DNA of 64,000 nucleotides from Deltaproteobacteria bacterium (GTDB lineage: Bacteria > Desulfobacterota > Desulfobaccia > Desulfobaccales > Desulfobaccaceae). The stretch spans positions 62,001 to 126,000 of the forward strand of contig JAFDGA010000001.1 in NCBI GenBank assembly GCA_019309545.1. The letters run 5' to 3'. The translations under genes and the position numbers were made by a program. The notes under the pieces were generated by a model that saw only the letters and a list, made by a program, of their open reading frames with translations, was not told the origin of the DNA and searched no databases. This document shows positions 1 to 64,000 of this stretch, in pieces. Every line of letters begins with the position of its first letter. Position 1 is the stretch's first letter.

Positions 1-201
1 ATCGATGGACCGGCTGATCTCCAAAGCCCGGCCAAAATCCCGCGCCGCCCGCTGCAGGTCTCCCTGGGAAAACCATTGTTGACCCTGAATAGTTAGAGTA
101 GTGGCCCTGGTGACCTGTTGGCCGTAGGGATCTGGGCCGGCCCGGCAGCCCCAGATCACCAGGGATGCCAAAACAATCCGACCCAGGAACTTAAGGGACA
201 T
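1..201 (-). CDS. TPR-type lipoprotein, partial at window edge
   Basis: This is the first 67 codons of a leftward gene that runs off the left edge. The N-terminus is a lipoprotein signal peptide: a hydrophobic stretch (IVLASLVIWGC) ends in a Cys at about residue 18, so the protein is probably anchored to a membrane in the periplasm. From about residue 40 the sequence looks like the start of a tetratricopeptide helix pair (GDLQRAARDFGRALEIS). The ATG lies inside the last codons of the upstream MCE gene, an 11-base overlap, so the two are probably translated together. A role as accessory lipoprotein of the lipid-transport system is inferred from position only. Confidence 0.7.
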   Translation of the reverse strand, partial: MSLKFLGRIVLASLVIWGCRAGPDPYGQQVTRATTLTIQGQQWFSQGDLQRAARDFGRALEISRSID

Positions 202-1144
202 TCCGAGGCTCCAGGTGAATAGTCTCGCTATCCGGCTGCTTGGGCAGGGTCAGACGGATAAGGGGGTTGGCTTTGAGAGCGTCCACCACCGCGGTGCCGC
301 CCCGCGCCGCTTCCGAAGCCGACCCCATTAATTCAGGAAATTCCTGACTGCCCTGTTTGATGTCCGCCAGTATGCTTTTAACCGTCTGCACCTCTTCCCT
401 CACTGATTTGGCCAGGGCGGGCATCTGGCTGGTAGTGTCCTTAAGATTGCTGGTAATGCTTTGGGCATCTTTGACCACATTTTCGATTTTGGTCAGCGAT
501 TCTCCCAGCCGGCCATAGAAGTCGGTTTGCATCATTAGTTTCCCCAGCGATCCCTTGGCCTCGAGAATGCTCGCCATCACTTCGTTAAATTTGTTTACAG
601 AGGTGAGCAATTTCCGTTCATGGGTTTTAAGTTGTTCGGTCAGATAAGCCAGATTAATCAGAATCTGCTTAGCCCGGCGCAAACTTTCCTCGGGCTTAAA
701 CTCTTCTAAATAATCAGCAAAAGTCTTACGTTCCTGGGAAGGGATGGTGCCATATTCGGCAACCGGGGGATACCCGGAAGAGCCGGGACTGATTTCCAGA
801 TATTCGCTCCCAAACAGCCCTGGACTTTGCACTTCGGCCACTGAATCCTGGCGGATCAGATCGGCGTACTCAGCTAATACCTTAATGGTGATCACCACCT
901 GGGTCTGGTCCATTATCCGGCTGATGTGCAGGTCGGTCACCTTGCCGATTTCGGTGTTAAACATCTTGACCGCCGAGCCCGGCGTGAGATTATAGCCCTG
1001 TTTGAATTTGACCAGGTAGGTCTGCTGTGACTTGAACCAGGCCTTGCCCTGGCCAATGGCGAGCAGCGCCGCTACCGTGACTAGCAGCATCAGGAAGAGA
1101 AACAGCCCGGCCAGCTTTTCAGACCTAGTAAAGCCTTCGTCCAT
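191..1144 (-). CDS. MlaD-family (MCE domain) lipid transport protein
   Basis: This is a 317-residue MCE protein of the periplasmic substrate-binding type used by Mla-like ABC systems that move phospholipids or other lipids across the envelope. One N-terminal membrane helix (about residues 11-30) is followed by an MCE domain (about 38-120, with SPGLFGSEYLEI near its end). A long alpha-helical region (about 150-290) could form the coiled barrel seen in MCE proteins. A GGAG ribosome site precedes the ATG. The following gene overlaps it and encodes a lipoprotein. The permease and ATPase partners (MlaE, MlaF) are not upstream, where a divergent ATPase gene lies, so they are outside the window. The substrate cannot be read from sequence. 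Confidence 0.85.
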   Translation of the reverse strand: MDEGFTRSEKLAGLFLFLMLLVTVAALLAIGQGKAWFKSQQTYLVKFKQGYNLTPGSAVKMFNTEIGKVTDLHISRIMDQTQVVITIKVLAEYADLIRQDSVAEVQSPGLFGSEYLEISPGSSGYPPVAEYGTIPSQERKTFADYLEEFKPEESLRRAKQILINLAYLTEQLKTHERKLLTSVNKFNEVMASILEAKGSLGKLMMQTDFYGRLGESLTKIENVVKDAQSITSNLKDTTSQMPALAKSVREEVQTVKSILADIKQGSQEFPELMGSASEAARGGTAVVDALKANPLIRLTLPKQPDSETIHLEPRNVP

Positions 1145-1392
1145 ATCAAGCTCTCCAGGGTGGTGGACCAGGTAAAAAGTTATGTTCGATCATACCATTT
1201 CCGCCGCTGATTTGACAACGCAATTCCCTTTGAGAGGCAAAGCTTATAATATTCATTAAAATGCCTTGGTGCCAGTTTTTATTGGTCCCTGTTAAAAGAA
1301 ATGTTAAATAAAAAAAATTGATCGCTTGGCCCGATTTTTTGATAAGAACTTCAATTTCAAGCTAACTTTTCTTAAACAGGTTTTGTCATTCT

Positions 1393-4146
1393 ATGAACTC
1401 AGAAAAAGACCTTTTGCCTTCTTTTCATACCATGCCTCTGGAAGAGGTATTTGCCGCCTTGGACACCGGGCCGAAGGGACTGCAGGCGGCCCAGGTCGAG
1501 GAACGGCAGAGGCTTTACGGCCCCAATGAGCTGGTTGCCGGACACCGGGTTTCAGTGGTCGACCTTTTCCTGGGCCAGTTTAAAAATATTTTGATCATCA
1601 TTTTGCTGATTGCTACCGCGATTTCCCTAATGCTGGGCGAGACCCTGGATGCCCTGGTCATCTTTGCCATTGTCATGGCCAGCACCATTTTGGGGTTTAT
1701 CCAGGAGTATCGGGCTGAACGGGCAGTACAGGCCCTGAAGCAAATGGCCGCGCCGACAGCTACGGTTATCCGGGGTGGCGAGGAGTTTATCATCCCGGCC
1801 CGGGAGGTGGTGCCGGGCGATCTGCTGGTATTGCATACTGGCGACCGGGTGGCGGCTGATGGGCGGGTGGTGGTCCAAATGAACCTGATGGCCGACGAAG
1901 CCCCCCTGACCGGCGAATCTACCCCGGTTAGGAAGGATATCAAGGCGGTAGACGCGGAAGACACGCCGCTGGGCGACCGCACCTGCATGGTCTATGGGGC
2001 CACGGTAATTACTTACGGCCGGGGCCAGGCAGTGGTCACCGCCACCGGCATGAATACCGCCTTCGGCCAGATTGCCCGTATGTTGGGAGAAATCACTCAT
2101 GAAAAGACCCCGCTGGAGCTCCGTATGGCCAGTATCGGTCGGCTGCTGGGGCTTATCGCCCTGGCTATCTGTGCCCTGGCGGCTTTATTGGGAGTTTGGC
2201 GAGGCTATGGTTGGCTGGAGATGTTTATCTGGGGGGTAAGCCTGGCGGTGGCCGCGGTCCCGGAAGCCCTGCCCGCGGTGGTCACCGGCGCTCTGGCTAT
2301 CGGCACTACCAAAATGGCCCGCCGTAACGCCATTGTCAAACGGCTGCCCGCGGTAGAAACCATGGGCTGCACTACGGTAATCTGCACCGACAAGACCGGC
2401 ACTCTGACTCGCAATGAAATGACTGTTCGCCAGTTATATCTGGATGATACCCAAATAGAGGTGACGGGCAGCGGCTATCTGCCCCAAGGGGAATTTCTGG
2501 CCTCTGGCCAGCCGATAAATCGGGATAACTGGCCTACACTAAACCTGGCCGCCCGGATTTCCTTGTTATGTAATGATGCCGTCCTCAAGGAAACCAACGG
2601 CATCTGGTCGGTATGGGGCGATCCTACTGAAGGAGCTTTACTGGTGCTGGCCCGCAAGGCTGGCCTGGACTATCGACAGCTAACCCAGGACCTGCCTCGG
2701 GTGGGCGAAGTGCCCTTTGATTCTGAACGGCGCCGCATGACCACGGTTCATCAGACTCCGGAGGGCCAAGTGGCTTATGTCAAGGGTGCTCCTGAGAGTC
2801 TACTGCGCCAATGCCAGAGGCAATTCTATCAGGGGGAAATCCGACCTTTATTAGAGGAAGATCGCCAACGCATTCTGACCCAGGCCGATGCCATGGCCGC
2901 GGCCGCCTTACGGGTCCTGGGTCTGGCTTATCGCCAACTGCCGGACGACCTGACCAACTACAATAAGGATAATGTTGAGGGTGACCTGGTTTGGGTCGGC
3001 TTGGTGGGGATGATCGATCCGGCCCGCCCCGAGGCCTCGGCGTCCGTGGCTCAATGCCATCGGGCTGGCATCCGGGTGATCATGGTCACCGGCGATCATC
3101 CGGCTACGGCTGCGGCCATCGGCCGGGAGATCGGCTTGCTGGCCAGCAATCCTGGCGAGGCCAGTCCGGTGTTGACCGGCCGGGATCTGACCCGGCTCAG
3201 CGATGAGCAGTTACTGGCCGTCCTTCCCCAGACTCCGGTATTTGCCCGGGTGGCCCCGGAGCATAAACTGCGCCTGGTCAACCTCCTCAAGGCCCAGGGA
3301 GAGATCGTCGCCATGACCGGTGACGGGGTCAATGACGCCCCTGCCCTGAAGCGGGCCGATATCGGGGTGGCCATGGGTATCACCGGCACCGAGGTCACCA
3401 AAGAGACTGCGGCCATGATCCTGGCCGACGATAATTTTGCCTCCCTGGTGGCCGCGGTCGAGGAAGGGCGGGTGATTTTCGATAACATCAAAAAATATCT
3501 GATCTTTCTGTTGACCTGCAATATTGGTGAAATCCTGGTGTTGTCCCTGGCCTTTTTCCTGGGTCTACCCCTGCCTTTGATCGCCATCCAGATCCTTTGG
3601 GTCAATCTGACTACGGATGGCTTGCCAGCCCTGGCCCTGGGGGTGGATCCCAAGGACCCCGACGTTATGCAGCGTCCGCCCCGCCCCCCCAACCAAGGCC
3701 TCTTTACCCGGCCGGTCAACACCCTGCTGACCGTGATCCCCATCCATCTGCTGGCGGTGTTGCTGCCCCTGTTTGCCTACTATTATTACTCCAATCCCAG
3801 CGGTTACACCGATCCCCACCTTATCCTGGTCAAAGCCCAGACTATAACCTTCGTGGGCATCGTGCTCCTGGAGATGGTCAACGCCTTCAACTGTCGCTCA
3901 GAATATTATTCGCTGTGGCGGATGGGGTTGTTGAAGAACCGCTTTCTGATCGGGGCAGTATTGTCTTCCCTGGCCTTGTTGGCCGCGGTGGTGGAATGGG
4001 AGCCCTTGGCCCGGTTGTTCCATACCATACCGCTTAGCCTGGAGGATTGGCTGATCGCCCTGGGAGTGAGCCTTACCATCCTCCCCAGCGTGGAGCTGAC
4101 CAAGTGGATTTTGCGCCGCCTGGGGGCAAATGCGCAAGCAGCCTGA
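1393..4146 (+). CDS. Calcium-transporting P-type ATPase (SERCA/PMR1-like)
   Basis: This 917-residue P2-type ATPase pumps a cation out of the cytoplasm at the cost of ATP. The phosphorylated Asp is D333 in CTDKTGTLT. The actuator loop TGES is at 173-176 and the hinge is MTGDGVNDAP. The M4 motif is PEALP (290-294), a variant of PEGLP that keeps the ion-binding Glu. M5 carries CNIGE and M6 carries NLTTDG, matching the Asn/Glu and Asn/Thr/Asp ligands that bind Ca2+ in SERCA, so calcium is the likely ion. The C-terminal transmembrane block is complete. A TATAAT-like box lies at 1245-1250 but has no convincing -35 partner. The gene is divergent from the MCE gene and convergent with DUF5661. Confidence 0.92.
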   Translation: MNSEKDLLPSFHTMPLEEVFAALDTGPKGLQAAQVEERQRLYGPNELVAGHRVSVVDLFLGQFKNILIIILLIATAISLMLGETLDALVIFAIVMASTILGFIQEYRAERAVQALKQMAAPTATVIRGGEEFIIPAREVVPGDLLVLHTGDRVAADGRVVVQMNLMADEAPLTGESTPVRKDIKAVDAEDTPLGDRTCMVYGATVITYGRGQAVVTATGMNTAFGQIARMLGEITHEKTPLELRMASIGRLLGLIALAICALAALLGVWRGYGWLEMFIWGVSLAVAAVPEALPAVVTGALAIGTTKMARRNAIVKRLPAVETMGCTTVICTDKTGTLTRNEMTVRQLYLDDTQIEVTGSGYLPQGEFLASGQPINRDNWPTLNLAARISLLCNDAVLKETNGIWSVWGDPTEGALLVLARKAGLDYRQLTQDLPRVGEVPFDSERRRMTTVHQTPEGQVAYVKGAPESLLRQCQRQFYQGEIRPLLEEDRQRILTQADAMAAAALRVLGLAYRQLPDDLTNYNKDNVEGDLVWVGLVGMIDPARPEASASVAQCHRAGIRVIMVTGDHPATAAAIGREIGLLASNPGEASPVLTGRDLTRLSDEQLLAVLPQTPVFARVAPEHKLRLVNLLKAQGEIVAMTGDGVNDAPALKRADIGVAMGITGTEVTKETAAMILADDNFASLVAAVEEGRVIFDNIKKYLIFLLTCNIGEILVLSLAFFLGLPLPLIAIQILWVNLTTDGLPALALGVDPKDPDVMQRPPRPPNQGLFTRPVNTLLTVIPIHLLAVLLPLFAYYYYSNPSGYTDPHLILVKAQTITFVGIVLLEMVNAFNCRSEYYSLWRMGLLKNRFLIGAVLSSLALLAAVVEWEPLARLFHTIPLSLEDWLIALGVSLTILPSVELTKWILRRLGANAQAA

Positions 4147-4179
4147 TCAGCCTGCCTGCCATTAACTGATCTATCAGGC

Positions 4180-4210
4180 CCTGATTCCCAAGCTGAGCTT
4201 GGGAACCAGG
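4180..4210. terminator. Hairpin between convergent genes
   Basis: A strong inverted repeat lies between the ends of the ATPase gene and the leftward DUF5661 gene. TTCCCAAGCT (4185-4194) pairs with AGCTTGGGAA (4196-4205), and an outer CCTG/CAGG pair extends it. Position and symmetry suggest a shared bidirectional terminator. There is no clear U-tract on either side. Confidence 0.55.
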
Positions 4211-4234
4211 GTTAATTATGAGGTTATCAGGCGC

Positions 4235-4672
4235 TTAGCCCAGCAGCCGGGTTTCGACCTGACTGAGCTCGAGCCGGGCCGCGGCCAGTTCTTTATACAG
4301 GCGTTCGACTTTGGGCCAGTTTTGGGCTTTGACCGCTTTTAGCAAATCGCCCTCCAATTCGGCCACTTCCAGGCGCTGGTAATAATCCAGGGATTCCTTG
4401 AAATGCGCCAGGACGATTTTGCCGGTCAGAATGGGATGGTTATTAGTGACGTTGGCCTCCTTGAACCGCAGGCCGTGTTCCAGTTCGACCTCCAGCCCCC
4501 TGCAGAAGTCCTCCACTGGAATGTCCATGCCCCCCAGATCCATCTGGCCCATAATTTTTCGAGCTTCTTCCAGCCGTACCTTGGGCTCGGTCAAGGCCGT
4601 CCAATCGCTTATTTTGAGTTCCCGGCACACCTTTTTAACTTCCTCAATCGTGACATATTCCGGAATTTCCAT
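4235..4672 (-). CDS. DUF5661-like protein
   Basis: This is a small soluble protein of 145 residues resembling the uncharacterised DUF5661 family (recognised from a segment around NVTNNHP, TGKIVLAHFKES and YYQRLEVAE). No function is known. I placed the start at the ATG preceded by AAAGGA rather than at an in-frame GTG six codons upstream. It is the last gene of a leftward run beginning at 6322. The N-terminus (EYVTIEEVKKVCRELKI) and the charged C-terminus are predicted helical. There is no signal peptide or membrane helix, so it is probably cytoplasmic. Confidence 0.65.
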   Translation of the reverse strand: MEIPEYVTIEEVKKVCRELKISDWTALTEPKVRLEEARKIMGQMDLGGMDIPVEDFCRGLEVELEHGLRFKEANVTNNHPILTGKIVLAHFKESLDYYQRLEVAELEGDLLKAVKAQNWPKVERLYKELAAARLELSQVETRLLG

Positions 4673-4798
4673 TGGCTGTTCCTTTCTCACCTGTTCAATT
4701 TAGGCCTGCGCCAATGCTTGTCAGTCCCGACCACGATGGTCTGGCCCGTCTGCCCAGTAAGCATATCTCGGATAAAAAAGAAGATCAAAGGGTTTTTA

Positions 4799-5602
4799 TT
4801 ATGCCGGGGTCCGGGGATCACCATAAATGTAATATCCGGTAACCTTTTTGAAGGCATCAGAGGTTTTCTGGCCCGGATAGCCATCAACTTTGACATAGAT
4901 GCCGGGCACGGTATTTAAAAAGCTCTGAAGTTCTTTGGCTATGGCCGATCGTTCGTTTTTCGAATAACGTAATAAAGGTTCAGCCGGTTCAGGTGCGATT
5001 GCCGGGGATGGGATTTTCGGTAATTCGATCACGTCCAATTCGGCCAGGCGGCGCAGACAGACCGCGGCCCCTATTTGCCGGGACACCGCTTCATCCGACC
5101 AACGGCCGTCAGCCACATATTTACCACTGACATAATGGTTGGAATAACTCCACAGATAAGGTGACCGGACATGGGGGTGGTAAAGGCGGTAACCCCAGCC
5201 ATTGTATTCTTCCAATTTGTAAAGCAAGGCCGGTAGGCTCCAGTCTTGCCAGATATGCAAGCCCCTCAAGCACAAAGCGTCAGCGGCGCTCTCTTCCCAG
5301 GTAAAGGGTGGAGTTCCATGTTTGGGCCGCCCGGCCGGGACATGCACCGTCCTGGCGCTGAGAGGGTCGCCATTATGCAGATGCCGGTTAAAATTGAGCG
5401 AGGACTCCATGTTATGGATCACCGCGATGAAGTACCAGGGGATGCCCAGCGGCTCTCCCACGGCCTGATAACGGCCCCGATTATCGTTGATCCTGTTGAG
5501 GATCGCCTCCACCTGGCTGATTTTATCCGCCCGGATGATGCAGGTATCAAATAACCGCTGATATTCCTCTCTTAATGCCGGGGTCAGTTGAACTTTCGCC
5601 AT
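4799..5602 (-). CDS. Lysozyme/transglycosylase-like protein with C-terminal peptidoglycan-binding-like domain
   Basis: This 267-residue protein resembles phage-type or secreted muramidase-like proteins. The central motifs are HNMESSLNF (a Glu that could be catalytic), HNGDPL and VPAGRP, followed by a Trp/Tyr-rich segment (LEEYNGWGYR, SPYLWSYSNHY). After a Pro-rich linker (about 195-210), the C-terminus (SFLNTVPGIYVKVDGYPGQKTSDAF) looks like a PG_binding_1 repeat. No signal peptide is visible, so export would need a holin or another route. A strong ribosome site (GAGGAAAG) precedes the ATG. Two small genes lie just upstream, one a lipoprotein, suggesting a lysis-type or cell-wall-remodelling cassette (inference). 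The exact glycosidase family is uncertain. Confidence 0.6.
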   Translation of the reverse strand: MAKVQLTPALREEYQRLFDTCIIRADKISQVEAILNRINDNRGRYQAVGEPLGIPWYFIAVIHNMESSLNFNRHLHNGDPLSARTVHVPAGRPKHGTPPFTWEESAADALCLRGLHIWQDWSLPALLYKLEEYNGWGYRLYHPHVRSPYLWSYSNHYVSGKYVADGRWSDEAVSRQIGAAVCLRRLAELDVIELPKIPSPAIAPEPAEPLLRYSKNERSAIAKELQSFLNTVPGIYVKVDGYPGQKTSDAFKKVTGYYIYGDPRTPA

Positions 5603-5695
5603 GGCTTTCTTTCCTCGATCGGGGAGTATTTAGCAGTTCCAAATTTTAGGTCATGGTTGCGGAGAAAATAGGCAACTGGAACTAATAACTAAAAC

Positions 5696-6010
5696 CTAAA
5701 TGATTACCCCCAAAGGGGGCAGGGCCACGGTCTTGATCACCAGGCCGACCACCCGCACAAATAGATCCTGGCCTTTCTGATTGAGCTGCAGTTGTCTTCT
5801 CGCTACTTCGCCCTGGAGAATGGCTGCCAGGTGTTGGAGATTTTTTTCATGTTCCTGGGGATCATCAGAGGCGGCGGCCAGCAGCTTCTCGCGGGCCAGG
5901 TCGGTGGCCAGTTGTTGCAGGAAATCTATATCTTCCTTATCCCACAAATCTTTCACCTCAGCTTTAAGCAAAGAGAGTATTTCATCTCGGAGCCGGTTCA
6001 GGTCGGGCAT
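5696..6010 (-). CDS. Small helical protein of unknown function
   Basis: This is a 104-residue protein I do not recognise. It has a good ribosome site (GGAGGAG) before the ATG. It is almost all alpha-helical and charged (EILSLLKAEVKDLWDKEDIDFL, ATDLAREKLLAAA). The C-terminal 20 residues are hydrophobic (VVGLVIKTVALPPLGVII) and could contact a membrane. It sits between a lipoprotein gene and a lysozyme-like gene on the same strand, so a role in the same envelope function is possible. A holin-like role is conceivable but unsupported, because there is no classic pair of transmembrane helices. Confidence 0.6.
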   Translation of the reverse strand: MPDLNRLRDEILSLLKAEVKDLWDKEDIDFLQQLATDLAREKLLAAASDDPQEHEKNLQHLAAILQGEVARRQLQLNQKGQDLFVRVVGLVIKTVALPPLGVII

Positions 6011-6094
6011 GTTACTCCTCCGTGGGTTTAGAGTTTAAGTTGGAAGTTGTGGTTTAAAGTTAATGATTTTCCTTCTCCAACTAAAACTAACAAC

Positions 6095-6322
6095 TCATTT
6101 CACTCTGGCCTCGTCTACCAGTTGCTGAAACTTATCGGCCGTCTGGAGGCGGATCCGTTTGGTATCCGGGCTCAGCTGCGGATCTTGCTTAACGTAGTCT
6201 TGGTATTCCGGCAGAATAACCCTGGTATAGCCATCCACCGCCCTGACAAAGTCCTGATTGACACTACAGCCGCCAATTAAGACCAATCCCCACAACGCCA
6301 AAATCACCATGCACTTTTTCAT
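6095..6322 (-). CDS. Small lipoprotein
   Basis: This is a 75-residue protein with a textbook lipoprotein signal: MKKCMVILALWGLVLIGGC, with the lipobox Cys at residue 19. The mature part is short and helical (QDFVRAVDGYTRVILPEYQDYV, then KRIRLQTADKFQQLVDEAR). A strong GGAGGT ribosome site precedes the ATG. It is the first gene of the leftward cassette that includes the lysozyme-like gene. A TTGACA element on the minus strand at 6464-6469 with a poor -10 could be its promoter. Function is unknown; small lipoproteins next to muramidases recall phage spanin or cell-wall cassettes. Confidence 0.65.
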   Translation of the reverse strand: MKKCMVILALWGLVLIGGCSVNQDFVRAVDGYTRVILPEYQDYVKQDPQLSPDTKRIRLQTADKFQQLVDEARVK

Positions 6323-6565
6323 TTTCTTACCTCCGTGTAGTACATACCTTGCTGCCGCCCGGCAGTTAAAACGGCCAGAGGCAAGCCATGCTCTATAACC
6401 TCCTTAATATTTGGTAACTCCTTATATCTTTTTGGGGCAGAAAGCTAATCAACCTGGTGCGGTTGTCAAAGATTTGTCAGCTGGGGATTATTAATCGCAA
6501 GAAAGAAGACAGCCTCCTAGCCGGTAACGAAGGGCTGCTAATACGGCTGACTTCTTAGAGGTTGG

Positions 6566-7087
6566 TTATATTTTGGTAGGCTGAAACGACTTGAACCAGT
6601 TCGAATCGGCCAAAACCACGGAAGTATCGATCTGTCTTTGGGGGATTGACCAGTATTGCTTTAACAACCGGTCCTTTTCAACCAGGGATACCAAGCAGAA
6701 GCCGTGTTTTTCATAGAATCGGATGGCCCAGGTGGCTGCCGCCCAGGTGCCGATCAGAATAGGGCGGTCGGCCTGTTGACGCAGGGCTGCCAGCAACTTC
6801 CCGCCGATCCCCTGCTTCTGCCTGGCGGTGCGGACATAGGCGTGTCGGATGAGGATGACATCCTGAACCGGTTGCAGACCCATCACCCCGAGTAATTGCC
6901 CTTCCTCTTCATAACCCCAAAACACTACCCCGGCCTCGATTTCGTGCTTTAGTTCATCTCTGGGCATATAGGGTATTTTCCAGCAATCCTCGGGGATAAC
7001 GCCCTGATAGACTGTGGCCGCCTCGTTGATAATGGCGTAGATCATCTCAAAATCATGATGGTCGCAAGCCCTAATTATGGTTTTCAT
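6566..7087 (-). CDS. GNAT-family N-acetyltransferase
   Basis: This is a 173-residue acetyltransferase of the GNAT fold, expected to transfer an acetyl group from acetyl-CoA to an amine; the substrate is unknown. The acetyl-CoA-binding motif A is visible as HAYVRTARQKQGIGGKLLAALR (VR plus the Q-x-x-G-I-G loop), and motif B as WAIRFYEKHGF. The N-terminus IRACDHHDFEMIYAIINEAA is typical of the fold. An in-frame GTG one codon upstream of the chosen ATG is an alternative start. A copy of a dispersed repeat lies just upstream, at 7121-7180. Confidence 0.8.
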   Translation of the reverse strand: MKTIIRACDHHDFEMIYAIINEAATVYQGVIPEDCWKIPYMPRDELKHEIEAGVVFWGYEEEGQLLGVMGLQPVQDVILIRHAYVRTARQKQGIGGKLLAALRQQADRPILIGTWAAATWAIRFYEKHGFCLVSLVEKDRLLKQYWSIPQRQIDTSVVLADSNWFKSFQPTKI

Positions 7088-7120
7088 CACCGCTAAGCGT
7101 CAGGTCGTAAAGTTTGCCGG

Positions 7121-7180
7121 TGATTTAAAGGGTTAATTTGAGGGAAGGGCCAGGGGACCGTCGGGTCCCCCGCCCTCCCC
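7121..7180 (+). repeat. Dispersed intergenic repeat, copy A
   Basis: The head ATTTAAAGGGTTAATTTGAG is shared almost exactly with copies at 44369 and 46446. It is followed by a GC-rich tail (GGGAAGGGC ... GCCCTCCC) that folds on itself: GGGGACC pairs with GGTCCCC inside an outer GGGAAGGGC/GCCCTCCC stem. The element lies in the gap between the GNAT gene and the HDAC-fold gene. Confidence 0.6.
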
Positions 7181-7190
7181 TCAAGCTCCC

Positions 7191-7220
7191 CTCCCAACCC
7201 CCCTTAAGGGGTTGGGGGAG
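7191..7220. repeat. GC-rich hairpin
   Basis: CCAACCCC (7194-7201) pairs with GGGGTTGG (7208-7215), flanked by further C-rich and G-rich arms up to about 7270. It resembles the GC hairpins at 11224 and 11941 and is probably a palindromic extragenic element or terminator. Confidence 0.45.
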
Positions 7221-7325
7221 TGGGTTTGGGAGAGGGGTAAGGGTCTGGGACCCCTAGCCCCCCACTCCCAAGAGCTGTCTTTTCTGACCTGCGTAATAAC
7301 TCTGATAGATTGCCTGACCCAAAAT

Positions 7326-8174
7326 TCAAGCCTCCGCCAGGCGCCGGATAATTTCCGGGATCAGGGCGGTGGCCAGATGGGGGAGGGAACCACCGCCTAA
7401 GACCACTTGCAAGGGGATGCCGCACTCCGTGGAGACAAACAGCATCAGATCGCAGATCTCAAAGAAGGCCGGTTCGGTCAGCCCCAAGGAGCCGTAATCG
7501 TCACAATGGGTATCAAAACCAAAATACCAGACCAGGAGGTCAGGTTTAAACCCAGGGATCAAGGGCAGTTGGCGTCGCACCGCCTCGACATAGAGAGAAT
7601 TTACCTGGGGCTGCCAGCCCAAACTATAGACGTCGATGTCGATCTTGGTGCCGTCTGAGGATTTATAGTTACTGCCACAGAAACAGAGGTGCAAGACCTC
7701 GGGGTCATCTTTGACCAGTTGCCGGGTGCCGTCGCCGTGGTGGGCATCGGTATCAACAATGGCAAAGCGCCGCCAGGGGCTGATGGATCGCACCTGGGTG
7801 AGGGCAATGACCACGTCATTAAAGCAGCAGGCCCCCCAGAACTGGCGGCGGCCGGCGTGATGGCCGCCGGCCCCGATAAAACAAAAGGCCCGGTCCAATT
7901 CGCCCCGGGCCAGGGCCTCCATGGCCGCCACTACTCCGCCCGCCGACTCATAGGCCGTGCTGCAGAAGGGATCCCGGGCCACCGCCGGGATCATGGCCGC
8001 ATCATGCACCTTGAGGATCAGTTCTTCAGACACCCGGGGGGACTCAAACATTTGGACATTGGGCTTTTTGAGCAAATCCTCCAGGACTTCCGGAAAATCC
8101 CGCAGGCGATTACCGATGGTCATGTAACTCTTGCGACTGAACGAGGGATGATAATAGATGCCAATTTTTTTCAT
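7326..8174 (-). CDS. Histone deacetylase-fold hydrolase
   Basis: This 282-residue protein has the arginase/deacetylase fold of the HDAC/AcuC/polyamine deacetylase superfamily, which removes acetyl groups from lysines, polyamines or other amines with zinc. The His pair is at 105-106 (GGHHAG), zinc-type ligands are D143 and H145 in DTDAHHGDGT, and the third Asp is probably D221 in GFDTHCDD. The loop that normally reads GGGY, with the catalytic Tyr, reads GGGS here (S263), so the usual transition-state residue seems to be missing. It is somewhat shorter than AcuC. It follows the formyltransferase-like gene after 148 bases on the same strand. Substrate and activity are uncertain. Confidence 0.8.
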   Translation of the reverse strand: MKKIGIYYHPSFSRKSYMTIGNRLRDFPEVLEDLLKKPNVQMFESPRVSEELILKVHDAAMIPAVARDPFCSTAYESAGGVVAAMEALARGELDRAFCFIGAGGHHAGRRQFWGACCFNDVVIALTQVRSISPWRRFAIVDTDAHHGDGTRQLVKDDPEVLHLCFCGSNYKSSDGTKIDIDVYSLGWQPQVNSLYVEAVRRQLPLIPGFKPDLLVWYFGFDTHCDDYGSLGLTEPAFFEICDLMLFVSTECGIPLQVVLGGGSLPHLATALIPEIIRRLAEA

Positions 8175-8290
8175 CGTCTTTCCATCTGGAGTCGGTCAGT
8201 GGGCAGGGTAAATTTTCTGTTACCTTGGTTCGTGGCGGTAATCGTTGGCCCGGCCTGGTTTTCTGGTTATACCATTTTCCCGATAATGGT

Positions 8291-8315
8291 AGGGGCGATG
8301 GAGCCGGTCGCCCCT
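8291..8315 (-). terminator. Hairpin after formyltransferase-like gene
   Basis: AGGGGCGA (8291-8298) and TCGCCCCT (8308-8315) form an 8-bp stem with a 9-base loop, 8 bases beyond the stop of the leftward gene at 8323. There is no U-tract, so it may be a weak terminator or an mRNA-stabilising hairpin. Confidence 0.45.
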
Positions 8316-8322
8316 TAATAGC

Positions 8323-9243
8323 TTAAGTACCGAAGCGCTCCCCCACCTTGGGTTGTTTGGCCTTGATAAATTCCTCCGCCTTGACCTTGCCTAAGTCTTT
8401 GGTACGGAAGCGCTGAATCTGCAGGGTACCGCCGCGGGCCGCCACCGTCAGGCCATTGGGGTTGACCTCCAGGATCTCGCCTGGGGTATGGCTGTGGCAG
8501 GCGGCACTATAGGAAGCATTGTAAAACTTAACCTTTTCCCCGCGCAAGGTGGTGGTCGCGCCGGGTTGTGGGTCACAACCGCGGATGAAATCATATAGGG
8601 CGCGGCCCGGAATATTCCAATCCATGCCACTGACTTTTTCGTCACAGGGGGGTTCGTAGGTGGCCGCGGCATGATCCTGGGGAATCCGGGGCGCAGTGCC
8701 AGCCTGGATCATCTCCACCGCTTCCACCACGGCCTCCACCCCCAGGGGGTAGAGTTTGTTAAAATAAAGAGCCCCGGTGGTCTCATCCAGGCCGATCTCC
8801 ACCTCTTTCTGAAGTAGGATTTCTCCGGTGTCTATGCCCTCATCCACCCAGAAAATGGTCAGGCCGGTTTTGGTGTCGCCGTAGATGACGGCCCAGTTGA
8901 TGGCCGAGGCCCCCCGGTGTTTGGGCAATATCGAAGGGTGATAACATATGCTCCCCAACCGGGGCTGATTAAAAACCTGCGGGGGGACAATATCGGTGAC
9001 AAAGGCCAGGACCCCCAGATCCGCATTCAAGGTCTGCATCTGTTCTGCAGCCTCCGAATCCTTCATCCGCCGGGGCTGAAAAACCGGTACCCCCGCCGCC
9101 TGCGCAGCCTCCTTCAGGGGGTCCAACTTGCCTTTGGGGGGATCAGGTGGACAGAATACCCCGACGATGTCCTGCCCCCGCTCCTTCAGCTTGTTAAACA
9201 CGTCGGCGCCAAACGCCGCCTGGCCGATCAGGACAATACGCAT
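8323..9243 (-). CDS. Formyltransferase-family protein, like the 10-formyl-THF hydrolase domain
   Basis: This is a 306-residue protein with the methionyl-tRNA formyltransferase fold, closer in its motifs to the N-terminal hydrolase domain of 10-formyltetrahydrofolate dehydrogenase than to Fmt. Shared marks are KGKLDPL, GVPVF, and YHPSILPKHRGASAINW with catalytic H102. D138 in EGIDTGEILLQKE completes the pair, 36 residues on, as in that enzyme. A C-terminal FMT-like domain (about 205-300) follows. It would bind 10-formyl-THF and release or transfer the formyl group. The aldehyde dehydrogenase half is absent. AGGAGG precedes the ATG. A role in balancing the folate C1 pool fed by Fhs (52.7 kb) is inference. 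Confidence 0.8.
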   Translation of the reverse strand: MRIVLIGQAAFGADVFNKLKERGQDIVGVFCPPDPPKGKLDPLKEAAQAAGVPVFQPRRMKDSEAAEQMQTLNADLGVLAFVTDIVPPQVFNQPRLGSICYHPSILPKHRGASAINWAVIYGDTKTGLTIFWVDEGIDTGEILLQKEVEIGLDETTGALYFNKLYPLGVEAVVEAVEMIQAGTAPRIPQDHAAATYEPPCDEKVSGMDWNIPGRALYDFIRGCDPQPGATTTLRGEKVKFYNASYSAACHSHTPGEILEVNPNGLTVAARGGTLQIQRFRTKDLGKVKAEEFIKAKQPKVGERFGT

Positions 9244-9298
9244 GTTACCCTCCTGTTTGAGTTCAGGGCCGCTGGCCTAAATCTTAAATGGGATCAAG

Positions 9299-9487
9299 TT
9301 AATGATGATGTTCCTCCGGGGGCCGTTCCGGCTCCAGGGTAGAAGCATAAATAGCTACGGCAGAAGCGGCCAACACCGCCAGCACGGTGGTAATCCAGCA
9401 AAAATTGAGAATCGCTAAGCCAAAACACAGAAACACCACCACACATAGGACCGCCTGCTTTTTCCGATATTCTTCTGTTGCTGCCAT
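9299..9487 (-). CDS. Small membrane protein with His-rich tail
   Basis: This 62-residue protein has two adjoining hydrophobic helices (about 12-30 and 32-47) and a charged C-terminus ending EEHHH. GGGAGG lies before the ATG. I do not recognise a family. It precedes the formyltransferase-like gene on the same strand with a 55-base gap and may be co-transcribed. The terminal histidines could bind metal, but nothing else supports that. Confidence 0.55.
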   Translation of the reverse strand: MAATEEYRKKQAVLCVVVFLCFGLAILNFCWITTVLAVLAASAVAIYASTLEPERPPEEHHH

Positions 9488-9896
9488 ATTATCGGCCTCC
9501 CATAAATTAACATCGTCTGATTCAAGCCCTTTCCGGGGCTTATGGTCTTAACCAGGAATTATCTTTAGTTTTCCATAGTTATTTCCAGAGACGAGCATAA
9601 ACACTAGTGCTGATATTCTTTAATGATTGGGAATTTTACCACAATCACGGCCAGGATGTAAAACTAAATCCGTGCCCACAGATAATAGCGACCCTTAAAA
9701 GCCAGGAGGGAAAGGGGGAGAATATATGGACAGGAAGGAACCAGGAACCGGGCCAAGTTCCTAGGGGGATAACTTCCGTCCCACTTCTCCCCCTTCGCAG
9801 AGGATGGATATCGGAGGAATTTCGGTAGGATTATTATCAGTTAGCAATGCTGGCAAGCTCTTTCTTTTCTTCATTACAAAAACCATGACCTTCCTA
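9488..9896. other. Intergenic region, no gene seen
   Basis: About 400 bases without a convincing gene. A small inverted repeat (AAGCCC/GGGCTT) sits near 9524-9541. Short open frames here lack ribosome sites and familiar residues. Confidence 0.5.
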
Positions 9897-10082
9897 TCAC
9901 AGTTCCCTACGGTAAACCCCGGGTAAGTTAAAGATTTTAATTGTCGCCTGGAAATCTTCCGGGTATTCAGTGAGATGTCGGATCCAGGCCTCTTCCCGGG
10001 TTTCACCTTCCTGGACCAGGATCAGGGCCAATTTAAATTTAAACCAGGTTGCCGCCCCCGCCTTCTTTTTGCAGTTATCCAT
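9897..10082 (-). CDS. Small hypothetical protein
   Basis: This is a 61-residue protein, not recognised. GAGGAG lies at proper distance before the chosen ATG, so this start is preferred to one 18 codons upstream. The sequence is helical and amphipathic (WFKFKLALILVQEGETREEAWIRHL followed by YPEDFQATIKIFN), which is typical of a small soluble protein. The segment EAWIRHLTEYPED resembles small proteins found in other deltaproteobacteria, but no function can be given. Confidence 0.5.
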   Translation of the reverse strand: MDNCKKKAGAATWFKFKLALILVQEGETREEAWIRHLTEYPEDFQATIKIFNLPGVYRREL

Positions 10083-10390
10083 TTTACTCTCCTCATGAAG
10101 CGTCCTAGCGGGCAGATTTCCATGATCCCTGGCCATTTCAAAAATTTAGTCGGAGTCAATGCAACCGTGGTGCCAATCCCAGATGCCGCCCTTTTTGTTA
10201 TAACCGTTTGGATTAAATCAAATTGTTCAATAATAAAGCTATTTCCCAGCTCGTGTCTCAGGCAACTGACTGTCGGCAAATTTTACAAATTGTAAAGTTT
10301 GAGGGGAGTGCAGAGCCAGCGGCAGCCAAACCGGTTCAAAACCATTTACTTTTACCGTATCAGTATTGCGGAATTTATGGTAATTTATTT
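10083..10390. other. Intergenic region between divergent genes
   Basis: About 310 bases separate the leftward small gene from the rightward sirtuin gene. The second half is AT-rich. The sirtuin frame is open upstream to 10223, but that part does not resemble sirtuins. No clear promoter pair or hairpin was found. Confidence 0.45.
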
Positions 10391-11170
10391 ATGGTGAAGA
10401 TGAGCAATGCGCGAGAACTGGCCGATTTGCTGAACAAAGCCCAGGCTGGGGTGGCCTTAACCGGGGCCGGAATTTCAGTGGATAGCGGCATCCCCAGTTT
10501 CCGAGGGGCAGATGGTCTTTGGACACATTATGAACCCCTGGAATATGCCCATATCCGGGCTTTCCTTAAGAATCCGGCCAAGGTCTGGAAGATGCTTTTG
10601 GAGCTGGACGAAATCATCGGCCGGGCGCGGCCTAATGCCGCGCATCTGGCCCTGGCCGAACTGGAACGGTTGGGCAAGCTCAAGGGCATTATCACCCAGA
10701 ATATCGACAACTTGCACCAGGCGGCTGGCAGCCACCGGGTAGTAGAGTATCATGGCAACGCCCATCGGTTCGTGTGTCTGGGCTGCGGCCGGGTTTTTAC
10801 TCGAGAGGAGCTCGATTTTTCCCGCCTGCCCCTCTATTGCCGATGTCAGGGATTGATCAAGCCGGATGTGGTTTTTTTCGGCGAAGATATTCCCCCGCGG
10901 GCCAATGCCGCGGCCTGGGAGCTGGCCGAACACAGCGACCTGTTTCTGGTTATCGGCACTTCCGCGGAGGTAGCCCCGGCCAGCCTGCTCCCTTACGTGG
11001 CTAAGCGCCACGGTGCCCTAGTGGTAGAAATCAATCTGGAACCTACCACTTTAACCGAGCACCTGACCGATTATTTTATTCAGGAATCAGCCAACCAGGT
11101 GCTGCCCCAGGCCTTGGCCCTGCTGGCCCCCAAGTCTCCCCCCTCTGACAGGAACTCTGGTAAATCTTGA
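10391..11170 (+). CDS. cobB: NAD-dependent protein deacylase (sirtuin)
   Basis: This 259-residue class III deacylase removes acetyl or other acyl groups from protein lysines using NAD+. NAD-binding motifs are [15 protein letters not shown] and [12 protein letters not shown], and the catalytic His is in YHGNAH. Zinc ligands are CLGC and a later CRC pair, a tighter second pair than usual. The C-terminal [10 protein letters not shown] loop completes the Rossmann fold. A start at 10391 or 10400 fits the family length; an upstream in-frame start would add 56 residues with no sirtuin likeness. A likely cellular role is control of acetyl-CoA synthetase-type enzymes. It stands alone, with GC hairpins downstream. 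Confidence 0.88.
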
Positions 11171-11223
11171 CTTTCGGGAAAACCCAGCAATATCCCGTTG
11201 GGAGATTGCCCGCGATGGTTTTA

Positions 11224-11280
11224 CCCCCTTACCCAAACCCTATTCCCCCGTAGCGGGGGGAGAGGTTCAGGGTGAGGGGG
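11224..11280. repeat. Long GC-rich hairpin element
   Basis: Arms 11224-11249 and 11255-11280 form a 26-bp imperfect stem with a 5-base loop (GTAGC) and about four mismatches. It lies just after the sirtuin gene and before the convergent cysteine-rich gene. It resembles the widespread extragenic palindromes built from CCCTCACCC/CCCTCTCCC, and a related element lies at 11926-11976. Confidence 0.6.
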
Positions 11281-11337
11281 AAGTATGCTTCTCGGAGCAC
11301 GATTGCGGTTGGGAATTTATCAACTGTGGGGCTAGGC

Positions 11338-11859
11338 CTAGTGAACCTCCTCCCCATTATGAGGTCCTCCGATTCTAAGCCATTGCCGGACCAACTGCTC
11401 TACCTCCCAACCCACCGCCAGTTCGGCTTCGACAGCCTCAAGTATCCGGCAGCATCGGACCGATCCCAGACGCTCCTGAAGTTCCGGGCAGAGAAAACGC
11501 TGGCAATAATAGTGCCGGGCCATTAATTTGCAACCCTGAGGCCCGAGAAAAAAACATTTCCCAAAGATTTCCTGGGAATCAGGAAGTTGGACCCCCAGCA
11601 ACAGGTTTAACAGCAAAAGCAACCGATCGTATTGATTCTCCACCCCCGGGAAACAGCAACTGCCTGACCCCTTCCGTGCACAAACAGCGCAGGCGGTGCT
11701 GATACCGAGCCTGCGGTTTAGTTTAGCAGTATGATTAATAGCCTCCTGATAGCGCTTCAGACTTAATCCGATCTGCCGCTCCTGCAAGATAGCTTCCCCA
11801 AAGCGGTCCCATAGAAGTTTCGCCCGGCTGATTTCATTTAGAATGCCTTTTTTCGGCAT
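11338..11859 (-). CDS. Cysteine-rich protein, distant YkgJ-like
   Basis: This is a 173-residue soluble protein with an N-terminal helical half and a cysteine-rich second half. The spacing CAVC ... GSCC ... C-x-F-x-GPQGCKLMARHYYCQRFLC resembles the YkgJ pattern (CC, then C ... GC ... R ... C-R-x-F-x-C), a family thought to bind zinc or an iron-sulfur cluster. A further CC pair near residue 137 is extra. Function is unknown. GC-rich hairpin elements lie on both sides (11224-11280 and 11926-11976). The family call is made by eye and is moderate at best. Confidence 0.6.
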   Translation of the reverse strand: MPKKGILNEISRAKLLWDRFGEAILQERQIGLSLKRYQEAINHTAKLNRRLGISTACAVCARKGSGSCCFPGVENQYDRLLLLLNLLLGVQLPDSQEIFGKCFFLGPQGCKLMARHYYCQRFLCPELQERLGSVRCCRILEAVEAELAVGWEVEQLVRQWLRIGGPHNGEEVH

Positions 11860-11925
11860 CGGCGGCTCACTGCCCTTCCAATCAAATTGACCTATAATAC
11901 CAAGTTGCGATCAAGGAGCTAAAAT

Positions 11926-11976
11926 GCCCCCTCACCCTCGCCCTCTCCCCCGCCAGCTGGGGAGAGGGGATAAAGG
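11926..11976. repeat. GC-rich hairpin element
   Basis: CCCTCTCCCC (11941-11950) pairs perfectly with GGGGAGAGGG (11959-11968) around an 8-base loop. An outer CCCCCTCACCCTCG arm precedes it. It is the same general type as the element at 11224-11280 and lies upstream of the cysteine-rich gene. Confidence 0.55.
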
Positions 11977-12034
11977 ATAAAATTACTCATTTGAAAGCTA
12001 ATCGGTATAAAATACACTGATTAATAGCACCGGA

Positions 12035-13093
12035 TCATGGAAAAATCCGGGTTTCGCCCAGGCGCAGGACAATGAATCGGTCCTCGGGAATCTTGGCCTG
12101 GCGCAAAGCCCGCTGCAAGAATACCGGCGGCTCGCCCATCGGCTCGTCGGTCAGTTTGAAGGTGCCCCAATGCATGCCGATTGACTGCCGCGATCCCACA
12201 TCCTGATGAATCATTACTGCTTCTTTCGGATTGACGTGCATAGGCCGCATAAACCACCGGGGCATATAGCCACCGATGGGAATCAGCGACAGCCGCATGG
12301 GACCCAGACGTCGGCCGATTTCCTTGAAATCCGGACAATAGCCGGTGTCGCAGGAAAAGAAGATCTTGCCACTGGCGGTTTCCAACACCCAGCCCGACCA
12401 CAGGGTCTCATTGGCATCAAAAGGACTGCGCATGGAAAAATGCTGGGCCGGGACACAGTGCACGCGGATTGGCCCCAGACTCGCCGAGTGCCACCAATCC
12501 AGCTCCGTCACCTTATGGAGATCATTCTTTTTAAACCATCTGGCCAAACCCAGGGGTACGAAGAATTGGGTCTTGTCTCCCAGACTGACCACGGTGCGGA
12601 TATCAAGATGATCGTAGTGGTTATGACTGATTACCACGGCTTGGATCGGCGGTAGCTGAGCCAGGGAGAGGCCCGGCGGTGCCACCCGCCGGGGGCCGAC
12701 GAAGGTCAGCGGGGAGGCCCGGTCGCTGAACACCGGATCCGTCAGGATATTTACGCCGTCAACCTGAATTAAAAAGCTGGAGTGTCCGATCCAGGTGACT
12801 TGAATCCTTCCGGGGTTAGGGTTATAGATTTGATCCAGATCGGGAGACACCGCTTCTGGATTATAGGGCGGCACCTCTCCGACGGGCAGGGCGGGCTCTT
12901 CATTAGGGCCCAACCCCAATTGCCAGCGAAAGAAATCCAAAGACCGGCTCCTGGTTTGAATATGGGGATTGCGAAAACCGTTAGCAGTGTGGTGCGAGGG
13001 TAGGGGAGATAGAGGTGGCCTCGGTCGCCCACACTCAGCCAGAAACAAAAGAAGCAATAGGATAAACAGTGCGATGAGCAGTCTGAAGGCCAT
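12035..13093 (-). CDS. Metallo-beta-lactamase-fold lipoprotein, NAPE-PLD-like
   Basis: This 352-residue protein has a lipoprotein signal peptide (hydrophobic stretch LLIALFILLLLLFLAEC, Cys about residue 21) and an MBL-fold hydrolase domain. The metal motif is SHNHYDHLD, and the domain starts with VTWIGHSSFLIQ and ILTDPVFSDRASP. It ends with a conserved MHWGTFKLTDEP segment and a final Arg/Glu-rich strand. This arrangement matches bacterial relatives of N-acyl-phosphatidylethanolamine phospholipase D, so phosphodiester or phospholipid hydrolysis in the periplasm is likely but unproven. It appears to be a single gene; its start faces the uracil-DNA glycosylase gene. Confidence 0.8.
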   Translation of the reverse strand: MAFRLLIALFILLLLLFLAECGRPRPPLSPLPSHHTANGFRNPHIQTRSRSLDFFRWQLGLGPNEEPALPVGEVPPYNPEAVSPDLDQIYNPNPGRIQVTWIGHSSFLIQVDGVNILTDPVFSDRASPLTFVGPRRVAPPGLSLAQLPPIQAVVISHNHYDHLDIRTVVSLGDKTQFFVPLGLARWFKKNDLHKVTELDWWHSASLGPIRVHCVPAQHFSMRSPFDANETLWSGWVLETASGKIFFSCDTGYCPDFKEIGRRLGPMRLSLIPIGGYMPRWFMRPMHVNPKEAVMIHQDVGSRQSIGMHWGTFKLTDEPMGEPPVFLQRALRQAKIPEDRFIVLRLGETRIFP

Positions 13094-13227
13094 CAGGTGT
13101 AAATCCTGATTCCTTTTCTGATTTTCCCGCCACGGCTGGAGAATTAAATTATATTGATATCGAGGTCTTTTTAGACATCATTCCAAATCGTCATTCCATC
13201 AGGCCCGAAGTTCTCGAGGATTATATA

Positions 13228-13257
13228 TTGACATTAAAACTTCTGCCATTGAATAAT
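13228..13257 (+). promoter_or_regulatory. Sigma-70-type promoter
   Basis: TTGACA (13228-13233) and AATAAT (13252-13257) are separated by 18 bases, about 60 bases before the uracil-DNA glycosylase start. The -35 is a full match and the -10 matches five of six consensus bases. Confidence 0.6.
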
Positions 13258-13318
13258 GAATGTGGTTTATAGCCGCCACCCCTGCAGATAATCTAAACAT
13301 ACCCTCCGCCACAGGAGA

Positions 13319-14140
13319 GTGCGGGAGACCTCAGAACTGGTGCATAACGAGTATCCGCAACAGCCGTCCTTCCGGAAGCAAAAACTACAAGCCCTGATTG
13401 ACTTGCAGGCGGAAATGCTAAATTGTCAAAGGTGTCAGCTGGCTTTAACCAGGACCAAGGTGCTGGCCGGTGAGGGCAAAGTGGATAGTCGACTGCTGCT
13501 CATTGCCCAGGCTCCGGGTGAACTGGAAGATAGGGAGGGGCGGATGTTCATCGGCCCTTCAGGTCCCATCTTGGACGAGTTCCTTAAAGCTGCGGGTCTC
13601 AGCAGAACCGAGATTTATATGACCAATCTGGTGAAATGCCATCTTCCCAAGAACCGGCGGCCCAAACAGGAGGAAATCGACGCCTGCAGCCCCTATCTGG
13701 CCCAGGAGATCGCCATCATTATGCCCGCAGTGCTGGTTCCCCTGGGATATTTCGCCACCCGCTACATCTTGGCCAAGTATAATGCCTCTCGGCCGGCGGC
13801 GCGATCCGAGTTTCGCAATCTTTATGGCAAGCTGATCTTGGCTGTGGATCAAAAGATTTTCCCACTGCCGCATCCCTCGGCTTTGCTTTACAATCGCTCT
13901 TTCAAACCTGCTATTCTGGAGATGTATAAAAAGCTTCGGGTCCTATCTCAACCCTGTAAATGGTATCCCCTGTGCCCGATGCGCCGCTTTTATGAGCAGG
14001 GCCGACTTGCCCCCTTTTGGATTGAATATTACTGCCAGGGCGACTGGGAGAGTTGTGTCCGCTATCAGATGGAGGAAAAAGGAGAATATCACTCCGACAC
14101 CATGTTGCCGGATGGAAGCTACCTGGAAACCTTACCGTAA
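13319..14140 (+). CDS. Family-4-type uracil-DNA glycosylase with extra Cys-rich C-terminal domain
   Basis: This 273-residue protein excises uracil from DNA. The catalytic segment is AQAPGELEDREGRMFIGPSG and the C-terminal loop is HPSALL. Four cluster Cys match family 4: C36 and C39 (CQRC), C107 and C123, the last pair 16 residues apart as in thermophilic enzymes. The usual enzyme ends near residue 210. Here about 60 more residues follow, with four Cys (213, 219, 239, 246) and the ending YHSDTMLPDGSY, which looks like a separate small domain. GTG at 13319 is very close to its AGGAG; GTG at 13340 is an alternative start. A promoter is seen at 13228. Confidence 0.85.
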   Translation: MRETSELVHNEYPQQPSFRKQKLQALIDLQAEMLNCQRCQLALTRTKVLAGEGKVDSRLLLIAQAPGELEDREGRMFIGPSGPILDEFLKAAGLSRTEIYMTNLVKCHLPKNRRPKQEEIDACSPYLAQEIAIIMPAVLVPLGYFATRYILAKYNASRPAARSEFRNLYGKLILAVDQKIFPLPHPSALLYNRSFKPAILEMYKKLRVLSQPCKWYPLCPMRRFYEQGRLAPFWIEYYCQGDWESCVRYQMEEKGEYHSDTMLPDGSYLETLP

Positions 14141-14220
14141 CCGAAGAGGCGCATAATTGGGCATAAAAAAATTTGAAGGACGGCGGCAATTCGTCATCCT
14201 CCCCCAAACCAGAATCGGTT

Positions 14221-16797
14221 TTAGACCTTGGCAAAGGTCAGACCGCGTTCATCGGCGTCCACCCGCACCGTATCGCCTTCGCCAAATTCACCTTGCAGGA
14301 CCAATTTGGCCAGACTGTCCTGGATGTGCTTCTGGATGGCGCGGCGCAAGGGCCGGGCTCCATACACTGGATCAAACCCCTCGTTGGCCAGAAAATCCCG
14401 GGCCGCATCGGTGAGCTCTAGGTTGATCTGATGTTCTTGCAGCCGCTGAGCCAGGCGCTCGACTTGCAGATCGACAATTTTACGTAGGTGGTCCCGATCC
14501 AGCCGGTGGAAAATGATGATATCATCCACCCGGTTGAGAAACTCGGGCTTAAAGTGGAAGCGCAGGGCTTCCATCACCCGTTCTTTCATCTCTTCCTCAT
14601 CGGCCACTTCGGAGATATACTGGCTGCCGATGTTGGAGGTCATAATGACAATGGTGTTCTTAAAATCCACAGTCCGGCCATGACCGTCAGTCATGCGGCC
14701 GTCGTCCAGGATCTGCAGCAGGGAGTTAAAGACCTCGGTGTGGGCCTTTTCGATTTCATCAAACAGAATCACTGAATAGGGCCGCCGCCGCACCGCCTCG
14801 GTGAGTTGGCCGCCTTCTTCATAACCAACATAGCCCGGCGGCGCGCCGATAAGCCGGGAAACCGTATGTTTTTCCATATATTCCGACATATCCAGGCGGA
14901 TCAGGGCCTGCTCTGAGTCAAACAGAAACTCTGCCAGGGCCCGGGCCAGTTCGGTCTTGCCGACGCCGGTCGGCCCCATGAAAATAAACGAACCCAATGG
15001 CCGGTTGGGATCCTGCAACCCGGAGCGGGCCCGACGCACCGCGTTGGAGACCGCTTGCACCGCCTCAGTCTGACCTACCACCCGTTGCGCCAGCCGCTCC
15101 TCCATATGGATGAGCTTCTGCTTTTCGCCTTCCAGCAGCCGGGAGAGCGGGATGCCGGTCCATTTGGCCACTACTTCGGCGACGTCCTCGGCATCCACCT
15201 CTTCCTTGAGCATGGCCCCGTCTTTCTGTAATTCCGCCAGCTTCTGGGTGCTGGCCTCCAATTCCTTCTGGAGGTTGAGCAGCGTGCCATACCGCAGTTC
15301 CGCGGCCTTGGCCAGATCGCCGTGGCGCTCGGCCTGGGCCTCCTCGACTTTGGCCTGTTCGATCTGCTCCTTGATTTCCCGGATACGGGTGATGGCCTCC
15401 TTTTCCTGCTGCCAGCGGGCCTTCATGGCCGCACTCTGTTCTTTAAGGTCCGCCAGGGACTTTTCGATCTTGGCCAGACGCTCTAAGGAAGCTGGGTCCT
15501 GCTCATTTTTCAGGGCCTCCCGCTCGATCTCCTCCTGGCGGATCTTGCGCTCCACTTCGTCGATCTCCGACGGCAAGCTGTCGATTTCGATGCGCAGCTT
15601 GCTGGCCGCCTCGTCGATCAGATCAACGGCTTTGTCCGGCAAAAAACGGTCGGTAATATAGCGCTTCGACAGGGTGGCGGCGGCGATAATGGCGCTGTCC
15701 TTGATATGCACCCCGTGATGCACCTCGTACCGGTCTTTGAGGCCCCTTAAGATGGCAATGGTGTCTTCGACGCTCGGTTCCGTTACTAAAATCGGTTGAA
15801 AACGCCGTTCCAGAGCTGCATCTTTTTCAATATATTTGCGATATTCATTGATCGTGGTGGCCCCCACACAGCGCAGTTCACCCCGGGCCAAGGGCGGCTT
15901 GATCATATTGGAGGCATCCACCGCGCCTTCTGCGGCACCGGCCCCCACCAGGGTGTGTAGTTCATCGATAAACAGCACAATATTGCCGTCCGACTCCACC
16001 ACCTCTTTAATGACCGCCTTGAGACGGTCCTCGAATTCGCCCCGGTACTTGCTTCCGGCAACCAGCGCCCCCATATCCAGAGCGACAATGCGCCGATCTT
16101 TCAGGCTATCGGGCACATCGCCGTTGACGATGCGCTGGGCCAGACCCTCGACAATGGCGGTTTTGCCCACCCCGGCTTCGCCGATAAGCACCGGGTTATT
16201 CTTGGTGCGCCGGGATAATACCTGGACAATTCGCCGGATTTCCATATCCCGGCCAATAACCGGGTCCAGTTTTCCTCTGCGGGCCAACTGGGTCAGGTCG
16301 CGGCCGTACTTCTCCAGAGGTTGATATTTATCCTCCGGAGTCTGATCAGTTACCCGCTGCGACCCCCGGATGGCGGCCAAAGCCTGTAAAATAGCCTCCG
16401 GGCTGAGCCCTAAGGTTGCCAAAGCCCGACCGATCTCGGTGTCTTTGGCCGCGGCCATGGCCAACAGCAGGTGCTCGGTGGACACATAGTCATCCCGCAT
16501 GTCTTCGGCCTGCTTAAAGGCCGCGTCCAGGACTTTATTTAGTTCCGGAGAGATATATACCTGAGCCGCACCGCTTACCCGCGGCAACCGGGTCAGAATA
16601 TTTTCAACTTCTTTGATAAGTTGTTGAGGTTCAACCTCTAATTTTTTAATTAGGGGCCGAACCAGACCTTCTTCCTGGGCTAATAGGGTGCGCAATAAGT
16701 GCGCGGTTTCAATCTGGGAATGGTTCAGGGTCCGGGCCAGTTCCTGGGCCCCTTGCAAAGCCTCTTGGGCTTTTAAAGTCATTTTGTCAAAACGCAT
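14221..16797 (-). CDS. clpB: ATP-dependent disaggregase ClpB
   Basis: This is an 858-residue Hsp100 chaperone that rescues aggregated proteins with DnaK. The layout is typical: Clp N-domain (about 1-145), first AAA+ module with GEAGVGKT, a coiled-coil M-domain rich in Glu/Lys/Arg (about 400-530), and a second AAA+ module with GPTGVGKT. The last segment carries the usual [15 protein letters not shown]. Full length, no damage seen. A GGGGGAGG ribosome site lies before the ATG. A sigma-70-like promoter and a small palindrome lie upstream. No CIRCE element was seen. Confidence 0.96.
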
Positions 16798-16815
16798 AAA
16801 AAAACGCCTCCCCCT

Positions 16816-16828
16816 TTAGCGTTGCTAA
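16816..16828. promoter_or_regulatory. Small palindrome upstream of clpB
   Basis: TTAGC-GTT-GCTAA forms a 5-bp inverted repeat with a 3-base centre, between the clpB promoter and its ribosome site. It could be an operator or a small leader hairpin. It is too short for confidence. Confidence 0.3.
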
Positions 16829-16846
16829 CAACCTGTAATTTATATT

Positions 16847-16874
16847 ACCATAAACATGAATGAACCAATGTCAA
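16847..16874 (-). promoter_or_regulatory. Promoter of clpB
   Basis: On the minus strand TTGACA (16869-16874) and TATGGT (16847-16852) are 16 bases apart, about 50 bases upstream of the clpB ATG. It looks like a vegetative promoter rather than a sigma-32 heat-shock one. Confidence 0.55.
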
Positions 16875-16939
16875 GCTACGGCAGCTTATCAGGACGGGGG
16901 GCAATATGTTAAAAATCCTGTTAATTGGGAGATACGGCC

Positions 16940-17692
16940 ATGAATGATCGGCGGCTGGTGGCGATTATCCCGGCCCGCTATGGTTCCAACCGCTTTCCGG
17001 GCAAACCTCTGGCCCTGATTTCCGGGCAGCCCATGGTCCAGCGGGTCTATGCCCGGGCCAGCCAGGTTAAGCAGCTTACCGGAGTCTGGGTCGCAACCGA
17101 TGATCGGCGTATCGCCGACTGTGTCCAGGGCTTTGGTGGTCAGGTATTGATGACCCGGCCTGATCACCCCTCCGGTACCGATCGTTTGGCAGAAGCAGCC
17201 GCGCGGCTGGGGTTGGCGCCCCCGGATGTGGTGATCAATATTCAGGGCGATCAGCCAGCCTTCCCGGTGCCGGTGATCGACCAGCTCATCCAGTCTTTGC
17301 TGACAGAGCCGGAGGTGGCCATGGCCACCCTGGCCTCACGCCTTACCAATCCCCAGGCGGCCCAGAACCCCAATGTGGTCAAAGTGGTTTTCGATCAGCG
17401 CCACCAGGCCCTCTACTTTTCTCGGGCCCCGATCCCCTTCTGGCGCGATGCCGCGGAGTCGCGCTATTTCTACAAGCACATCGGCATCTACGGCTACAGC
17501 TATGACTTTTTGCGCCAATATGTGCGACTGCCCCCCGGAATCTGGGAGCAGGCGGAAAAACTGGAGCAACTCCGGGCCCTGGAACACGGCTTTGCCATCC
17601 GGGTAGTCGAAACCCAGTACGAAACCCTGGAGGTGGACGTCCCGGAAGACATCGCCCGGGTGGAAAGTTATCTTATGGCTGACAGCCTTTAA
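16940..17692 (+). CDS. kdsB: 3-deoxy-manno-octulosonate cytidylyltransferase
   Basis: This is CMP-KDO synthetase, 250 residues, which activates KDO with CTP for the lipopolysaccharide core in the cytoplasm. The nucleotide-binding N-terminus is IIPARYGSNRFPGKPLA, followed by the family motifs MTRPDHPSGTDRLAEA and VINIQGDQP, then FYKHIGIYGY and the ending EQLRALEHGF. The ATG at 16940, with GGGAG upstream, gives the family length; a TTG five codons earlier is less likely. It faces away from clpB. It shows that the host makes KDO-containing LPS. Confidence 0.95.
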   Translation: MNDRRLVAIIPARYGSNRFPGKPLALISGQPMVQRVYARASQVKQLTGVWVATDDRRIADCVQGFGGQVLMTRPDHPSGTDRLAEAAARLGLAPPDVVINIQGDQPAFPVPVIDQLIQSLLTEPEVAMATLASRLTNPQAAQNPNVVKVVFDQRHQALYFSRAPIPFWRDAAESRYFYKHIGIYGYSYDFLRQYVRLPPGIWEQAEKLEQLRALEHGFAIRVVETQYETLEVDVPEDIARVESYLMADSL

Positions 17693-17845
17693 AAAATCCA
17701 TTTAAGCCGAGGCACAGGGGGTTGCAGACCCTGGCGCTAGGTAATTTTTAAAGAAATCTATTAATGATTGACAACTCGGTAATCAGAAGTTAACTATTAT
17801 GAGGGGAGAAATTACCAAGCCTTATTTAAGCCTGGAGCCAGGATT

Positions 17846-18622
17846 TTGAGAAATTTCAGCAAGACCAGAATTGTTAAAACAATAACTTATGTAATTCTAG
17901 GGAGTTTGCTGGGGTTAGCGGATTTAACGGCCAAGGCCGCAACCCTAGAGGAAGCAGATCTGCTCGTCCAAAGTCACATTCCCGACAAGGTTATTCGAGC
18001 CCTCAACATCTATCAAGAACTTCTGCCTCAGACTGGCTCCGGGCGGTTTCCCCTGCTAGTGCGGATGGCACGCGGAGCATATATTATGGGAGAGTTGGCT
18101 GAGGAAGCAAACCGACAATTTTTTTATGAGAAAGGCAAAATTTATGCCGAGCAGCTGATCCAGGAAAGGCCGGAAAGGGTCGAGGGCCATTATTGGCTGG
18201 CCCTCAACCTTGCCGGTCTGGCTGAAGTCAACTGGTCTAAGGGGCTCGTGGTTCTTCCCCAAATTATTAAAGAGCTGGAGCGCTGCCTGGCGCTCGATTC
18301 GACCTATGATCAGGCCGGGCCTCATCGAGTATTAGGTCGGATCTACTTTGAGGCCCCCAGCTGGCCACTATCGGTCGGAGACCTTTATAAATCCTTTCAT
18401 CATCTGAGGGCGGCCACCGAACTGGTCCCGGAAAATACCACCAACCACCTTTTTCTGGCCGAAACCCTTTTCCGATTGAAGCTCCCCGCTCAAGCCAAAG
18501 TTGAACTGGAAAAGGTTTTTAATTCAGACAAACATGCCATCTGTCAAAAAATGGTAGAGGAGGATCGACGCCAGGCGCAACTAATCTTAAAAAATTCTCA
18601 TCTCAAGTTTTTAAAACAGTAA
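17846..18622 (+). CDS. TPR protein with signal peptide, TatT-like
   Basis: This 258-residue exported protein has an N-terminal signal peptide (KTITYVILGSLLGLADLTAKA) and helical repeats. The segments HYWLALNLAGLAEVNW, GPHRVLGRIYFEAP, PLSVGD and HHLRAATELVP resemble the TRAP-transporter-associated T component (TatT) and related TPR proteins. No TRAP transporter genes are nearby, so partners are unknown. The start is a TTG with AGGA upstream; no ATG fits better. TTGACA at 17768-17773 may be part of a promoter, but the -10 is poor. Confidence 0.7.
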   Translation: MRNFSKTRIVKTITYVILGSLLGLADLTAKAATLEEADLLVQSHIPDKVIRALNIYQELLPQTGSGRFPLLVRMARGAYIMGELAEEANRQFFYEKGKIYAEQLIQERPERVEGHYWLALNLAGLAEVNWSKGLVVLPQIIKELERCLALDSTYDQAGPHRVLGRIYFEAPSWPLSVGDLYKSFHHLRAATELVPENTTNHLFLAETLFRLKLPAQAKVELEKVFNSDKHAICQKMVEEDRRQAQLILKNSHLKFLKQ

Positions 18623-18699
18623 GATTAATTTCCCCAACAGAAGCCTTAGGAAATTAGATAACGGCAGGGAAGGCAAATTAGTCTGCAGCCTGAATCTGT

Positions 18700-20046
18700 T
18701 CATTTCCGAGTGGCCCGGTCAATGGCTTGGGAAGTAATGTCCAGTAGTTCGGCCAATTCAGCCTGAGAAATGCACAGAGGCGGCATCAACACCACGACAT
18801 CCCCCAGGGGCCGCAGGATGGCCCCCAATTTCCGGGCCTCCAGGATTACCCGGTAACCAATGCGTTGGGATACCGGAAAGGGTTTCCGGGTGGCCCTATC
18901 CTGCACCAGTTCAATCCCCACCATAAAGCCCCGCTGGCGGATCTCGCCGATGTGCGGCTGATCAGCCAGGGCGGCCAACCGCTGGCTTAAATAGGCAATC
19001 TTATCGGCCAACTGCTCTAATATCCGGTCGGTCTCAAACAAATCCAGGCTGGCCAGGGCCACAGCCGCGGCCAGGGGATTGCCGGTATAGGTGTGGCCAT
19101 GAAAGAAGGTTTTGAACTCCTGATACCCTCCCAGGAATTGCTCATAGATCTGATCAGTGGCCAGAGTGGCGGCCAGGGGAAGATAGCCGCCGGTAATGCC
19201 TTTGCCCAGACAGAGCAGGTCCGGGGCCACGCCTTCATGTTCACAGGCAAACATTTTGCCGGTGCGACCGAAGCCGGTGGCCACCTCATCAGCGATCAGT
19301 AAAACCCCATAGCGGTCGGCCACCTGCCGCACTTTGGCCAGATAACCCGGAGGCTGGGGAATCATGCCGGCAGCCCCTTGCATGATCGGCTCCAGGATGA
19401 TGGCGGCCAGTTCCTGGTGATGGGCGGCGACCAGGTCTTCCAGGGCAGCCAGGCATTGCTGTTGGCAATTTTCCTGGTTCGGGCAGCGATAGCAATAAGT
19501 CGCCGGGGCCATGTAAGTAGGGAACAACAGGTCCTTGAATATACTATGGAATATCTCGATGCCGCCCACTGCCACGGCTCCCAGGGTATCGCCGTGATAG
19601 GCGCCAGCCAGCTTGAGGAAACGGCGTCGGTTGGGTTCCCCTTTGAGTTGCCAGTAACGATAGGCCAGTTTGAGCGCCACTTCGACCGCCGTAGAGCCAT
19701 TGTCCGAATAGAATACTTTATTTAATCCTGGCGGGGTGATGGCTACCAGCCGTTGAGCCAATTGCAGGGCGGGAATATTGCCCAACCCCAGTAAGGTGCT
19801 GTGGGCGATTTTGGCTAACTGGGCAGTGATGGCCTGGTTTAACTCGGGTCGGCAATGGCCATGGACAATGGCCCAGATCGAAGAGACCCCGTCTAGATAA
19901 CGGCGATTATCGGTATCATAGACATAGACCCCTTCCCCCCGGACGATAATTACCAATTCCTCCTGGACAAACCCCTGCATCTGGGTGAAGGGGTGCCAGA
20001 GATAACGGTGGTCCCAATCAACTAAGGTCTGATAGTCAGGTTGCAC
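18700..20046 (-). CDS. bioA: Adenosylmethionine--8-amino-7-oxononanoate aminotransferase
   Basis: This 448-residue class III PLP aminotransferase makes 7,8-diaminononanoate (biotin synthesis) using S-adenosylmethionine as amino donor. Marks include HPFTQMQGF near the N-terminus, [53 protein letters not shown] and [13 protein letters not shown] with the PLP Lys. The early Trp and Tyr residues fit BioA better than ornithine aminotransferases. The start is GTG. It stands alone here, with no other bio genes in the window. Confidence 0.93.
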
Positions 20047-20244
20047 TGGTAGACGAATTCCTTCCTCCTGATCTGGATCAAGGGAAATTATAGCCCGGCT
20101 CCTTTACCATGCTAGGCCACGGCTGGCAAGCTGGCCAAGGCGACGACAGATTTAAAACTCCATCCGATCAGAAAATTTTAGGTGTAAATCATCTTGCCCT
20201 GGTGCTCGACAGGTTTGGTCCCGACAACGGGCCGCCGGTCGGCA

Positions 20245-21651
20245 TCAGGAGTAATTTTCACCAAAGGCATCAGAATTAGATCTTCGCCGCGGGTCATCGA
20301 TTTCATAACGGCGCATTTTGTTAAAGAGAGTAGTCCGGCTGATATTCAGCATCTGCGCGGTGACCTGGCGATTCCAATTATTTTGCCGCAGGCTTTCGAA
20401 AAGAATCTGTTTTTCAGCCGCGGCCAGGGCATCGGCCAGGGACAGCCCATCCAAGCCGGGCTTCCAGCTCTTTACCTTTTCCACCAGATGCGGGGGCAGG
20501 ACTTCCGGGATAATAAAATCTCCCCGATTGAGGATTATCGCCCGCTCGATTACGTGCTCTAACTCCCGGACGTTTCCTGGCCAGGGATAGAAATGGCATA
20601 ATTCCAGGGCGCTTTTGGCAATGCCCTTCACCTGTTTATTATAGACCTCATTGAAACGCTGGATAAAATGTAAGATCAAAGGCTCGATATCTGCCAAGCG
20701 GTCCCGCAACGGTGGGATAGATAAGGAGACCACATTAATCCGATGATATAAATCTTCCCGGAACCGTTTGCGTTCCACTTCATCATTTAGAGGGGCATTG
20801 GTGGCAGTGATGACGCGCACATCCGTTTTAACAGTCTGGTTACCTCCCACCCTTTCAAAAACCTTCTCTTGCAGGACCCGCAGCAACTTGGCCTGCAGGT
20901 TCAGGGAGGCGCTGTTGATATCGTCCAGGAAGATGGTGCCGCCGTGGGCCTCTTCGAATTTGCCCTTTTTATCCCGATAGGCGTTGGTAAAAGATCCCCG
21001 CACATGGCCAAAGAGTTCACTTTCCAGCAGAGTTTCCGAGAGGGAGCCGCAGCTTAACTCTACGAAAGGCCCTTCTCGCCGGGAGGATTTGCGATGAATG
21101 TATTTGGCCAGCAGTGACTTGCCGGTGCCGGATTCGCCAGTAATTAAGACCATGGCCATGGTGTCGGCTACCATATCGACCAGGTCCAGGACCTCGATCA
21201 TCTGGCGGTCTTTAAAGATTATCCCATCATCCAACTCCCAGGGACGGACTCGCTTTTTCAGGCTTTGATAGGAGGCCAACAGCCGCTTCTGCTCCAGAGC
21301 CCGTTGTATGGTCAATTTAAGTCGAAGATCATCAATGGGTTTGGTAATGTAATCATAAGCCCCCAGCTTGATGGCTTCCACCGCCCCATCAATGTGACCG
21401 TGCGCGGTAATCAGAATGACCACCGCATCGGAGTCTTTCCCCTTGTATTCCTTCAATAACTCGATGCCGTCCATACCGGGCATACGGATATCAGAGAGGA
21501 TTATGGCGTATTGATTAGATTTCAATTTTTGTAAGGCGTCAATGCCGTCAATGCTCGAGTCGACCAAGTAACCCTCGTAACTGAGCATTTCCCGGAGGGA
21601 ATGGCAGACAAATTCGTCATCATCGACTATCAAGATATCTTTATTCTTCAA
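20245..21651 (-). CDS. NtrC-family response regulator with altered GAFTGA loop
   Basis: This 468-residue regulator has three parts: receiver domain (1-120, phosphoacceptor D54), AAA+ sigma-54-interacting domain (Walker A GESGTGKS at 172-179) and a Fis-type helix-turn-helix (about 415-455, ISRTTLFNKMRRYEI). The loop that contacts sigma-54, normally GAFTGA, reads GSFTNA (219-224), and Walker B reads FLDDI instead of FLDEI. Both are changed but recognisable, so sigma-54 activation may be weakened or the regulator may act differently. The start is TTG with GGGAGG. It follows the sensor kinase gene by 18 bases, so the two form a pair. Confidence 0.9.
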   Translation of the reverse strand: MKNKDILIVDDDEFVCHSLREMLSYEGYLVDSSIDGIDALQKLKSNQYAIILSDIRMPGMDGIELLKEYKGKDSDAVVILITAHGHIDGAVEAIKLGAYDYITKPIDDLRLKLTIQRALEQKRLLASYQSLKKRVRPWELDDGIIFKDRQMIEVLDLVDMVADTMAMVLITGESGTGKSLLAKYIHRKSSRREGPFVELSCGSLSETLLESELFGHVRGSFTNAYRDKKGKFEEAHGGTIFLDDINSASLNLQAKLLRVLQEKVFERVGGNQTVKTDVRVITATNAPLNDEVERKRFREDLYHRINVVSLSIPPLRDRLADIEPLILHFIQRFNEVYNKQVKGIAKSALELCHFYPWPGNVRELEHVIERAIILNRGDFIIPEVLPPHLVEKVKSWKPGLDGLSLADALAAAEKQILFESLRQNNWNRQVTAQMLNISRTTLFNKMRRYEIDDPRRRSNSDAFGENYS

Positions 21652-21669
21652 CTTTCTACCCTCCCTGAA

Positions 21670-23745
21670 TTACTTAAGGTTTCTAGACCAATCGGTAACC
21701 GGCCGGGGCAATTCGATGGTAACCGTAGTCCCTTGCCGGGGGATACTGTCCACCTTAATTCGGCCCTGATAACGCTCTATAATCTTTTCGCAAATCGACA
21801 ATCCTAATCCCATGCCATGGCCTTCTTTTTTGGTGGTAAAGAAGGGTTTAAAGATTTTTTCCAGATTTTGAGGCGCAATCCCCTCACCGGTATCAACAAA
21901 TTTAATCAACAAGCGGCCCCAGTCTTCAATGCCAACGATCTGTAATTCTCCCCCTTGGGGCATAGCGTTTAATGCATTTTTAATCAGATTAACGAAAACC
22001 ATGTACAGATCGCTGCCTACTAAAATCTGATCAAATGCCGGGGAAAACTCCAAAGAGATTTCTACCCCCTGATCATTGGCTTGGAACGTCAAAATCTTAA
22101 CGGCTTCTCGGAGCTGGCTTAATACGGTATCCTGAGCCTTAAGCACCTGATGCGGCTGGCTCAGGCTGAGCATAGATTTGACTGAATTGGATATCCGGTT
22201 CAAACCCTTCTGAGCTTCGGTTAAGTAACGTTCAACCTCGCCGTAGTCCTCTTTTTTTAATAGGGCTAATGAGATATAGCGCATCACGCCATCGAGCGGA
22301 TTGTTCAACTCATGGATTACACAGGCCGAAAGCTTTCCCATGATGGCCAGTTGTTCACTGATTGCCAGGCGTTGCCGCATCTGCTCTATCTCGGTAATGT
22401 CTTCCAGCATCATTAGCACTTTGGGCTGTCCGGGCTCAGACCGGAAGCCAAACATCTTCGCGGAGACAATCCGGTTACCCCGGCTGGGGTGGATCAGGTC
22501 AAGCTGATCTAATTTCAGAGGGCTTTCGGAATATAAGGCTGCTTGCAGAGCCTGGAATAATTGTTCCCGGTCCGCAGAAGCTAGCCAGCTTAATTGGGGG
22601 AGGAGTTCTTTACCCAGAAGCAGTTCCACATCCTGGTCCAGAAGGTCGGCAAAAGCCGGGTTGGTAGAACAGAGCCGAAATTCCTGGTCTAAAACCGCCA
22701 GGCCAACGGTCATGGATTCGTTCAGTTGGCTGACATAATCCTTCATCTGCACCAACTCAGACTGAGTGTCGACCAGGGCTTTATTAATCCGCCGGCTTTC
22801 CTCCTCCCTGGCCTGCAAAATTAAGATTTCTGCGAATACCTGGGCCAACAGCCAGATCAGAAACAGCTCCCGGGTTGTAAAAGGTTGCAGGTCCTGCCGG
22901 TCAGCAAGGTTGATTACCCCCCAAAGTTTTTCTTTGATAATAGGAACCACTAAAAAACTGGGGGTCCGATATTGTTGACTGCGGGGAGGTTCAAAAAAAC
23001 GGTGGTCCATTCTGACATCGGTTACCAACAACGGCCGGTTATGTTGTAACACATAACCCATAACCCCTTCCCCTGGCCTTCTGGGTTTCAGATTAACCTG
23101 ACTGCCTTCGCCGCCGCTCTGGGCAGCACAGGTCAGGTTTTCTTTATCGGGTTGACAGAGAAAAATAGAACCGCGCGAGGCCTGAGCCAGTGTTTGGGCT
23201 TTTTCTAAGAAAAGCCGGGCCAGCTGATGCCGGTCCTTAATCTGTTTAGCCTCTAAGCGCAATTGCTCTAAAATTTTGAATTCTTCTACTTCAGGGGCCA
23301 GTTCCAGAACCTGTAGGCCTAAAGCCTCAGCCCCCTTTAGGGTCCATTCCAGTTCCCGTGTTGCCTCTCGCAAGGATTTAAACTGTAAAGCCCGCTCGAT
23401 GGTCAGGATGATGGCTTCCGGGTGTACCGGCTTGGCAATGTAATCGTAGGCTCCCAGTTTGATAGCCGCGACAGCATCTTTAATGCTGGAGTAGCCAGTA
23501 AGCATAATGGTCATGGTCTCGGGGTACAGCAGGCTGATCTGCCGCAGCAGTTCCATACCCCCCATCCCGGGCATCACCACATCGATAAGGGCCAGATCAA
23601 AGCGTTTTTTTTCCAGATATTTCAGGGCAGCCAAACCATCCCCGGCGGCATCCACCTGATATCCATGAGCCATCAAAATTTCCTGGATGACTTCGACGAC
23701 TGCCGGTTCGTCCTCAACCACCAGTATCATTGGTGGGTTAGCCAT
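21670..23745 (-). CDS. Hybrid sensor histidine kinase (REC-GAF-PAS-HisKA-HATPase)
   Basis: This is a 691-residue cytoplasmic kinase with no transmembrane helix. The order is: receiver domain at the N-terminus (about 1-120, VMPGMGG with the Asp just before), a helical linker, a GAF domain (about 165-320), a PAS domain (about 345-450), a HisKA dimerisation helix with the phosphorylated His in CVIHELNNPLDG, and an ATPase domain ending in GMGLGLSICEKIIERY. It would autophosphorylate and pass phosphate to the response regulator encoded next. The leading receiver suggests it takes input from another system. The ligand is unknown. Confidence 0.9.
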   Translation of the reverse strand: MANPPMILVVEDEPAVVEVIQEILMAHGYQVDAAGDGLAALKYLEKKRFDLALIDVVMPGMGGMELLRQISLLYPETMTIMLTGYSSIKDAVAAIKLGAYDYIAKPVHPEAIILTIERALQFKSLREATRELEWTLKGAEALGLQVLELAPEVEEFKILEQLRLEAKQIKDRHQLARLFLEKAQTLAQASRGSIFLCQPDKENLTCAAQSGGEGSQVNLKPRRPGEGVMGYVLQHNRPLLVTDVRMDHRFFEPPRSQQYRTPSFLVVPIIKEKLWGVINLADRQDLQPFTTRELFLIWLLAQVFAEILILQAREEESRRINKALVDTQSELVQMKDYVSQLNESMTVGLAVLDQEFRLCSTNPAFADLLDQDVELLLGKELLPQLSWLASADREQLFQALQAALYSESPLKLDQLDLIHPSRGNRIVSAKMFGFRSEPGQPKVLMMLEDITEIEQMRQRLAISEQLAIMGKLSACVIHELNNPLDGVMRYISLALLKKEDYGEVERYLTEAQKGLNRISNSVKSMLSLSQPHQVLKAQDTVLSQLREAVKILTFQANDQGVEISLEFSPAFDQILVGSDLYMVFVNLIKNALNAMPQGGELQIVGIEDWGRLLIKFVDTGEGIAPQNLEKIFKPFFTTKKEGHGMGLGLSICEKIIERYQGRIKVDSIPRQGTTVTIELPRPVTDWSRNLK

Positions 23746-23903
23746 AGACGCTCCTTTTCCTTTAGATCAAGCTCTGGACCAGAGGAATGACAGGTTTACA
23801 TGATTTGTAAGTTTTAATTCCTCATCAATAAAAATGAGCAAAAATAACCGCAAGGTCGATTAAAGGTCCATTTACCATAGACCAGGCAGGATAGACCGAT
23901 CCA

Positions 23904-24974
23904 TTATATGGTCGACCGGCCATATTGGCGAAGTAGATAATCCCGATAAGCCCCGGATTGGATGCGATTTATCCAGTTGCGATGATCCAGATACCAATGG
24001 ATGGTGCGCTCCAGGCCCGCCGTAAAGGTCACCTCCGGTTGCCATCCCAACTCACGATTGATCTTGGTGGTATCAAGGGCATAACGCCAATCGTGGCCAG
24101 GACGATCTTTTACAAAGGTAATCAAGTCCTTTAAGGAATAGCTACCCGGTTGGCGGTCTTGGAGAAGCTGCAGCACCTGATGCACTACTTCCAGATTCGA
24201 GCGTTCGTTCTGAGCGCCGATATTATAAGTCTCTCCTAACCGGCCGTTTTCCAACACCATCAACAGGGCTCGGCAGTGGTCTTCCACATAGAGCCAGTCC
24301 CGGATATTATCCCCCTTGCCATAAATGGGGATCGGTTTTCGGGCCAGGGCCTGAGTGATAATTAAGGGAATAAATTTTTCCGGAAACTGATAGGGGCCAT
24401 AATTATTGGACGAGTTAGTAATAATTACCGGCAGGTCAAAAGTTTTATAATAGGCCCGTGCCAGCATGTCGGCCGAAGCTTTACTGGCGGCATAAGGGCT
24501 GTTCGGAGCGTAAGCAGATGATTCAGTAAATGCCGGCTGGTCGTGAGTTAAGGAACCATAAACCTCATCGGTACTGACCTGCAAAAACCGTGGTTCTTCG
24601 CCCTCCACTGGGTTTCCTTCAATCCAGGCCTGTCGAGCCGCCTCCAATAGGGTGAAGGTTCCCTGAACATTGGTCCGTATAAAGACGGCCGGGGACATTA
24701 TGGAACGGTCCACATGCGATTCCGCGGCAAAATGCACCACTCGGGTAATCGGATAGTGCCGAAAAAGAGAATGGACCAATTCCTGGTCAGCAATATCACC
24801 CTGGATCAGAGTATAATGAGGCGAATCCTCAAGATCAGCCAGATTTTCAGGGTTGCCCGCATAAGTCAATAGATCCAGGTTGATTATTTCCTGATCAGGC
24901 TTTTTTCGGGCTAGGTAACGGATGAAATTGCTGCCGATAAAACCAGCGCCGCCGGTAACCAGGGTGGTGGTCAT
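23904..24974 (-). CDS. rfbB: dTDP-glucose 4,6-dehydratase
   Basis: This 356-residue NAD-dependent SDR enzyme converts dTDP-glucose to dTDP-4-keto-6-deoxyglucose, the second step of dTDP-rhamnose synthesis. The NAD-binding motif is GGAGFIGSNF, the active-site segment is STDEVYG, and the catalytic Tyr-x3-Lys is YAASK. Conserved NNYGPYQFPEKFIPL and HDWRYALD follow. The ATG overlaps the rfbD stop (ATGA), so the two are translationally coupled. An in-frame start 16 codons upstream is less likely. Confidence 0.94.
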   Translation of the reverse strand: MTTTLVTGGAGFIGSNFIRYLARKKPDQEIINLDLLTYAGNPENLADLEDSPHYTLIQGDIADQELVHSLFRHYPITRVVHFAAESHVDRSIMSPAVFIRTNVQGTFTLLEAARQAWIEGNPVEGEEPRFLQVSTDEVYGSLTHDQPAFTESSAYAPNSPYAASKASADMLARAYYKTFDLPVIITNSSNNYGPYQFPEKFIPLIITQALARKPIPIYGKGDNIRDWLYVEDHCRALLMVLENGRLGETYNIGAQNERSNLEVVHQVLQLLQDRQPGSYSLKDLITFVKDRPGHDWRYALDTTKINRELGWQPEVTFTAGLERTIHWYLDHRNWINRIQSGAYRDYLLRQYGRSTI

Positions 24975-25834
24975 AATTGCCTTCCGTACAGTTGCCAGAA
25001 TTCGGCAAAGGCAGTCTGCCAATCCGGCATATGATCTAGCTGCTCCAGTTGGAGGACACGATTAGCCAACACCGAATTACGCGGTCGTGGGGCGGGACGG
25101 GGAAATTCCGCAGTGGTGCAAGGTTTGAGATCAACCGGGAGTCCGGCGGCGGTAATGATCTGCCAAGCAAACTCATACCAGGTGCAGGCTCCCTGACAGG
25201 TGGCGTGGTAAGTCCCAAAGGCATTAGTTTCTGCTAAATCAAAAAGTTGGCGAGCCAAGGCCAGTGTACTGGTGGGCGTGCCGTGTTGGTCATGTACCAC
25301 TTTTAAGGGCCGCTCCTGGGAGGCCAGCTCCCGTCCTCGGGCCAAGACCGTTTTGATAAAGTTTTGTCCTTGTGGGCCATAGAGCCAGGCAGTGCGGACA
25401 ATAAAATGGTCTGGACATTGTTCCCGAACCTGCTGCTCACCTAAAAGTTTGCTTTCCCCATATACTGACAGAGGTCGAGGGCTATCCCATTCAACGTAGG
25501 GGCTGGCTTTTTGGCCATCAAATACATAATCGGTACTGATATGCACCAGACGCACCCCAAAACGGCGACAGGCCAGGCCTAAATTCCGGGGACCCAAGGC
25601 GTTGACTCGATATGCCAGATCTATTTGAGTTTCGCAGTCATCCACCTGAGTATAGGCCGCGGCATTAATCAGGACCTCCGGCCGGTAATCCTCGACTTCA
25701 GCCAACACTGCCTGACAATTGGTAATATCAAGCTGGGCGAGGTCAGTGGCCCGGATAACAAATCCCCGAGAAGTACCTTCTTGAACCAGAGTCCGGCCCA
25801 ATTGGCCATCACTCCCGGTGATCAGTATCTGCAT
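24971..25834 (-). CDS. rfbD: dTDP-4-dehydrorhamnose reductase
   Basis: This 287-residue NADPH-dependent reductase carries out the last step of dTDP-L-rhamnose synthesis. Motifs are GSDGQLGRTL, NAAAYTQVDDCE, STDYVFDG, and the Tyr-x3-Lys pair in VYGESKLLGE. It is the first gene of the rfbD-rfbB overlap. An rfbC-like gene lies 142 bases upstream on the same strand. No rfbA (thymidylyltransferase) is present in the window. Confidence 0.93.
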   Translation of the reverse strand: MQILITGSDGQLGRTLVQEGTSRGFVIRATDLAQLDITNCQAVLAEVEDYRPEVLINAAAYTQVDDCETQIDLAYRVNALGPRNLGLACRRFGVRLVHISTDYVFDGQKASPYVEWDSPRPLSVYGESKLLGEQQVREQCPDHFIVRTAWLYGPQGQNFIKTVLARGRELASQERPLKVVHDQHGTPTSTLALARQLFDLAETNAFGTYHATCQGACTWYEFAWQIITAAGLPVDLKPCTTAEFPRPAPRPRNSVLANRVLQLEQLDHMPDWQTAFAEFWQLYGRQL

Positions 25835-25976
25835 GGATTATAGGTTTCTCCTGCAACCAGGACGGAAATTATTAAACCCTGCCGCCGCTGTTCCTTCAGC
25901 AAGACCCATGATCTCCCCCAGCAGCCTGGTTTACCAAGGATTATGAAGCTGGATATGCTTGCCGCAGGTCCAAACC

Positions 25977-26438
25977 TTATTCCAATCTAAACCTGGAATC
26001 AGGTTCGTCCTCGTACCGTTCCTCGTCGACGGCACTGTTGCGGCCGGGACCCCGGTATAATCGGTTGGGACAGTTAAGCACCAGGCCCTCCCGATCACTG
26101 ACATTAATATAGCCGTGGACTACCCCCGGCGGAATGATTACCACCCCTGGCTGGCTCTCCCCCAGAATCAGATCCTGACGGACCCCGTAGGTCTGACTCT
26201 CCGGGCGATTATCCCACAACACTATTCGGAAGTCACCCGGTCCGGGAAAGCAGAAAAAATCGGTCTGCTCCTTGTGAGCGTGCGGCCCTCTTTTTTGCCC
26301 TGGTTTGGTAAAGGAAATATAGGCCATGACTGGATATAATTCAGGGTCTAATTCATCCTGACGAAAGACTTCCGCTAGTCGTCCACGTTGATCGGCATAC
26401 AACATCAAGTGACGCGTTAGAACTCCTTGAATATCCAT
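25977..26438 (-). CDS. dTDP-4-dehydrorhamnose 3,5-epimerase-like cupin
   Basis: This 153-residue protein of the RmlC cupin family is shorter than the usual ~180 residues. It carries HAHKEQTDFF, the metal-free cupin core and PPGVVHGYIN, where RmlC normally has a catalytic His/Asp pair. It ends soon after YRGPGRNSAVDEERYEDEPDSRF. It may act as the epimerase for the nearby rfbB/rfbD products or as a related sugar-nucleotide epimerase. No clear ribosome site is visible before the ATG. Confidence 0.75.
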   Translation of the reverse strand: MDIQGVLTRHLMLYADQRGRLAEVFRQDELDPELYPVMAYISFTKPGQKRGPHAHKEQTDFFCFPGPGDFRIVLWDNRPESQTYGVRQDLILGESQPGVVIIPPGVVHGYINVSDREGLVLNCPNRLYRGPGRNSAVDEERYEDEPDSRFRLE

Positions 26439-26512
26439 AAATAATCCTGGGGTTGGCAGTTGATTCCTGATAAGCAGATAGGTAGATCGGCGGTGACTCA
26501 GTCCCTGATCAA

Positions 26513-26737
26513 TTATCTGTAGGATATGATTAAAAAATCAAACTCGAATAATTCAAACTCTGAATCAAATATGTTCCAATATTGACACAAACGCCATTCC
26601 ATGTCAATCAATTTTTCTGGATCAGACTGATTATTTTTTAGGTGATATCGAATCAGGCGATTTAAAGCGGTGCGACTGTCCGGGTTGGGTAGGGGGTCCG
26701 AAAATTTCTGGGGCTAGGTCATGGAAAAATATGGCAT
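26513..26737 (-). pseudogene. Remnant of an unknown small gene, interrupted by an amber codon or frameshift
   Basis: On the minus strand a long readable frame (SDPLPNPDSRTALNRLIRYH, then KNNQSDPEKL, WRLCQYWNIFDSE) runs to a TAA at 26513. It is cut by a TAG at 26714-26716, eight codons after an ATG. Just upstream a second frame reads HDLAPEIF, and joining the two at about 26700 gives a continuous protein-like sequence. This suggests a frameshifted, decayed gene of about 75 residues. It could also be a chance frame. No family recognised. Confidence 0.35.
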
Positions 26738-26782
26738 GTTAACTTGGTATTGGTTTATCTCTGAGTTCCCTTGGGACCGCAA

Positions 26783-27265
26783 CTATTCACGGCAGATGAG
26801 ACGGACTGGAATCTCACGAAAAACGTTATAAAGGCGGGTTTTGGCCTTTTCGTAGCGTTGATAAAAAATATAGGCAACTTCATACATCACCTTAAAGCCG
26901 ATCTCGGGGTCTTGGGCAAACAATTTTTCCAGGGCGTTGACGTCGATTTCTATGGCCACGGTTGGTTCCAGACAGGTGGCCGTCAAGGAATGGACCTGGA
27001 GGCGCATCAGCGAGGCCACTCCGATAAGTTCTCCAGGACCGTGGCGTTCATAAGAGATCCAGGCATCGGCATCCGGCATTACATCATCCAGACTGACCAG
27101 GCCTTCGACAATAAGATAGATCTGACGGGCGCTAACCCCTTGATGGTAAATGGTATCCCCGCGAGCAAATTCCCGTTGGCAACAACAATCAGCCACTTGG
27201 GCCAGTTGTTGATGGCTCAACCCGGCCACCAATGGAATATTGCTCAACTGCCGAAGAATGGTCAT
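26783..27265 (-). CDS. Cyclic nucleotide-binding domain protein
   Basis: This 160-residue protein consists almost only of a cyclic-nucleotide-binding (CRP/PKA-type) beta-barrel. GDTIYHQGVSARQIYLIVEGLVSL and GPGELIGVASLMR mark the barrel and the phosphate-binding cassette region, which lacks the canonical RxA Arg-Thr/Ser signature. No DNA-binding helix-turn-helix follows, only a short helical tail (YEVAYIFYQRYEKAKTRLYNVF). It probably acts as a sensory or protein-binding module rather than a transcription factor. AGGAG precedes the ATG. Confidence 0.8.
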   Translation of the reverse strand: MTILRQLSNIPLVAGLSHQQLAQVADCCCQREFARGDTIYHQGVSARQIYLIVEGLVSLDDVMPDADAWISYERHGPGELIGVASLMRLQVHSLTATCLEPTVAIEIDVNALEKLFAQDPEIGFKVMYEVAYIFYQRYEKAKTRLYNVFREIPVRLICRE

Positions 27266-27476
27266 CGGATCTCCTATCAGGCGTTACTTATGAAATTTAT
27301 AGAGATTTCCAGGCTCATCCCTTCCGGCTACTCTAATGCTATCAGGCCTGGCCGTATTGGTAAAGAGTTTTTCATCCTACAAACTTCTTTTAGCGGACCT
27401 TATGGTGTATCTCAAGCTCTTCCGGAAACTGATTGACAGCCAGATAGGTTCAGCCCCGATGGTGGGTCGGCAATCT

Positions 27477-29210
27477 TTAAATGCCCTCCAAAACCCGGTC
27501 GATTTCGGCATCGCTGAAATCCCAGGTGACATGGTGCGGGGCCAGATTTTCTTTAAAGAATTCCGGCAGCCGATCGTGGCTCGGGGTAAATCCGGCATCG
27601 CGGTTAAAACTCCTTTCATCCCGGAGTACCTGCTCTCCCAGGGCCAGGATATCGTCGCTAACCAGGCTCTCACCATAACGAGCATTGATCATATCGATGA
27701 TACATTGTAAGGCCTCGGGATTATCGAGCACGGCAAAAGCGGTAAACAGGCAGAGGCCGATACTATCAATGGCCGCGGTGGCAATCTGCAGGTTACGGGC
27801 CAGTTCGATCTGGCCTTGCTTCTGCAGGGGATCACTCTTGCCCCCGCATCCCAGGATGTTCTTGGCCACGGTGTAGCCCGCGGTATGGTCGCCGCCCATC
27901 GGCGAAGTGGCATAAGTCAGGCCAATGCCCTTTTCGGCGCGGGGATCATAAGCCGGCAGCCCTTGCCGTTTCACCACTGGGACCCGATCGACTCCTAAGG
28001 CCTGTCCGGCATAAGCCGAGCCATTGCCGATGATCAGTCCCCAGGGGTCATCGCTAGCCACTTTTTTGACCGTGTTGATGGCGGCTTGACCATCACCCCA
28101 GGGAATCAGACCGCCTTCCATCATCACCCCCAGGGCTACCCCGGTTTCGATGGTGTCCAGGCCCAAATCATCGCAGAGGTGATCCAACTGGGCAATAACG
28201 TCCAGGTCTTTGATGGTGGTATGGGCTCCCAAGGCCCAGATGGTCTCATATTCGAACCCCGAGGTAAGGTATTTGCCGTCCGCATCATGGTAGGTCTGGG
28301 AACAGTGGATGACACAGCCGGGATGGCATCCTTCTTTGGTCTTGCCACCCCGTTGCTTGATCAATTCGACCATTTTCTCCCCGCTCAGATCCGCGGCAAA
28401 GGCAAACCGGCCGCGCCGGAAGTTCTGGGTGGGCAAGGCTCCGGCGTTGTTGACAATATTGACCAACACCGCGGTGCCATAAGTGGGCAGGGCCTGGCCG
28501 CTCACCGGATGATTGACTAGGAGTTGGGCCCACTTGCGGGCCGCAGCCTTAAATTTCTCCTCATCTGCCATCCGCAGTGCGGGCTTGGTGTGGAGGTCAT
28601 CGATTACCAGGGCCTTAAGTTTTTTCGAACCCATCAGCGCCCCCAGCCCACCCCGGCCCGCAGCCCGGCTGGGGCGACCCTGGTTATCAGCAAACTGAAT
28701 ACTGGCGGCGCACAAACGTTTCTCGCCGGCCGGTCCGATGCTCAGCATCCCCACCTGCTGGCCAAACCTCTCCCGCAATCGGGCCATAGTCTCATAATTT
28801 CCCAGTCCCACATAATCGCCTGCCGGGAAAAACTCCACCCCCTCATGGGAAAGCCGAACCAGGGAGAAGTTGCCCTGGGCCGGCTTGCCTTCGACGATCA
28901 CCGCCTTGATACCCAGACGAGCCAGTTTTTGGGAGACGATGCCCCCGGCATTGCTCTCCTTAATAGTGCCGGTGAGGGGAGATTTGCCCCCCACTGAGAT
29001 GCGCCCGGAGTTGGCCGCCGGTGTCCCGGTCAACAGCCCCGGGGCCAGAATCAGCCTGTTGGCAGCGCTTAAGGGATGGCAGGTGGGGGGCACTTCCTTC
29101 CGGATAATCCGGGAAGTGAGGCCGCGTCCTCCTAATCCCGCATAAGCCGGTGAATCTTCTTCCCAATAAAAACTGCAATCGTCCATATTGAGACGCAAGA
29201 TCCTGGACAT
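27477..29210 (-). CDS. Tungsten-containing aldehyde ferredoxin oxidoreductase
   Basis: This is a 577-residue AOR-family enzyme that oxidises aldehydes to acids, reducing ferredoxin, with a tungsten-bispyranopterin and one 4Fe-4S cluster in the cytoplasm. The N-terminal AOR domain shows AGLGGRGLTSRII, GTPAANSGRISVGGKSPLTG and GRGGLGALMGSKKLKAL. The cluster ligands are probably CHPGCVIHC, with a C-x3-C-x3-C spacing, plus the Cys of SIGLCLFTAF. AAGGAGG precedes the ATG. The gene stands alone, with no ferredoxin gene beside it. Its substrate is unknown. The family is typical of strict anaerobes. Confidence 0.92.
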   Translation of the reverse strand: MSRILRLNMDDCSFYWEEDSPAYAGLGGRGLTSRIIRKEVPPTCHPLSAANRLILAPGLLTGTPAANSGRISVGGKSPLTGTIKESNAGGIVSQKLARLGIKAVIVEGKPAQGNFSLVRLSHEGVEFFPAGDYVGLGNYETMARLRERFGQQVGMLSIGPAGEKRLCAASIQFADNQGRPSRAAGRGGLGALMGSKKLKALVIDDLHTKPALRMADEEKFKAAARKWAQLLVNHPVSGQALPTYGTAVLVNIVNNAGALPTQNFRRGRFAFAADLSGEKMVELIKQRGGKTKEGCHPGCVIHCSQTYHDADGKYLTSGFEYETIWALGAHTTIKDLDVIAQLDHLCDDLGLDTIETGVALGVMMEGGLIPWGDGQAAINTVKKVASDDPWGLIIGNGSAYAGQALGVDRVPVVKRQGLPAYDPRAEKGIGLTYATSPMGGDHTAGYTVAKNILGCGGKSDPLQKQGQIELARNLQIATAAIDSIGLCLFTAFAVLDNPEALQCIIDMINARYGESLVSDDILALGEQVLRDERSFNRDAGFTPSHDRLPEFFKENLAPHHVTWDFSDAEIDRVLEGI

Positions 29211-29700
29211 GACATCCTCCTTTCCGCCTACCCTGATTAATCGCTCCGGTTATCAGCCCCTGCTCGGCTGCCTTGGGAAATTATTAGCCTTACTGCAACA
29301 ATTATGATAATAAAATATCTGCAATTAAAAAATGTGTCAATCATGATTATCCCTATCCCTTGATCCTCATAAAACCAAAACCACGTTATTATTATTTTAT
29401 TTGTACTTTCTTCCGGTTATCTTAATTTAGAAAACAATTATTAGAAATAGATTTAATATCATAAAAGAGCTATTTAGCCATAATATAGATTACTATATTA
29501 TTAGGAAATTTATTTGCGATAGGTCATGGCTTCTGATATATCCTAAGGCTAGCTCATGCAGTGCCTTTATCAAAATCAGATTTGCGTCCCAGGGGAATAG
29601 GGTGGCTTGCTAAAATATGTCAATGATCCTATGCCTGGGTTTTTGAAATCCTGGCAAAAAACATCTGAAGCCGCCAAACCTGAAAACAAGGAGATAACTT
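29211..29700. other. AT-rich intergenic region between AOR and tlpA genes
   Basis: About 490 bases between divergent genes, with a strongly AT-rich centre (29290-29520). No coding frame or hairpin of note. Promoters for both genes must lie here, but no consensus pair is convincing. Confidence 0.5.
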
Positions 29701-30201
29701 ATGAAAGCATCTGGTGTATGGAGACGTAGTAGCTGGATTCTATGCCTAGCTTTGTTGGGACTCCTGACCATGAGTAGTATGATCGGGGCTGCCGGGAAAA
29801 TGGCGCCAGACTTTTCCCTGCCCGATATTCAGGGTAAGAGCTACACCTTAAGTCAGCTCAAGGGGAAAGTGGTGCTCCTTAATTTTTTCACTATCTGGTG
29901 TATGCCCTGTCGGGAAGAAATGCCCGATCTGAATGCGATATATAAAGAATATCAAGATAAGGGCTTGGAAATCCTGGGCATCTGTCTCAAGGCAGACCCT
30001 AATCAGCTGCGCTTCTTCGTCAAAAAGATGAACCTGGAATATCCGGTATTAAACGGTACCGAACAGGTAAATAAGGATTACGGAGAGATTACCGGCGTCC
30101 CCACCACCTTTATCATTAATAAAAATGGTAACATCGTCCACGAAATCGTCGGCGCCCGGGACAAGGCTGAGTTTTTAAGTCTCATTGAGCCTCTTTTATA
30201 G
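29701..30201 (+). CDS. TlpA-family thioredoxin-like protein
   Basis: This 166-residue exported redox protein has an N-terminal signal/membrane segment (SSWILCLALLGLLTMSSMIGAAG) and a TlpA/ResA-type thioredoxin domain. The active site is CMPC in FTIWCMPCREEMPDL, and the cis-Pro region is TGVPTTFIINKNG. It probably reduces disulfides in the periplasm, for example in cytochrome c maturation. AAGGAG precedes the ATG. It is a single gene, and a small hairpin follows the stop codon. Confidence 0.88.
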   Translation: MKASGVWRRSSWILCLALLGLLTMSSMIGAAGKMAPDFSLPDIQGKSYTLSQLKGKVVLLNFFTIWCMPCREEMPDLNAIYKEYQDKGLEILGICLKADPNQLRFFVKKMNLEYPVLNGTEQVNKDYGEITGVPTTFIINKNGNIVHEIVGARDKAEFLSLIEPLL

Positions 30202-30202
30202 G

Positions 30203-30221
30203 GTGGGCGGAAATGGCCCAC
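30203..30221 (+). terminator. Hairpin after tlpA-like gene
   Basis: GTGGGC (30203-30208) pairs with GCCCAC (30216-30221) around a 7-base loop immediately after the stop codon. There is no T-tract, so termination is uncertain. Confidence 0.4.
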
Positions 30222-30361
30222 GTCTGAGCCAACTACCCAGGGACCAACTATCTATCCCTGATGTAGTCGTGGTGCCTTGATGGTTTTAGGCGTCAGGTTC
30301 GACCTACCGCAATGTTTGTGATTGGCGGGGCGGAGCAGAGCTGGTCTTTTAATGCGCCAAA

Positions 30362-31654
30362 CTATTCCGCCAGCCAGGAGAAGTCGCCTTCATCCAGACG
30401 CCGCCGGATAGTTTGTTCCAATTCTTGGTACGTCGGATCATTTTGGAGAAATTGGAAAGGGTGGAAATCAAAAGGTATCAGCCGCAGCAAGGGGTCCTCG
30501 GCCAGGCTGGTTAAATAGGTCAGAGTCTGCTCCCGGTTCTGCAGCTGGGCATAAGCTTGGGCATAGAGCTCCTTGTATTCGATTTCCAAATAGTCTAAAG
30601 GATATTCAGCCGGATCCTTATAGGTCAAAAGCCTGGCCAAGGCCTCTTCGGGGCGCTGGAGCTTCAATAGACAGCCGATCAGAGCCAGGCGGGCCGCATC
30701 TAAATCCGGCAGAAGAGCCAGCACCCGTTCATACTGCTCGACAGCTTCGGGCACCTTGCCTCGCGCTTCAGAGATTTTCCCCAATAGAAACAGGGCGTCC
30801 GCCAGCTTGGGTTCTAAATCCAACAACTCCACAATATATTGGGAGGCGCGTTCAATCTGGACGGCCGTACCGGCCGCCAGCAGCTTTTCCGCCACCAGGA
30901 GCCGCAACCAGAGATCATGGGGGGTAAGGTCAATGATTTTTTCCAGATAGGCCAGTTCGACATCATCAATCACTGGATAGCGGATGGTCACTCCCAGGGC
31001 AATCTGGGAAATGTGTTTCAGCTCATAAAGATATGTTATCCCCTCGAAACCCTTCAGCATGGTCTCTTTGGGTTCAAAATCGACCCGGAAATGGGCCCGG
31101 CGACAGACCCGATAAGCACTGTGGCTCAGGTAGATTTTGGAGTGGGAACCTTTGCGGCTTTCGGATTCGATGCGCTTGGCCAGATTGATCTGGAACCCCT
31201 CGGGAGTCGGGAATTCTTTGTTCCCCGGATGCCAAGCCATGACGATCTTGCCGAAATTGATCCCGATGCCGACATCTTTGGGGATCTGGCCGATATCCAC
31301 CCGGGTGCGGTTAAAGAGGGACAATAGCCATTTGATTTTCAGATGTAAGGCCATGCTCACCAAGGTCTTGAGATCCGCGGCTGGAGTCGTCAGGAGGATG
31401 AGGAACAGTTCATCGCCCTTCAAGCTATAGAAAAAATTTTTATGTAGCTGATAGCGGCGCTGCCTCTTATCAAAAATTAAATGTTGTTGGAAGGTGTTGA
31501 CGGCAACCTCTTGAAATTGCGAAATAAAATCATCATAATTTTCCAACGAGGCATTGTTGGAGACCTCCACACAATTGACGATATCGCCAAATAGAATGGC
31601 CGCTTCAATAATTTTCTTGCTTTCTTCGGACACTTTAATATCTGGCTCTGCCAA
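30362..31654 (-). CDS. Class III nucleotide cyclase-like domain with TPR repeats
   Basis: This 430-residue protein has an N-terminal class III adenylyl/guanylyl cyclase domain (about 15-200) and C-terminal TPR repeats (about 225-400). Residues that could bind metal are D24 (FGDI) and D81 (KGDEL), and the N-x3-R signature is N157/R161 in INLAKRIE. The two Asp are about 57 residues apart, longer than usual. Activity is therefore possible but unproven. The TPR part (LFLLGKISEARGKVPEAVEQYERVL) suggests protein interactions. It is the last gene of the frd-like run, with a TTG start and weak ribosome site. Confidence 0.75.
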   Translation of the reverse strand: MAEPDIKVSEESKKIIEAAILFGDIVNCVEVSNNASLENYDDFISQFQEVAVNTFQQHLIFDKRQRRYQLHKNFFYSLKGDELFLILLTTPAADLKTLVSMALHLKIKWLLSLFNRTRVDIGQIPKDVGIGINFGKIVMAWHPGNKEFPTPEGFQINLAKRIESESRKGSHSKIYLSHSAYRVCRRAHFRVDFEPKETMLKGFEGITYLYELKHISQIALGVTIRYPVIDDVELAYLEKIIDLTPHDLWLRLLVAEKLLAAGTAVQIERASQYIVELLDLEPKLADALFLLGKISEARGKVPEAVEQYERVLALLPDLDAARLALIGCLLKLQRPEEALARLLTYKDPAEYPLDYLEIEYKELYAQAYAQLQNREQTLTYLTSLAEDPLLRLIPFDFHPFQFLQNDPTYQELEQTIRRRLDEGDFSWLAE

Positions 31655-31680
31655 TACTGCCGCCTAAGTTTCAGGAAAGA

Positions 31681-32058
31681 TTAAAAAATAAACACTTTGT
31701 AATCAGGGGCGGCCATTAGATCGACCAGCACCGCGCCGCCGGAGATTTTAGCCCGGTCTATCAGTTCGTCCGGCGGAATCAGGCGCTTATTGGCACAGGC
31801 CTCACAGACGTGGATAACCGTTTGGCGCTGCTGGAGTTTGTTTAGCAAATCTTTCATCTGCTCCCCGGTAGTGGTGGCGATGCCTTCGGCAATGCCCAAG
31901 TGAGCCCAATGAACGGCCTCATCTACCAGAAAGATTTCCACATAATGGCCCTTATCAGCAGCAATACTGGCAAACTGAACGGCTCGGGTGGCGGCTCCAG
32001 CCTCGCCCAGGCCTTTGGTCAACACAAACAGTAACTTGGAAGCAGTGTCAGATACCAT
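31681..32058 (-). CDS. DsrE-family protein
   Basis: This 125-residue protein is related to the DsrE/DsrF/YchN sulfur-relay fold. N-terminal LLFVLTKGLGEAG is the first strand and helix, followed by AIAADKGHYVEIFLVDEAV-like features (IAADKGHYVEIFLVDEAVHW). A Cys pair (CEACANK) sits around residue 88. It lies 9 bases after the fumarate reductase iron-sulfur gene, clearly co-transcribed. DsrE-type proteins carry persulfide or serve as redox adaptors, so a link to electron flow in the frd operon is an inference from position. Confidence 0.75.
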   Translation of the reverse strand: MVSDTASKLLFVLTKGLGEAGAATRAVQFASIAADKGHYVEIFLVDEAVHWAHLGIAEGIATTTGEQMKDLLNKLQQRQTVIHVCEACANKRLIPPDELIDRAKISGGAVLVDLMAAPDYKVFIF

Positions 32059-32067
32059 TGCTCCCCT

Positions 32068-32805
32068 CTAGTTTCTTTTGCTTTTTAGGGCTGCCAGACC
32101 CATTTTACGCCGGACAAAGGCCAGTTGGCTCTGTAAGGGCAGCTCCAGCGGGCACAGATCATCGCAGGCCATCAGGCCGATGCAACCGAAGATCCCCTCG
32201 TCGGTCCCTACCACCTCGAAGATCTGGGCCGGAGTCCGCTGATCCCGGGGGTCGATGAGAAAGCGGGCAATCCGATTAAGGCCAGCAGCGCCAATAAAAT
32301 CAGCGCGGATATTAGCAGTGGCACAGGCGGCGATGCAACAGCCGCATTCAATACAGCGCTCTGCCTCATAAATTTCCAGGGCGGTTGGGTTATCCATGCG
32401 CTCCTCGACCGCCTTAGGATCAAAGTTTTTATCGGTATGGATCCAGGTCTCGGTGCGGATGTTAAGATCATGGAACCAGGTGCCGGTATCCACTGACAAA
32501 TCGCCGATCAGTTTAAACACTGGCAGCGGCATCAGAGTGATATGCTCCGGCAAGTCCTTGATCAGGGTTTTACAGGCCAACCGGGGGCGGCCATTGATGA
32601 GCATGGCGCAAGAGCCACAGACCGCAGCCCGACAGACAAAATCAAACATCAGGGAGGGATCCTGCTCCTCCCGCAGGCGGTTGAGGGCGATGAAGACGCT
32701 CATATCCGCGGTCTCATCCAACTGGAAATCCTGCATCCGGGGCTTGATTTCCGGAGTGGCGGGATTGTAGCGAAAGATGCTGAAGGTCAGGGTGCGATTC
32801 GACAT
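32068..32805 (-). CDS. frdB: Fumarate reductase/succinate dehydrogenase iron-sulfur subunit
   Basis: This 245-residue subunit passes electrons between flavin and heme. It carries a 2Fe-2S site (CRAAVCGSCAMLINGRPRLAC), a 4Fe-4S site (CIECGCCIAAC) and a 3Fe-4S site (CIGLMACDDLCP). TAGGAGG precedes the ATG. It follows the flavoprotein gene by 12 bases, and a DsrE-like gene comes next. The cluster spacing is typical of the Wolinella-type quinol:fumarate reductase; direction in vivo (fumarate reduction or succinate oxidation) cannot be told from sequence. Confidence 0.93.
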   Translation of the reverse strand: MSNRTLTFSIFRYNPATPEIKPRMQDFQLDETADMSVFIALNRLREEQDPSLMFDFVCRAAVCGSCAMLINGRPRLACKTLIKDLPEHITLMPLPVFKLIGDLSVDTGTWFHDLNIRTETWIHTDKNFDPKAVEERMDNPTALEIYEAERCIECGCCIAACATANIRADFIGAAGLNRIARFLIDPRDQRTPAQIFEVVGTDEGIFGCIGLMACDDLCPLELPLQSQLAFVRRKMGLAALKSKRN

Positions 32806-32817
32806 GGGACTTGCCTC

Positions 32818-34647
32818 CTATTCGCCCATCGTAACTCCGGTGGATCTAACCGTTTCACCGTAGCCCCGTTCGCCCGGGGGCAATTCTATGATGGTCACCG
32901 GTTCGTATTTCAGTTCAGGCAGTTCCGCGCCTTCCGGCCAGTAGGCCAGGGTGCGTTTGAGCCAATTGGTATCATCCCGTTGGGGGTAGTCTTCGCGGTA
33001 ATGACTGCCCCGACTTTCGGTGCGTTTTAAGGCTCCGTAGGCAATGCAGAGGGCCAGCTTGAGCATCCCCGGCAGCCGCAGCGCGGCCCCGACTTCGGGG
33101 TTGGGCCCCAGGCCGTTGGAGCGCAGTCTGATCCGATAAGAGCGGGCATGTAGATCTTTCAAAACCTCCACCGCGTGCTCAAGCTTGGCATGGTCCCGGA
33201 AGATGCCGACATTTTCCAGCAGGGTCTCTTCCATCCGGCGACGCAACTCATAAACATACTCTTCCCCCTGTTTATTGGACAGGAGGGCCTCGATGCGAGC
33301 TTCCTGTTTAGCCGCGGCATCACTGACCAATCTCGGGGTGAAGTTCAGAGGGGCCTCTCGGACGTACTCGGCCACCCGCATGCCGACCACCATGCCCATT
33401 ACCACGGTCTCGGCCAGGGAGTTGCCGCCTAACCGGTTAAAACCATGCAAATCCCAACAAGCGGATTCTCCCGCAGCAAATAGCCCCTTGAGGCCATAGG
33501 CGTCGCCGTCTTTATTGGTCCGCACGCCGCCCATGGAGTAGTGTTGGGTGGGGACCACTGGAATAAGGGAATCGACCGGGTCAATGTCCAGGAAATTTTT
33601 ACAGATGGAGGCCACCTCGCGCAGATTGGTATGGATATGCTCCGGGCCCAGATGGCGGATATCCAGCCACAGATGAGGTCCGTAAGGGCTTTCGACCCCG
33701 AAGCCCTGGCGGATATGATAAGTCATCCGTCGGCTGACCACGTCCCGGCTGGCCAACTCCTTTTTCGCCGGCTCGTAATCAGGCATGAAGCGGTGCAGGT
33801 TCTTATCCAACAGATAACCGCCATCGCCGCGGCAGCCCTCGGTGACCAGGATGTTGGTGGGGACGATCCCGGTAGGATGGAATTGCACCGCCTCCATGTT
33901 ACCCAGAGGCACCACCCCAGTGTCCAGAGCAATGGCCATGCCAGTGCCCTCATTAATCACCGCGTTGGTGGAAGTGCCGTAGATGCGGCCGTAGCCGCCG
34001 GTGGCAATGACCGTGGCCTTGGCCAGATAGGCGCGGAGGCGGCCGCTGCGCAGGCAACGAGCTATACAGCCATAACAATTTTCGCCATCGTGAATCAGGC
34101 TAACCGCTTCCATGCGGTCATGCACCGTGACCCCTAATTTGACCACTACAGAGTCCATGGCATACTGCAGGACATGTCCGGTACCATCCGCGGCATAGCA
34201 GGTCCGCCATTTGGCGGTGCCGCCAAAGGCCCGCTGGGCGATGAGCCCTTCTTTTTCCGCCAGATCCTCGATTTCGGTGCCGCTCGGCAAGGTTTTTTTA
34301 CCTGGCACCACCCGGGTCCAGGGCACTCCCCAATGGGCCAGTTGGCGGACCGCAATCGGAGCCAGATTGACAAACCGGCGCACCACATCTTGCTCTGCCC
34401 CCCAGTCCGAGCCTTTGACGGTGTCCTCAAAATGAATATCGGCATTGTCGCCGTAGCCCATGGCGACGTTGGCTAACGATGCCTGCATGCCGCCTTGGGC
34501 TGCGGTACTGTGGGAACGCCGGGGAGGCACCAGGCTCAGGATAGTGGTCTCATGTCCGTGCATAGCCGCCTCGATAGCCACTCGTTCCCCGGCCAGACCA
34601 GCGCCAATGACCAATACATCAGTAATATGCACCTCTTGCCACTTCAT
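32818..34647 (-). CDS. frdA: Fumarate reductase/succinate dehydrogenase flavoprotein subunit
   Basis: This 609-residue catalytic subunit has an FAD-binding motif GAGLAGERVAIEAA. RRSHSTAAQGGMQASL holds the His that binds FAD covalently. The active-site loops are HPTGI and TQHYSMGGVRTN, and the fumarate-binding Arg lies in the C-terminal half. I chose the ATG at 34647, which overlaps the frdC stop (ATGA); an in-frame start 82 codons upstream would lie in frdC and is not real. It forms a complex with FrdB and the membrane subunit FrdC, on the cytoplasmic face of the membrane. Confidence 0.94.
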   Translation of the reverse strand: MKWQEVHITDVLVIGAGLAGERVAIEAAMHGHETTILSLVPPRRSHSTAAQGGMQASLANVAMGYGDNADIHFEDTVKGSDWGAEQDVVRRFVNLAPIAVRQLAHWGVPWTRVVPGKKTLPSGTEIEDLAEKEGLIAQRAFGGTAKWRTCYAADGTGHVLQYAMDSVVVKLGVTVHDRMEAVSLIHDGENCYGCIARCLRSGRLRAYLAKATVIATGGYGRIYGTSTNAVINEGTGMAIALDTGVVPLGNMEAVQFHPTGIVPTNILVTEGCRGDGGYLLDKNLHRFMPDYEPAKKELASRDVVSRRMTYHIRQGFGVESPYGPHLWLDIRHLGPEHIHTNLREVASICKNFLDIDPVDSLIPVVPTQHYSMGGVRTNKDGDAYGLKGLFAAGESACWDLHGFNRLGGNSLAETVVMGMVVGMRVAEYVREAPLNFTPRLVSDAAAKQEARIEALLSNKQGEEYVYELRRRMEETLLENVGIFRDHAKLEHAVEVLKDLHARSYRIRLRSNGLGPNPEVGAALRLPGMLKLALCIAYGALKRTESRGSHYREDYPQRDDTNWLKRTLAYWPEGAELPELKYEPVTIIELPPGERGYGETVRSTGVTMGE

Positions 34648-35291
34648 TGCGCACCTCCGGCCGAAACCAAGAACAGGAAGACCAGCAAGGCCACCATCCC
34701 TAAGGTCACAAAAAATATCCCGATATAGATCAGATAGCGGGCCACTTGGCGTCGGGGCAGCCAGCCCCATTTGACGAAAATGCGATATAGCCCGACCATG
34801 GCATGGGTTTCCGCCACCACCAGCAACAACAGGTAGACCAGGAATTGCGGGGATTGCACATGGGCGGCGGCCCGGACCGCTTCGATGGGCCAATCCTTAA
34901 GGCCGATAACGATGTGGACGGTGGCTAAAATCAGAATGGCCATACCAGTGACGATCTGCACCACCCAGAACCAGGTATCAATGTGGGCCAAACGCCGGGA
35001 ATGCTGCCAGACGATTTGCATCTCCTGAAACCTCCAGGGAGCTTTGCGCAGGGCGATAATCCCGTGGCCAATAATTGCGATAATTATTAGAGGAATGCCT
35101 ATGTAGGAAAGATAGTAGGCATCCATTGCCGCTGATTTCTGATCAAAAGCTTCAGGCCCGAAAATAATATAGGAGACCGCGATAATATGGAACTGCAAGA
35201 ACAGCAGCAGAAACAGGCCGCTGGTCAACTCCAGCAGTTCGACCCAGGCCTCCAGTCGAGGGCTTTTGGTCAAGGTTTTTTGTAAAAGCAT
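34644..35291 (-). CDS. frdC: Fumarate reductase/succinate dehydrogenase cytochrome b subunit
   Basis: This 215-residue membrane subunit has five predicted transmembrane helices. His residues that could bind two hemes occur in QFHII (about 39), IGHGI, TVHIVIG and ETHAMVG. The pattern fits the diheme, single-subunit type B of epsilon- and deltaproteobacteria rather than the SdhC/SdhD pair. It anchors FrdAB and reacts with menaquinol/menaquinone. AAAGGAG lies before the ATG. It is the first gene of the operon, and a promoter is seen at 35398-35426. Confidence 0.9.
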   Translation of the reverse strand: MLLQKTLTKSPRLEAWVELLELTSGLFLLLFLQFHIIAVSYIIFGPEAFDQKSAAMDAYYLSYIGIPLIIIAIIGHGIIALRKAPWRFQEMQIVWQHSRRLAHIDTWFWVVQIVTGMAILILATVHIVIGLKDWPIEAVRAAAHVQSPQFLVYLLLLVVAETHAMVGLYRIFVKWGWLPRRQVARYLIYIGIFFVTLGMVALLVFLFLVSAGGAQ

Positions 35292-35397
35292 GGGTACTCC
35301 TTTGCTTTTAAACTTGAGGGGACTAATATCCTCTCCCGCTTCTGGTGGCTAATCAGGTTCTTTAGAAGAGATTTCGTAAAATTTATCACAATTAAAT

Positions 35398-35426
35398 ATT
35401 CTGTGCTGATCAGGACTAGATGTCAA
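35398..35426 (-). promoter_or_regulatory. Promoter of frdCAB
   Basis: On the minus strand TTGACA (35421-35426) and CAGAAT (35398-35403) are 17 bases apart, about 107 bases before the frdC ATG. The -35 is perfect and the -10 matches four of six bases. Confidence 0.55.
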
Positions 35427-35474
35427 GCAATTTGTCATCCGTCTCTTGCTTCTGGAAGCGAACGCCGGAGTTCT

Positions 35475-36287
35475 CTAATGACCGCCAACCCCAAAATAAA
35501 TCAGGACCAGCGCTGCTATTGCGGCTATGAGGCGATAACCGGCAAATACCATGAAGGTGTGTTGTTGCAAAAATCGGAGTAGATATTTAATGGTCAGATA
35601 GCTGGAGAGCACCGCCGCGGCAAACCCCAGGCTATAGGGCAACAAATGAAAGTTATCAACGCCGCCATTGATGATTTTGATGATATGCAGCAGTCCGGCG
35701 CCCAAAATAATCGGGGTCGACAGCAGAAAAGAAAAACGGGCCGCGGTATCCCGGGTCAGACCGAGAAACAGCCCGGTGGTTATAGTAATGCCGCTGCGGG
35801 ACACGCCGGGCATGATTGCCAAGGCCTGGGACAGACCGATGCACAGAGCATCTTTGACGGTCAGGCCCGGCAGTTGCCGTTTATGCTTGGCCAACTTTTC
35901 GGCTATGATCAGCAAAATGCCGACTGAGCCCAACAAAATGGCAACCTGGATCGGGCTGCGGAATATAGTCTCGGCCTGCTCTTCCAAAAGAAAACCAGCA
36001 AGCCCTCCCGGGATGGTGCCCAGAACCAGGTACCAGAACAACCGCCGCTCAAAGCGGTTGTGCCGCGCGGGTTTGAACAGGGCTTGCCCCATGGCCCACC
36101 ATTCCGGCCAGAAATAGGCCACCAGGGCTACCAGGGTCCCAACATGCAAAATAATATCAAACCCCAATCCGGCTTCTCTAATCCCCAGGAAATGCTCTAA
36201 CAGGGCCAGGTGGCCGGAGCTGGAAATTGGTAAAAATTCCGTAATCCCCTGGATAAGACCTAAAAAAATGGCTTCCACGACATGCAT
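35475..36287 (-). CDS. uppP: Undecaprenyl-diphosphatase
   Basis: This 270-residue integral membrane phosphatase (BacA family) recycles undecaprenyl pyrophosphate to the monophosphate carrier for cell wall and O-antigen synthesis. Signature segments are QGITEFLPISSSGHL near the N-terminus and PGVSRSGITI. Eight or so transmembrane helices are visible. It is full length. It follows the truncated TauE/SafE fragment on the same strand by 23 bases but is not functionally linked to it. Confidence 0.94.
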   Translation of the reverse strand: MHVVEAIFLGLIQGITEFLPISSSGHLALLEHFLGIREAGLGFDIILHVGTLVALVAYFWPEWWAMGQALFKPARHNRFERRLFWYLVLGTIPGGLAGFLLEEQAETIFRSPIQVAILLGSVGILLIIAEKLAKHKRQLPGLTVKDALCIGLSQALAIMPGVSRSGITITTGLFLGLTRDTAARFSFLLSTPIILGAGLLHIIKIINGGVDNFHLLPYSLGFAAAVLSSYLTIKYLLRFLQQHTFMVFAGYRLIAAIAALVLIYFGVGGH

Positions 36288-36310
36288 TTGGAAATATCAC
36301 TCTTATTCCA

Positions 36311-36571
36311 TCAGATAATACCGGTTCCTAAACCCACAGCAATCAGCAACAGCATCACCGCCACCAAGATTTGAATCATATCCAGAGTTACTTTTTTTAG
36401 CAACCGGTTTCCCAGGAAAGTTCCAGAAAAGGCGGACAGAGGGGCGGCTACAAGATAAGACAGATTAACTGCGGTTGCGGCCCCAGCCATATGAGTGCCA
36501 TACACCGACAGGCGAGCCAGATCTACCAAACAAGCAATCACTACCCCGGTGCCGATATAGCTCTGGGGGGG
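36311..36571 (-). pseudogene. Truncated TauE/SafE-family (TSUP) permease
   Basis: The frame reads PPQSYIGTGVVIACLVDLARLSVYG and then two membrane helices to the normal end (IQILVAVMLLLIAVGLGTGII). This is the C-terminal third of a TSUP anion exporter, which usually has about 250 residues. The frame opens at a TGA (36572-36574) with no start before GTG at 36541, and the neighbouring gene ends only 18 bases upstream, so the rest has been lost. Probably nonfunctional. Confidence 0.7.
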
Positions 36572-36591
36572 TCAACCCTGAATTAACCAGA

Positions 36592-37458
36592 CTAGCCGTT
36601 ATTTAAAAAGTTGGAAAGACTAGGGTAATTCAATTGCAACCCCACCCCCACTTCCTGGAGAGGGGCAGCCCGGGAGAGGGCGAGCTTGGACCTGAGGTCA
36701 GTGCAATGGCAGGCGTGTAGCGCTTTCAAGCCAAGTTGGGCGAGATAAGCTGCGGTCTGTTCTAACCGCTCCTCAGTAGGATTGAGCAGATGGAAGCCGC
36801 CGATAATATCCAGCACCCGCGCTTCATTGCAAACCTGACGGGCATATTCCACCGTGTTGCAGATGCCGGAATGGGCGCAGCCGACGATGACCACCAGCCC
36901 CCGGGGCGATTTATAAGCCAAAGCGGAGTCATCCGGCAAAAAATCGGGTTCCCGGCTCTGCCCCCGTTCGACCTCGCCAAGCGGCTGGGACGCCTCAAAA
37001 TCGAAGCGCCGCTCGATTTCGCCCAGGAAGAGTAAACGCTCCGTCAAAGGTACCGGGGAGCGGGAAAGCCGGAGTGGGAAATGATGCGCCAGCTTGGATT
37101 CGGCCAGCAGCGAGCCGATTTCCGGCAAGCCGGACAGAATTTTGGTCTGGAAGACCTGGGGATGGCCAACGATTACCGGCCGATGATGCGGCAACCCCTC
37201 GATGGCTGCTTCGGAATACAGTCGGATCAATGGGTCCAATCCCCAGGTGTGGTCCAGGTGGCCATGGGACAGCACCACGTAGTCAAGAAACCGCAGGTCC
37301 AGGCCCATTTTTTGGGCATTGATTAAAAAAACCTCCGAATACCCCACATCCAACAGCAGGCGCTGGCCGTCTTCCTCAATAAATATTGATAGTCCCGGCT
37401 CTCCCAGGAAATACCGGTCAATCAAGGTGTTATTATCCACTAAAATGGTTAACTTCAT
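36592..37458 (-). CDS. MBL-fold hydrolase, dihydropterin synthase-like
   Basis: This 288-residue metallo-beta-lactamase-fold protein resembles the family named after 7,8-dihydropterin-6-methyl-4-(beta-D-ribofuranosyl)aminobenzene-5'-phosphate synthase of methanogens. The metal site is LSHGHLDHTWGL, and the later ligands are GCAHSG and ACHCTD. The start at 37458 (MKLTILVDNNTLID) gives a normal family N-terminus; an upstream in-frame start adds ten unrelated residues. The substrate in bacteria is unknown. It lies next to a truncated permease but is not clearly in an operon. Confidence 0.8.
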   Translation of the reverse strand: MKLTILVDNNTLIDRYFLGEPGLSIFIEEDGQRLLLDVGYSEVFLINAQKMGLDLRFLDYVVLSHGHLDHTWGLDPLIRLYSEAAIEGLPHHRPVIVGHPQVFQTKILSGLPEIGSLLAESKLAHHFPLRLSRSPVPLTERLLFLGEIERRFDFEASQPLGEVERGQSREPDFLPDDSALAYKSPRGLVVIVGCAHSGICNTVEYARQVCNEARVLDIIGGFHLLNPTEERLEQTAAYLAQLGLKALHACHCTDLRSKLALSRAAPLQEVGVGLQLNYPSLSNFLNNG

Positions 37459-37555
37459 ATAGTCATCCGAGGTGGTATTCCGAGCCATTCGTCTGGATGG
37501 AACAGGCCCTCCTGATTACCCAGGGGCAAGTCATCTCGCTAGTGGTAAGATGTGC

Positions 37556-39019
37556 TTACAGCGGCGGCTTGGCATTATGGAAGTCAGAATGCCGTTCGAA
37601 GGCGTGGGCGACTTTGATTAGGGTCGGCTCATCGAAATGACGGCCCAGCAGTTGCAGGCCGATGGGCAGGCCCTGGGAGCTCAGGCCGCAAGGCACCGAA
37701 ATACCGGGAATTCCGGCCAGGTTGGCTGATAAGGTAAAGATATCCGACATATACATGGCCAACGGATCATCGACTTTATCGCCGATGCGAAAGGCCGGAG
37801 TCGGGGCCACCGGCGTGGCCAAGACCGCACATTGGTCCAGGGCCGCCTCAAAATCCCGCCGGATCAGAGTGCGCACCTGGGAGGCCTTCTGGTAATAGTG
37901 TTCGTAATAACCGGCGGACAGGGCATAGGTGCCCAGCATGATTCGCCGCCGGACCTCGGCCCCAAATCCCTGGGAGCGGGTATGAGTATACATTTCCAGC
38001 AGAGCTTGGGCCTCAGGATCGCGATAGCCGTATTTGACCCCGTCATAGCGGGCCAGATTAGAGCTGGCTTCGGCCGGAGCAATCAGATAATAGGTTGCCA
38101 CCACATATTCGCTGTGAGGCAGACTGATCTCCACCAACTCCGCCCCTAATTGCATCAGGGTCTCCAGGGCTTGTCGGACCGCACCTTCCACTTCCGGATC
38201 GACCCCGGCCCCATAGTACTCCCGGGGCACTCCGATTTTCAGACCGCTGATATCCTGGTTTAAACTCAAGGTATAGTCAGGCACCGGCAGGTTCACCGAA
38301 GTGGAATCTTGGGGGTCATAACCGGCAATAGCCTGCAGCAGCAGGGCGCAATCGGTCACATCTTTGGTGATGGTGCCGATCTGATCCAGCGAGGACCCAA
38401 AGGCTACCAGTCCGAAGCGGGACACCCGGCCATAGGTGGGTTTAAGGCCCACCACGCCGCAATGCGCCGCGGGTTGGCGGATGGAGCCGCCGGTATCGGA
38501 GGCCACCGAGCCCAGGCATAAATCTGCGGCTACGGCCGCAGCCGAGCCGCCGCTGGAGCCTCCAGGGATATGATCTCGGTTCCAGGGGTTCCGAGCCACC
38601 CCAAAGGCGGAATTCTCATTGGAGGAACCCATAGCGAATTCATCCATGTTGGTTTTGCCCAGAAAAACGGCGCCAGCCTGCCGCAGTTTGGCACTGACCC
38701 TGGCATCGTAAGGCGGCACAAAGTTTTCCAATATGCGGGAGGCACAGGTGGTGCGTAGCCCTTGGGTGATGATAATATCCTTCACAGCCAGGGGTATGCC
38801 AGTTAAGGGGGTGGCATCCCCCTGACGCAGACGTACCGCAGCCTGGCGGGCTTGAGCCAGAGCCCCTTCAGAGTCTACCGTCAGATAACTGTTGAGCTGG
38901 CCATCCAGCTTGGCAATGCGGTCTAATAAGGCCTGGGTAATTTCTTCGGGCGACACTTCCCCGCGCTGCAGCAGGGGGGACATCTGCCCGATGGTAAGAG
39001 AATATAGGGGTTCCGACAT
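37556..39019 (-). CDS. gatA: Aspartyl/glutamyl-tRNA amidotransferase subunit A
   Basis: This 487-residue amidase subunit of GatCAB frees ammonia from glutamine to turn Glu-tRNA(Gln) or Asp-tRNA(Asn) into the amide form. The Ser-cisSer-Lys triad is visible as VKD (Lys in LAVKDIII), [11 protein letters not shown] and [12 protein letters not shown] prefer the ATG to a TTG one codon upstream. It follows gatC by 39 bases on the same strand. gatB is not in this window. Confidence 0.95.
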
Positions 39020-39058
39020 CAAATATCAGCTCCGTGTTGGTTATGGTTGATTATCAGA

Positions 39059-39343
39059 TCAAATGACCCGGGGCACCAGGAAACCACCGCGTTCCTGGGC
39101 CGGGGCGTTTTGCAGAGACTGCTCTAAAGGCAGACTGTCATTCACGGCATCGGCCCGAAAGGCGTTGCTAATCGCTAAGACATGGGCCATGGGCGGCACG
39201 CCCGTGGTATCCAATTCATTTAATTTTTCTACATGGTCAAGGATATCATTTAGTTGCCGGGTAAACAGCTCTACTTCAGCCGGAGTCAGAGTCAGCCGGG
39301 CCAGATGCGCCACATAGTTGACCTGTTCAGGAGTCAGGGCCAT
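39059..39343 (-). CDS. gatC: Aspartyl/glutamyl-tRNA amidotransferase subunit C
   Basis: This is the 94-residue stabilising subunit of GatCAB. The typical N-terminus VNYVAHLARLTLTPAEVELFTRQLNDIL and central DTTGVPPMAHV are present, with a Val-Pro-rich ending (GGFLVPRVI). TTAAGGAG lies before the ATG. It is the first gene of gatCA; upstream is a gap of 399 bases. Confidence 0.95.
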   Translation of the reverse strand: MALTPEQVNYVAHLARLTLTPAEVELFTRQLNDILDHVEKLNELDTTGVPPMAHVLAISNAFRADAVNDSLPLEQSLQNAPAQERGGFLVPRVI

Positions 39344-39742
39344 AAGTTGCTCCTTAAATGGGCAGATTGTTTAGGCTACCCTGAAATTATTACACCACCT
39401 CGGCTAAAAGGCAATGGCTTTTCCCGCCATTTTAATTTATCCTTGAAGTTTCCCAATGAATTGCCCCGGAGGAGAGTATTATGATCAAGCAAAAGTTAAT
39501 TCCAGGTTCCCCGGCTAGCTTTAGGCAGACTTAGGAGGGTCTGAGAGCCGCGGAGCATCAGAGTTGATCCGTCACCGGAATTTTGTTCCGGGTTATCCCT
39601 TGCGGAAAATTTTCGATTATGCTACCTATAAATATATAATAATCATCCATAATAGCCATACTAGGGTAGATGAGAAAGGTAAGTCAGGGGGTAGAAACTC
39701 CCGTCCTGTGCCGGCCCTGGGAGATGGCCAGGCCCATTAGAT
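39344..39742. other. Intergenic region with a possible tiny ORF
   Basis: This gap separates gatC from the transketolase genes, which point away from each other. At 39481-39534 a rightward 17-codon frame (MIKQKLIPGSPASFRQT) has a strong GGAGGAG in front and could be a leader peptide or chance. A small hairpin, CCGGAA/TTCCGG, is at 39575-39591. Otherwise nothing found. Confidence 0.3.
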
Positions 39743-40570
39743 ATGGAGAAAATAAGAGATATTGGCAAGCTGGAGGAGATCGCCCGACAGGTCCGAATTG
39801 ATGTGGTGACTATGTTGAATGCGGCCGGCTCGGGCCATACGGGTGGCTCCCTTTCAGCCACTGATCTCTTGGTGGCCCTGTTCTTTGGCAAAATTAACCT
39901 TGATCCTTTCAACCCTAAGTGGGTTCGGCGGGATCGTTTTGTGCTTTCCAAGGGTCATGCGGCCCCAGCTTATTATGCGGTATTGTCGCGGCTGGGGTTT
40001 TTTGATCGGGAAGAGTTGCTGACCTTGAGGAAATTCGGCAGTTGCCTGCAAGGGCATCCCGATTGTAGCGCTACTCCTGGCGTCGAAGTCTGCAGCGGCT
40101 CTCTGGGACAGGGCTTGTCAGTGGCCAATGGCATGGCCTTGGCGGCCAGGCTTGATGGCCTGCCGATCCGGGTCTATGTCCTGTTGGGTGATGGCGAGGT
40201 CCAAGAAGGCCAGATCTGGGAAGCTGCAATGTCCGCCGCCCATTTTAAACTGCATAATGTTACGGCACTGCTGGATAACAATAAGCTGCAAATCGATGGC
40301 AAGGTGGAAGATATTATGAATATTGAACCGCTGACCCAGAAATGGCAAGCTTTTGGCTGGCAGACCATAGAAATCGACGGCCATAATTTGGCTCAAATTC
40401 TCGAGGCCTTGGATGCCGCCGAAGAGGTCAAGGACCGCCCCAGTATCATCATTGCCTCCACCATCAAGGGGAAAGGTGTATCCATCTTTGAAAATAAAGT
40501 AGAATATCACGGTGTCGCCCCCACTGATGAAGAACTGGCTATTGCCCTCAAAGAGCTCGGTGCCTATTAA
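39743..40570 (+). CDS. Transketolase, N-terminal subunit
   Basis: This 275-residue protein carries the first half of transketolase, with the thiamine-diphosphate-binding part: GDGEVQEGQIWEAAMSA and LLDNNKLQIDG, and the substrate-site His in GSGHTGGS and SKGHAAPAYY. The second half is the next gene, 33 bases downstream. Split transketolases are common in anaerobes and archaea. It interconverts pentose and hexose phosphates in the cytoplasm. It is the first gene of a tight run that continues into the S41 proteins. Confidence 0.94.
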   Translation: MEKIRDIGKLEEIARQVRIDVVTMLNAAGSGHTGGSLSATDLLVALFFGKINLDPFNPKWVRRDRFVLSKGHAAPAYYAVLSRLGFFDREELLTLRKFGSCLQGHPDCSATPGVEVCSGSLGQGLSVANGMALAARLDGLPIRVYVLLGDGEVQEGQIWEAAMSAAHFKLHNVTALLDNNKLQIDGKVEDIMNIEPLTQKWQAFGWQTIEIDGHNLAQILEALDAAEEVKDRPSIIIASTIKGKGVSIFENKVEYHGVAPTDEELAIALKELGAY

Positions 40571-40603
40571 ACCATCCGGTTAAGCACCCCAAGGAGTATA
40601 GTA

Positions 40604-41578
40604 TTGGAAAAACTTAGCACCAGGGTAGAATACGGCAAGGCCCTGGCCGAATTAGGGGAAAAACACAAAGAGATCGTGGCCCTGGATGCCGATTTGTCCG
40701 GTTCCACCAATACCCAGCGGTTTGCCAAGGTTTTTCAGGACCGCTTTTTTAATATGGGGATTGCGGAACAGGACCTGATGGGAACCGCGGCCGGGTTGGC
40801 GGTGAGCGGCAAAATTCCCTTTGCCAGTACTTTCGCCATATTTGCCACCGGCCGGGGCTGGGAGCAGATCCGACAGACCATCGCTTATGCCAGCCTGAAT
40901 GTCAAAATCGTTGCCAGCCACGGCGGAGTCACTGTAGGTGAGGATGGCGGCTCGCACCAGGCCATTGAAGACCTGGCCTTGATGCGGATTATCCCCAATA
41001 TGGTGGTTCTGGTGCCGGCGGATGGCATTGAAGTCCGCCGGATGATCGAATGGGCGATAAACTATCAGGGGCCGGTGTATATGCGCACTTCCCGGATTCC
41101 CTTCCCGGTGATTTATGATTCAGAATACTGTTTTACCCTGGGTAAGGGGTCAATTCTGCGAGAAGGCGACGACCTCTGTCTGGCCGGCATAGGTTTAATG
41201 GTGCACCATTGTTTGGAGGCCGCGGAATTGCTAGCCGCCGAGGGGATTTCGGCCCGAGTCATCAATTTGTCCACCCTCAAACCCCTGGATTGGGAACTGG
41301 TGGTGGCGTCGGCCCAAAAAACCGGGGCTCTGGTGACCGCCGAAGAACACCTGGTAACCGGCGGCTTGGGCAGTGCAGTGAGCGAAGTTCTGGCTGAACA
41401 TTGTCCTGTGCCGCTGCAACGGGTCGGCATTAAGGACGTGTTTGGGATTTCCGGCAAACCCCGTGATCTGCTAGAACATTTTGGCCTGATGCCCATAGAT
41501 ATACGCAATGCCGCCCGTCAAGTCCTGAAAAATAAAACCAGGCAAAAGCACCTGGGATTGTACCAGGTAATCAAATGA
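40604..41578 (+). CDS. Transketolase, C-terminal subunit
   Basis: This 324-residue second half of split transketolase has the pyrimidine-binding domain (MGIAEQDLMGTAAGLA, FASTFAIFATGRGWEQIRQ) and the C-terminal domain. The start is TTG with AAGGAG in front. The stop overlaps the ATG of the next gene (ATGA), so the S41 protein is translated together with it. It works as a complex with the preceding subunit. Confidence 0.93.
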   Translation: MEKLSTRVEYGKALAELGEKHKEIVALDADLSGSTNTQRFAKVFQDRFFNMGIAEQDLMGTAAGLAVSGKIPFASTFAIFATGRGWEQIRQTIAYASLNVKIVASHGGVTVGEDGGSHQAIEDLALMRIIPNMVVLVPADGIEVRRMIEWAINYQGPVYMRTSRIPFPVIYDSEYCFTLGKGSILREGDDLCLAGIGLMVHHCLEAAELLAAEGISARVINLSTLKPLDWELVVASAQKTGALVTAEEHLVTGGLGSAVSEVLAEHCPVPLQRVGIKDVFGISGKPRDLLEHFGLMPIDIRNAARQVLKNKTRQKHLGLYQVIK

Positions 41579-42879
41579 ATCCAAGATCCTGTCGTCGTAC
41601 CGTTCTCCGGATGTCTACTTTCAGTTTGGGTTTAATCTTCCTGGTGGTGGGCCTCTGGAGTGTGACCTGCTCACCCCCGGCTCAGGCTGCCTCCACTCAG
41701 ACCTATGCCCAGCTGCGGCTCCTGATGGAGGCGCTTTACGAAGTCGACAATAAGTATGTGGGCCAGAAGAAGGATGCAAATCTGATCTATGGCGCTATTC
41801 GCGGCATGGTTATGTCCTTAGATCCCAGTTCGTCGTTTTTAACTCCCACGGATTATCAACAGATGCAGGCCGGGAACAAAGGGCCGATCGGCCAGGTGGG
41901 AGTGGAATTAACCTTTAAGAATAAGGTGTTAACTGTTGTTGCTCCTTTGGAAGGCGGTCCGGCCTGGCGGGCCGGGATCAGAGCCGGCGACCATATTCTC
42001 AAAATCAACAATCAGATGGTCAGAGACCTGACTACCATGGAGGCGGCCAGACTTCTGCAAGGAGTACCGGGATCGACCATCGATTTACAGATAATTCGCA
42101 ACGGAATGATTAAACCCCAGGACATATCCATCAAGTTGGAAAAGCTAAGTCCGGTCAGTCTCAGCCATTACACTCTGGAAAATGATTATGATTATCTGCG
42201 CCTGAAATATTTTAACGACCGGACCGCGGATGAATTGGAACGGATTATAAGAAAAATTGTCAAACGCCGACCACCGGTCAAAGGTGTGATCCTCGACCTG
42301 CGCAACACGGCAGGCGGCAGTTTGGAGCAGGCGATTGCCAGCGCCTCGGTATTTATCGGCGACTCGATGGTATTCTACACCAGGGGCCGGCATCAGGAAG
42401 CCCCCCAGCCCCGTTATGGTCAGAAAAAAGAGCGGCTTTTAAGAAATATACCTCTCGTGGTCCTGGTGGATGGGGGCACCGCCCGAGCCGCGGAGATTCT
42501 GGCCGGAGCTCTCCAGGACCAGTACGGGGCATTGCTATTAGGATTTAAAACCTTTGGTGACGGGGCAGTGCATAAAGTATTTCCTCTAAAAGATGGCTCT
42601 GCCTTAATTTTTACTGTGGCCCATTGCTTCACGCCCAGCGGTCACATTATTCAGGACAAAGGCTTGGAGCCCAAGATTATGGGGATAACCAGCCAAAGCT
42701 CTAAGATTGAGAAGGCTGCGGGGGATCTGGAATTAACGCAGCCCAGAGAGATTTTAAATGCCAAGGATCTGGTTAAAGATCCCCTGATCCTCCAGGCCCT
42801 CAAACTCTTGGGACTGGAAGGAAGTTTAGTTGTAGAGCAGCCGTCGGCCAACCTCCCCTCGGGTGCCCGGGGTAAATGA
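41575..42879 (+). CDS. S41 (CtpA-like) protein lacking catalytic residues
   Basis: This 434-residue exported protein has the S41 layout: signal segment (about 15-38), N-terminal helices, PDZ domain (about 105-185) and protease-like core. The catalytic Ser, Lys and Gln of the family align with R304, D329 and H333: the text reads TARAAEI where the active form has SASASEI, and TFGDGAVH where it has SFGKGSVQ. The 25-residue Ser-Lys spacing is kept in the alignment. It is therefore probably a pseudoprotease, perhaps a regulator or scaffold for the active copy that follows. It overlaps both neighbours by ATGA junctions. Confidence 0.88.
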   Translation: MNPRSCRRTVLRMSTFSLGLIFLVVGLWSVTCSPPAQAASTQTYAQLRLLMEALYEVDNKYVGQKKDANLIYGAIRGMVMSLDPSSSFLTPTDYQQMQAGNKGPIGQVGVELTFKNKVLTVVAPLEGGPAWRAGIRAGDHILKINNQMVRDLTTMEAARLLQGVPGSTIDLQIIRNGMIKPQDISIKLEKLSPVSLSHYTLENDYDYLRLKYFNDRTADELERIIRKIVKRRPPVKGVILDLRNTAGGSLEQAIASASVFIGDSMVFYTRGRHQEAPQPRYGQKKERLLRNIPLVVLVDGGTARAAEILAGALQDQYGALLLGFKTFGDGAVHKVFPLKDGSALIFTVAHCFTPSGHIIQDKGLEPKIMGITSQSSKIEKAAGDLELTQPREILNAKDLVKDPLILQALKLLGLEGSLVVEQPSANLPSGARGK

Positions 42880-44312
42880 GGCTGTTCCGGCACCTCTGTA
42901 TGTCTAATAAATTATTATCACCGGGATTTTTTTTAAGGGTAAAAAGAATTATGCATCTCACCATCTGGGCGAGAAAAGCTGCGGAAGATTGGGGCAGAAC
43001 AGAACGATGCTGCCTCAGCCGGGTCCTGGCCACCGGGTTGCTATTACTGCTTCTGACTGGAGTAGGCTGGGGCCAAAGTGAAGACTCTTTTGATAAACTG
43101 CCGGTTTTTTCTGAAGCCCTGAGCATTATCAAGGACCAGTATGTAGAACCCCGGGATATCAAAAATTTAATCTATGGCTCCATTCGAGGCGTCGTGGGAA
43201 CTCTGGATTCGCATTCCTCCTTCATGACTCCGGAGGAATTCCGGGAATTACAGATTGAGACCCGAGGACAGTTCAGCGGCATTGGTATCGAGATAACCAT
43301 GAAGGACAGCCTGTTAATCGTGGTCTCACCGATTGAGGGCACCCCGGCCTACCGGGCCGGAATCCAGGCCGGCGATCGGATTGTCAAGATCAATGGCGCC
43401 AGTACCAAGAACTTGTCCCTGATGGAAGCGGTTAAAAAGATTCGGGGACCCAAAGGTTCGCGAGTTACCCTGACCATTATGCGGGAGGGTTTAAAAGCGC
43501 CCAAAAACTATACCTTAACCCGAGATATTATTCCCATTCGCAGTGTGAAGGCCCGTTATCTGGACGAGGGTATCGGTTACATCCGGATCACCAACTTCCA
43601 GGATCAGACCGAAAAAGACCTGCAAAAAGCGATCAAAGCCTTGCAAACCCGCCTCAAACCGTTCCAGGGACTGATTCTGGATCTGCGCAATGACCCCGGC
43701 GGCCTTTTAGACCAAGCCGTCCGCGTGGCTGATGAATTCCTCGCCAAGGGTCTGATCGTCTATACCGAAGGCCGGGACAACAGTCAACTGATGCGCTTTT
43801 ATGCCGAACCAGGGTCGGGCAACGGCGCGGAATCATTTCCGCTGGTGGTGCTGATCAATGAAGGCAGTGCCTCAGCCTCGGAGATTGTTGCTGGAGCGGT
43901 GCAGGATCATAAGCGGGGTCTGATCATTGGGACCAAAAGTTTTGGCAAGGGCTCGGTCCAGACTATCGTCCCCTTAGAGGATGGCTCAGCCCTGAAATTA
44001 ACTACGGCTCATTATTTTACTCCCTTAGGGCACTCTATCCAAGACAAGGGGATTATTCCTGACCTGGTAGTCGAAGCCACTCCTATCCCCGAGGGCAAAA
44101 GCCTCGAGGCTCTGCGGCAACAAGCACTGGAACGGCGGATGCAGAAAAAGGGCCTGACCGATAAACCCTGGACCGCGCCGATCAGCCCGGAGGAACTAAA
44201 GGAGGATCCGCAATTGCAGCAAGCCGTAGAGGTCCTCAAAGACTGGCCGCCGCCCAAGCTGGTAGCCAAAGTAAAAGAACAGAATTCCAGTCCGTCCAGT
44301 TCGCCAAAATAA
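42876..44312 (+). CDS. S41 family C-terminal processing protease
   Basis: This is a full carboxy-terminal processing protease of up to 478 residues that cuts exported proteins in the periplasm. A hydrophobic signal segment (LATGLLLLLLTGVGWG) is followed by a PDZ domain (about 130-210) and the core. Catalytic S333 (SASASEI), K358 (SFGKGSVQ) and Q362 keep the family spacing (25 and 29). The ATG at 42876 overlaps the stop of the inactive copy; an internal ATG at 42951 with AAGGG upstream is an alternative and gives a more normal signal peptide. Confidence 0.93.
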   Translation: MRLFRHLCMSNKLLSPGFFLRVKRIMHLTIWARKAAEDWGRTERCCLSRVLATGLLLLLLTGVGWGQSEDSFDKLPVFSEALSIIKDQYVEPRDIKNLIYGSIRGVVGTLDSHSSFMTPEEFRELQIETRGQFSGIGIEITMKDSLLIVVSPIEGTPAYRAGIQAGDRIVKINGASTKNLSLMEAVKKIRGPKGSRVTLTIMREGLKAPKNYTLTRDIIPIRSVKARYLDEGIGYIRITNFQDQTEKDLQKAIKALQTRLKPFQGLILDLRNDPGGLLDQAVRVADEFLAKGLIVYTEGRDNSQLMRFYAEPGSGNGAESFPLVVLINEGSASASEIVAGAVQDHKRGLIIGTKSFGKGSVQTIVPLEDGSALKLTTAHYFTPLGHSIQDKGIIPDLVVEATPIPEGKSLEALRQQALERRMQKKGLTDKPWTAPISPEELKEDPQLQQAVEVLKDWPPPKLVAKVKEQNSSPSSSPK

Positions 44313-44368
44313 AAGTTCAGCTCTTAGGTTGAAAATACTTTCTGGTAAGAGTTGAATATTATTACTCC

Positions 44369-44430
44369 GAGCATTTAACAGGTTAATTTGAGAGGGGGGG
44401 CCAGACACCGCCGGCCTCCTGCCCTTCTTT
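44369..44430 (+). repeat. Dispersed intergenic repeat, copy B
   Basis: The head ATTTAACAGGTTAATTTGAG matches copies at 7121 and 46446. The tail resembles copy A (GGGGGCCAG, ACCGCCGG, then CCTCC and GCCCT). It sits between the S41 protease and nadE. Confidence 0.6.
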
Positions 44431-44467
44431 CCAAGAGATTTTTTCCTGCCGCTTTCATCTTAAATTT

Positions 44468-46126
44468 ATGAAAATTACCCTTGCCCAATTAAACCCGGTA
44501 GTCGGCGATGTCGCGGGAAATCTACAAAAAATTTTGGACCTCTGGCCCCGATTCAGCTCTCAATCTGACCTCCTGGTGTTTCCGGAGTTATTTCTGGTAG
44601 GCTACCCGCCCCGGGATCTGTTGGAGAAACCCAGCCTGATTGCCGCGGTTCGGTCAGCCATACAGGAGCTGTTAAAGGCCTCAACTGGCTACCCCGGTTC
44701 AGCCATCCTGGTCGGCACGCCTTGGCCCTCCGACCGGGATTCAGGAAAGCCGCTGTGCAATTCTGCCCTGGTAATTTATCAGGGAAAAACAATCTGCCAC
44801 CAACACAAATCTTTGCTGCCCACCTATGATGTTTTTGACGAAACCAGATATTTTGAAGCTGCGGGGGAGGTGCAGGTCTGCCCTTTTAAAGATCAGAGGC
44901 TGGGGATCTCCATCTGTGAGGACGCCTGGTATGGACCAGAATCGTGGTCCCGCCAACTTTATCCGGTTGATCCGTTAAAGGTTCTGGCCCAGAAGGGGGC
45001 CACGCTGTTGATCAATATTGCCGCCTCGCCGTTTCAGGTGGACAAAGAGGCCACCCGCTATCAACTGCTTCGCCACCATGCTGAACAATACCAACTGCCT
45101 CTTATTTATGTGAATCAGGTGGGGGGAAACGATGAATTGATCTTTGATGGCCGCAGTCTGGTTCTGGACCGGGCCGGGGAGCTCCTGAGCGTGCTGCCCG
45201 CCTTTCAGGAGGAAGTGGTCACTATCGACATCGAGGCAGGGGCCAGCCCGCGGCCTTTTGTCCCTCAGGAACCGATCGCCAGCGTTTATCAGGCCCTGAT
45301 TTTAGGGACCCGGGATTATCTCCGAAAATGTGACTTTAGCCGGGCGGTGGTGGGTCTGTCCGGCGGCATCGACTCAGCGGTCACCTGTTGTCTGGCAGCG
45401 CAGGCCCTGGGCAGGGAGAATGTGCTGGGAGTGGCCATGCCCTCTCCCTATTCTTCCCCGGCCAGTCTGGCCGATGCCCGCAAACTGGCTGAGAACCTGG
45501 GGATTGAATTTAAGGTGATCCCCATTGCTACCATATATCGATCATATCTTGACACTCTGAGTCTCCATTTGCCGGTTGAGGAGATCAATGTAACGCTGGA
45601 GAATATCCAGGCCCGGATCCGGGGCAATATCTTGATGGCCCTGTCCAACCAGTATGGCTATCTGGTACTTTCTACCGGAAACAAAAGTGAACTGGCGGTG
45701 GGCTACTGCACCCTGTACGGGGATATGAGCGGCGGTTTGGCGGTCCTTGCCGATGTCCCCAAGACCATGGTCTATCAACTGGGGCATTATATCAACCGCG
45801 CGGCAGAAATTATTCCAGCGCCGATCCTGACCAAAGCGCCCTCGGCGGAATTAAAACCGGATCAGAAAGATCAGGATACCTTGCCGCCTTACGACCTGCT
45901 GGATCAGATCCTGCATTACTATCTTACTGAGAAATACTCAGCCCAGGACATTATTAATCTTAATTATGACCCGGAAGTGGTGCACTGGGTGATTCGCACC
46001 GTTGATCGTAATGAGTATAAGAGACGCCAGGCAGCCCCTGGACTGAAAGTGACCAGCAAGGCCTTTGGCATGGGCCGGCGCATGCCCATCGCGGCTAACT
46101 ATAACCCCAAAAATAGGGGGGCGTGA
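44468..46126 (+). CDS. nadE: Glutamine-dependent NAD+ synthetase
   Basis: This 552-residue enzyme makes NAD+ from deamido-NAD+, ATP and glutamine. The N-terminal nitrilase-type glutaminase domain has Glu (FPELFLVGYPPRDLL), Lys (HKSLLPTYDVFDETRYF) and Cys (ISICEDAWYG). The C-terminal synthetase has the PP-loop GLSGGIDSAV and STGNKSELAVGYCTLYGD. It is full length. The stop codon lies within a perfect 24-bp palindrome (46115-46138). It may be transcribed from its own promoter, since 155 bases and a repeat separate it from the S41 gene. Confidence 0.95.
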   Translation: MKITLAQLNPVVGDVAGNLQKILDLWPRFSSQSDLLVFPELFLVGYPPRDLLEKPSLIAAVRSAIQELLKASTGYPGSAILVGTPWPSDRDSGKPLCNSALVIYQGKTICHQHKSLLPTYDVFDETRYFEAAGEVQVCPFKDQRLGISICEDAWYGPESWSRQLYPVDPLKVLAQKGATLLINIAASPFQVDKEATRYQLLRHHAEQYQLPLIYVNQVGGNDELIFDGRSLVLDRAGELLSVLPAFQEEVVTIDIEAGASPRPFVPQEPIASVYQALILGTRDYLRKCDFSRAVVGLSGGIDSAVTCCLAAQALGRENVLGVAMPSPYSSPASLADARKLAENLGIEFKVIPIATIYRSYLDTLSLHLPVEEINVTLENIQARIRGNILMALSNQYGYLVLSTGNKSELAVGYCTLYGDMSGGLAVLADVPKTMVYQLGHYINRAAEIIPAPILTKAPSAELKPDQKDQDTLPPYDLLDQILHYYLTEKYSAQDIINLNYDPEVVHWVIRTVDRNEYKRRQAAPGLKVTSKAFGMGRRMPIAANYNPKNRGA

Positions 46127-46138
46127 TCACGCCCCCCT
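46115..46138 (-). terminator. Perfect palindrome overlapping the nadE stop codon
   Basis: The arms AGGGGGGCGTGA and TCACGCCCCCCT form a perfect 24-bp palindrome that contains the nadE stop codon. On the minus strand it is followed by ATTTTTGG, an intrinsic-terminator pattern for leftward transcripts coming from the bamD side. On the plus strand the following bases are AAAATTG, not a T-tract. Confidence 0.6.
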
Positions 46139-46445
46139 AAAATTGATCCCAAGTAACCCGGGGATCACTGGTTATCTGACCGACTTCCGTTGCGTTCTTC
46201 TGATCAACCTGCCCGTTATTCTCTTTATTAACTCCCGGAGATGCTGAGCGGGGTTGATTGCATTTCCTTACTAGAAATACCTTGCAAACCCCTCTGTCTG
46301 GCTCTCCGCTAAAAGAGAATTTCTCAAGCCGGCCGTTGTCTCCGATCCACTCCGGTTTATGGCCTTGACCCCAGCTTTCCTGGCTCCTTGGGATCAAATA
46401 TAATATAATTATGACTAAATATTTTGTCAAGAAGATACACACCCG

Positions 46446-46478
46446 GAGCATTTAAAAGGTTAATTTGAGGGGAGGGCC
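46446..46478 (+). repeat. Dispersed intergenic repeat, copy C
   Basis: The sequence ATTTAAAAGGTTAATTTGAG followed by GGGAGGGCC is nearly identical to copy A (7121). The later hairpin tail seen in copies A and B is not evident here. It lies in the 459-base gap between nadE and bamD, whose remaining sequence shows no convincing gene. Confidence 0.6.
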
Positions 46479-46585
46479 GACCCAAGTAATAATTACGGCC
46501 GAGAAGAAACGACCTACGCCTGCATGTCAGGTGAAAATTAAAGGGCCTTGATCTTCAACGACCGGGAATTGAGCAAAAATCCAGT

Positions 46586-47320
46586 TTACCAATCAGCATC
46601 AAACAGATAAGTGAAATAGGACAGGATCCCGCCCTCCGGCTTCTTCTCGGGAGTGGCCAGGATTTTTTGGCACTCGGCAATATATTTTTTGACCTGCGCC
46701 ATCTTGGGGTAATCGGGATATTCTTGCTCAACGGTCTGAAAACGATCCAGGGCCGACTCATAATGCTTGGTTTTAAAATAAAATTCCCCGACGTAAAACT
46801 CATGTTCGGCCAGGTCCAGGAGACATTTTTGGATGTACTCGTCGGCCTTGGGCATATATTGGCATTGAGGGAACTTCTGTTTCAGACGCCGGAATTCCTG
46901 TAGGGCTTTGGCCGTGAAAGTCTGGTCCCGATCAATAGTGGAGCGCTGCCGATAATAGCACATGCCTTGCTGGAAAATGACGTAGGGGATGGCATTATTA
47001 GTGGGGTGCAGTGTCTCAAAACTTTTGTAAGCTTCCAGGGCCTCATCATAATTACGCTTGTAAAATTTGGCGTCTGCCACCTTGATTTCGGCCAGCAACG
47101 CCTGATCACTGTAAGGATAGCGATCCTTTAGCTTTTCAAAGGCATCGATGGCCTCGTCATAATCTTTCTTTTTTAATTTTTTTATACCCTCCTGAGCCAG
47201 GACTTCCGGAGGCTTTTCCTGTTTCTTGCTGCCGAACAGACTGCCAACCCAACTACACCCCCCGATCAAACCACTAAAGGCCAGGAGCACCATTACCTTG
47301 ATTAAGATGTCCTTTTGCAT
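46586..47320 (-). CDS. bamD: Outer membrane assembly lipoprotein BamD
   Basis: This 244-residue lipoprotein of the BAM complex helps insert beta-barrel proteins in the outer membrane. The signal peptide ends at a lipobox Cys (SGLIGGC). About five TPR-like repeats follow, such as KKDYDEAIDAFEKLKDRYPYSD and KTKHYESALDRFQTVEQEYPDYP. The gene follows trxB by 6 bases and is likely co-transcribed with trxA-trxB. Confidence 0.9.
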   Translation of the reverse strand: MQKDILIKVMVLLAFSGLIGGCSWVGSLFGSKKQEKPPEVLAQEGIKKLKKKDYDEAIDAFEKLKDRYPYSDQALLAEIKVADAKFYKRNYDEALEAYKSFETLHPTNNAIPYVIFQQGMCYYRQRSTIDRDQTFTAKALQEFRRLKQKFPQCQYMPKADEYIQKCLLDLAEHEFYVGEFYFKTKHYESALDRFQTVEQEYPDYPKMAQVKKYIAECQKILATPEKKPEGGILSYFTYLFDADW

Positions 47321-47326
47321 GGCAGA

Positions 47327-48259
47327 TTACCTCGTCTGGCGGTGTTCTAAATATTTTTCCACTGCAAACGTGGCCGTAGCCCCGTCTCCCACCGCGGTAG
47401 AAATCTGACGTAGCATTTTGGACCGGACATCTCCGGCAGCGAAGATGCCAGGCCGGTTGGTGGCCATTTCGTCATCAGTAATAATAAAACCCCAATCATC
47501 TAAGTCTAAAACATCCCGAAGCCAGGTCGTAGCAGGGGTTATGCCCACCCACAGGAAGACGCCGCTGACCGGCAAAGTGCTTTCCTGGCCGGTCTTGACA
47601 TTTTTCAGGCGCACCGCCTGGACTGACTTGTCTCCCTGAATTTCCTGGACTACGGTATCCCAATGCACCTCAATTTTGTCATTGGCCAGCACCCGTTCCT
47701 GCAAAATCTTGGAACCCCGAAAGGCATCACGACGATGAATCAGATGCACTTTTTGGGCAAAACGAGTAAGGAAGATCGAATCCTGGAGAGCGGTATCGCC
47801 GCCACCGACTCCGGCAATTACTTCATCCCGATATAAGGCTCCATCACAGGTGGCACAATAGCTTACACCCCTGCCGGTCAGGGCCTCCTCTCCCGGAATC
47901 CCCAGTTGGTTGGGTTTAACCCCGCTGGCAATGATCACTGCCTGGCAGGTCAATTGTTGTTCCGCCAAGACCAAAGTATGGCAAGGGTCTCCGGGTTTCA
48001 GTTCCAGCACTTCGTCATTGATGATTTCCAAACCGAACCGTTCAGCCTGATCCCGCATCCGCTGACTCAATTCGAAGCCGCTGACTCCATCCGGGAAGCC
48101 GGGATAATTTTCTACCAGTTCGCTGGTCATCACCTGGCCGCCGGTGATTAATTTTTCGATCAATACGGTCTTAATTCGGGCCCGACCCGCATAAATTCCG
48201 GCTGTAAGTCCGGCTGGACCACCGCCCACAATAACCAAATCGTAATCACAGGATTTCAT
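47327..48259 (-). CDS. trxB: Thioredoxin reductase
   Basis: This 310-residue flavoprotein reduces thioredoxin with NADPH. The FAD motif is GGGPAGLTAGIYAGRARI, the redox pair is CATC (SYCATCDGALYR), and the NADPH site is GVGGGDTALQDSIFLTRF. The C-terminal FAD motif GIFAAGDVRSKM is complete. It lies 31 bases after trxA and 6 bases before bamD, all leftward. Confidence 0.95.
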   Translation of the reverse strand: MKSCDYDLVIVGGGPAGLTAGIYAGRARIKTVLIEKLITGGQVMTSELVENYPGFPDGVSGFELSQRMRDQAERFGLEIINDEVLELKPGDPCHTLVLAEQQLTCQAVIIASGVKPNQLGIPGEEALTGRGVSYCATCDGALYRDEVIAGVGGGDTALQDSIFLTRFAQKVHLIHRRDAFRGSKILQERVLANDKIEVHWDTVVQEIQGDKSVQAVRLKNVKTGQESTLPVSGVFLWVGITPATTWLRDVLDLDDWGFIITDDEMATNRPGIFAAGDVRSKMLRQISTAVGDGATATFAVEKYLEHRQTR

Positions 48260-48290
48260 AATTACTAAAGGAAAAGGGTAAAATTAAGGT

Positions 48291-48614
48291 CTAGAGCATC
48301 TTTTTAATGGCATTCTCGATCTGGGATTTCGACACTGCCCCGGTGATCTGATCGGCGACATTGCCATCTTTGAATAGAATCAGGGTGGGGATAGCCCGAA
48401 TGCCATATTTCGCCGGAGTTTGGGAATTTTCATCGACATTCATCTTGGCGACTTTTAATTTACCGGCATAATCCTTGGCCAGTTCTTCCACTACCGGGGC
48501 GATAGCCCGACAGGGGCCACACCAGGCCGCCCAAAAATCCACCAGTGCCGGGACCTCGGATTTGAGGATTTCATTCTCAAAGTTTGTATCAGTTACTTGC
48601 AGCAATTCTGCCAT
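48291..48614 (-). CDS. trxA: Thioredoxin
   Basis: This 107-residue thioredoxin has the active site WCGPC (FWAAWCGPCRA), the cis-Pro region IRAIPTLILFKDG and the ending NAIKKML. The start is set by AAGGAGG before the ATG at 48614; the same frame is open 82 codons upstream, but that part is not thioredoxin-like. It forms a redox pair with trxB, the next gene. Confidence 0.96.
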   Translation of the reverse strand: MAELLQVTDTNFENEILKSEVPALVDFWAAWCGPCRAIAPVVEELAKDYAGKLKVAKMNVDENSQTPAKYGIRAIPTLILFKDGNVADQITGAVSKSQIENAIKKML

Positions 48615-48831
48615 TGCCGGCCTCCTTAGAAACGAAATTAGTCCCTGGAGTAAAGATACCTTTGGCTGCTGATCACGAAAGGTTTTTTTATCTAACCCTG
48701 AAATAGCTGGTTTGTCAATGCTTTTTTCCTGAGCAGCTCTGGCCTTTACGGAAAAATCGCAGGTAAACTGAGGCCTTTTAACCTCCAGCGACGGCCCTAA
48801 ATGACCTTCCCGGTTTGAGGTTTCATAAATG

Positions 48832-49605
48832 TCAAGATCGGCCAGGGCATGCCTGTTCAACCCATTGCTGGGCGGTCAGCTGCTGGCGACAGGTTGGACA
48901 TAAGTGCCACAGGGAATCAATTTCCGGAAATTGCTCCGCAAGAAAGGCCATTTTTTGGGGGGCAAAGAACCGACCGCAGCGGGGGCAGGGATGTAGTTCC
49001 ACCTGGGTATGCCAGGTGTGTAGAATCCGCGCATGCCCCCTATCCTCTATGTGGATGGCACCCGTGGGACAGATTTCAGCGCAGGCCCCGCAGCCGAGGC
49101 AAGCCTCGCTGTGCAGTTCAAAGGGGGTGCCGACTTTACGGTTACCCCCCCGCCCCACAAAGCCGATGGCGCAAGCGCCGATGGCCTCGTGGCAGACCCT
49201 CACACAGAGGCCGCACAGCACACATAGTTCCATTTCCCCCTCAGGGGGGGAGACTGGAAAACGGGACTCTCTCACTCCCATAGCCGCGGCCAACTTCTTA
49301 ATCACTTCCGATTGCGAAGCGCGGCTGAGGAGAAATTCCACCGCCAGACGACGGGCGGTAACCGCCTCCGGGGTTTCGGTGTTTACTATCATGCCGTCTT
49401 CGGCGGGATGGACGCAGGCGGCGACCAGTTTCGAAGGCGGGGGGCTAGATAGACTCACCATACATAGCCGGCAGGCCCCATAGGGTGCCAGCCCCTCATG
49501 ATAACAGAGGGTCGGCAAAGCTACGCCCGCGGCGCGCACGGCTTGCAATACCCGGGCGCCCTGCGGGACGGTTACCGGCCGTCCATTTACGGTCAGATGG
49601 ATCAT
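48832..49605 (-). CDS. Multi-cluster iron-sulfur protein of the CO dehydrogenase operon
   Basis: This 257-residue protein has three parts. The N-terminal 2Fe-2S domain (about 1-75) is like that of NuoG/HoxU and formate dehydrogenase accessory subunits, with cysteines C34 (LCYHEG), C45 and C48 (GACRLC) and C64. Two 4Fe-4S sites follow: CVLCGLCVRVCHEAIG and CLGCGACAEICPTGA. The C-terminal end has a zinc-ribbon-like pair of pairs, CPRC and CPTC, which I do not recognise as part of a known family. It lies 29 bases after cooS on the same strand and probably carries electrons between CooS and a NAD(P)- or ferredoxin-linked partner (inference). Confidence 0.8.
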   Translation of the reverse strand: MIHLTVNGRPVTVPQGARVLQAVRAAGVALPTLCYHEGLAPYGACRLCMVSLSSPPPSKLVAACVHPAEDGMIVNTETPEAVTARRLAVEFLLSRASQSEVIKKLAAAMGVRESRFPVSPPEGEMELCVLCGLCVRVCHEAIGACAIGFVGRGGNRKVGTPFELHSEACLGCGACAEICPTGAIHIEDRGHARILHTWHTQVELHPCPRCGRFFAPQKMAFLAEQFPEIDSLWHLCPTCRQQLTAQQWVEQACPGRS

Positions 49606-49634
49606 CAGACTTAGAGGTTAATCACTCAAGCTTC

Positions 49635-51515
49635 TTAAAGGCCCAAAGCCGTCCGTTTGTCCTCGATATGGCCGATCATCAGTTGGGCCGCCTTAACCGG
49701 ATCCGGCTCTACCGCAAAAGTGGCACCAACTACATCTTTAGCACCGGTGGTCAACAATTCGGTCACCACGGTGCTGCCCAGGACCGGGGGTACGGTACCT
49801 AAAACCGTGTAGATTCCGGAAGATACCACATAGGACCCAATACTGACGGCCTTTTCACTCATCCATTCCGGAGCGGCGCCGGCCACCGGCAGATCACTGA
49901 TATCCACTCCCAAGGCGTTGGCCACCGCGGCGCAAACGGTCAGGATGCGGCTGATGTCCACACAGGAACCCATATGCAATACCGGAGGAATCCCTAAACT
50001 CTGGCATACCGCCTTAAGTCCATCCCCGGCCTGGGCCGCGGCTTCCGGCAACATCAGGCCGACTTTGGCACAGGCGATGGCATTGCAGCCGGTGGTCACT
50101 ACCAGGACATTGTTTTTAATTAGTTCCCGGACCAGGTTGACATGGCCGAAATCGTGCTGAACTTTGGGATTATTGCAGCCCACCACCCCGGCGATACCCT
50201 TAATGGCCCCGGACTTGATTTGTTCCAGGAGCGGCTCGAGGCTGCCCCCCAGGGCCTCCAGGATGGCCTCGGTGCTGAAGCCGACCAGGCATTCCACCTT
50301 ATCGTTCGGGATCACCACCTGGCCAGGTTTACGCCAGCGATAATTTTCCACCGCGATGCGGACGATCTCCTTAGCAATGGCATAGGCCTGTTCTTCATGA
50401 AATTCGATGTGGGTGGCGCCGGGAAACTTGGCTTTGGGAGAAGTGGAGATAAACCTGGTATGGAAGCAGCCGATCAGATTCCCCAAAGCCGGCATAATAC
50501 ACTGGACATCGACGATAATGGCTTCTACTGCGCCGGTGATCACCGCCAGTTCCTGTTGCAGGAAATTACCGACCATAGGGATGCCGTGCCGCATCAGCAC
50601 CTCATTGCCGGTGCAGCACAGGCCGACCACATTAATTCCTTGAGCCCCGAGCTTGGCGGCCAAGCCCAGCATTTCCGCATCACGGCAGGCGGCGACGATC
50701 ATTTCCGACAGGGTCGGTTCATGGCCATGAACAACGATATTGACTTCGTCCGCCTTGAGAACCCCGAGGTTGGCCAGAGACCGGATGGGCTTGGGGGTGC
50801 CGAACAGGACATCCGAGATCTCGGTAGCGATCATCGAACCGCCCCAGCCATCAGCGATCGAGGCTCTAAGTCCCTGCAAGATCAGATTAACCGGGTCATT
50901 GTCCACCCCGATATGGGTGCGGTGCATAATTTCCACGATTTCGCGGTCCACCCCGCGAGGGTCAATCCCCAGTTTCTGCCATAAGCCGACCCGTTTCTGG
51001 GGAGCCCGGCGGCTGAATTGAATCGGGCCTTCCTGTTTGCCGAACTCGGCATAAACCGCCCGGGCTAGATCCAAAGCGATTTCTTCTTTGCCCCGGCCCT
51101 CGGTGGCAATATTGTATTCAGCGGCTAGAGTCCGCAGCTTCTGCTCGTCTCTGATCTCGTATCCGCCCCCCTTGCCCTCGGCGGTGAGCAGCAGGGTGTG
51201 GGCCAGGTCGCGGCCATGATCGGAATGGGCCGCCGCGCCGGCAGCGATCATACGGATCAGGTTGCGGGCCACGATGATGTCGGCGGAAGCCCCGCAAACC
51301 CCTTGCTTGGGCCCGGCATCCTCAAAAGGACTGATGCGACACGGCCCCATATTACAGTTGCGACAACAAACCCCCAGTTCGCCGAAACCACATTCCGGTA
51401 ACATGGCCTCATATCGGTCCCAGGCGGTCTCCAACCCCAATCCTTCAGCCCGTACCAGCATCTGGTGAACACTGGGATCAATGCTTCGCTTTAAGATTTT
51501 GTCACTGGTCGCCAT
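49635..51515 (-). CDS. cooS: Anaerobic carbon monoxide dehydrogenase catalytic subunit
   Basis: This 626-residue Ni-Fe enzyme interconverts CO and CO2. The N-terminal cluster region reads LPECGFGELGVCCRNCNMGPC and then GVCGAS, matching the D- and B-cluster ligands. The C-cluster residues are distributed over the rest, with Cys in GLCCTGNEVL, DVQCIMPAL, GVVGCNNP, TGCNAIACAK and MGSCVDISR. I chose the ATG with AAGGAGGGAG upstream. No acetyl-CoA synthase subunit is in the window, so it is a monofunctional type next to a CooF-like protein. Confidence 0.95.
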   Translation of the reverse strand: MATSDKILKRSIDPSVHQMLVRAEGLGLETAWDRYEAMLPECGFGELGVCCRNCNMGPCRISPFEDAGPKQGVCGASADIIVARNLIRMIAAGAAAHSDHGRDLAHTLLLTAEGKGGGYEIRDEQKLRTLAAEYNIATEGRGKEEIALDLARAVYAEFGKQEGPIQFSRRAPQKRVGLWQKLGIDPRGVDREIVEIMHRTHIGVDNDPVNLILQGLRASIADGWGGSMIATEISDVLFGTPKPIRSLANLGVLKADEVNIVVHGHEPTLSEMIVAACRDAEMLGLAAKLGAQGINVVGLCCTGNEVLMRHGIPMVGNFLQQELAVITGAVEAIIVDVQCIMPALGNLIGCFHTRFISTSPKAKFPGATHIEFHEEQAYAIAKEIVRIAVENYRWRKPGQVVIPNDKVECLVGFSTEAILEALGGSLEPLLEQIKSGAIKGIAGVVGCNNPKVQHDFGHVNLVRELIKNNVLVVTTGCNAIACAKVGLMLPEAAAQAGDGLKAVCQSLGIPPVLHMGSCVDISRILTVCAAVANALGVDISDLPVAGAAPEWMSEKAVSIGSYVVSSGIYTVLGTVPPVLGSTVVTELLTTGAKDVVGATFAVEPDPVKAAQLMIGHIEDKRTALGL

Positions 51516-51534
51516 GCTAGTCTCCCTCCTTGCT

Positions 51535-52080
51535 TTAGCTGCCCAGTTGCGGCTGGCTGCCAAGAGCTTCTAAAAATTGTCGGGCCGCGGCCTGACTGGC
51601 CCGATCAGCTTCTCGTTGCGGATAGCGTAGACTAAGCGCCCTGGTAGGACAGGCCGCCACGCAGGCCGGACCCTCCGGGCGATCAACACACAGATCGCAT
51701 TTGAACGCGGCCCGTTTCTCTTGCCCGGCGACCGTGGTGGTGGCGACGTGGATGGCCCCGAAGGGGCAGACCATCATACACAGACGACAGCCAATGCAGC
51801 GGGCCTGATCGACCGCGGTATAGGTTTCGGTGCGATAAGTGGCGCCGGTGGGACAGACCCGCACACAAGGAGCATCCTGACACTGGCGACATTGGACCGG
51901 CAGCTTGACTGCATCGACTTGGACCACCCGATTGCGGCGGTGCAGCCGTTCCTGGGCCAGCACCGCGCCAATGATACTCCCGGCCTGGGTATGCGCTGCG
52001 GCACAGGCCAACTCACAGGTGTGGCAACCTACACAGCGCTGGGGATCAACCAACAGAAATGGACCTTCAAACTGCTCCAT
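51535..52080 (-). CDS. cooF: CooF-like 4Fe-4S ferredoxin
   Basis: This 181-residue polyferredoxin has four cluster motifs: CVGCHTCELACAAAH, CRQCQDAPCVRVCPTGA, CIGCRLCMMVCPFGA and CDLCVDRPEGPACVAACPT. It resembles CooF and related HycB-type electron-transfer subunits. It is the first gene of cooF-cooS-Fe-S protein, 19 bases before cooS. GGGAGG precedes the ATG. It would shuttle electrons from CooS to other enzymes. Confidence 0.9.
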   Translation of the reverse strand: MEQFEGPFLLVDPQRCVGCHTCELACAAAHTQAGSIIGAVLAQERLHRRNRVVQVDAVKLPVQCRQCQDAPCVRVCPTGATYRTETYTAVDQARCIGCRLCMMVCPFGAIHVATTTVAGQEKRAAFKCDLCVDRPEGPACVAACPTRALSLRYPQREADRASQAAARQFLEALGSQPQLGS

Positions 52081-52374
52081 GTTTTAATCCTCCCAATTGG
52101 CAGCCAACCGTCTCGGCTTAATACGCATTGGTTTTTTACCACCAGTTCTAAAGCAGCCTGGCTCCATGACCATCTATCAGGGGAAATCGAGGTTTAAACG
52201 TCTTTGCGAAAGATTTTAGGGAATCAGACCAGTTCTTGACCCTTAACCCCCCCGGAGTTGTCTATTAGTAATATTTTTCACATAAACACCTGACCTGTCA
52301 AATAGAAAATTTTGCGCGCTCATTCTGGTCGCAAATATTGCTAAGAACTTCACATACATATATCTCGGACAGTT

Positions 52375-52392
52375 TTTAAACAATGGTTTAAA
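52375..52392. promoter_or_regulatory. Palindrome in the cooF-fhs divergent region
   Basis: TTTAAAC-AATG-GTTTAAA is a perfect 7-bp inverted repeat with a 4-base centre. It lies between the divergent cooF and fhs genes, 49 bases ahead of the fhs -35 element. It could be an operator. The rest of the 592-base gap is AT-rich and without a gene. Confidence 0.4.
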
Positions 52393-52440
52393 CCCATATT
52401 ATTCCAGATAAATAAAGTAGATGGGACATAAAAATATTAG

Positions 52441-52469
52441 TTGACAAAAATCTTTTTTCCTTTTATAAG
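52441..52469 (+). promoter_or_regulatory. Strong sigma-70-type promoter of fhs
   Basis: TTGACA (52441-52446) and TATAAG (52464-52469) are 17 bases apart, a near-consensus promoter. The fhs ATG lies 204 bases past the -10, giving a leader of roughly 195 bases with no clear ORF. Confidence 0.75.
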
Positions 52470-52672
52470 TGGGAGCAATGTGAAAAAAATAATGAAGTCA
52501 GTTTTGAACCTTTTTGGTTTTATTGGCCGGGAGAAGGGAGTGATGGAGGATAGATATGTCTGACATTTGACTGCTCGGCATATTGGGGATTTTGTATTCT
52601 AAGGGTAATTTTTTAGCAGGAAAAAGATCGCAAGCCCATATTTAATTAACCTAATTTAAGGAGGCAGTTCTT

Positions 52673-54457
52673 ATGGCGAAGTATGATCCGGTAAAAATGA
52701 AAGATTGGCAGATTGCCGAAATCGCCGAAGCGGAGATGATTCCCTTTGACGAAATGTGCGAAAAGCTCGAAATTCCCAAAGAGGAGCGCATCCCTTACGG
52801 CCAAAAAATCGGCCGCGTCGACTACCTGAAGTGTCTGGAGCGTTTGAAAGACAAACCCGACGGCAAGTACATCGAAGTCACCGCCATTACTCCCACTCCC
52901 CTGGGGGAAGGCAAATCCACCACTTCCATGGGCCTGATCGAGGGCTTGGGAAAACGGGGCGTCAACGTGGGCGGCTGCATCCGCCAACCCTCTGGCGGCC
53001 CCACCATGAACATCAAGGGCACCGCGGCCGGTGGCGGCATCTCACTCTTGATCCCCATGACCGAGTTTTCCCTGGGTCTCACCGGCGACATCAACAACAT
53101 CATGAACGCCCACAACCTGGCCATGGTGGCCGCTACCTCCCGGCTGCAGCACGAGTTCAACTACAATGATGAGCAGTTGGCCAAACGGAACCTGAAACGT
53201 CTGAACATCGATCCCAAAAACTTCGAAATGGGCTGGATCATGGACTACTGTGCCCAGGCCCTGCGCAACATCATCATCGGCATGGGCGGCAAGATGGACG
53301 GCTTCATGATGAAGTCCTCATTCGGCATCGCCGTGTCCTCGGAAGTCATGGCCATCCTCTCGGTGTTCACCTCTCTGCCTGACCTTAAAGAACGGCTGAA
53401 CAACATCGTGGTGTGCTATGACAAGCAGGGCAACCCCATCACCACCCGCGACCTGGAAGTGGGCAACGCCATGACCGCCTGGATGTTGCCTTCCATCAAC
53501 CCCACCCTGATGCAGACAGTGGAAAAGCAGCCTTGCTTCGTGCACGCCGGCCCCTTCGCCAACATTGCCGTAGGCCAGTCCTCCATCGTCGCCGACCAGA
53601 TCGGTCTGAAGCTCTTTGACTATCACATCACCGAGTCCGGCTTTGGCGCTGACATCGGCTTTGAGAAGTTCTGGAACGTCAAATGCCGCTTCAGCGGCCT
53701 CATTCCAAATGTCTCGGTGCTTACCACCACCGTCCGGGGCTTGAAGCACCACGGGGTCAACGCCGGCGCTCTGCCCTGCCCGCCGGGAAAACCGATTCCC
53801 AAAGAATACTTTGAAGCTACTCCCGCCAACTTCAAATGGCTGGAAGACGGGGTGGAGAACATGGCGCATCACATCCGCACCATTAAAAAATCCGGCATCA
53901 AACCGGTGGTGTGCATCAATGCTTTCCATTACGATTCCGATGAAGAGCATCAGCTGATCCGCCGGGTAGCCGAAGCGGAAGGCGCCCGGGTGGCGGTGTC
54001 CCGGCATTGGCAGTTCGGCGGCGAAGGTGCCCTCGAGTTCGCCGATGCTGTTATGGATGCCTGCAAAGAAAAGCCTGATTTCAAGTTCCTCTATCCCAAT
54101 GAGCTGCCCCTGCGCCAGCGGGTGGAAATCATCGCCGAGCAGGTCTACGGCGCCGACGGCGTGGACTTCTCTCCCGAAGCCACGGCCAAGGCCAAGAAAT
54201 TCGAGGCGGATCCCAAGTACAACGAGTACGCCACCATGATGGTGAAGACCCACTTGAGCCTGACCCATGATCCGACCAAGAAGGGGACTCCTAAAGGCTG
54301 GAGATTGCCGGTCCGTGACTTCTTGGTATACGGCGGCGCCAAGTTCATCTGCCCGGTATGCGGCGCCATCAGCCTGATGCCCGGCACCAGCTCCGACCCG
54401 GCCTTCCGGCGGGTGGATGTGGATACCAAGACCGGTAAGGTTGTCGGCCTGTTCTAA
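52673..54457 (+). CDS. fhs: Formate--tetrahydrofolate ligase
   Basis: This 594-residue enzyme makes 10-formyl-THF from formate, THF and ATP, a key Wood-Ljungdahl methyl-branch step. The ATP-binding P-loop is [14 protein letters not shown], followed by [18 protein letters not shown]. The later segments [20 protein letters not shown] and [12 protein letters not shown] are typical. TAAGGAGG precedes the ATG. It uses mostly C- or G-ending codons, more so than its neighbours, and has a strong promoter and long leader: it is probably highly expressed. Confidence 0.96.
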
Positions 54458-54472
54458 TTGCCCGTTGATAAT

Positions 54473-54496
54473 CTCCAGGCCCTGCGGGGCCTGGAG
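54473..54496 (+). terminator. Terminator of fhs
   Basis: CTCCAGGCCC (54473-54482) pairs with GGGCCTGGAG (54487-54496) around a TGCG loop, 15 bases after the fhs stop codon, followed by CTACTTTATT. It is a strong intrinsic-type hairpin with a partial T-rich tail. Confidence 0.75.
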
Positions 54497-54540
54497 CTAC
54501 TTTATTAATAAACACCAAAATCAAGTTGTTATTTCCAATT

Positions 54541-54685
54541 GTTTATCCGGATAAACTAGCCTTACCCTTAGAGTACCGGGGACTTCGGACCCCGGAGCTC
54601 ATTTCCCAGAGAAACCGGTTAGGCCAGCGCCGCTCCCTTCGGGGGGTCTTAGATCTGCATCCACCGGGTTTGCCTCTGCATCTAA
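54541..54685 (+). promoter_or_regulatory. Palindrome and structured leader ahead of nfnA
   Basis: A perfect 16-bp palindrome, GTTTATCCGGATAAAC (54541-54556), overlaps a possible promoter (TTGTTA at 54526-54531, GATAAA at 54550-54555, spacing 18). Downstream are two hairpins with TTCG loops: 54576-54595 (CCGGGG/CCCCGG) and 54632-54647. A weaker hairpin lies at 54649-54685. These could be an operator plus structured leader for nfnA, whose ATG is at 54859. No riboswitch class was recognised. Confidence 0.45.
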
Positions 54686-54858
54686 AAATTGCCCTGGATT
54701 ATCTTTACTTTTTTAAATTTCCCAAGCACAGTATGTTATTAGTAAAATGAACAAAACAAAGGGGTCACCAACTGGTGGCCTGTTGTCTTTAAAAACTAAC
54801 GACCAAAACATAAAACTTATTTTTATGATATCTAGACCTCGAGAAGGAGGAAGGATTT

Positions 54859-55686
54859 ATGTTTGAAATAGTTGCCCGAGAAGAGATGGCCGAGGGCACG
54901 GTGGTCAGTAATTGGATCCGCGCCCCCAAAATTGCCCAAAAGGCCAAGCCGGGACAGTTCGTGATTTTGCGGGCCAATGAGACTGGCGAGCGCATCCCCC
55001 TGACCATGGCGGATACCGACCCGGAAAAAGGCCTGATCAACATCATCTATCAGATAGTCGGTAAAAGCACCGCCTTGTTTAAGACCCTACAGGTGGGGCA
55101 AGGCTTCCTGGATGTCATCGGTCCCCTGGGTCAGCCCACCCATGTCGAAAAAGTTGGCAAGGTTGTCTGCGTGGGCGGCGGTACCGGCGTGGCCGTGCTG
55201 CACCCCATTACCCGGGGGTTGAAACAGGCCGGGAATCATGTCTTCGCGATCATCGGCGCCCGCACCAAAGACCTGCTCATATTAGAAGACCGCATGCGGA
55301 ATGCCTCCCATGAGCTTTTCGTCTGCACCGACGACGGCTCCTATGGGCATCATGGCTTTGTCACTGACATGCTCAAAAAGGTTTTGGAAGATAATAAAGA
55401 CATTGGCCTGGCAGTCTGTATCGGACCGGTGCCGATGATGAAGTTCTGCTGCAAGATGACCAAGGAATATAATGTCAAAACCCTGGTCAGTCTCAATCCC
55501 ATTATGGTGGACGGGACAGGCATGTGTGGCTGTTGCCGGGTTACGGTCGGCGGCGAACGTAAATTTGCCTGCGTTGACGGGCCGGAATTTGACGGTCACC
55601 AAGTTGATTTTGAGGAACTCACGGCTCGGCTGCAATCTTATCTGGAACAAGAAAAGCAGTCCTACGAGATGTTTAAAGCCAAGTAA
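54859..55686 (+). CDS. nfnA: NfnA-like ferredoxin-NADP+ reductase subunit alpha
   Basis: This 275-residue FAD/2Fe-2S protein is related to NfnA/SudB and dihydroorotate dehydrogenase electron-transfer subunits. The FAD site is near ERIPLTMAD, the nucleotide-binding segment is GGGTGVAVLHPITRGL, and the C-terminal 2Fe-2S cluster reads GMCGCCRVTVGGERKFAC. Together with the next gene it would form an electron-bifurcating transhydrogenase linking NADH, ferredoxin and NADPH. AAGGAGG precedes the ATG. A structured leader lies upstream. Confidence 0.9.
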   Translation: MFEIVAREEMAEGTVVSNWIRAPKIAQKAKPGQFVILRANETGERIPLTMADTDPEKGLINIIYQIVGKSTALFKTLQVGQGFLDVIGPLGQPTHVEKVGKVVCVGGGTGVAVLHPITRGLKQAGNHVFAIIGARTKDLLILEDRMRNASHELFVCTDDGSYGHHGFVTDMLKKVLEDNKDIGLAVCIGPVPMMKFCCKMTKEYNVKTLVSLNPIMVDGTGMCGCCRVTVGGERKFACVDGPEFDGHQVDFEELTARLQSYLEQEKQSYEMFKAK

Positions 55687-55822
55687 GGCCGCCGCCGCTT
55701 CAATCAGCACTAGTTTCGAGTTGGAGTAAAATCGCGGGCTCAAGACCAAGCCCTCCCAACAACGACCCGGAACTGAAAACTCAAAACCCACAACTTTTTG
55801 AATTCCCAGGAGGATGACTATA

Positions 55823-57247
55823 ATGGCGGAAGAAGAAAAACCTAAAAAGGAAAAGAAAGAAAAGATTCCCCGACAAAAGATGCCGGAACAAGACCCCCAG
55901 GTCCGCCGCCGGAATTTTGATGAGGTTCCCCTTGGACTGACCCCGGAACTGGCCCAACTGGAGGCCAGTCGCTGTCTCCAATGCAAGGACCCCCGCTGCG
56001 TCAAAGGCTGTCCGGTAGAGATCGACATTCCCGGATTTGTCAGACTGATTGCCGATGGTGACTTTGTCGGCGCCATTCGCAAACTCTGGGAAAAGAATGC
56101 CCTGCCCGCGGTCTGTGGCCGGGTCTGCCCCCAGGAAATCCAATGCGAGGGCTTGTGTATTCTGGGCAAAAAGGAAGAGCCGGTGGCCATCGGTAATCTG
56201 GAACGGTTTGCCGCGGATTATCAGCGCCTCTATGGAAAACCGGTGCTGCCACCCAAGGCTGACCCCACCGGTAAAAAAGTGGCAGTGGTGGGCGCGGGGC
56301 CGGCGGGGCTAACTGTGGCTGGTGACCTGATCCTCAAGGGCCATGAAGTGACGGTCTATGAGGCGCTACATGCGCCGGGTGGAGTGCTGGTCTATGGCAT
56401 TCCCGAATTCCGGCTTCCCAAAGAGATCGTCGCTTCCGAATGTAATTATCTGGAACGCCTTGGGGTCAAGATTGTTACCAATGCCGTCATCGGCCGGGTC
56501 GAAACCGTGGACGAACTGTTTGAACAAGGCTTCGACGCGGTCTTCCTGGGAGTTGGGGCGGGCCTGCCGATGTTCCTCAATATCCCGGGCGAAAACCTGA
56601 TCGGCATCTATTCCGCCAACGAATATCTCACCCGGGCCAACCTGATGAAGGCTTATGCCTTCCCGGAGTATGATACACCGATCGTGGTGGGCAAAAATGT
56701 CGTGGTCTTCGGGGCGGGCAACGTCGCCATGGACTCGGCCCGGGTAGCTATGCGCCTCGGGGCTGATCGGGTGCGCATCGTCTATCGCCGTTCTCGAGCC
56801 GAGATGCCGGCCCGGGAAGCCGAGATTCATCACGCCGAGGAAGAAGGCATCGAATTCTTCCTGTTAACCGCGCCGACCAAATTTATCGGGGATGATAAAG
56901 GCCGGGTTACCGGGGTGGAATGTCTCAAAATGGAATTGGGTGAACCGGATGCCTCGGGCCGCCGTCGGCCAGTGCCCATCCCGGGGTCCGAATTCCAGCT
57001 CGAGTGTGACCTGGCAGTGATTTCGGTCGGAGCTGGAGCTAATCCCTTGCTTACCAAGACAACGCCGGGTCTGACCCTTAACAAGTGGGGCTATATCGTC
57101 GCTGACCCCAAGACCGGCAAAACCACCAAAAAGGGGGTGTGGGCCGGAGGCGACATCGTTACCGGCTCAGCCACCGTTATTCTGGCCATGGGAGCGGGGC
57201 GGATCGCCGCTAATTCCATTCATGACTATCTCACCTTAGGCTGGTAA
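55823..57247 (+). CDS. nfnB: NfnB-like (GltD-like) oxidoreductase subunit beta
   Basis: This 474-residue protein has a lysine-rich N-terminus, two 4Fe-4S sites (CLQCKDPRCVKGCP and CGRVCPQEIQCEGLC), an FAD motif (GAGPAGLTVAGDL) and an NADPH motif (GAGNVAMDSARVAMRLG). This is the layout of NfnB and glutamate synthase small subunits; the neighbouring NfnA-like gene favours NfnB. I chose the ATG at 55823 because AGGAGG is too close to the one at 55814. A hairpin lies 10 bases past the stop. Confidence 0.9.
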   Translation: MAEEEKPKKEKKEKIPRQKMPEQDPQVRRRNFDEVPLGLTPELAQLEASRCLQCKDPRCVKGCPVEIDIPGFVRLIADGDFVGAIRKLWEKNALPAVCGRVCPQEIQCEGLCILGKKEEPVAIGNLERFAADYQRLYGKPVLPPKADPTGKKVAVVGAGPAGLTVAGDLILKGHEVTVYEALHAPGGVLVYGIPEFRLPKEIVASECNYLERLGVKIVTNAVIGRVETVDELFEQGFDAVFLGVGAGLPMFLNIPGENLIGIYSANEYLTRANLMKAYAFPEYDTPIVVGKNVVVFGAGNVAMDSARVAMRLGADRVRIVYRRSRAEMPAREAEIHHAEEEGIEFFLLTAPTKFIGDDKGRVTGVECLKMELGEPDASGRRRPVPIPGSEFQLECDLAVISVGAGANPLLTKTTPGLTLNKWGYIVADPKTGKTTKKGVWAGGDIVTGSATVILAMGAGRIAANSIHDYLTLGW

Positions 57248-57256
57248 TACTATTAA

Positions 57257-57298
57257 GGAGAGGCCAGACCGTCATTGCCGGGCTTTCCTGGCCTCTCC
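57257..57298 (+). terminator. Terminator-like hairpin after nfnB
   Basis: GGAGAGGCCAG (57257-57267) pairs perfectly with CTGGCCTCTCC (57288-57298), with a 20-base loop, just after the nfnB stop codon. There is no clear T-tract. Confidence 0.55.
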
Positions 57299-57502
57299 TG
57301 GTTGGTCAAACGTCTTTAACTCGCCCCTCGGCTCCGGCCGGTAGCTCCAGATCTGCCCTTAACTGACGAATCGTTCTGACCACCGTTATTGATCTGCTGC
57401 TTTCCTCAGCAGCGATATCGGTGCCTCAACGGCCTTGCCAAGGCTCGATACCTGTGGTAAAAGAAATTAAGTAAAATTCAAAGATTATCTAACTCACAAC
57501 CG

Positions 57503-58090
57503 ATGGCACGCCGAATTATTGTTGACCATTACGCCCGCCGGGCCAAACACGAACATTATGTCTCGCGGGCGGTTTATAAGCTTAAGGCCATTGATCAGAA
57601 ATATCGGCTTTTCGGCCCCGGCCAGCGAGTTCTCGATCTGGGCTGCAGCCCCGGGTCCTGGCTGCAATACCTGGGGCCGCGGGTGGGGCTGGCTGGCTTG
57701 GTGGTGGGGATCGATCGCCAGCCGCCGGTGATCGATATAGCCCCGCCGCTGTATTTTATTGCTGGCGACCTGGAAGAACTCAACCTGGATCAGGTCAAGG
57801 CCCTCAGCGCGGATTTTGATGCGGTCCTGAGCGATTTGGCCCCGGCCACCAGCGGCATTCGGGATGTCGACCATCAACGCTCTATGCATCTGGCTCGCCT
57901 GGCCTGGTATTGGGCCCAAGAATTGCTGCGGCCCGGCGGCCATTTTCTGGTCAAGGTCTTTGAAGGCCTGGATTTTGCGGAATTGGTCAAACAGGTGCGG
58001 TCCCATTTTACCCGGACCCATATCGTCAAACCAGCTGCCTCGCGCTCCGAAAGTCGGGAGATTTACCTGTTGGGCTGGCGCCGGCGATAA
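57503..58090 (+). CDS. rlmE: 23S rRNA 2'-O-methyltransferase RlmE (FtsJ)
   Basis: This 195-residue enzyme methylates U2552 in the 23S rRNA A-loop with S-adenosylmethionine. Features are the N-terminal SRAVYKLKAIDQKYRL, the SAM motif VLDLGCSPGSWLQYL, SDLAPATSG and LVKVFEG with the catalytic Lys. No ribosome site is visible before the ATG. Immediately downstream the DNA turns AT-rich. Confidence 0.92.
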   Translation: MARRIIVDHYARRAKHEHYVSRAVYKLKAIDQKYRLFGPGQRVLDLGCSPGSWLQYLGPRVGLAGLVVGIDRQPPVIDIAPPLYFIAGDLEELNLDQVKALSADFDAVLSDLAPATSGIRDVDHQRSMHLARLAWYWAQELLRPGGHFLVKVFEGLDFAELVKQVRSHFTRTHIVKPAASRSESREIYLLGWRRR

Positions 58091-58177
58091 CCGGAGTGGA
58101 TGACTGAGCTTGACAAGGTAGATTATTATGAGTATGCTTTATACTTATAAAAAATAAACATAATCTATAGGTAAGAT

Positions 58178-58417
58178 ATGAGGAGAAAAGTTAGGAAATT
58201 GAATTTTTTAATTGAAGAGGATGTTTGCCAGGAGTTGGAAAATCTGGTTCCAGCTGGTAAGCGTAGTGGTGTAGTCAATGAGGCCCTGCGTAAGGAGTTA
58301 GAGCTGATTCGGCGCCAAAAAGCGGTACAGAGACTGCTTGATAAGTCTCGGGGAGGGGAAAAATTTTCCACACTTGAAATCGTCGAGAGCCTGGCTGAGG
58401 ACAGGAGTAGCCATTAG
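58178..58417 (+). CDS. VapB-type antitoxin
   Basis: This 79-residue protein starts with a basic ribbon-type segment (RKVRKLNFLIEEDVCQELENLVP) and a helix (SGVVNEALRKELELIRRQK), as in ribbon-helix-helix antitoxins. The C-terminus would bind the toxin. The stop codon directly precedes the toxin ATG. It would repress its own operon and neutralise the PIN toxin. The local DNA is AT-rich compared with its neighbours, which suggests acquisition. Confidence 0.8.
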   Translation: MRRKVRKLNFLIEEDVCQELENLVPAGKRSGVVNEALRKELELIRRQKAVQRLLDKSRGGEKFSTLEIVESLAEDRSSH

Positions 58418-58843
58418 ATGAGTAGGTACGTGGTAGATGCTTCAGTGATGCTGAAATGGGTCCTGAACGATAACTGTGAACAAGACCAAGATAGAGCTAG
58501 AAAACTTTTAGATGCCTGGATGAAAGGTAGAATCGAGCTTGCTGCCCCCATCCTGTGGCAATATGAGGTGGGCAACTTTCTTGGGCGGAAACTTCCCCAG
58601 GAGGCCGAGGGAAAATTTGGGCTTCTTCTCGATCTTAAGGTTAATAGCCTGGAACTGAATGAAAATATGTACCGGCTTTGTTTTACCTGGATGAGGCAGA
58701 ATCAGGTTACCTTTTATGATGCTGCTTACCTAGCTGTTGCCTGGGCTATTCAGGGTACACTGGTCACCGCCGATGCAAAATTTGCAAACAAAATGAAAAA
58801 AATCGGTGGTCTTTGCCTTTTGCAAGATCTAGATTCAATTTAA
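58418..58843 (+). CDS. VapC-type PIN-domain toxin
   Basis: This 141-residue PIN-domain RNase has the acidic residues expected for a metal site: D7 (VVDASV), E50 (WQYEVGN), D101 (FYDAAYLA) and D119 (VTADAKF). It likely cleaves tRNA or mRNA when free of the antitoxin. It is in frame with and directly adjoins the antitoxin gene (no spacing). Confidence 0.88.
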   Translation: MSRYVVDASVMLKWVLNDNCEQDQDRARKLLDAWMKGRIELAAPILWQYEVGNFLGRKLPQEAEGKFGLLLDLKVNSLELNENMYRLCFTWMRQNQVTFYDAAYLAVAWAIQGTLVTADAKFANKMKKIGGLCLLQDLDSI

Positions 58844-58960
58844 CTGAAGGTCAATTATTATAAGCAAGGAGCTACAATCTTTTTAACCATAACTGGCTTT
58901 ATAATTTAAAACAATGCTTCATTTTAACTTAATTACTGTTTTAGAGGTGGGTAGGTAACA

Positions 58961-59317
58961 ATGACCAACTTTAAATACGATGGTAGTTTAAACATTAACA
59001 TTAGTCCTCAATCAGAAAATTATTTTCTTGAGTCAAACTGTAACCTTATTTTTAATGACTTAATATTTTTTCTAAACCAAGCTGCAGTACCTGAGCTAGA
59101 GCAGGAAACTAGTAACCGCTATGCACGTGTTGCTATCGCATACATGGCATTCTATATAGAATCTCTAGCAAACTTGGTATTTGGCTTTGTAGGGGAAATG
59201 GTTAACTCTATTATATCATTAGAATATATTTCTTGTTTTCACTCGTTACAATACATCTTTAAAAACAAAACAAAAAATCATCTTTCGGAACCTATAAAAA
59301 ATCAGAACCGTCCTTAG
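58961..59317 (+). CDS. AT-rich hypothetical gene, truncated at its 3' end
   Basis: This is a 118-residue open frame with a GGTGGGTAGGT-like ribosome site before the ATG. The helical segment RYARVAIAYMAFYIESLANLVFGFVGEM is well formed and recalls HEPN-like or membrane-associated proteins, but I do not recognise a family. Codons are A/T-rich. The frame ends a few codons past a sharp change to GC-rich host-like DNA (around 59305-59318), so the C-terminus is probably lost. Likely part of acquired DNA. Confidence 0.5.
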   Translation: MTNFKYDGSLNINISPQSENYFLESNCNLIFNDLIFFLNQAAVPELEQETSNRYARVAIAYMAFYIESLANLVFGFVGEMVNSIISLEYISCFHSLQYIFKNKTKNHLSEPIKNQNRP

Positions 59318-59447
59318 CGGCCTGGCCGGAATGGTAGCCGACGGCCAGCTCCAGGATATTCAATCGCATCTCACCTGGATGATTTCCATCATGACCACCT
59401 ATGCCCAACGGGCCATGGAATTTTTACAACAGCAAAAGCTTCTTTAA
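59298..59447 (+). pseudogene. C-terminal stump of a gene cut by the AT-rich insertion
   Basis: A GC-rich frame, shifted relative to the preceding gene, reads TVLSGLAGMVADGQLQDIQS, continues with WMISIMTTYAQRAMEFLQQQ and stops at 59447. The host-like part covers about 45 codons, and no start codon with a ribosome site is found. It looks like the end of a longer helical protein whose front was replaced by the AT-rich DNA on its left. Family not recognised. Confidence 0.45.
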
Positions 59448-59518
59448 AAAAGGTGGAAGACTGAAAAAATTGTCGGGAAAATCGTTAATCAGTCACCGGA
59501 AAGGAGGGCGGCAGCTAA

Positions 59519-60268
59519 ATGTCCGGACATTCCAAATGGAGTACTATTAAACGGCGTAAGGGGGCGCAGGATGCCAAGCGGGGCAAGATCTTCAGCAAAC
59601 TGATCAAGGAAATCACCGTCGCCGCCCGTCTGGGAGGCGGAGATCCGACCGGCAATCCCCGGTTGCGGGCTGCCATTGAAGCCGCCAAAGCTGAGAATAT
59701 GCCCAAGGATAACATCGACCGGGCCATCAAGAAAGGCACCGGCGAACTGGAGGGCAGCAGTTACGAAGAGGTCATTTATGAAGGGTACGGGCCGGCCGGC
59801 GTGGCTATGTTAGTCGAAAGTCTAACCGACAACAAAAACCGCACGGTCTCTGATATTCGTTACCTGTTTAGCAAATATGGCGGCAGCATGGGGGAAGCGG
59901 GCTGCGTTTCCTGGATGTTCGATAAAAAAGGAGTCATCGTCTTTGACAAGGCCAGCGTTAACGAAGACGAGTTGTTGGAAGCTGCCCTGGAAGCCGGGGC
60001 CGATGATCTCCAGGAAGGTGAAAGCGAGTTGGAAGTGCTTACTGAACCGGGAAATTTCGAGGCCGTCAAGAAGGCCCTGGAGGATAAAGGATTTAATTAC
60101 CTGCTGGCCGAAATCCAGATGCACCCCAAGAGCACGGTGCGCATCGAAGAGGAAAAATCCGCCCAACAGGTGCTAAAACTTATGGAAATGCTGGAGGACC
60201 ATGACGACGTGCAACACGTCTTTGCTAATTTCGATATTCCCGATCAGATCATCGAGGCCTTAGGGTGA
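59519..60268 (+). CDS. yebC: YebC/PmpR-family regulator
   Basis: This 249-residue protein belongs to the TACO1/YebC family, linked to translation of proline-rich stretches and to transcriptional regulation. Typical features are the N-terminal [22 protein letters not shown], the [17 protein letters not shown] helix and [17 protein letters not shown] precedes the ATG. It overlaps ruvC by 4 bases, as often seen in yebC-ruvC-ruvA clusters. Confidence 0.95.
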
Positions 60269-60768
60269 GCCTGATCGTGCTGGGGATCGATCCCGGTTCC
60301 CGGGTCACTGGTTATGGGGTGGTCGCCGAGGAGCAGGAGCACCTGCAGCATCTCAACAGCGGCCATATCAATCTTTCCACCCGACTGCCCCAGAGCCAGC
60401 GTTTGCTGCGCATCCATCAAAGGCTGATGGAGTTGCTTAAGACCCATAAACCCGGGGCGCTGGCAGTGGAAGAGGTCTTTTTAGCTCATAATGTGCAAAG
60501 CGCCCTGAAACTGGGGCAGGTGCGCGGAGTAGTGCTGTTGGCCGCAGCCCAGGCCGGGGTGCCGGTCTTTGAATATTCGGCCCTGGTGCTCAAAAAAGCC
60601 GTAGTGGGTTATGGGCAGGCCAGCAAGGCCCAGGTCAAACTGATGGTCGAACAATTATTGGGCCAACCAGTAACCAACCATAATGCCGCTGACGCCCTGG
60701 CCTTAAGCCTTTGCCACCTGTTCCACGCTCGTCAGCAGCGGCTTTTCGCAGGTCACACTCCGGTATGA
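60265..60768 (+). CDS. ruvC: Holliday junction resolvase RuvC
   Basis: This 167-residue nuclease resolves recombination junctions. Metal residues are in [12 protein letters not shown] (D9), AVEEVF and the final HNAADALA segment. The start is a GTG that overlaps the yebC stop. The stop overlaps the ruvA ATG (ATGA). Confidence 0.95.
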
Positions 60769-61358
60769 TTGCCCTGCTGGAAGGGGAATTGGTCCTAAAA
60801 AGTTCGGACCAGGTGATCATCAAGGTGGCCGGAGTGGGGTACCAAGTGTTTATCCCGCTATCTACCTTTTATCTGCTGCCTGAACCCCCGGCCCCCGTAG
60901 CCCTGCAGATCCATACTCTTATGACCTCCGAAACTCTGCAACTGTATGGGTTTCAAACCCTGGAAGAGAAACAGATTTTCCTCAAATTGTTGACTATTCC
61001 ACGGGTTGGCCCCCGGATGGCGATCAATATCTTATCCGGCCTTAGTCCGCAGGAATTATCCGAAGTGCTGGCCAGCAGCGATGTCAAGCGAATGGCCAGT
61101 ATTCCCGGCGTGGGCCGCCGCTCCGCCGAGCGTATCCTGTTGGAGCTCAAAGACAAGCTTCATCCAGCCCGCCCCCCCCTGCCACGGGACGTGCTTCCTC
61201 CTCAGGAGCGCCGGTTTCAGGATGCCCTATCCGCTCTCCTCAACCTGGGTTATTCCAAAGCCATCGCTGAAAAAGCCTTGAATGAGGTCCAGGCCCAGGG
61301 GACCGCCTCGAGCCTGGAGGACCTGCTGCGCCAGGGTCTGAAACGCTTAGCCCCTTAA
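60765..61358 (+). CDS. ruvA: Holliday junction helicase subunit RuvA
   Basis: This 197-residue junction-binding protein starts [13 protein letters not shown] and has the tandem helix-hairpin-helix region (LLTIPRVGPRMAINILSGL and VKRMASIPGVGRRSAERILLELKDKL) and the C-terminal domain that contacts RuvB. It works with RuvB, which is not found next to it; the next gene is unrelated. Confidence 0.95.
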   Translation: MIALLEGELVLKSSDQVIIKVAGVGYQVFIPLSTFYLLPEPPAPVALQIHTLMTSETLQLYGFQTLEEKQIFLKLLTIPRVGPRMAINILSGLSPQELSEVLASSDVKRMASIPGVGRRSAERILLELKDKLHPARPPLPRDVLPPQERRFQDALSALLNLGYSKAIAEKALNEVQAQGTASSLEDLLRQGLKRLAP

Positions 61359-61417
61359 CCGATCAGAAATTTTTAGTTTAATAATTCGCACAGATTTTAA
61401 TTGGTTAGATTATTTAC

Positions 61418-61446
61418 TTGACATCCAGTAATTATTTAACCTTAAT
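61418..61446 (+). promoter_or_regulatory. Promoter-like element
   Basis: TTGACA (61418-61423) and CTTAAT (61441-61446) are 17 bases apart in the AT-rich gap after ruvA. It could drive the zinc-ribbon gene at 61598. The -35 is perfect and the -10 matches four of six bases. Confidence 0.45.
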
Positions 61447-61597
61447 TTAAACCTTAATATATCTCAAAGGAGCAACAGGATTATCCTTACTTTACCATCT
61501 CTGGCGTGGGGTAGAAAATTGCCTCCGACGACCGCAGTTAGCGGTGGAGGAAGAAATTCTGGCGGGTGAAGTTCTTGCCTGGGGGGAGCATAGAACC

Positions 61598-61969
61598 ATG
61601 TCCTTGACCATAGTATGCTTCGAATGTAAGCGAGTCGTAGGGGTGAAGGCAGGGGGAGACGGGGTTACCCATACAATTTGTGGTAAATGCTTACGCAAAA
61701 GCTTGCAACCGATAATTCTCAGGGAGCAGGCCCGAGAACAACAAGAGGGCCGGGGCAGTTGGCCGTGCTATATGACACCAACCTGCATTATTGATCCCGA
61801 CCGGCAGCTCGTCCATTGCACTCAAAAAGATTGTTCTTTTTTCCCTATCTGTACCAGACTGAATCCTGGACCGGAGGATCTGGTCGAATTACAGGCACGG
61901 CTGGCTAAGAGGAATCCGACTGTCCATTATACGCAAGCCCCGCCAGAAGAGAATCCGATTCCTCGTTAA
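61598..61969 (+). CDS. Zinc-ribbon-like protein of unknown function
   Basis: This 123-residue protein has an N-terminal CFEC ... CGKC pair of pairs (zinc ribbon) and a second Cys-rich segment (PCYMTPTCIIDPDR, HCTQKDCSFFPICTR). The start at 61598 has GGGGAGC upstream; a GTG 18 codons earlier is possible. I do not recognise a family. It lies in the place where ruvB is often found but is not related. Confidence 0.6.
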   Translation: MSLTIVCFECKRVVGVKAGGDGVTHTICGKCLRKSLQPIILREQAREQQEGRGSWPCYMTPTCIIDPDRQLVHCTQKDCSFFPICTRLNPGPEDLVELQARLAKRNPTVHYTQAPPEENPIPR

Positions 61970-62005
61970 GTTTCCGGCAGAAAGAGCCCTTCCTTTAATT
62001 CCCGG

Positions 62006-63166
62006 TCACTGGCGGCGGGGAAAGGAATGTAGGATTTTCTTTATATCCACCGGGATATAAGTCCGGCTGTGACTGGGGCAGACCGACAGCCGCAGGGTAT
62101 TGAGGTCACAGACCGCGGAATAAACGGTTTCTTCCCAGACCTGGGGATCGAGCAAAATATCTTCCAGGTCGGCCACCGACAGCTTCGACTTGGCCCCGGC
62201 CAGATGTAAGATGCGGTAATAGCGCTGCAGCGAACCAGGATCCGGCGGTTGGGCGATAGGCCGCAGTGCTGGGCTGAGCAGATGATTGGTAGTGATCAAC
62301 AGTCCATATTGGGGTCGGCGACTCGACCGGTGCTGGAGTCCCAGTTCTACCAACAGCAGGCGGCGTTCGGAGGCGCTGGCCAGTATCACATTCCAGCCAT
62401 GAAACCGCGGCCATTGGGTAATCAGGCGTTGGGCCCGGGAGAGATGCTCAGCTTCGGCCAGGGCCTGCCGGAGCCGCGGAAAGATAAATTGGCCGTTAGC
62501 GGGCACCGGCTCTATACTGAAACTGGTATTGAGAGTTACATAGAGTCCGGCCTGATTTATGCCCAGTGTGGGAAAGGGGATGCCGGGCAGGGTGAGGGCG
62601 ACATAGGGAATGCTCCCCGAGGTCCGATAAGCCAGAAGCAGCACCGGGGTTCCTTGGAGATAGGGCCAATCGAGGTTGTGAGCCACCAGAACATGTCCGT
62701 CTGTGGTTCGGGAACCTTCCACCCCCAGCGAGGAGCAGGCAGGGAAAAGAATGGCTTCGGCAAAAAAATTAAGTAGATAAATATCTTCCAGCGATACCCC
62801 GGCCCCTTGGGCCAGCCCCTGCAGTTCGGACACAATATTGGCGGGCAGACGGGCCAATCCCCCCTGCAAATAACCGCGCATCTCGGCCCGGAGTTCTTGG
62901 GGGCGTGGCCCCAGGAACTTTTTCTCCATAACCTGGTGAATGAGGCGCTGAATCTCTAACCGGAAAAGTTTTCCATGAATTTCACCACACTCTGCCGGAG
63001 ACCCCCAAAGCATCAGCACCGGCAACTCATAAATCTGAAAAAATCGGTAGTTTTGCTCTTGGCTCAGAACCGGCCGCACCTTTATCCCGGTGACCATGAC
63101 AGCCAGCGTCAGACCCAGGATCAGGGCGCGCCGTCTTTTCAATAATCTGGTAGTTTTTAGGATCAT
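62006..63166 (-). CDS. C45-family autoproteolytic acyltransferase/hydrolase
   Basis: This 386-residue exported protein has a signal segment (ALILGLTLAVMVTGIKV) and the Ntn-hydrolase fold of acyl-CoA:6-aminopenicillanate acyltransferase relatives. The expected nucleophile after self-cleavage is C144 in FPACSSLGV, followed by DGHVLVAHNLDWPY and INQAGLYVTLNTS. It would hydrolyse or transfer acyl groups in the periplasm; the natural substrate is unknown. It precedes a histidine kinase on the same strand by its start, 26 bases from that gene's stop. Confidence 0.8.
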   Translation of the reverse strand: MILKTTRLLKRRRALILGLTLAVMVTGIKVRPVLSQEQNYRFFQIYELPVLMLWGSPAECGEIHGKLFRLEIQRLIHQVMEKKFLGPRPQELRAEMRGYLQGGLARLPANIVSELQGLAQGAGVSLEDIYLLNFFAEAILFPACSSLGVEGSRTTDGHVLVAHNLDWPYLQGTPVLLLAYRTSGSIPYVALTLPGIPFPTLGINQAGLYVTLNTSFSIEPVPANGQFIFPRLRQALAEAEHLSRAQRLITQWPRFHGWNVILASASERRLLLVELGLQHRSSRRPQYGLLITTNHLLSPALRPIAQPPDPGSLQRYYRILHLAGAKSKLSVADLEDILLDPQVWEETVYSAVCDLNTLRLSVCPSHSRTYIPVDIKKILHSFPRRQ

Positions 63167-63192
63167 GTGAATTTCTTATGATGGCTTGGCCC

Positions 63193-64000
63193 TTAGTGAC
63201 CAGGCTGGGCTATCGGCAGATACAGACCGAAGGTGGCACCCTGACCAGGCAGATTTTCTAGAAAGATATTCCCCCGATGTTCCCAAAGGATGCGTTCGGC
63301 AATGGTTAAATCCATGCCAATTTTAGCCGGGTTGGTGCTGAAAAAGGGATTAAAGATAAAAGGCCGATCTTCGGGGCGGATGCCGCCGCCGGTATCAATG
63401 ACTTCGATCATCAGCCAGTGTAAACCTACACTAGTACGCAAGGTCAAGGTTCCGCCTCCCGGCATGGCCTCCAGGGCATTACGGATCAGGCTGGCCAAGG
63501 CCCGGATGATCAGGCGCCGATCAAGGTAGTGTTGATAATCTGGCGGTAGATTATTTTCGAAAATCAGCTTGACGCCCTGATTTTTGGCCATCTCGGCAAA
63601 AGGCGCGGCCGCCTCGGTCACCACCTCCACCACTTCCTCTGGCAGCAACACCGGTTCCGGTAATTCACAGAATTCCTGAACCCGTTGGACAAGTTTTTCC
63701 AGCCGTTCCGCACTGTCAATGATATATTTGATATACGATTGCAGTTGTTCATCACCGGGCAGCTTGCGGGCCAATCGGTGGGCAAAGCCGCCAATGGTCA
63801 TCACCGGATTGCGCAACTCATGGGCTACTCCCTGGGAGATGCGGGTTAAAGACATAAGGCCTAACTGATAGAGGCGTTTCAGTTCGTTTATCAGTTTCCG
63901 TTCCTGCTCCCGTAAAGCATAGAGCTCGGACTGATCGTGAAGCAGCACCGACACCGCCAGCACCTGACCATGATGATCCGGGTTCTCGAGATAAGAGGTA
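63193..64000 (-). CDS. Sensor histidine kinase, partial at window edge
   Basis: The last 268 residues of a kinase whose start is outside the window. The visible part begins at the end of a PAS-like domain (ENPDHHGQVLAVSVLLHDQSE), then a coiled linker, the HisKA helix with phospho-His in GVAHELRNPV, and the ATPase domain (NALEAMPGG, IDTGGGIRPED, ERILWEHRGNIF). The G2 box is a bit weak (IGMDLTIAERI). No response regulator gene is in the window. Confidence 0.85.
   Translation of the reverse strand, partial: TSYLENPDHHGQVLAVSVLLHDQSELYALREQERKLINELKRLYQLGLMSLTRISQGVAHELRNPVMTIGGFAHRLARKLPGDEQLQSYIKYIIDSAERLEKLVQRVQEFCELPEPVLLPEEVVEVVTEAAAPFAEMAKNQGVKLIFENNLPPDYQHYLDRRLIIRALASLIRNALEAMPGGGTLTLRTSVGLHWLMIEVIDTGGGIRPEDRPFIFNPFFSTNPAKIGMDLTIAERILWEHRGNIFLENLPGQGATFGLYLPIAQPGH

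Follow-up and report, generated by a model that had tools for sequence, protein, structure and literature searches.

An S41 pseudoprotease encoded beside a predicted active CtpA-type paralogue in Desulfobaccales, and its possible role as a resting subunit

Why should a bacterium keep an S41 protease gene with a dead active site right before the gene of an apparently working paralogue? The question is raised by a window of 64,000 nucleotides (the whole stretch of DNA analysed here) from a member of Desulfobaccales, an order of sulfate-reducing bacteria, in which a first-pass annotation had described two exported PDZ-S41 proteins in tandem, a description with which the open reading frames and Pfam domains agree. 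The first protein, P1, and the genes that precede it are laid out as follows, in positions of the window:

39743..40570, forward strand: split transketolase N-terminal subunit, operon context (Pfam Transketolase_N; neighbour kept in relatives)
40604..41578, forward strand: split transketolase C-terminal subunit, tktC (Pfam Transket_pyr, Transketolase_C)
41575..42879, forward strand: P1, exported S41/CtpA-type pseudoprotease, 434 aa (Pfam, phmmer, 27 orthologues)
41575..41688, forward strand: P1 N-terminal signal segment, approximate (read from the sequence)
41707..41817, forward strand: P1 N-terminal dimerisation region, equivalent to Pa CtpA 44-80 (alignment)
41827..41829, forward strand: P1 S85, in place of the activating His, Pa H84 and Hp H85 (alignment)
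41890..42150, forward strand: P1 PDZ domain, approximate (Pfam)
42484..42486, forward strand: P1 R304, in place of the catalytic Ser (alignment)
42559..42561, forward strand: P1 D329, in place of the catalytic Lys (alignment)
42571..42573, forward strand: P1 H333, in place of the catalytic Gln (alignment)
42625..42627, forward strand: P1 C351, a P1-specific conserved cysteine at Pa position 349 (alignment)
42766..42816, forward strand: P1 C-terminal oligomerisation helix, equivalent to Pa H8/CDR, approximate (alignment)

Here Pa and Hp stand for the CtpA proteases of Pseudomonas aeruginosa and Helicobacter pylori. P1 matches Peptidase_S41 (E 6e-39) and a PDZ domain in Pfam, and PDB 7rqh by phmmer (E 6e-62); its signal segment has a cleavage-like PAQAA site at about residues 36-40, and a hydrophobic N-terminal segment is common to all aligned P1 orthologues. 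In the alignment to Pa CtpA (7rpq/7rqh), R304, D329 and H333 of P1 fall on the columns of Ser302, Lys327 and Gln331, so that the claim of all three residues being replaced in P1 and kept in P2, made from the spacing of the residues, is borne out. A realignment that would restore Ser and Lys elsewhere in P1 is rejected, as the strands flanking both residues align clearly, and the case for a pseudoprotease stands. The same holds across the order, since the Ser position is occupied by R (Q once) and the Lys position by D, N, E or L in 27/27 P1s, leaving no Ser-Lys dyad; the activating-His position is His in no P1, and none of the four residues (Ser, Lys, Gln, His) is found in P1 of any of the 27 genomes. 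Parts that handle the substrate are lost as well: P245 of the substrate strand is Ala in all P1s and G246 is Arg or Trp in 15/21, the carboxylate-loop GIG of the PDZ is gone and its ligand Arg (Pa R161, Hp R162) is Gln in 19/21, which makes the binding of C-termini by P1 unlikely. The trans-acting loop is degenerate and mostly deleted in the alignment (63% gaps).

The second protein, P2, presents the opposite picture, with residues numbered on its longest, 478-aa, reading frame:

42951..44312, forward strand: P2, exported CtpA-type S41 protease, predicted active, 453 aa from its probable start (TIGR00225, 7rpq)
43212..43214, forward strand: P2 His H113, Pa H84 (alignment)
43872..43874, forward strand: P2 catalytic Ser S333 (alignment)
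43947..43949, forward strand: P2 catalytic Lys K358 (alignment)
43959..43961, forward strand: P2 catalytic-site Gln Q362 (alignment)
44094..44204, forward strand: P2 trans-interacting/motile loop, equivalent to Pa 376-411, approximate (alignment)

Its PDZ lies N-terminal to the S41 core (Pfam), it matches PDB 7rpq with E 2e-105, and it reaches 341 bits against the NCBIfam model TIGR00225 (cut-off 218.6). A Ser-Lys dyad and Gln at the family spacing are present in every P2 with a complete site, wherever the site is complete all four residues are there, and the activating His is found in 19/19. The trans loop is present, with Q, E or D at the Glu385 position (Q in the P2 of the window). Judged by its sequence, P2 is a CtpA of the hexameric type with a trans loop and intact active-site residues. 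P1 still passes TIGR00225, a general protease model, with 231 bits, and annotation would therefore call it an active protease.

The longest open reading frame of P2 starts at 42876 and overlaps P1 by ATGA (42876-42879). This junction exists as sequence; the translational coupling once read into it probably reflects no more than the choice of the longest frame, because a congeneric P2 (L019) begins 73 nt past P1, at a position homologous to the ATG at 42951, and the latter is probably the real start. In relatives, P1 and P2 are mostly separated by gaps of 11-199 nt, and their longest frames overlap by 4 nt in three. The overlap of the tktC stop with the ATG of P1 (ATGA, 41575-41578), on the other hand, is real and recurs in L018 and L019, two contigs of the same genus. 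It had been taken to tie the pair to transketolase, and for a functional link of this sort there is no support: the order split transketolase, P1, P2, der is common to most relatives, and the pair has housekeeping genes around it (GatCA, split transketolase, Der), so that the association looks like operon context.

The pair itself is a constant of the order. Both genes occur in 27 of 29 Desulfobaccales genomes, neither in two and one alone in none; each of the 27 P1s is dead, and P2 is intact wherever it is readable, so that the pseudoprotease beside its active partner, proposed for this locus, is found well beyond it. The cluster is apparently absent from the two genomes with neither (G340 and G400), both of them drafts that carry no S41 at all and no close tktC; in the genome of the window no S41 gene was found besides P1 and P2. 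In a comparison of 395 genomes of the phylum, P1 reaches 594-690 bits within the order and no more than 385 beyond it, a sharp fall. An unrooted tree places P1 and P2 together against 14 other CtpAs (bootstrap 96, SH-aLRT 91), a grouping that favours duplication within the lineage as the origin of P1, although the long branch of P1 weakens this.

The conservation of P1 differs from region to region. Among P1s, identity is 0.58 in the N-terminal dimerisation region and 0.56 in the C-terminal helix, as against 0.60 and 0.60 among P2s, so that conservation drops from P2 to P1 by 0.02 and 0.03 respectively in these two regions, whereas the hinge loses 0.29, the core 0.22 and the PDZ 0.13, although the PDZ is still the best conserved domain of P1 (0.63). 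The contrast between the oligomerisation regions and the rest was reached by 6 of 20000 column permutations and by 25 of 342 circular shifts, the latter only modestly significant. P1 evolves about 1.8 times as fast as P2, with dN/dS of 0.13-0.37 in pairs of relatives (0.11-0.16 for P2). These substitution patterns point to purifying selection on P1, in which the oligomerisation regions are constrained and the catalytic core is relaxed; it combines S41-fold homology across the PDZ and the S41 core with lost catalytic residues, and thus qualifies as a pseudoprotease. The distances among P1s follow those among P2s (r 0.91; partial r 0.81 with transketolase controlled for), though for adjoining genes in 11 species this is weak evidence.

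What could such a protein be for? Both CtpA hexamers of known structure are built from three N-terminal dimers and are half-of-sites enzymes (PMC11021448, PMC12749690). In the Pa complex one subunit of each N-terminal dimer is active and the other inactive (PMC11021448); in Hp CtpA no more than one subunit of each N-dimer is able to become active, and the resting PDZ shields the chamber (PMC12749690). With one active subunit per dimer, a dead partner would cost no activity, and the loss of catalytic residues together with the keeping of assembly parts suggests that P1 is most likely the resting partner of a working enzyme. The reading we favour, to which we give about an even chance, is that P1 and P2 assemble into a hetero-oligomer of the cell envelope, with P1 as a non-catalytic, permanently resting subunit. 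A dead CtpA paralogue would have been fixed in the ancestor of Desulfobaccales, and the duplication would have fixed the half-of-sites asymmetry, with P2 always active and P1 always resting. P1 would owe its retention to the dimerisation region, the wall formed by the PDZ and the C-terminal helix, its PDZ helping to wall off the substrate chamber; it would contact P2 as an N-terminal dimer and set or support its activity. What an active subunit needs has gone from P1 (His84, P245, mostly G246 and the PDZ Arg), and the PDZ has been kept. The hetero-oligomer with a regulating or scaffolding inactive subunit, put forward in the first-pass annotation, thus gains indirect support from co-occurrence, retained oligomerisation regions and the half-of-sites hexamers, the complex itself being a prediction. 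AlphaFold single-chain models of P1 and P2, from five alignment rows, had mean pLDDT of 48 and 49, too low to be of use.

The trans loop speaks against the simplest geometry of a P1-P2 hexamer. In both Pa and Hp CtpA, an active subunit has its His reached by a loop from its partner in the C-dimer, and in the Pa enzyme that partner is inactive; the loop is seen in the resting Pa subunit and has not been retained by P1, and a strictly alternating P1-P2 hexamer would leave the P2 His without a trans partner. Retained dimerisation regions, moreover, are equally expected of P1 homo-oligomers. P1 might then work independently of P2, as an envelope protein with a PDZ and a binding, chaperone or scaffold role, the operon reflecting no more than tandem duplication; that P1 has kept the two oligomerisation regions and that its PDZ fold is well conserved would suit such a protein, and the loss of the trans loop fits one that has left the CtpA ring. 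We nevertheless hold this to be unlikely, if the most serious contender, since the loss of GIG and the ligand Arg (19/21) and of the substrate-strand Pro (all P1s) makes the binding of C-termini unlikely, and since none of the 29 genomes has one gene alone. Dominant-negative regulators, too, are usually made up of a dead subunit with intact interfaces, and P1 as such a regulator would replace active subunits in P2 oligomers and lower their activity in a dose set by expression. This seems improbable, as CtpA is already half-of-sites (PMC11021448, PMC12749690) and could carry a dead subunit in each dimer without being inhibited, whilst the placing of both genes in one cluster favours fixed stoichiometry over separate control.

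The former active site of P1 has features of its own. Cysteines at Pa positions 328 and 349, beside the lost Lys, are found in 18/21 and 19/21 P1s and in no P2; one is absent in the genus of the window and the other in L069/L070. It is conceivable, but rather doubtful, that the hetero-oligomer fixed the half-of-sites asymmetry and also rebuilt this site as a cross-strand cysteine pair, with a structural, metal-binding or redox-sensing part in controlling P2. That P1 has an enzymatic or redox activity of its own, from such residues, is quite unlikely given the incomplete pair and the damaged substrate strand. Lastly, the faster evolution of P1 could be that of a decaying pseudogene, or the gene an assembly or frameshift artefact, and this is very nearly ruled out by frames open in 27 genomes (including the finished G001), by dN/dS well below 1 and by the same replacements in two families.

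A search of the full text of open-licence papers gave no account of an S41 pseudoprotease paired with an active partner in bacteria, and nothing relevant on S41 pseudoproteases or hetero-oligomers. RBP3/IRBP, matched by P2 (E 6e-11), has an S41-type core as P1 does and no known protease activity; unlike P1 and P2, it is a vertebrate retinoid carrier built of tandem modules, with no active partner gene. A close likeness is Pa CtpA (S41A, CTP-3; PDB 7rqh, 8sxe), which keeps Ser, Lys, Gln and His as P2 does and shares its order of signal, N-terminal dimerisation region, PDZ, cap/core, trans loop and C-terminal helix. In Pa CtpA, however, all six subunits are the same gene product, the resting ones identical to the active ones, and the hexamer is activated by a lipoprotein, LbcA, whereas here there is a second, dead gene product. 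The Hp hexamer (PDB 9jr1, 9ku3) works without an adaptor (PMC12749690), and likewise comes from a single gene, its resting state being reversible. Bacillus subtilis CtpB (PDB 4c2c-4c2h) has the S41A fold, PDZ gating and N-terminal dimerisation in common with these proteins, but differs from CtpA in being a dimer with another C-terminal module, no trans loop and both subunits able to be active (PMC12749690, PMC11021448). A precedent by analogy for dead subunits in a protease core is ClpR of cyanobacteria, plastids and apicoplasts, a dead paralogue encoded alongside the active subunit and built into the ClpP core (PMC7966870); ClpPR differs in its unrelated S14 fold, its cytosolic location and its ATP dependence, and its hetero-assembly has been demonstrated, whilst that of P1 and P2 is predicted.

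CtpA-group proteases have been studied as homo-oligomers whose subunits take turns, and the need for a resting half is unexplained. If the resting-subunit reading is correct, Desulfobaccales would carry the resting role in a separate gene, and the two roles could be dissected by mutating one product at a time.

The window's 2.43 Mb draft genome holds two S41 genes, the only ones found in it:

P1, 41575-42879, exported PDZ-S41 protein
P2, 42876-44312 (longest open reading frame), exported PDZ-S41 protein, probable start ATG 42951

Alignment to Pseudomonas aeruginosa CtpA places R304, D329, H333 and S85 of P1 where the Ser, Lys, Gln and activating His belong, all of which are present in P2. This confirms the catalytic triad's replacement in P1 and retention in P2, as claimed in the first-pass annotation, and makes P1 very likely a pseudoprotease. 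At the Ser and Lys positions of P1 (42484-42486 and 42559-42561) one family of the order Desulfobaccales (class Desulfobaccia) has R+D, R+N or Q+E, which could form a substitute polar pair; the other family has R+L.

The inactive-active pair, which that annotation had proposed to look for in related genomes, is found in 27 of the 29 genomes of the order, including a single-contig one (G001, 3,282,536 bases); the two exceptions are drafts of 81% and 94% completeness that have no S41 domain whatever and also miss a close tktC, the gene of the split transketolase's C-terminal subunit. Both genes are adjacent on one contig in nearly all, and on different contigs in two fragmented drafts. G397 (L071:2667-4824) is the sole genome where some 2 kb, holding an MtrA-like (PF04208) reading frame, separates them. 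The four site positions read R/Q, D/N/E/L, H/T/S/V/N and S/T/N/D across all 27 P1s, and S, K, Q and H in every P2 whose site is complete. Against 395 genomes of the phylum (Thermodesulfobacteriota), a P1 profile scored 17 P1s at 594-690 bits and all else at no more than 385, and no single genome outside the order had a second match at E 1e-100; the top outside-order matches of the first search, where readable, were all active.

In most relatives the gene order is split transketolase, P1, P2 and der, close to gatC/gatA. The tktC-P1 ATGA overlap described in that annotation holds up and is conserved within the genus; no functional link is visible in this housekeeping neighbourhood. The ATGA junction between P1 and P2 is probably unused, the congeneric P2 beginning 73 nt past P1, at a start homologous to ATG 42951. 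The two transketolase genes (39743-41578) adjoin the S41 pair across the order. Downstream of P2 lies a glutamine-dependent NAD synthetase-like gene (44468-46126) in the window's genus and mostly the GTPase gene der in the rest of the order (L055-L073). Further on (48832-51563), a CO dehydrogenase (CooS)-like gene adjoins genes for an iron-sulfur protein and thioredoxin/thioredoxin reductase.

Compared pairwise among close relatives, P1 shows a dN/dS of 0.13-0.37, P2 of 0.11-0.16 and transketolase of 0.09-0.14. P1 is therefore retained as a protein, and the constraint on it is clear, though relaxed. Distances between P1s are about 1.8-fold those between P2s. When the proteins are divided along the P. 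aeruginosa CtpA domain boundaries given in PMC11021448, P1 is less conserved than P2 by only 0.02 (N-terminal dimerisation region) and 0.03 (C-terminal helix). The hinge, by contrast, drops by 0.29, the core by 0.22, the PDZ by 0.13 and the trans loop, which has few alignable columns, by 0.36. Column permutation equalled this regional contrast in 6 of 20000 trials; circular shifting, the stricter control, did so in 25 of 342. Every P1 has Ala for the substrate-strand Pro, and 15 of 21 have Arg or Trp for the next Gly. The PDZ GIG loop is gone, 19 of 21 carry Gln instead of the PDZ Arg thought to pull in substrate, and little of the trans-interacting loop is left. With these losses P1 is very likely no protease and probably no receptor for protein C-termini, yet it retains what an oligomer subunit requires.

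Mature P1s have exactly two conserved cysteines, at P. aeruginosa positions 328 (18/21) and 349 (19/21), both in 16, and P2s share none; the window's genus has only the second, C351 (42625-42627). From their spacing and the sequence symmetry of the vestigial catalytic hairpin, the two should lie opposite each other across its strands; they may stiffen the dead site through a disulfide, or else serve to bind a ligand.

P1s and P2s fall into one clade apiece, the two clades agreeing internally on the two families, and in an unrooted tree both together split from 14 other CtpAs (bootstrap 96, SH-aLRT 91). This favours a single duplication before the order diversified, followed by fast P1 evolution, long-branch effects being possible.

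How could a dead copy be of use? In P. aeruginosa and Helicobacter pylori CtpA, at most one subunit per N-terminal dimer is active at once, and the resting subunit's PDZ helps shut the chamber (PMC11021448, PMC12749690). If a dead copy filled the resting position, no activity would be lost, and a duplication could divide the two roles between genes; we infer that P1 is the subunit at rest and that P2 does the work. Physical partnership, all models taken together, seems moderately probable; that P1 is the permanent resting subunit has roughly even chances. The chief objection comes from the trans loop, lost in P1 while P2 keeps both loop and His: in P. aeruginosa the loop reaching the active subunit's His is supplied by an inactive subunit of an adjoining dimer (PMC11021448). 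Its loss in P1 would imply an assembly unlike the known hexamer, no strict alternation of P1 and P2, or P1 acting alone. Loop deletion has a minor effect in P. aeruginosa CtpA (PMC11021448), and mutation of the equivalent Glu a strong one in H. pylori CtpA (PMC12749690). In the window's P2 this loop (44108-44114 region) has Gln-Gln where other CtpAs have the Glu pairing with the activating His; in its relatives that place, or the one beside it, is still acidic.

An inactive paralogue accompanying its active protease recalls ClpR and ClpP. In a protease family for which we found no comparable pair described in the open-licence full-text literature, P1 and P2 would represent a ClpR-like arrangement.

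Follow-up and report, generated by a model that had tools for sequence, protein, structure and literature searches.

Codh-Bfu enzymes, in which carbon monoxide dehydrogenase (CODH) genes stand together with bfuA, bfuB and bfuC, were proposed in 2022 from four sequences, stated to come from Firmicutes only in the portion of PMC9304861 available to us; they were still uncharacterised at the time of the proposal, and it was suggested that they might permit the use of very low CO. The same portion of that source defines Type 2 BfuA by a 2Fe-2S domain (IPR001041) and a 4Fe-4S ferredoxin domain (IPR017896), describes it as lacking the A3 and A5 clusters and as working with a BfuBC core, allows extra co-encoded subunits to feed in the electrons of a third substrate, and includes IPR017896 in the definition of BfuB. 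A different arrangement, the cooF-cooS-FNOR unit, is known from PMC6344411 and PMC11338639, and NuoE/F/G-type genes appear in the gene network around Wood-Ljungdahl-type CODHs (PMC6344411; excerpts in both cases). The closest solved structure is entry 9mqx, titled as an electron-bifurcating tungstopyranopterin aldehyde oxidoreductase and probably the A. mobile enzyme of the Wor-Bfu type, in which a BfuA of 247 aa (chain A) is deposited with a NuoF-type BfuB (chain B) and electrons come from the aldehyde oxidoreductase.

Here we describe a CODH operon in the window, by which we mean the whole 64,000-nucleotide stretch of Deltaproteobacteria DNA analysed. Open reading frames, Pfam matches and cysteine positions bear out the gene order cooF-cooS-X given in the preliminary description, X being a third gene whose product combines a 2Fe-2S head with two 4Fe-4S sites and a CPRC/CPTC pair (Table 1). 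The genes are separated by 19 bp (cooF/cooS) and 29 bp (cooS/X). Against TIGR01702 CooS reaches 737.8 bits (cut-off 478), and it aligns along its length with solved structures of CO dehydrogenase, 6t7j for example; the ORF tool began its frame at an upstream TTG (51563), and the likely ATG gives the start listed in the table. As in the Codh-Bfu enzymes of PMC9304861 (in the part available), CODH genes are combined with a Type 2 BfuA; unlike them, the window holds BfuA alone, with no bfuB and bfuC clustered with the CODH, and belongs to another phylum.

Table 1. Features of the cooF-cooS-X locus and its surroundings (positions in the window)
Feature	Positions	Strand	Basis
X: NuoG-like / BfuA-type (Type 2) iron-sulphur subunit, 257 aa, ATG start	48832-49605	-	ORF, Pfam, PDB match, alignment
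X, CxxC...CxxC ribbon, residues 205-240, putative zinc	48886-48993	-	Conserved Cys, 9mqx_A alignment
X, dicluster 4Fe-4S ferredoxin-like part, residues 124-184, eight Cys	49054-49236	-	Pfam
X, [2Fe-2S] Fer2_4 head, residues 1-78, Cys 34/45/48/64	49372-49605	-	Pfam PF13510
cooS: anaerobic Ni CO dehydrogenase catalytic subunit, 626 aa from likely ATG	49635-51515	-	TIGR01702
cooF: polyferredoxin-type (HydN/DmsB-like) electron transfer protein, 181 aa	51535-52080	-	ORF and profile searches
nfnA-type and nfnB-type genes	54859-57247	+	PRK06222; gltA TIGR01316; 2.8 kb beyond cooF

The cassette adjoins fhs, and an nfnA-type and an nfnB-type gene follow, the latter scoring 608 bits against TIGR01316 (cut-off 471.75). 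Both genes also lie beyond fhs in genome G002 (L077 and L011); they are absent from the examined stretch of G004 (L078) and are not observable in G001, because that contig stops inside fhs. The genes trxA and trxB adjoin the cassette in all four loci that carry X (about 214 bp away in the window; TrxA identity 87-94%), and they were considered as functional partners of X and set aside, no evidence linking them to it. A scan of the locus for promoters and terminators gave nothing above chance.

The head of X matches Fer2_4 with a Pfam E value of 8.9e-19, and the Fer4_7 dicluster is found on residues 128-183 (E 3.8e-11), with cysteines at 128, 131, 134 and 138 and at 169, 172, 175 and 179. The sixteen cysteines assigned to the clusters and the ribbon, the four of the ribbon included, show no variation across the 25 rows of a family alignment, and two further cysteines (145 and 253) lie outside the named sites; given this invariance and the purifying selection on X described below, the pattern is not due to chance. 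A sequence search of the PDB returned 9mqx chain A as the best match (E 1.8e-46), aligned with residues 2-245 of the 257 of X, ribbon included. The chain belongs to the same length class and arranges its 2Fe-2S site, two 4Fe-4S sites and C-terminal CxxC...CxxC pair in the order seen in X. A model of X built from an alignment of 25 window and locus sequences (mean pLDDT 90, against 39 from the single sequence) retrieved the same chain at rank 1 in Foldseek (E 6.5e-24) and was superposed on it by VIA-align with Z 24.8 and rmsd 4.0 over 241 residues, the runner-up entry reaching Z 21.2. Fer2_4 and this structural match uphold the earlier reading of the head as NuoG/HoxU-like, and the 2Fe-2S plus 4Fe-4S ferredoxin-like fold is indeed shared with the N-terminal module of HoxU, NuoG and HydA. 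An identification of X as HoxU itself was rejected at 118.9 bits against NF005745, for which the NCBI curated cut-off is 333. X is a short NuoG-like "BfuA" subunit, as found in HydABC/Bfu-type enzymes, and so belongs to a known family.

Within that family both PF13510 and the Fer4 families score above the Pfam cut-off in X. Residues 79-122, where we take the A3 site (the His-Cys3 cluster of NuoG-type proteins) to fall, contain neither Cys nor His; past Cys 179 the only cysteines are those of the ribbon (four) and Cys 253, so that A5 is likewise absent, a call that assumes that the ribbon holds no cluster. Lacking A3 and A5, and with cooF-cooS directly upstream as extra subunits, X fits the Type 2 BfuA of PMC9304861, as defined in the part of that paper available.

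The two knuckles of the C-terminal ribbon are CPRC at 207-210 and CPTC at 236-239, and the spaced pattern is present in 121 of 129 homologues (see below). Among the eight that do not match, one (L170) is shortened by the match itself and seven have at least one replaced cysteine; because these cysteines can be replaced, a role in structure fits better than one in redox chemistry. Two BfuA relatives, L138 and L142, have lost one cysteine from each knuckle and kept the rest of the protein. The ribbon is probably a zinc-binding structural element common to short BfuA proteins. It differs from the Zn site of T. maritima HydABC, since the latter was assigned in HydB and not in HydA (PMC9499530) and the assignment has itself been questioned (PMC8880783; excerpts of both). 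Family-wide presence and the alignment with 9mqx_A rule out a novel CODH-specific domain, and the idea that the ribbon is without precedent has to be given up.

The census of homologues covered a sample of 395 genomes from the phylum, in addition to the PDB and one genome-contig scan (two loci). At E <= 1e-52, a cut-off that leaves out most longer NuoG/HydA/FdhA-type relatives, 128 matches were found in 105 of these genomes and, together with the match in G002, a genome of the same genus, give 129 homologues, further matches in relatives outside the sample being excluded. Neighbouring genes were identified by tblastn with a small set of reference proteins, so that weak Kor-like and NfnB-like neighbours are also counted. 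A BfuB gene lies within 3.5 kb on the same strand in 116 of the 129, KorA/KorB-like (2-oxoacid oxidoreductase) genes lie within 6.5 kb in 79, and cooS lies within 6 kb in ten, one of them also among the 79. The BfuA family is therefore mostly unlinked to cooS. The general tie between this domain order and cooS that had been envisaged does not hold, and the counts for cooS and for the ribbon, which the preliminary description had itself put forward as tests, oppose both that tie and a novel ribbon. No BfuB is found nearby in 13 homologues: four are X and its orthologues, seven start less than 2 kb from the upstream-side contig end, and two (L179 and L195) do not. The commonest setting of short BfuA in the sample is the Por/Kor-type korCAB-bfuCBA operon (e.g. 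L013, 4986-11241).

The three close orthologues of X are 79-85% identical to it and all, like X, lie directly behind cooS. Seven genomes represent the taxonomic family; X occurs in four, each time directly behind a CooS of the window type, and the other three have no CooS above 63% identity. At all four orthologous loci, the 3.5 kb around X contain no bfuB and the 6 kb around it no bfuC; the 64 kb window gave no match to either BfuB or BfuC, and its contig (C1) none to BfuB. Further observations concern the relatives. In G005 (L239) and G003 (L240) the site beside fhs is occupied by a different solo CooS, about 60% identical, which replaces cooF-cooS-X. In G002 cooS is read in two frames (478 + 114 aa; L077 6015-7830, L011 6157-7972), with residues 455-490 unmatched. 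In G004, which belongs to another genus (L078, 5904-10619), CooF and CooS are 92-93% identical to those of the window and the adjoining TrxB is 69% identical; an exchange of the cassette between the two genera is possible.

The cooF-cooS-FNOR unit has the same first two genes and the same third slot, but its FNOR is a pyridine-nucleotide flavoprotein (PF07992) unrelated to X, which has no Pyr_redox domain in Pfam and so is not a third gene of the CODH/FNOR kind. This is the gene order found with the nearest other CooS (75% identical; genomes G211 and G233, family f40), and the G211 FNOR has matches of just 27-32% (E <= 1e-15) in G000, G001, G002 and G004. In a CooS tree of 42 rows drawn from many more matches, with the split G002 CooS left out, two f40 CooS form the sister group of a set made up of the window CooS and two orthologues (SH-aLRT 96), and the CooS of five further BfuA-containing operons of the same phylum (L079-L083) form a separate clade (SH-aLRT 100). 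X thus stands in the slot where the nearest CooS relatives have FNOR, and so probably fulfils an equivalent function in a different way. In the BfuA tree (129 rows) X and its orthologues group with BfuA linked to CODH, NfnB and MPT in a set of 21 rows (SH-aLRT 91), outside which the Por/Kor-operon BfuA of the same genome is placed; the position of X in this tree is uncertain because of long branches, and the CooS label changes at least twice by strongly supported branches. Most simply, CODH-BfuA pairings would have arisen more than once on the CooS tree and the pairing in the window lineage would be a separate event, with a direction of exchange that we infer; common ancestry of the pairings, with losses, is possible.

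The five operons L079-L083 have the one-strand order cooF-cooS-bfuC-bfuB-bfuA (NuoE-F-G-like). They share CooF, CooS and BfuA on one strand with the window, but differ from it in the presence of NuoE- and NuoF-type genes and in their CooS clade. Their BfuB stops short of the C-terminal ferredoxin domain (that of L082 has no Fer4 in Pfam), and bifurcation is therefore not implied; these enzymes may be plain CO:NAD oxidoreductases. X as a remnant of a complete operon of this type is disfavoured, as the CooS tree separates them. Two other loci show further combinations. L084 (G364, contig C40, 178-9384) carries bfuB-bfuA-cooS-acsB and CODH/ACS-looking genes in one run, so that a module of the bifurcation type, its BfuB having the C-terminal ferredoxin domain, adjoins a CODH/ACS operon. 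L087 (G233, contig C249, 421-6508) carries bfuC, a 1040-aa BfuB-NfnB/GltD-like fusion and bfuA, together with a CooF-like gene and a pair of small CNNC-motif genes that match nothing in Pfam.

Purifying selection acts on X: by the counting method, the six pairs formed by four species give dN/dS values of 0.18-0.22, so that X evolves faster than CooS (0.05-0.06) and CooF (0.03-0.07; three pairs each). Over the columns at least 90% conserved in 100 other homologues, a comparison set from which 25 rows without an assigned neighbour were excluded, X keeps 36 of 41, including all 15 conserved cysteines; the X clade keeps 36-37, against a median of 40 for the 100, and the BfuB-linked L093 and L126 keep as many as X. 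Both measures therefore indicate that X is constrained, yet freer than its neighbours.

With moderate confidence, we propose that X is the BfuA-type wire of a CODH complex, connecting CooS-CooF to an NAD-binding core encoded elsewhere. CO would be oxidised at CooS, CooF would relay the electrons, and within X they would move between its clusters, 4Fe-4S to 2Fe-2S, before reaching an FMN/NAD core; on this reading X would bind CooS/CooF and a NuoF-type subunit. The earlier proposal of an adaptor between CooS and an NAD-linked or bifurcating partner thus remains the best reading in the light of the Bfu-type relatives and 9mqx, but the partner is not supplied locally: where the 9mqx BfuA has BfuB and an aldehyde oxidoreductase, X has CooS-CooF and no bfuB or bfuC nearby. 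Recapture of leaked CO would be a reasonable role, considering the separate CODH/ACS in the same genome (L228) and the suggestion of very-low-CO use in the available part of PMC9304861.

The X operon has no bfuB or bfuC, so such a core has to be encoded at another locus. In the draft genome (96 contigs, 99% complete) there are genes for three NuoF-type proteins, on contigs C24, C23 and C12. That on C24 belongs to a korCAB-bfuCBA operon with a NuoE-type BfuC and an oxidoreductase of the pyruvate/2-ketoisovalerate type (TIGR02175 above cut-off), and it is the only full-length BfuB match in the genome that reaches the C-terminal ferredoxin domain. Those on C23 and C12 are fused NuoE-NuoF proteins without the C-terminal ferredoxin part, matching bifurcating BfuB over residues 23-560 (47%) and 28-557 (44%) only; on C23 (L014) the adjoining gene starts NuoG-like and continues formate dehydrogenase-like to a stop codon, and on C12 (L015) a complex I nuo cluster with NuoG is present, as read by eye. 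Of the six BfuB matches in G004, a genome on a single contig, one reaches residue 613, and it is that of the Por/Kor-type operon; in G002 two matches reach the C-terminal ferredoxin domain, so that the Por/Kor-type core is not the sole candidate there. Hence, should X work with a bifurcating core, that core can only be the C24 one, with the sole full-length BfuB of the draft, and the core for X would most likely come from the korCAB-bfuCBA operon. More tentatively, a single NAD/ferredoxin-bifurcating BfuBC core may serve, within one cell, both the Por/Kor-operon BfuA (2-oxoacids) and X (CO) as interchangeable adaptors, the CODH having swapped its FNOR for a plug-in.

The absence of bfuB (3.5 kb) and bfuC (6 kb) around X in all four orthologous loci could also mean that X works without an NAD core, as a ferredoxin-like relay from CooF to soluble ferredoxin or to another enzyme such as NfnAB, whose genes lie beyond fhs in the window and in G002. 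We regard this as rather unlikely, because 116 of 129 relatives adjoin a NuoF-type subunit and X keeps most of the conserved family columns, and because the nfnAB genes are divergently transcribed behind fhs and missing from the examined stretch of G004; moreover, in other CODHs CooF needs no additional protein to serve ferredoxin. Docking of X on the fused NuoE-NuoF of the C23 formate dehydrogenase-like locus or of the C12 complex I, which would deliver CO electrons to the NAD or quinone pool with no bifurcation, draws on proteins that the genome does encode, but each of these has a NuoG-type neighbour of its own and matches bifurcating BfuB only in part, which makes such an arrangement improbable. 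That X is a decaying leftover of a lost CODH-Bfu operon would agree with the absence of its partner genes and with a dN/dS above that of CooS and CooF, yet the ratio is still low, the frame is open, the sixteen cysteines are kept in all four species, and the CooS tree ties the operon to the FNOR type and not to the complete CODH-Bfu type; we consider it highly improbable.

What is unusual in X is thus the presence of a BfuA in the FNOR slot without its usual NADH-binding partner genes, the ribbon being ordinary for the family. CODH-BfuA pairings are now seen in a phylum other than the Firmicutes named in the available text of PMC9304861, and the three-gene cooF-cooS-X operon provides a simple case for asking whether a BfuA adaptor borrows a distant core. 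If it does, surveys that require clustered BfuABC genes would overlook members of the family.
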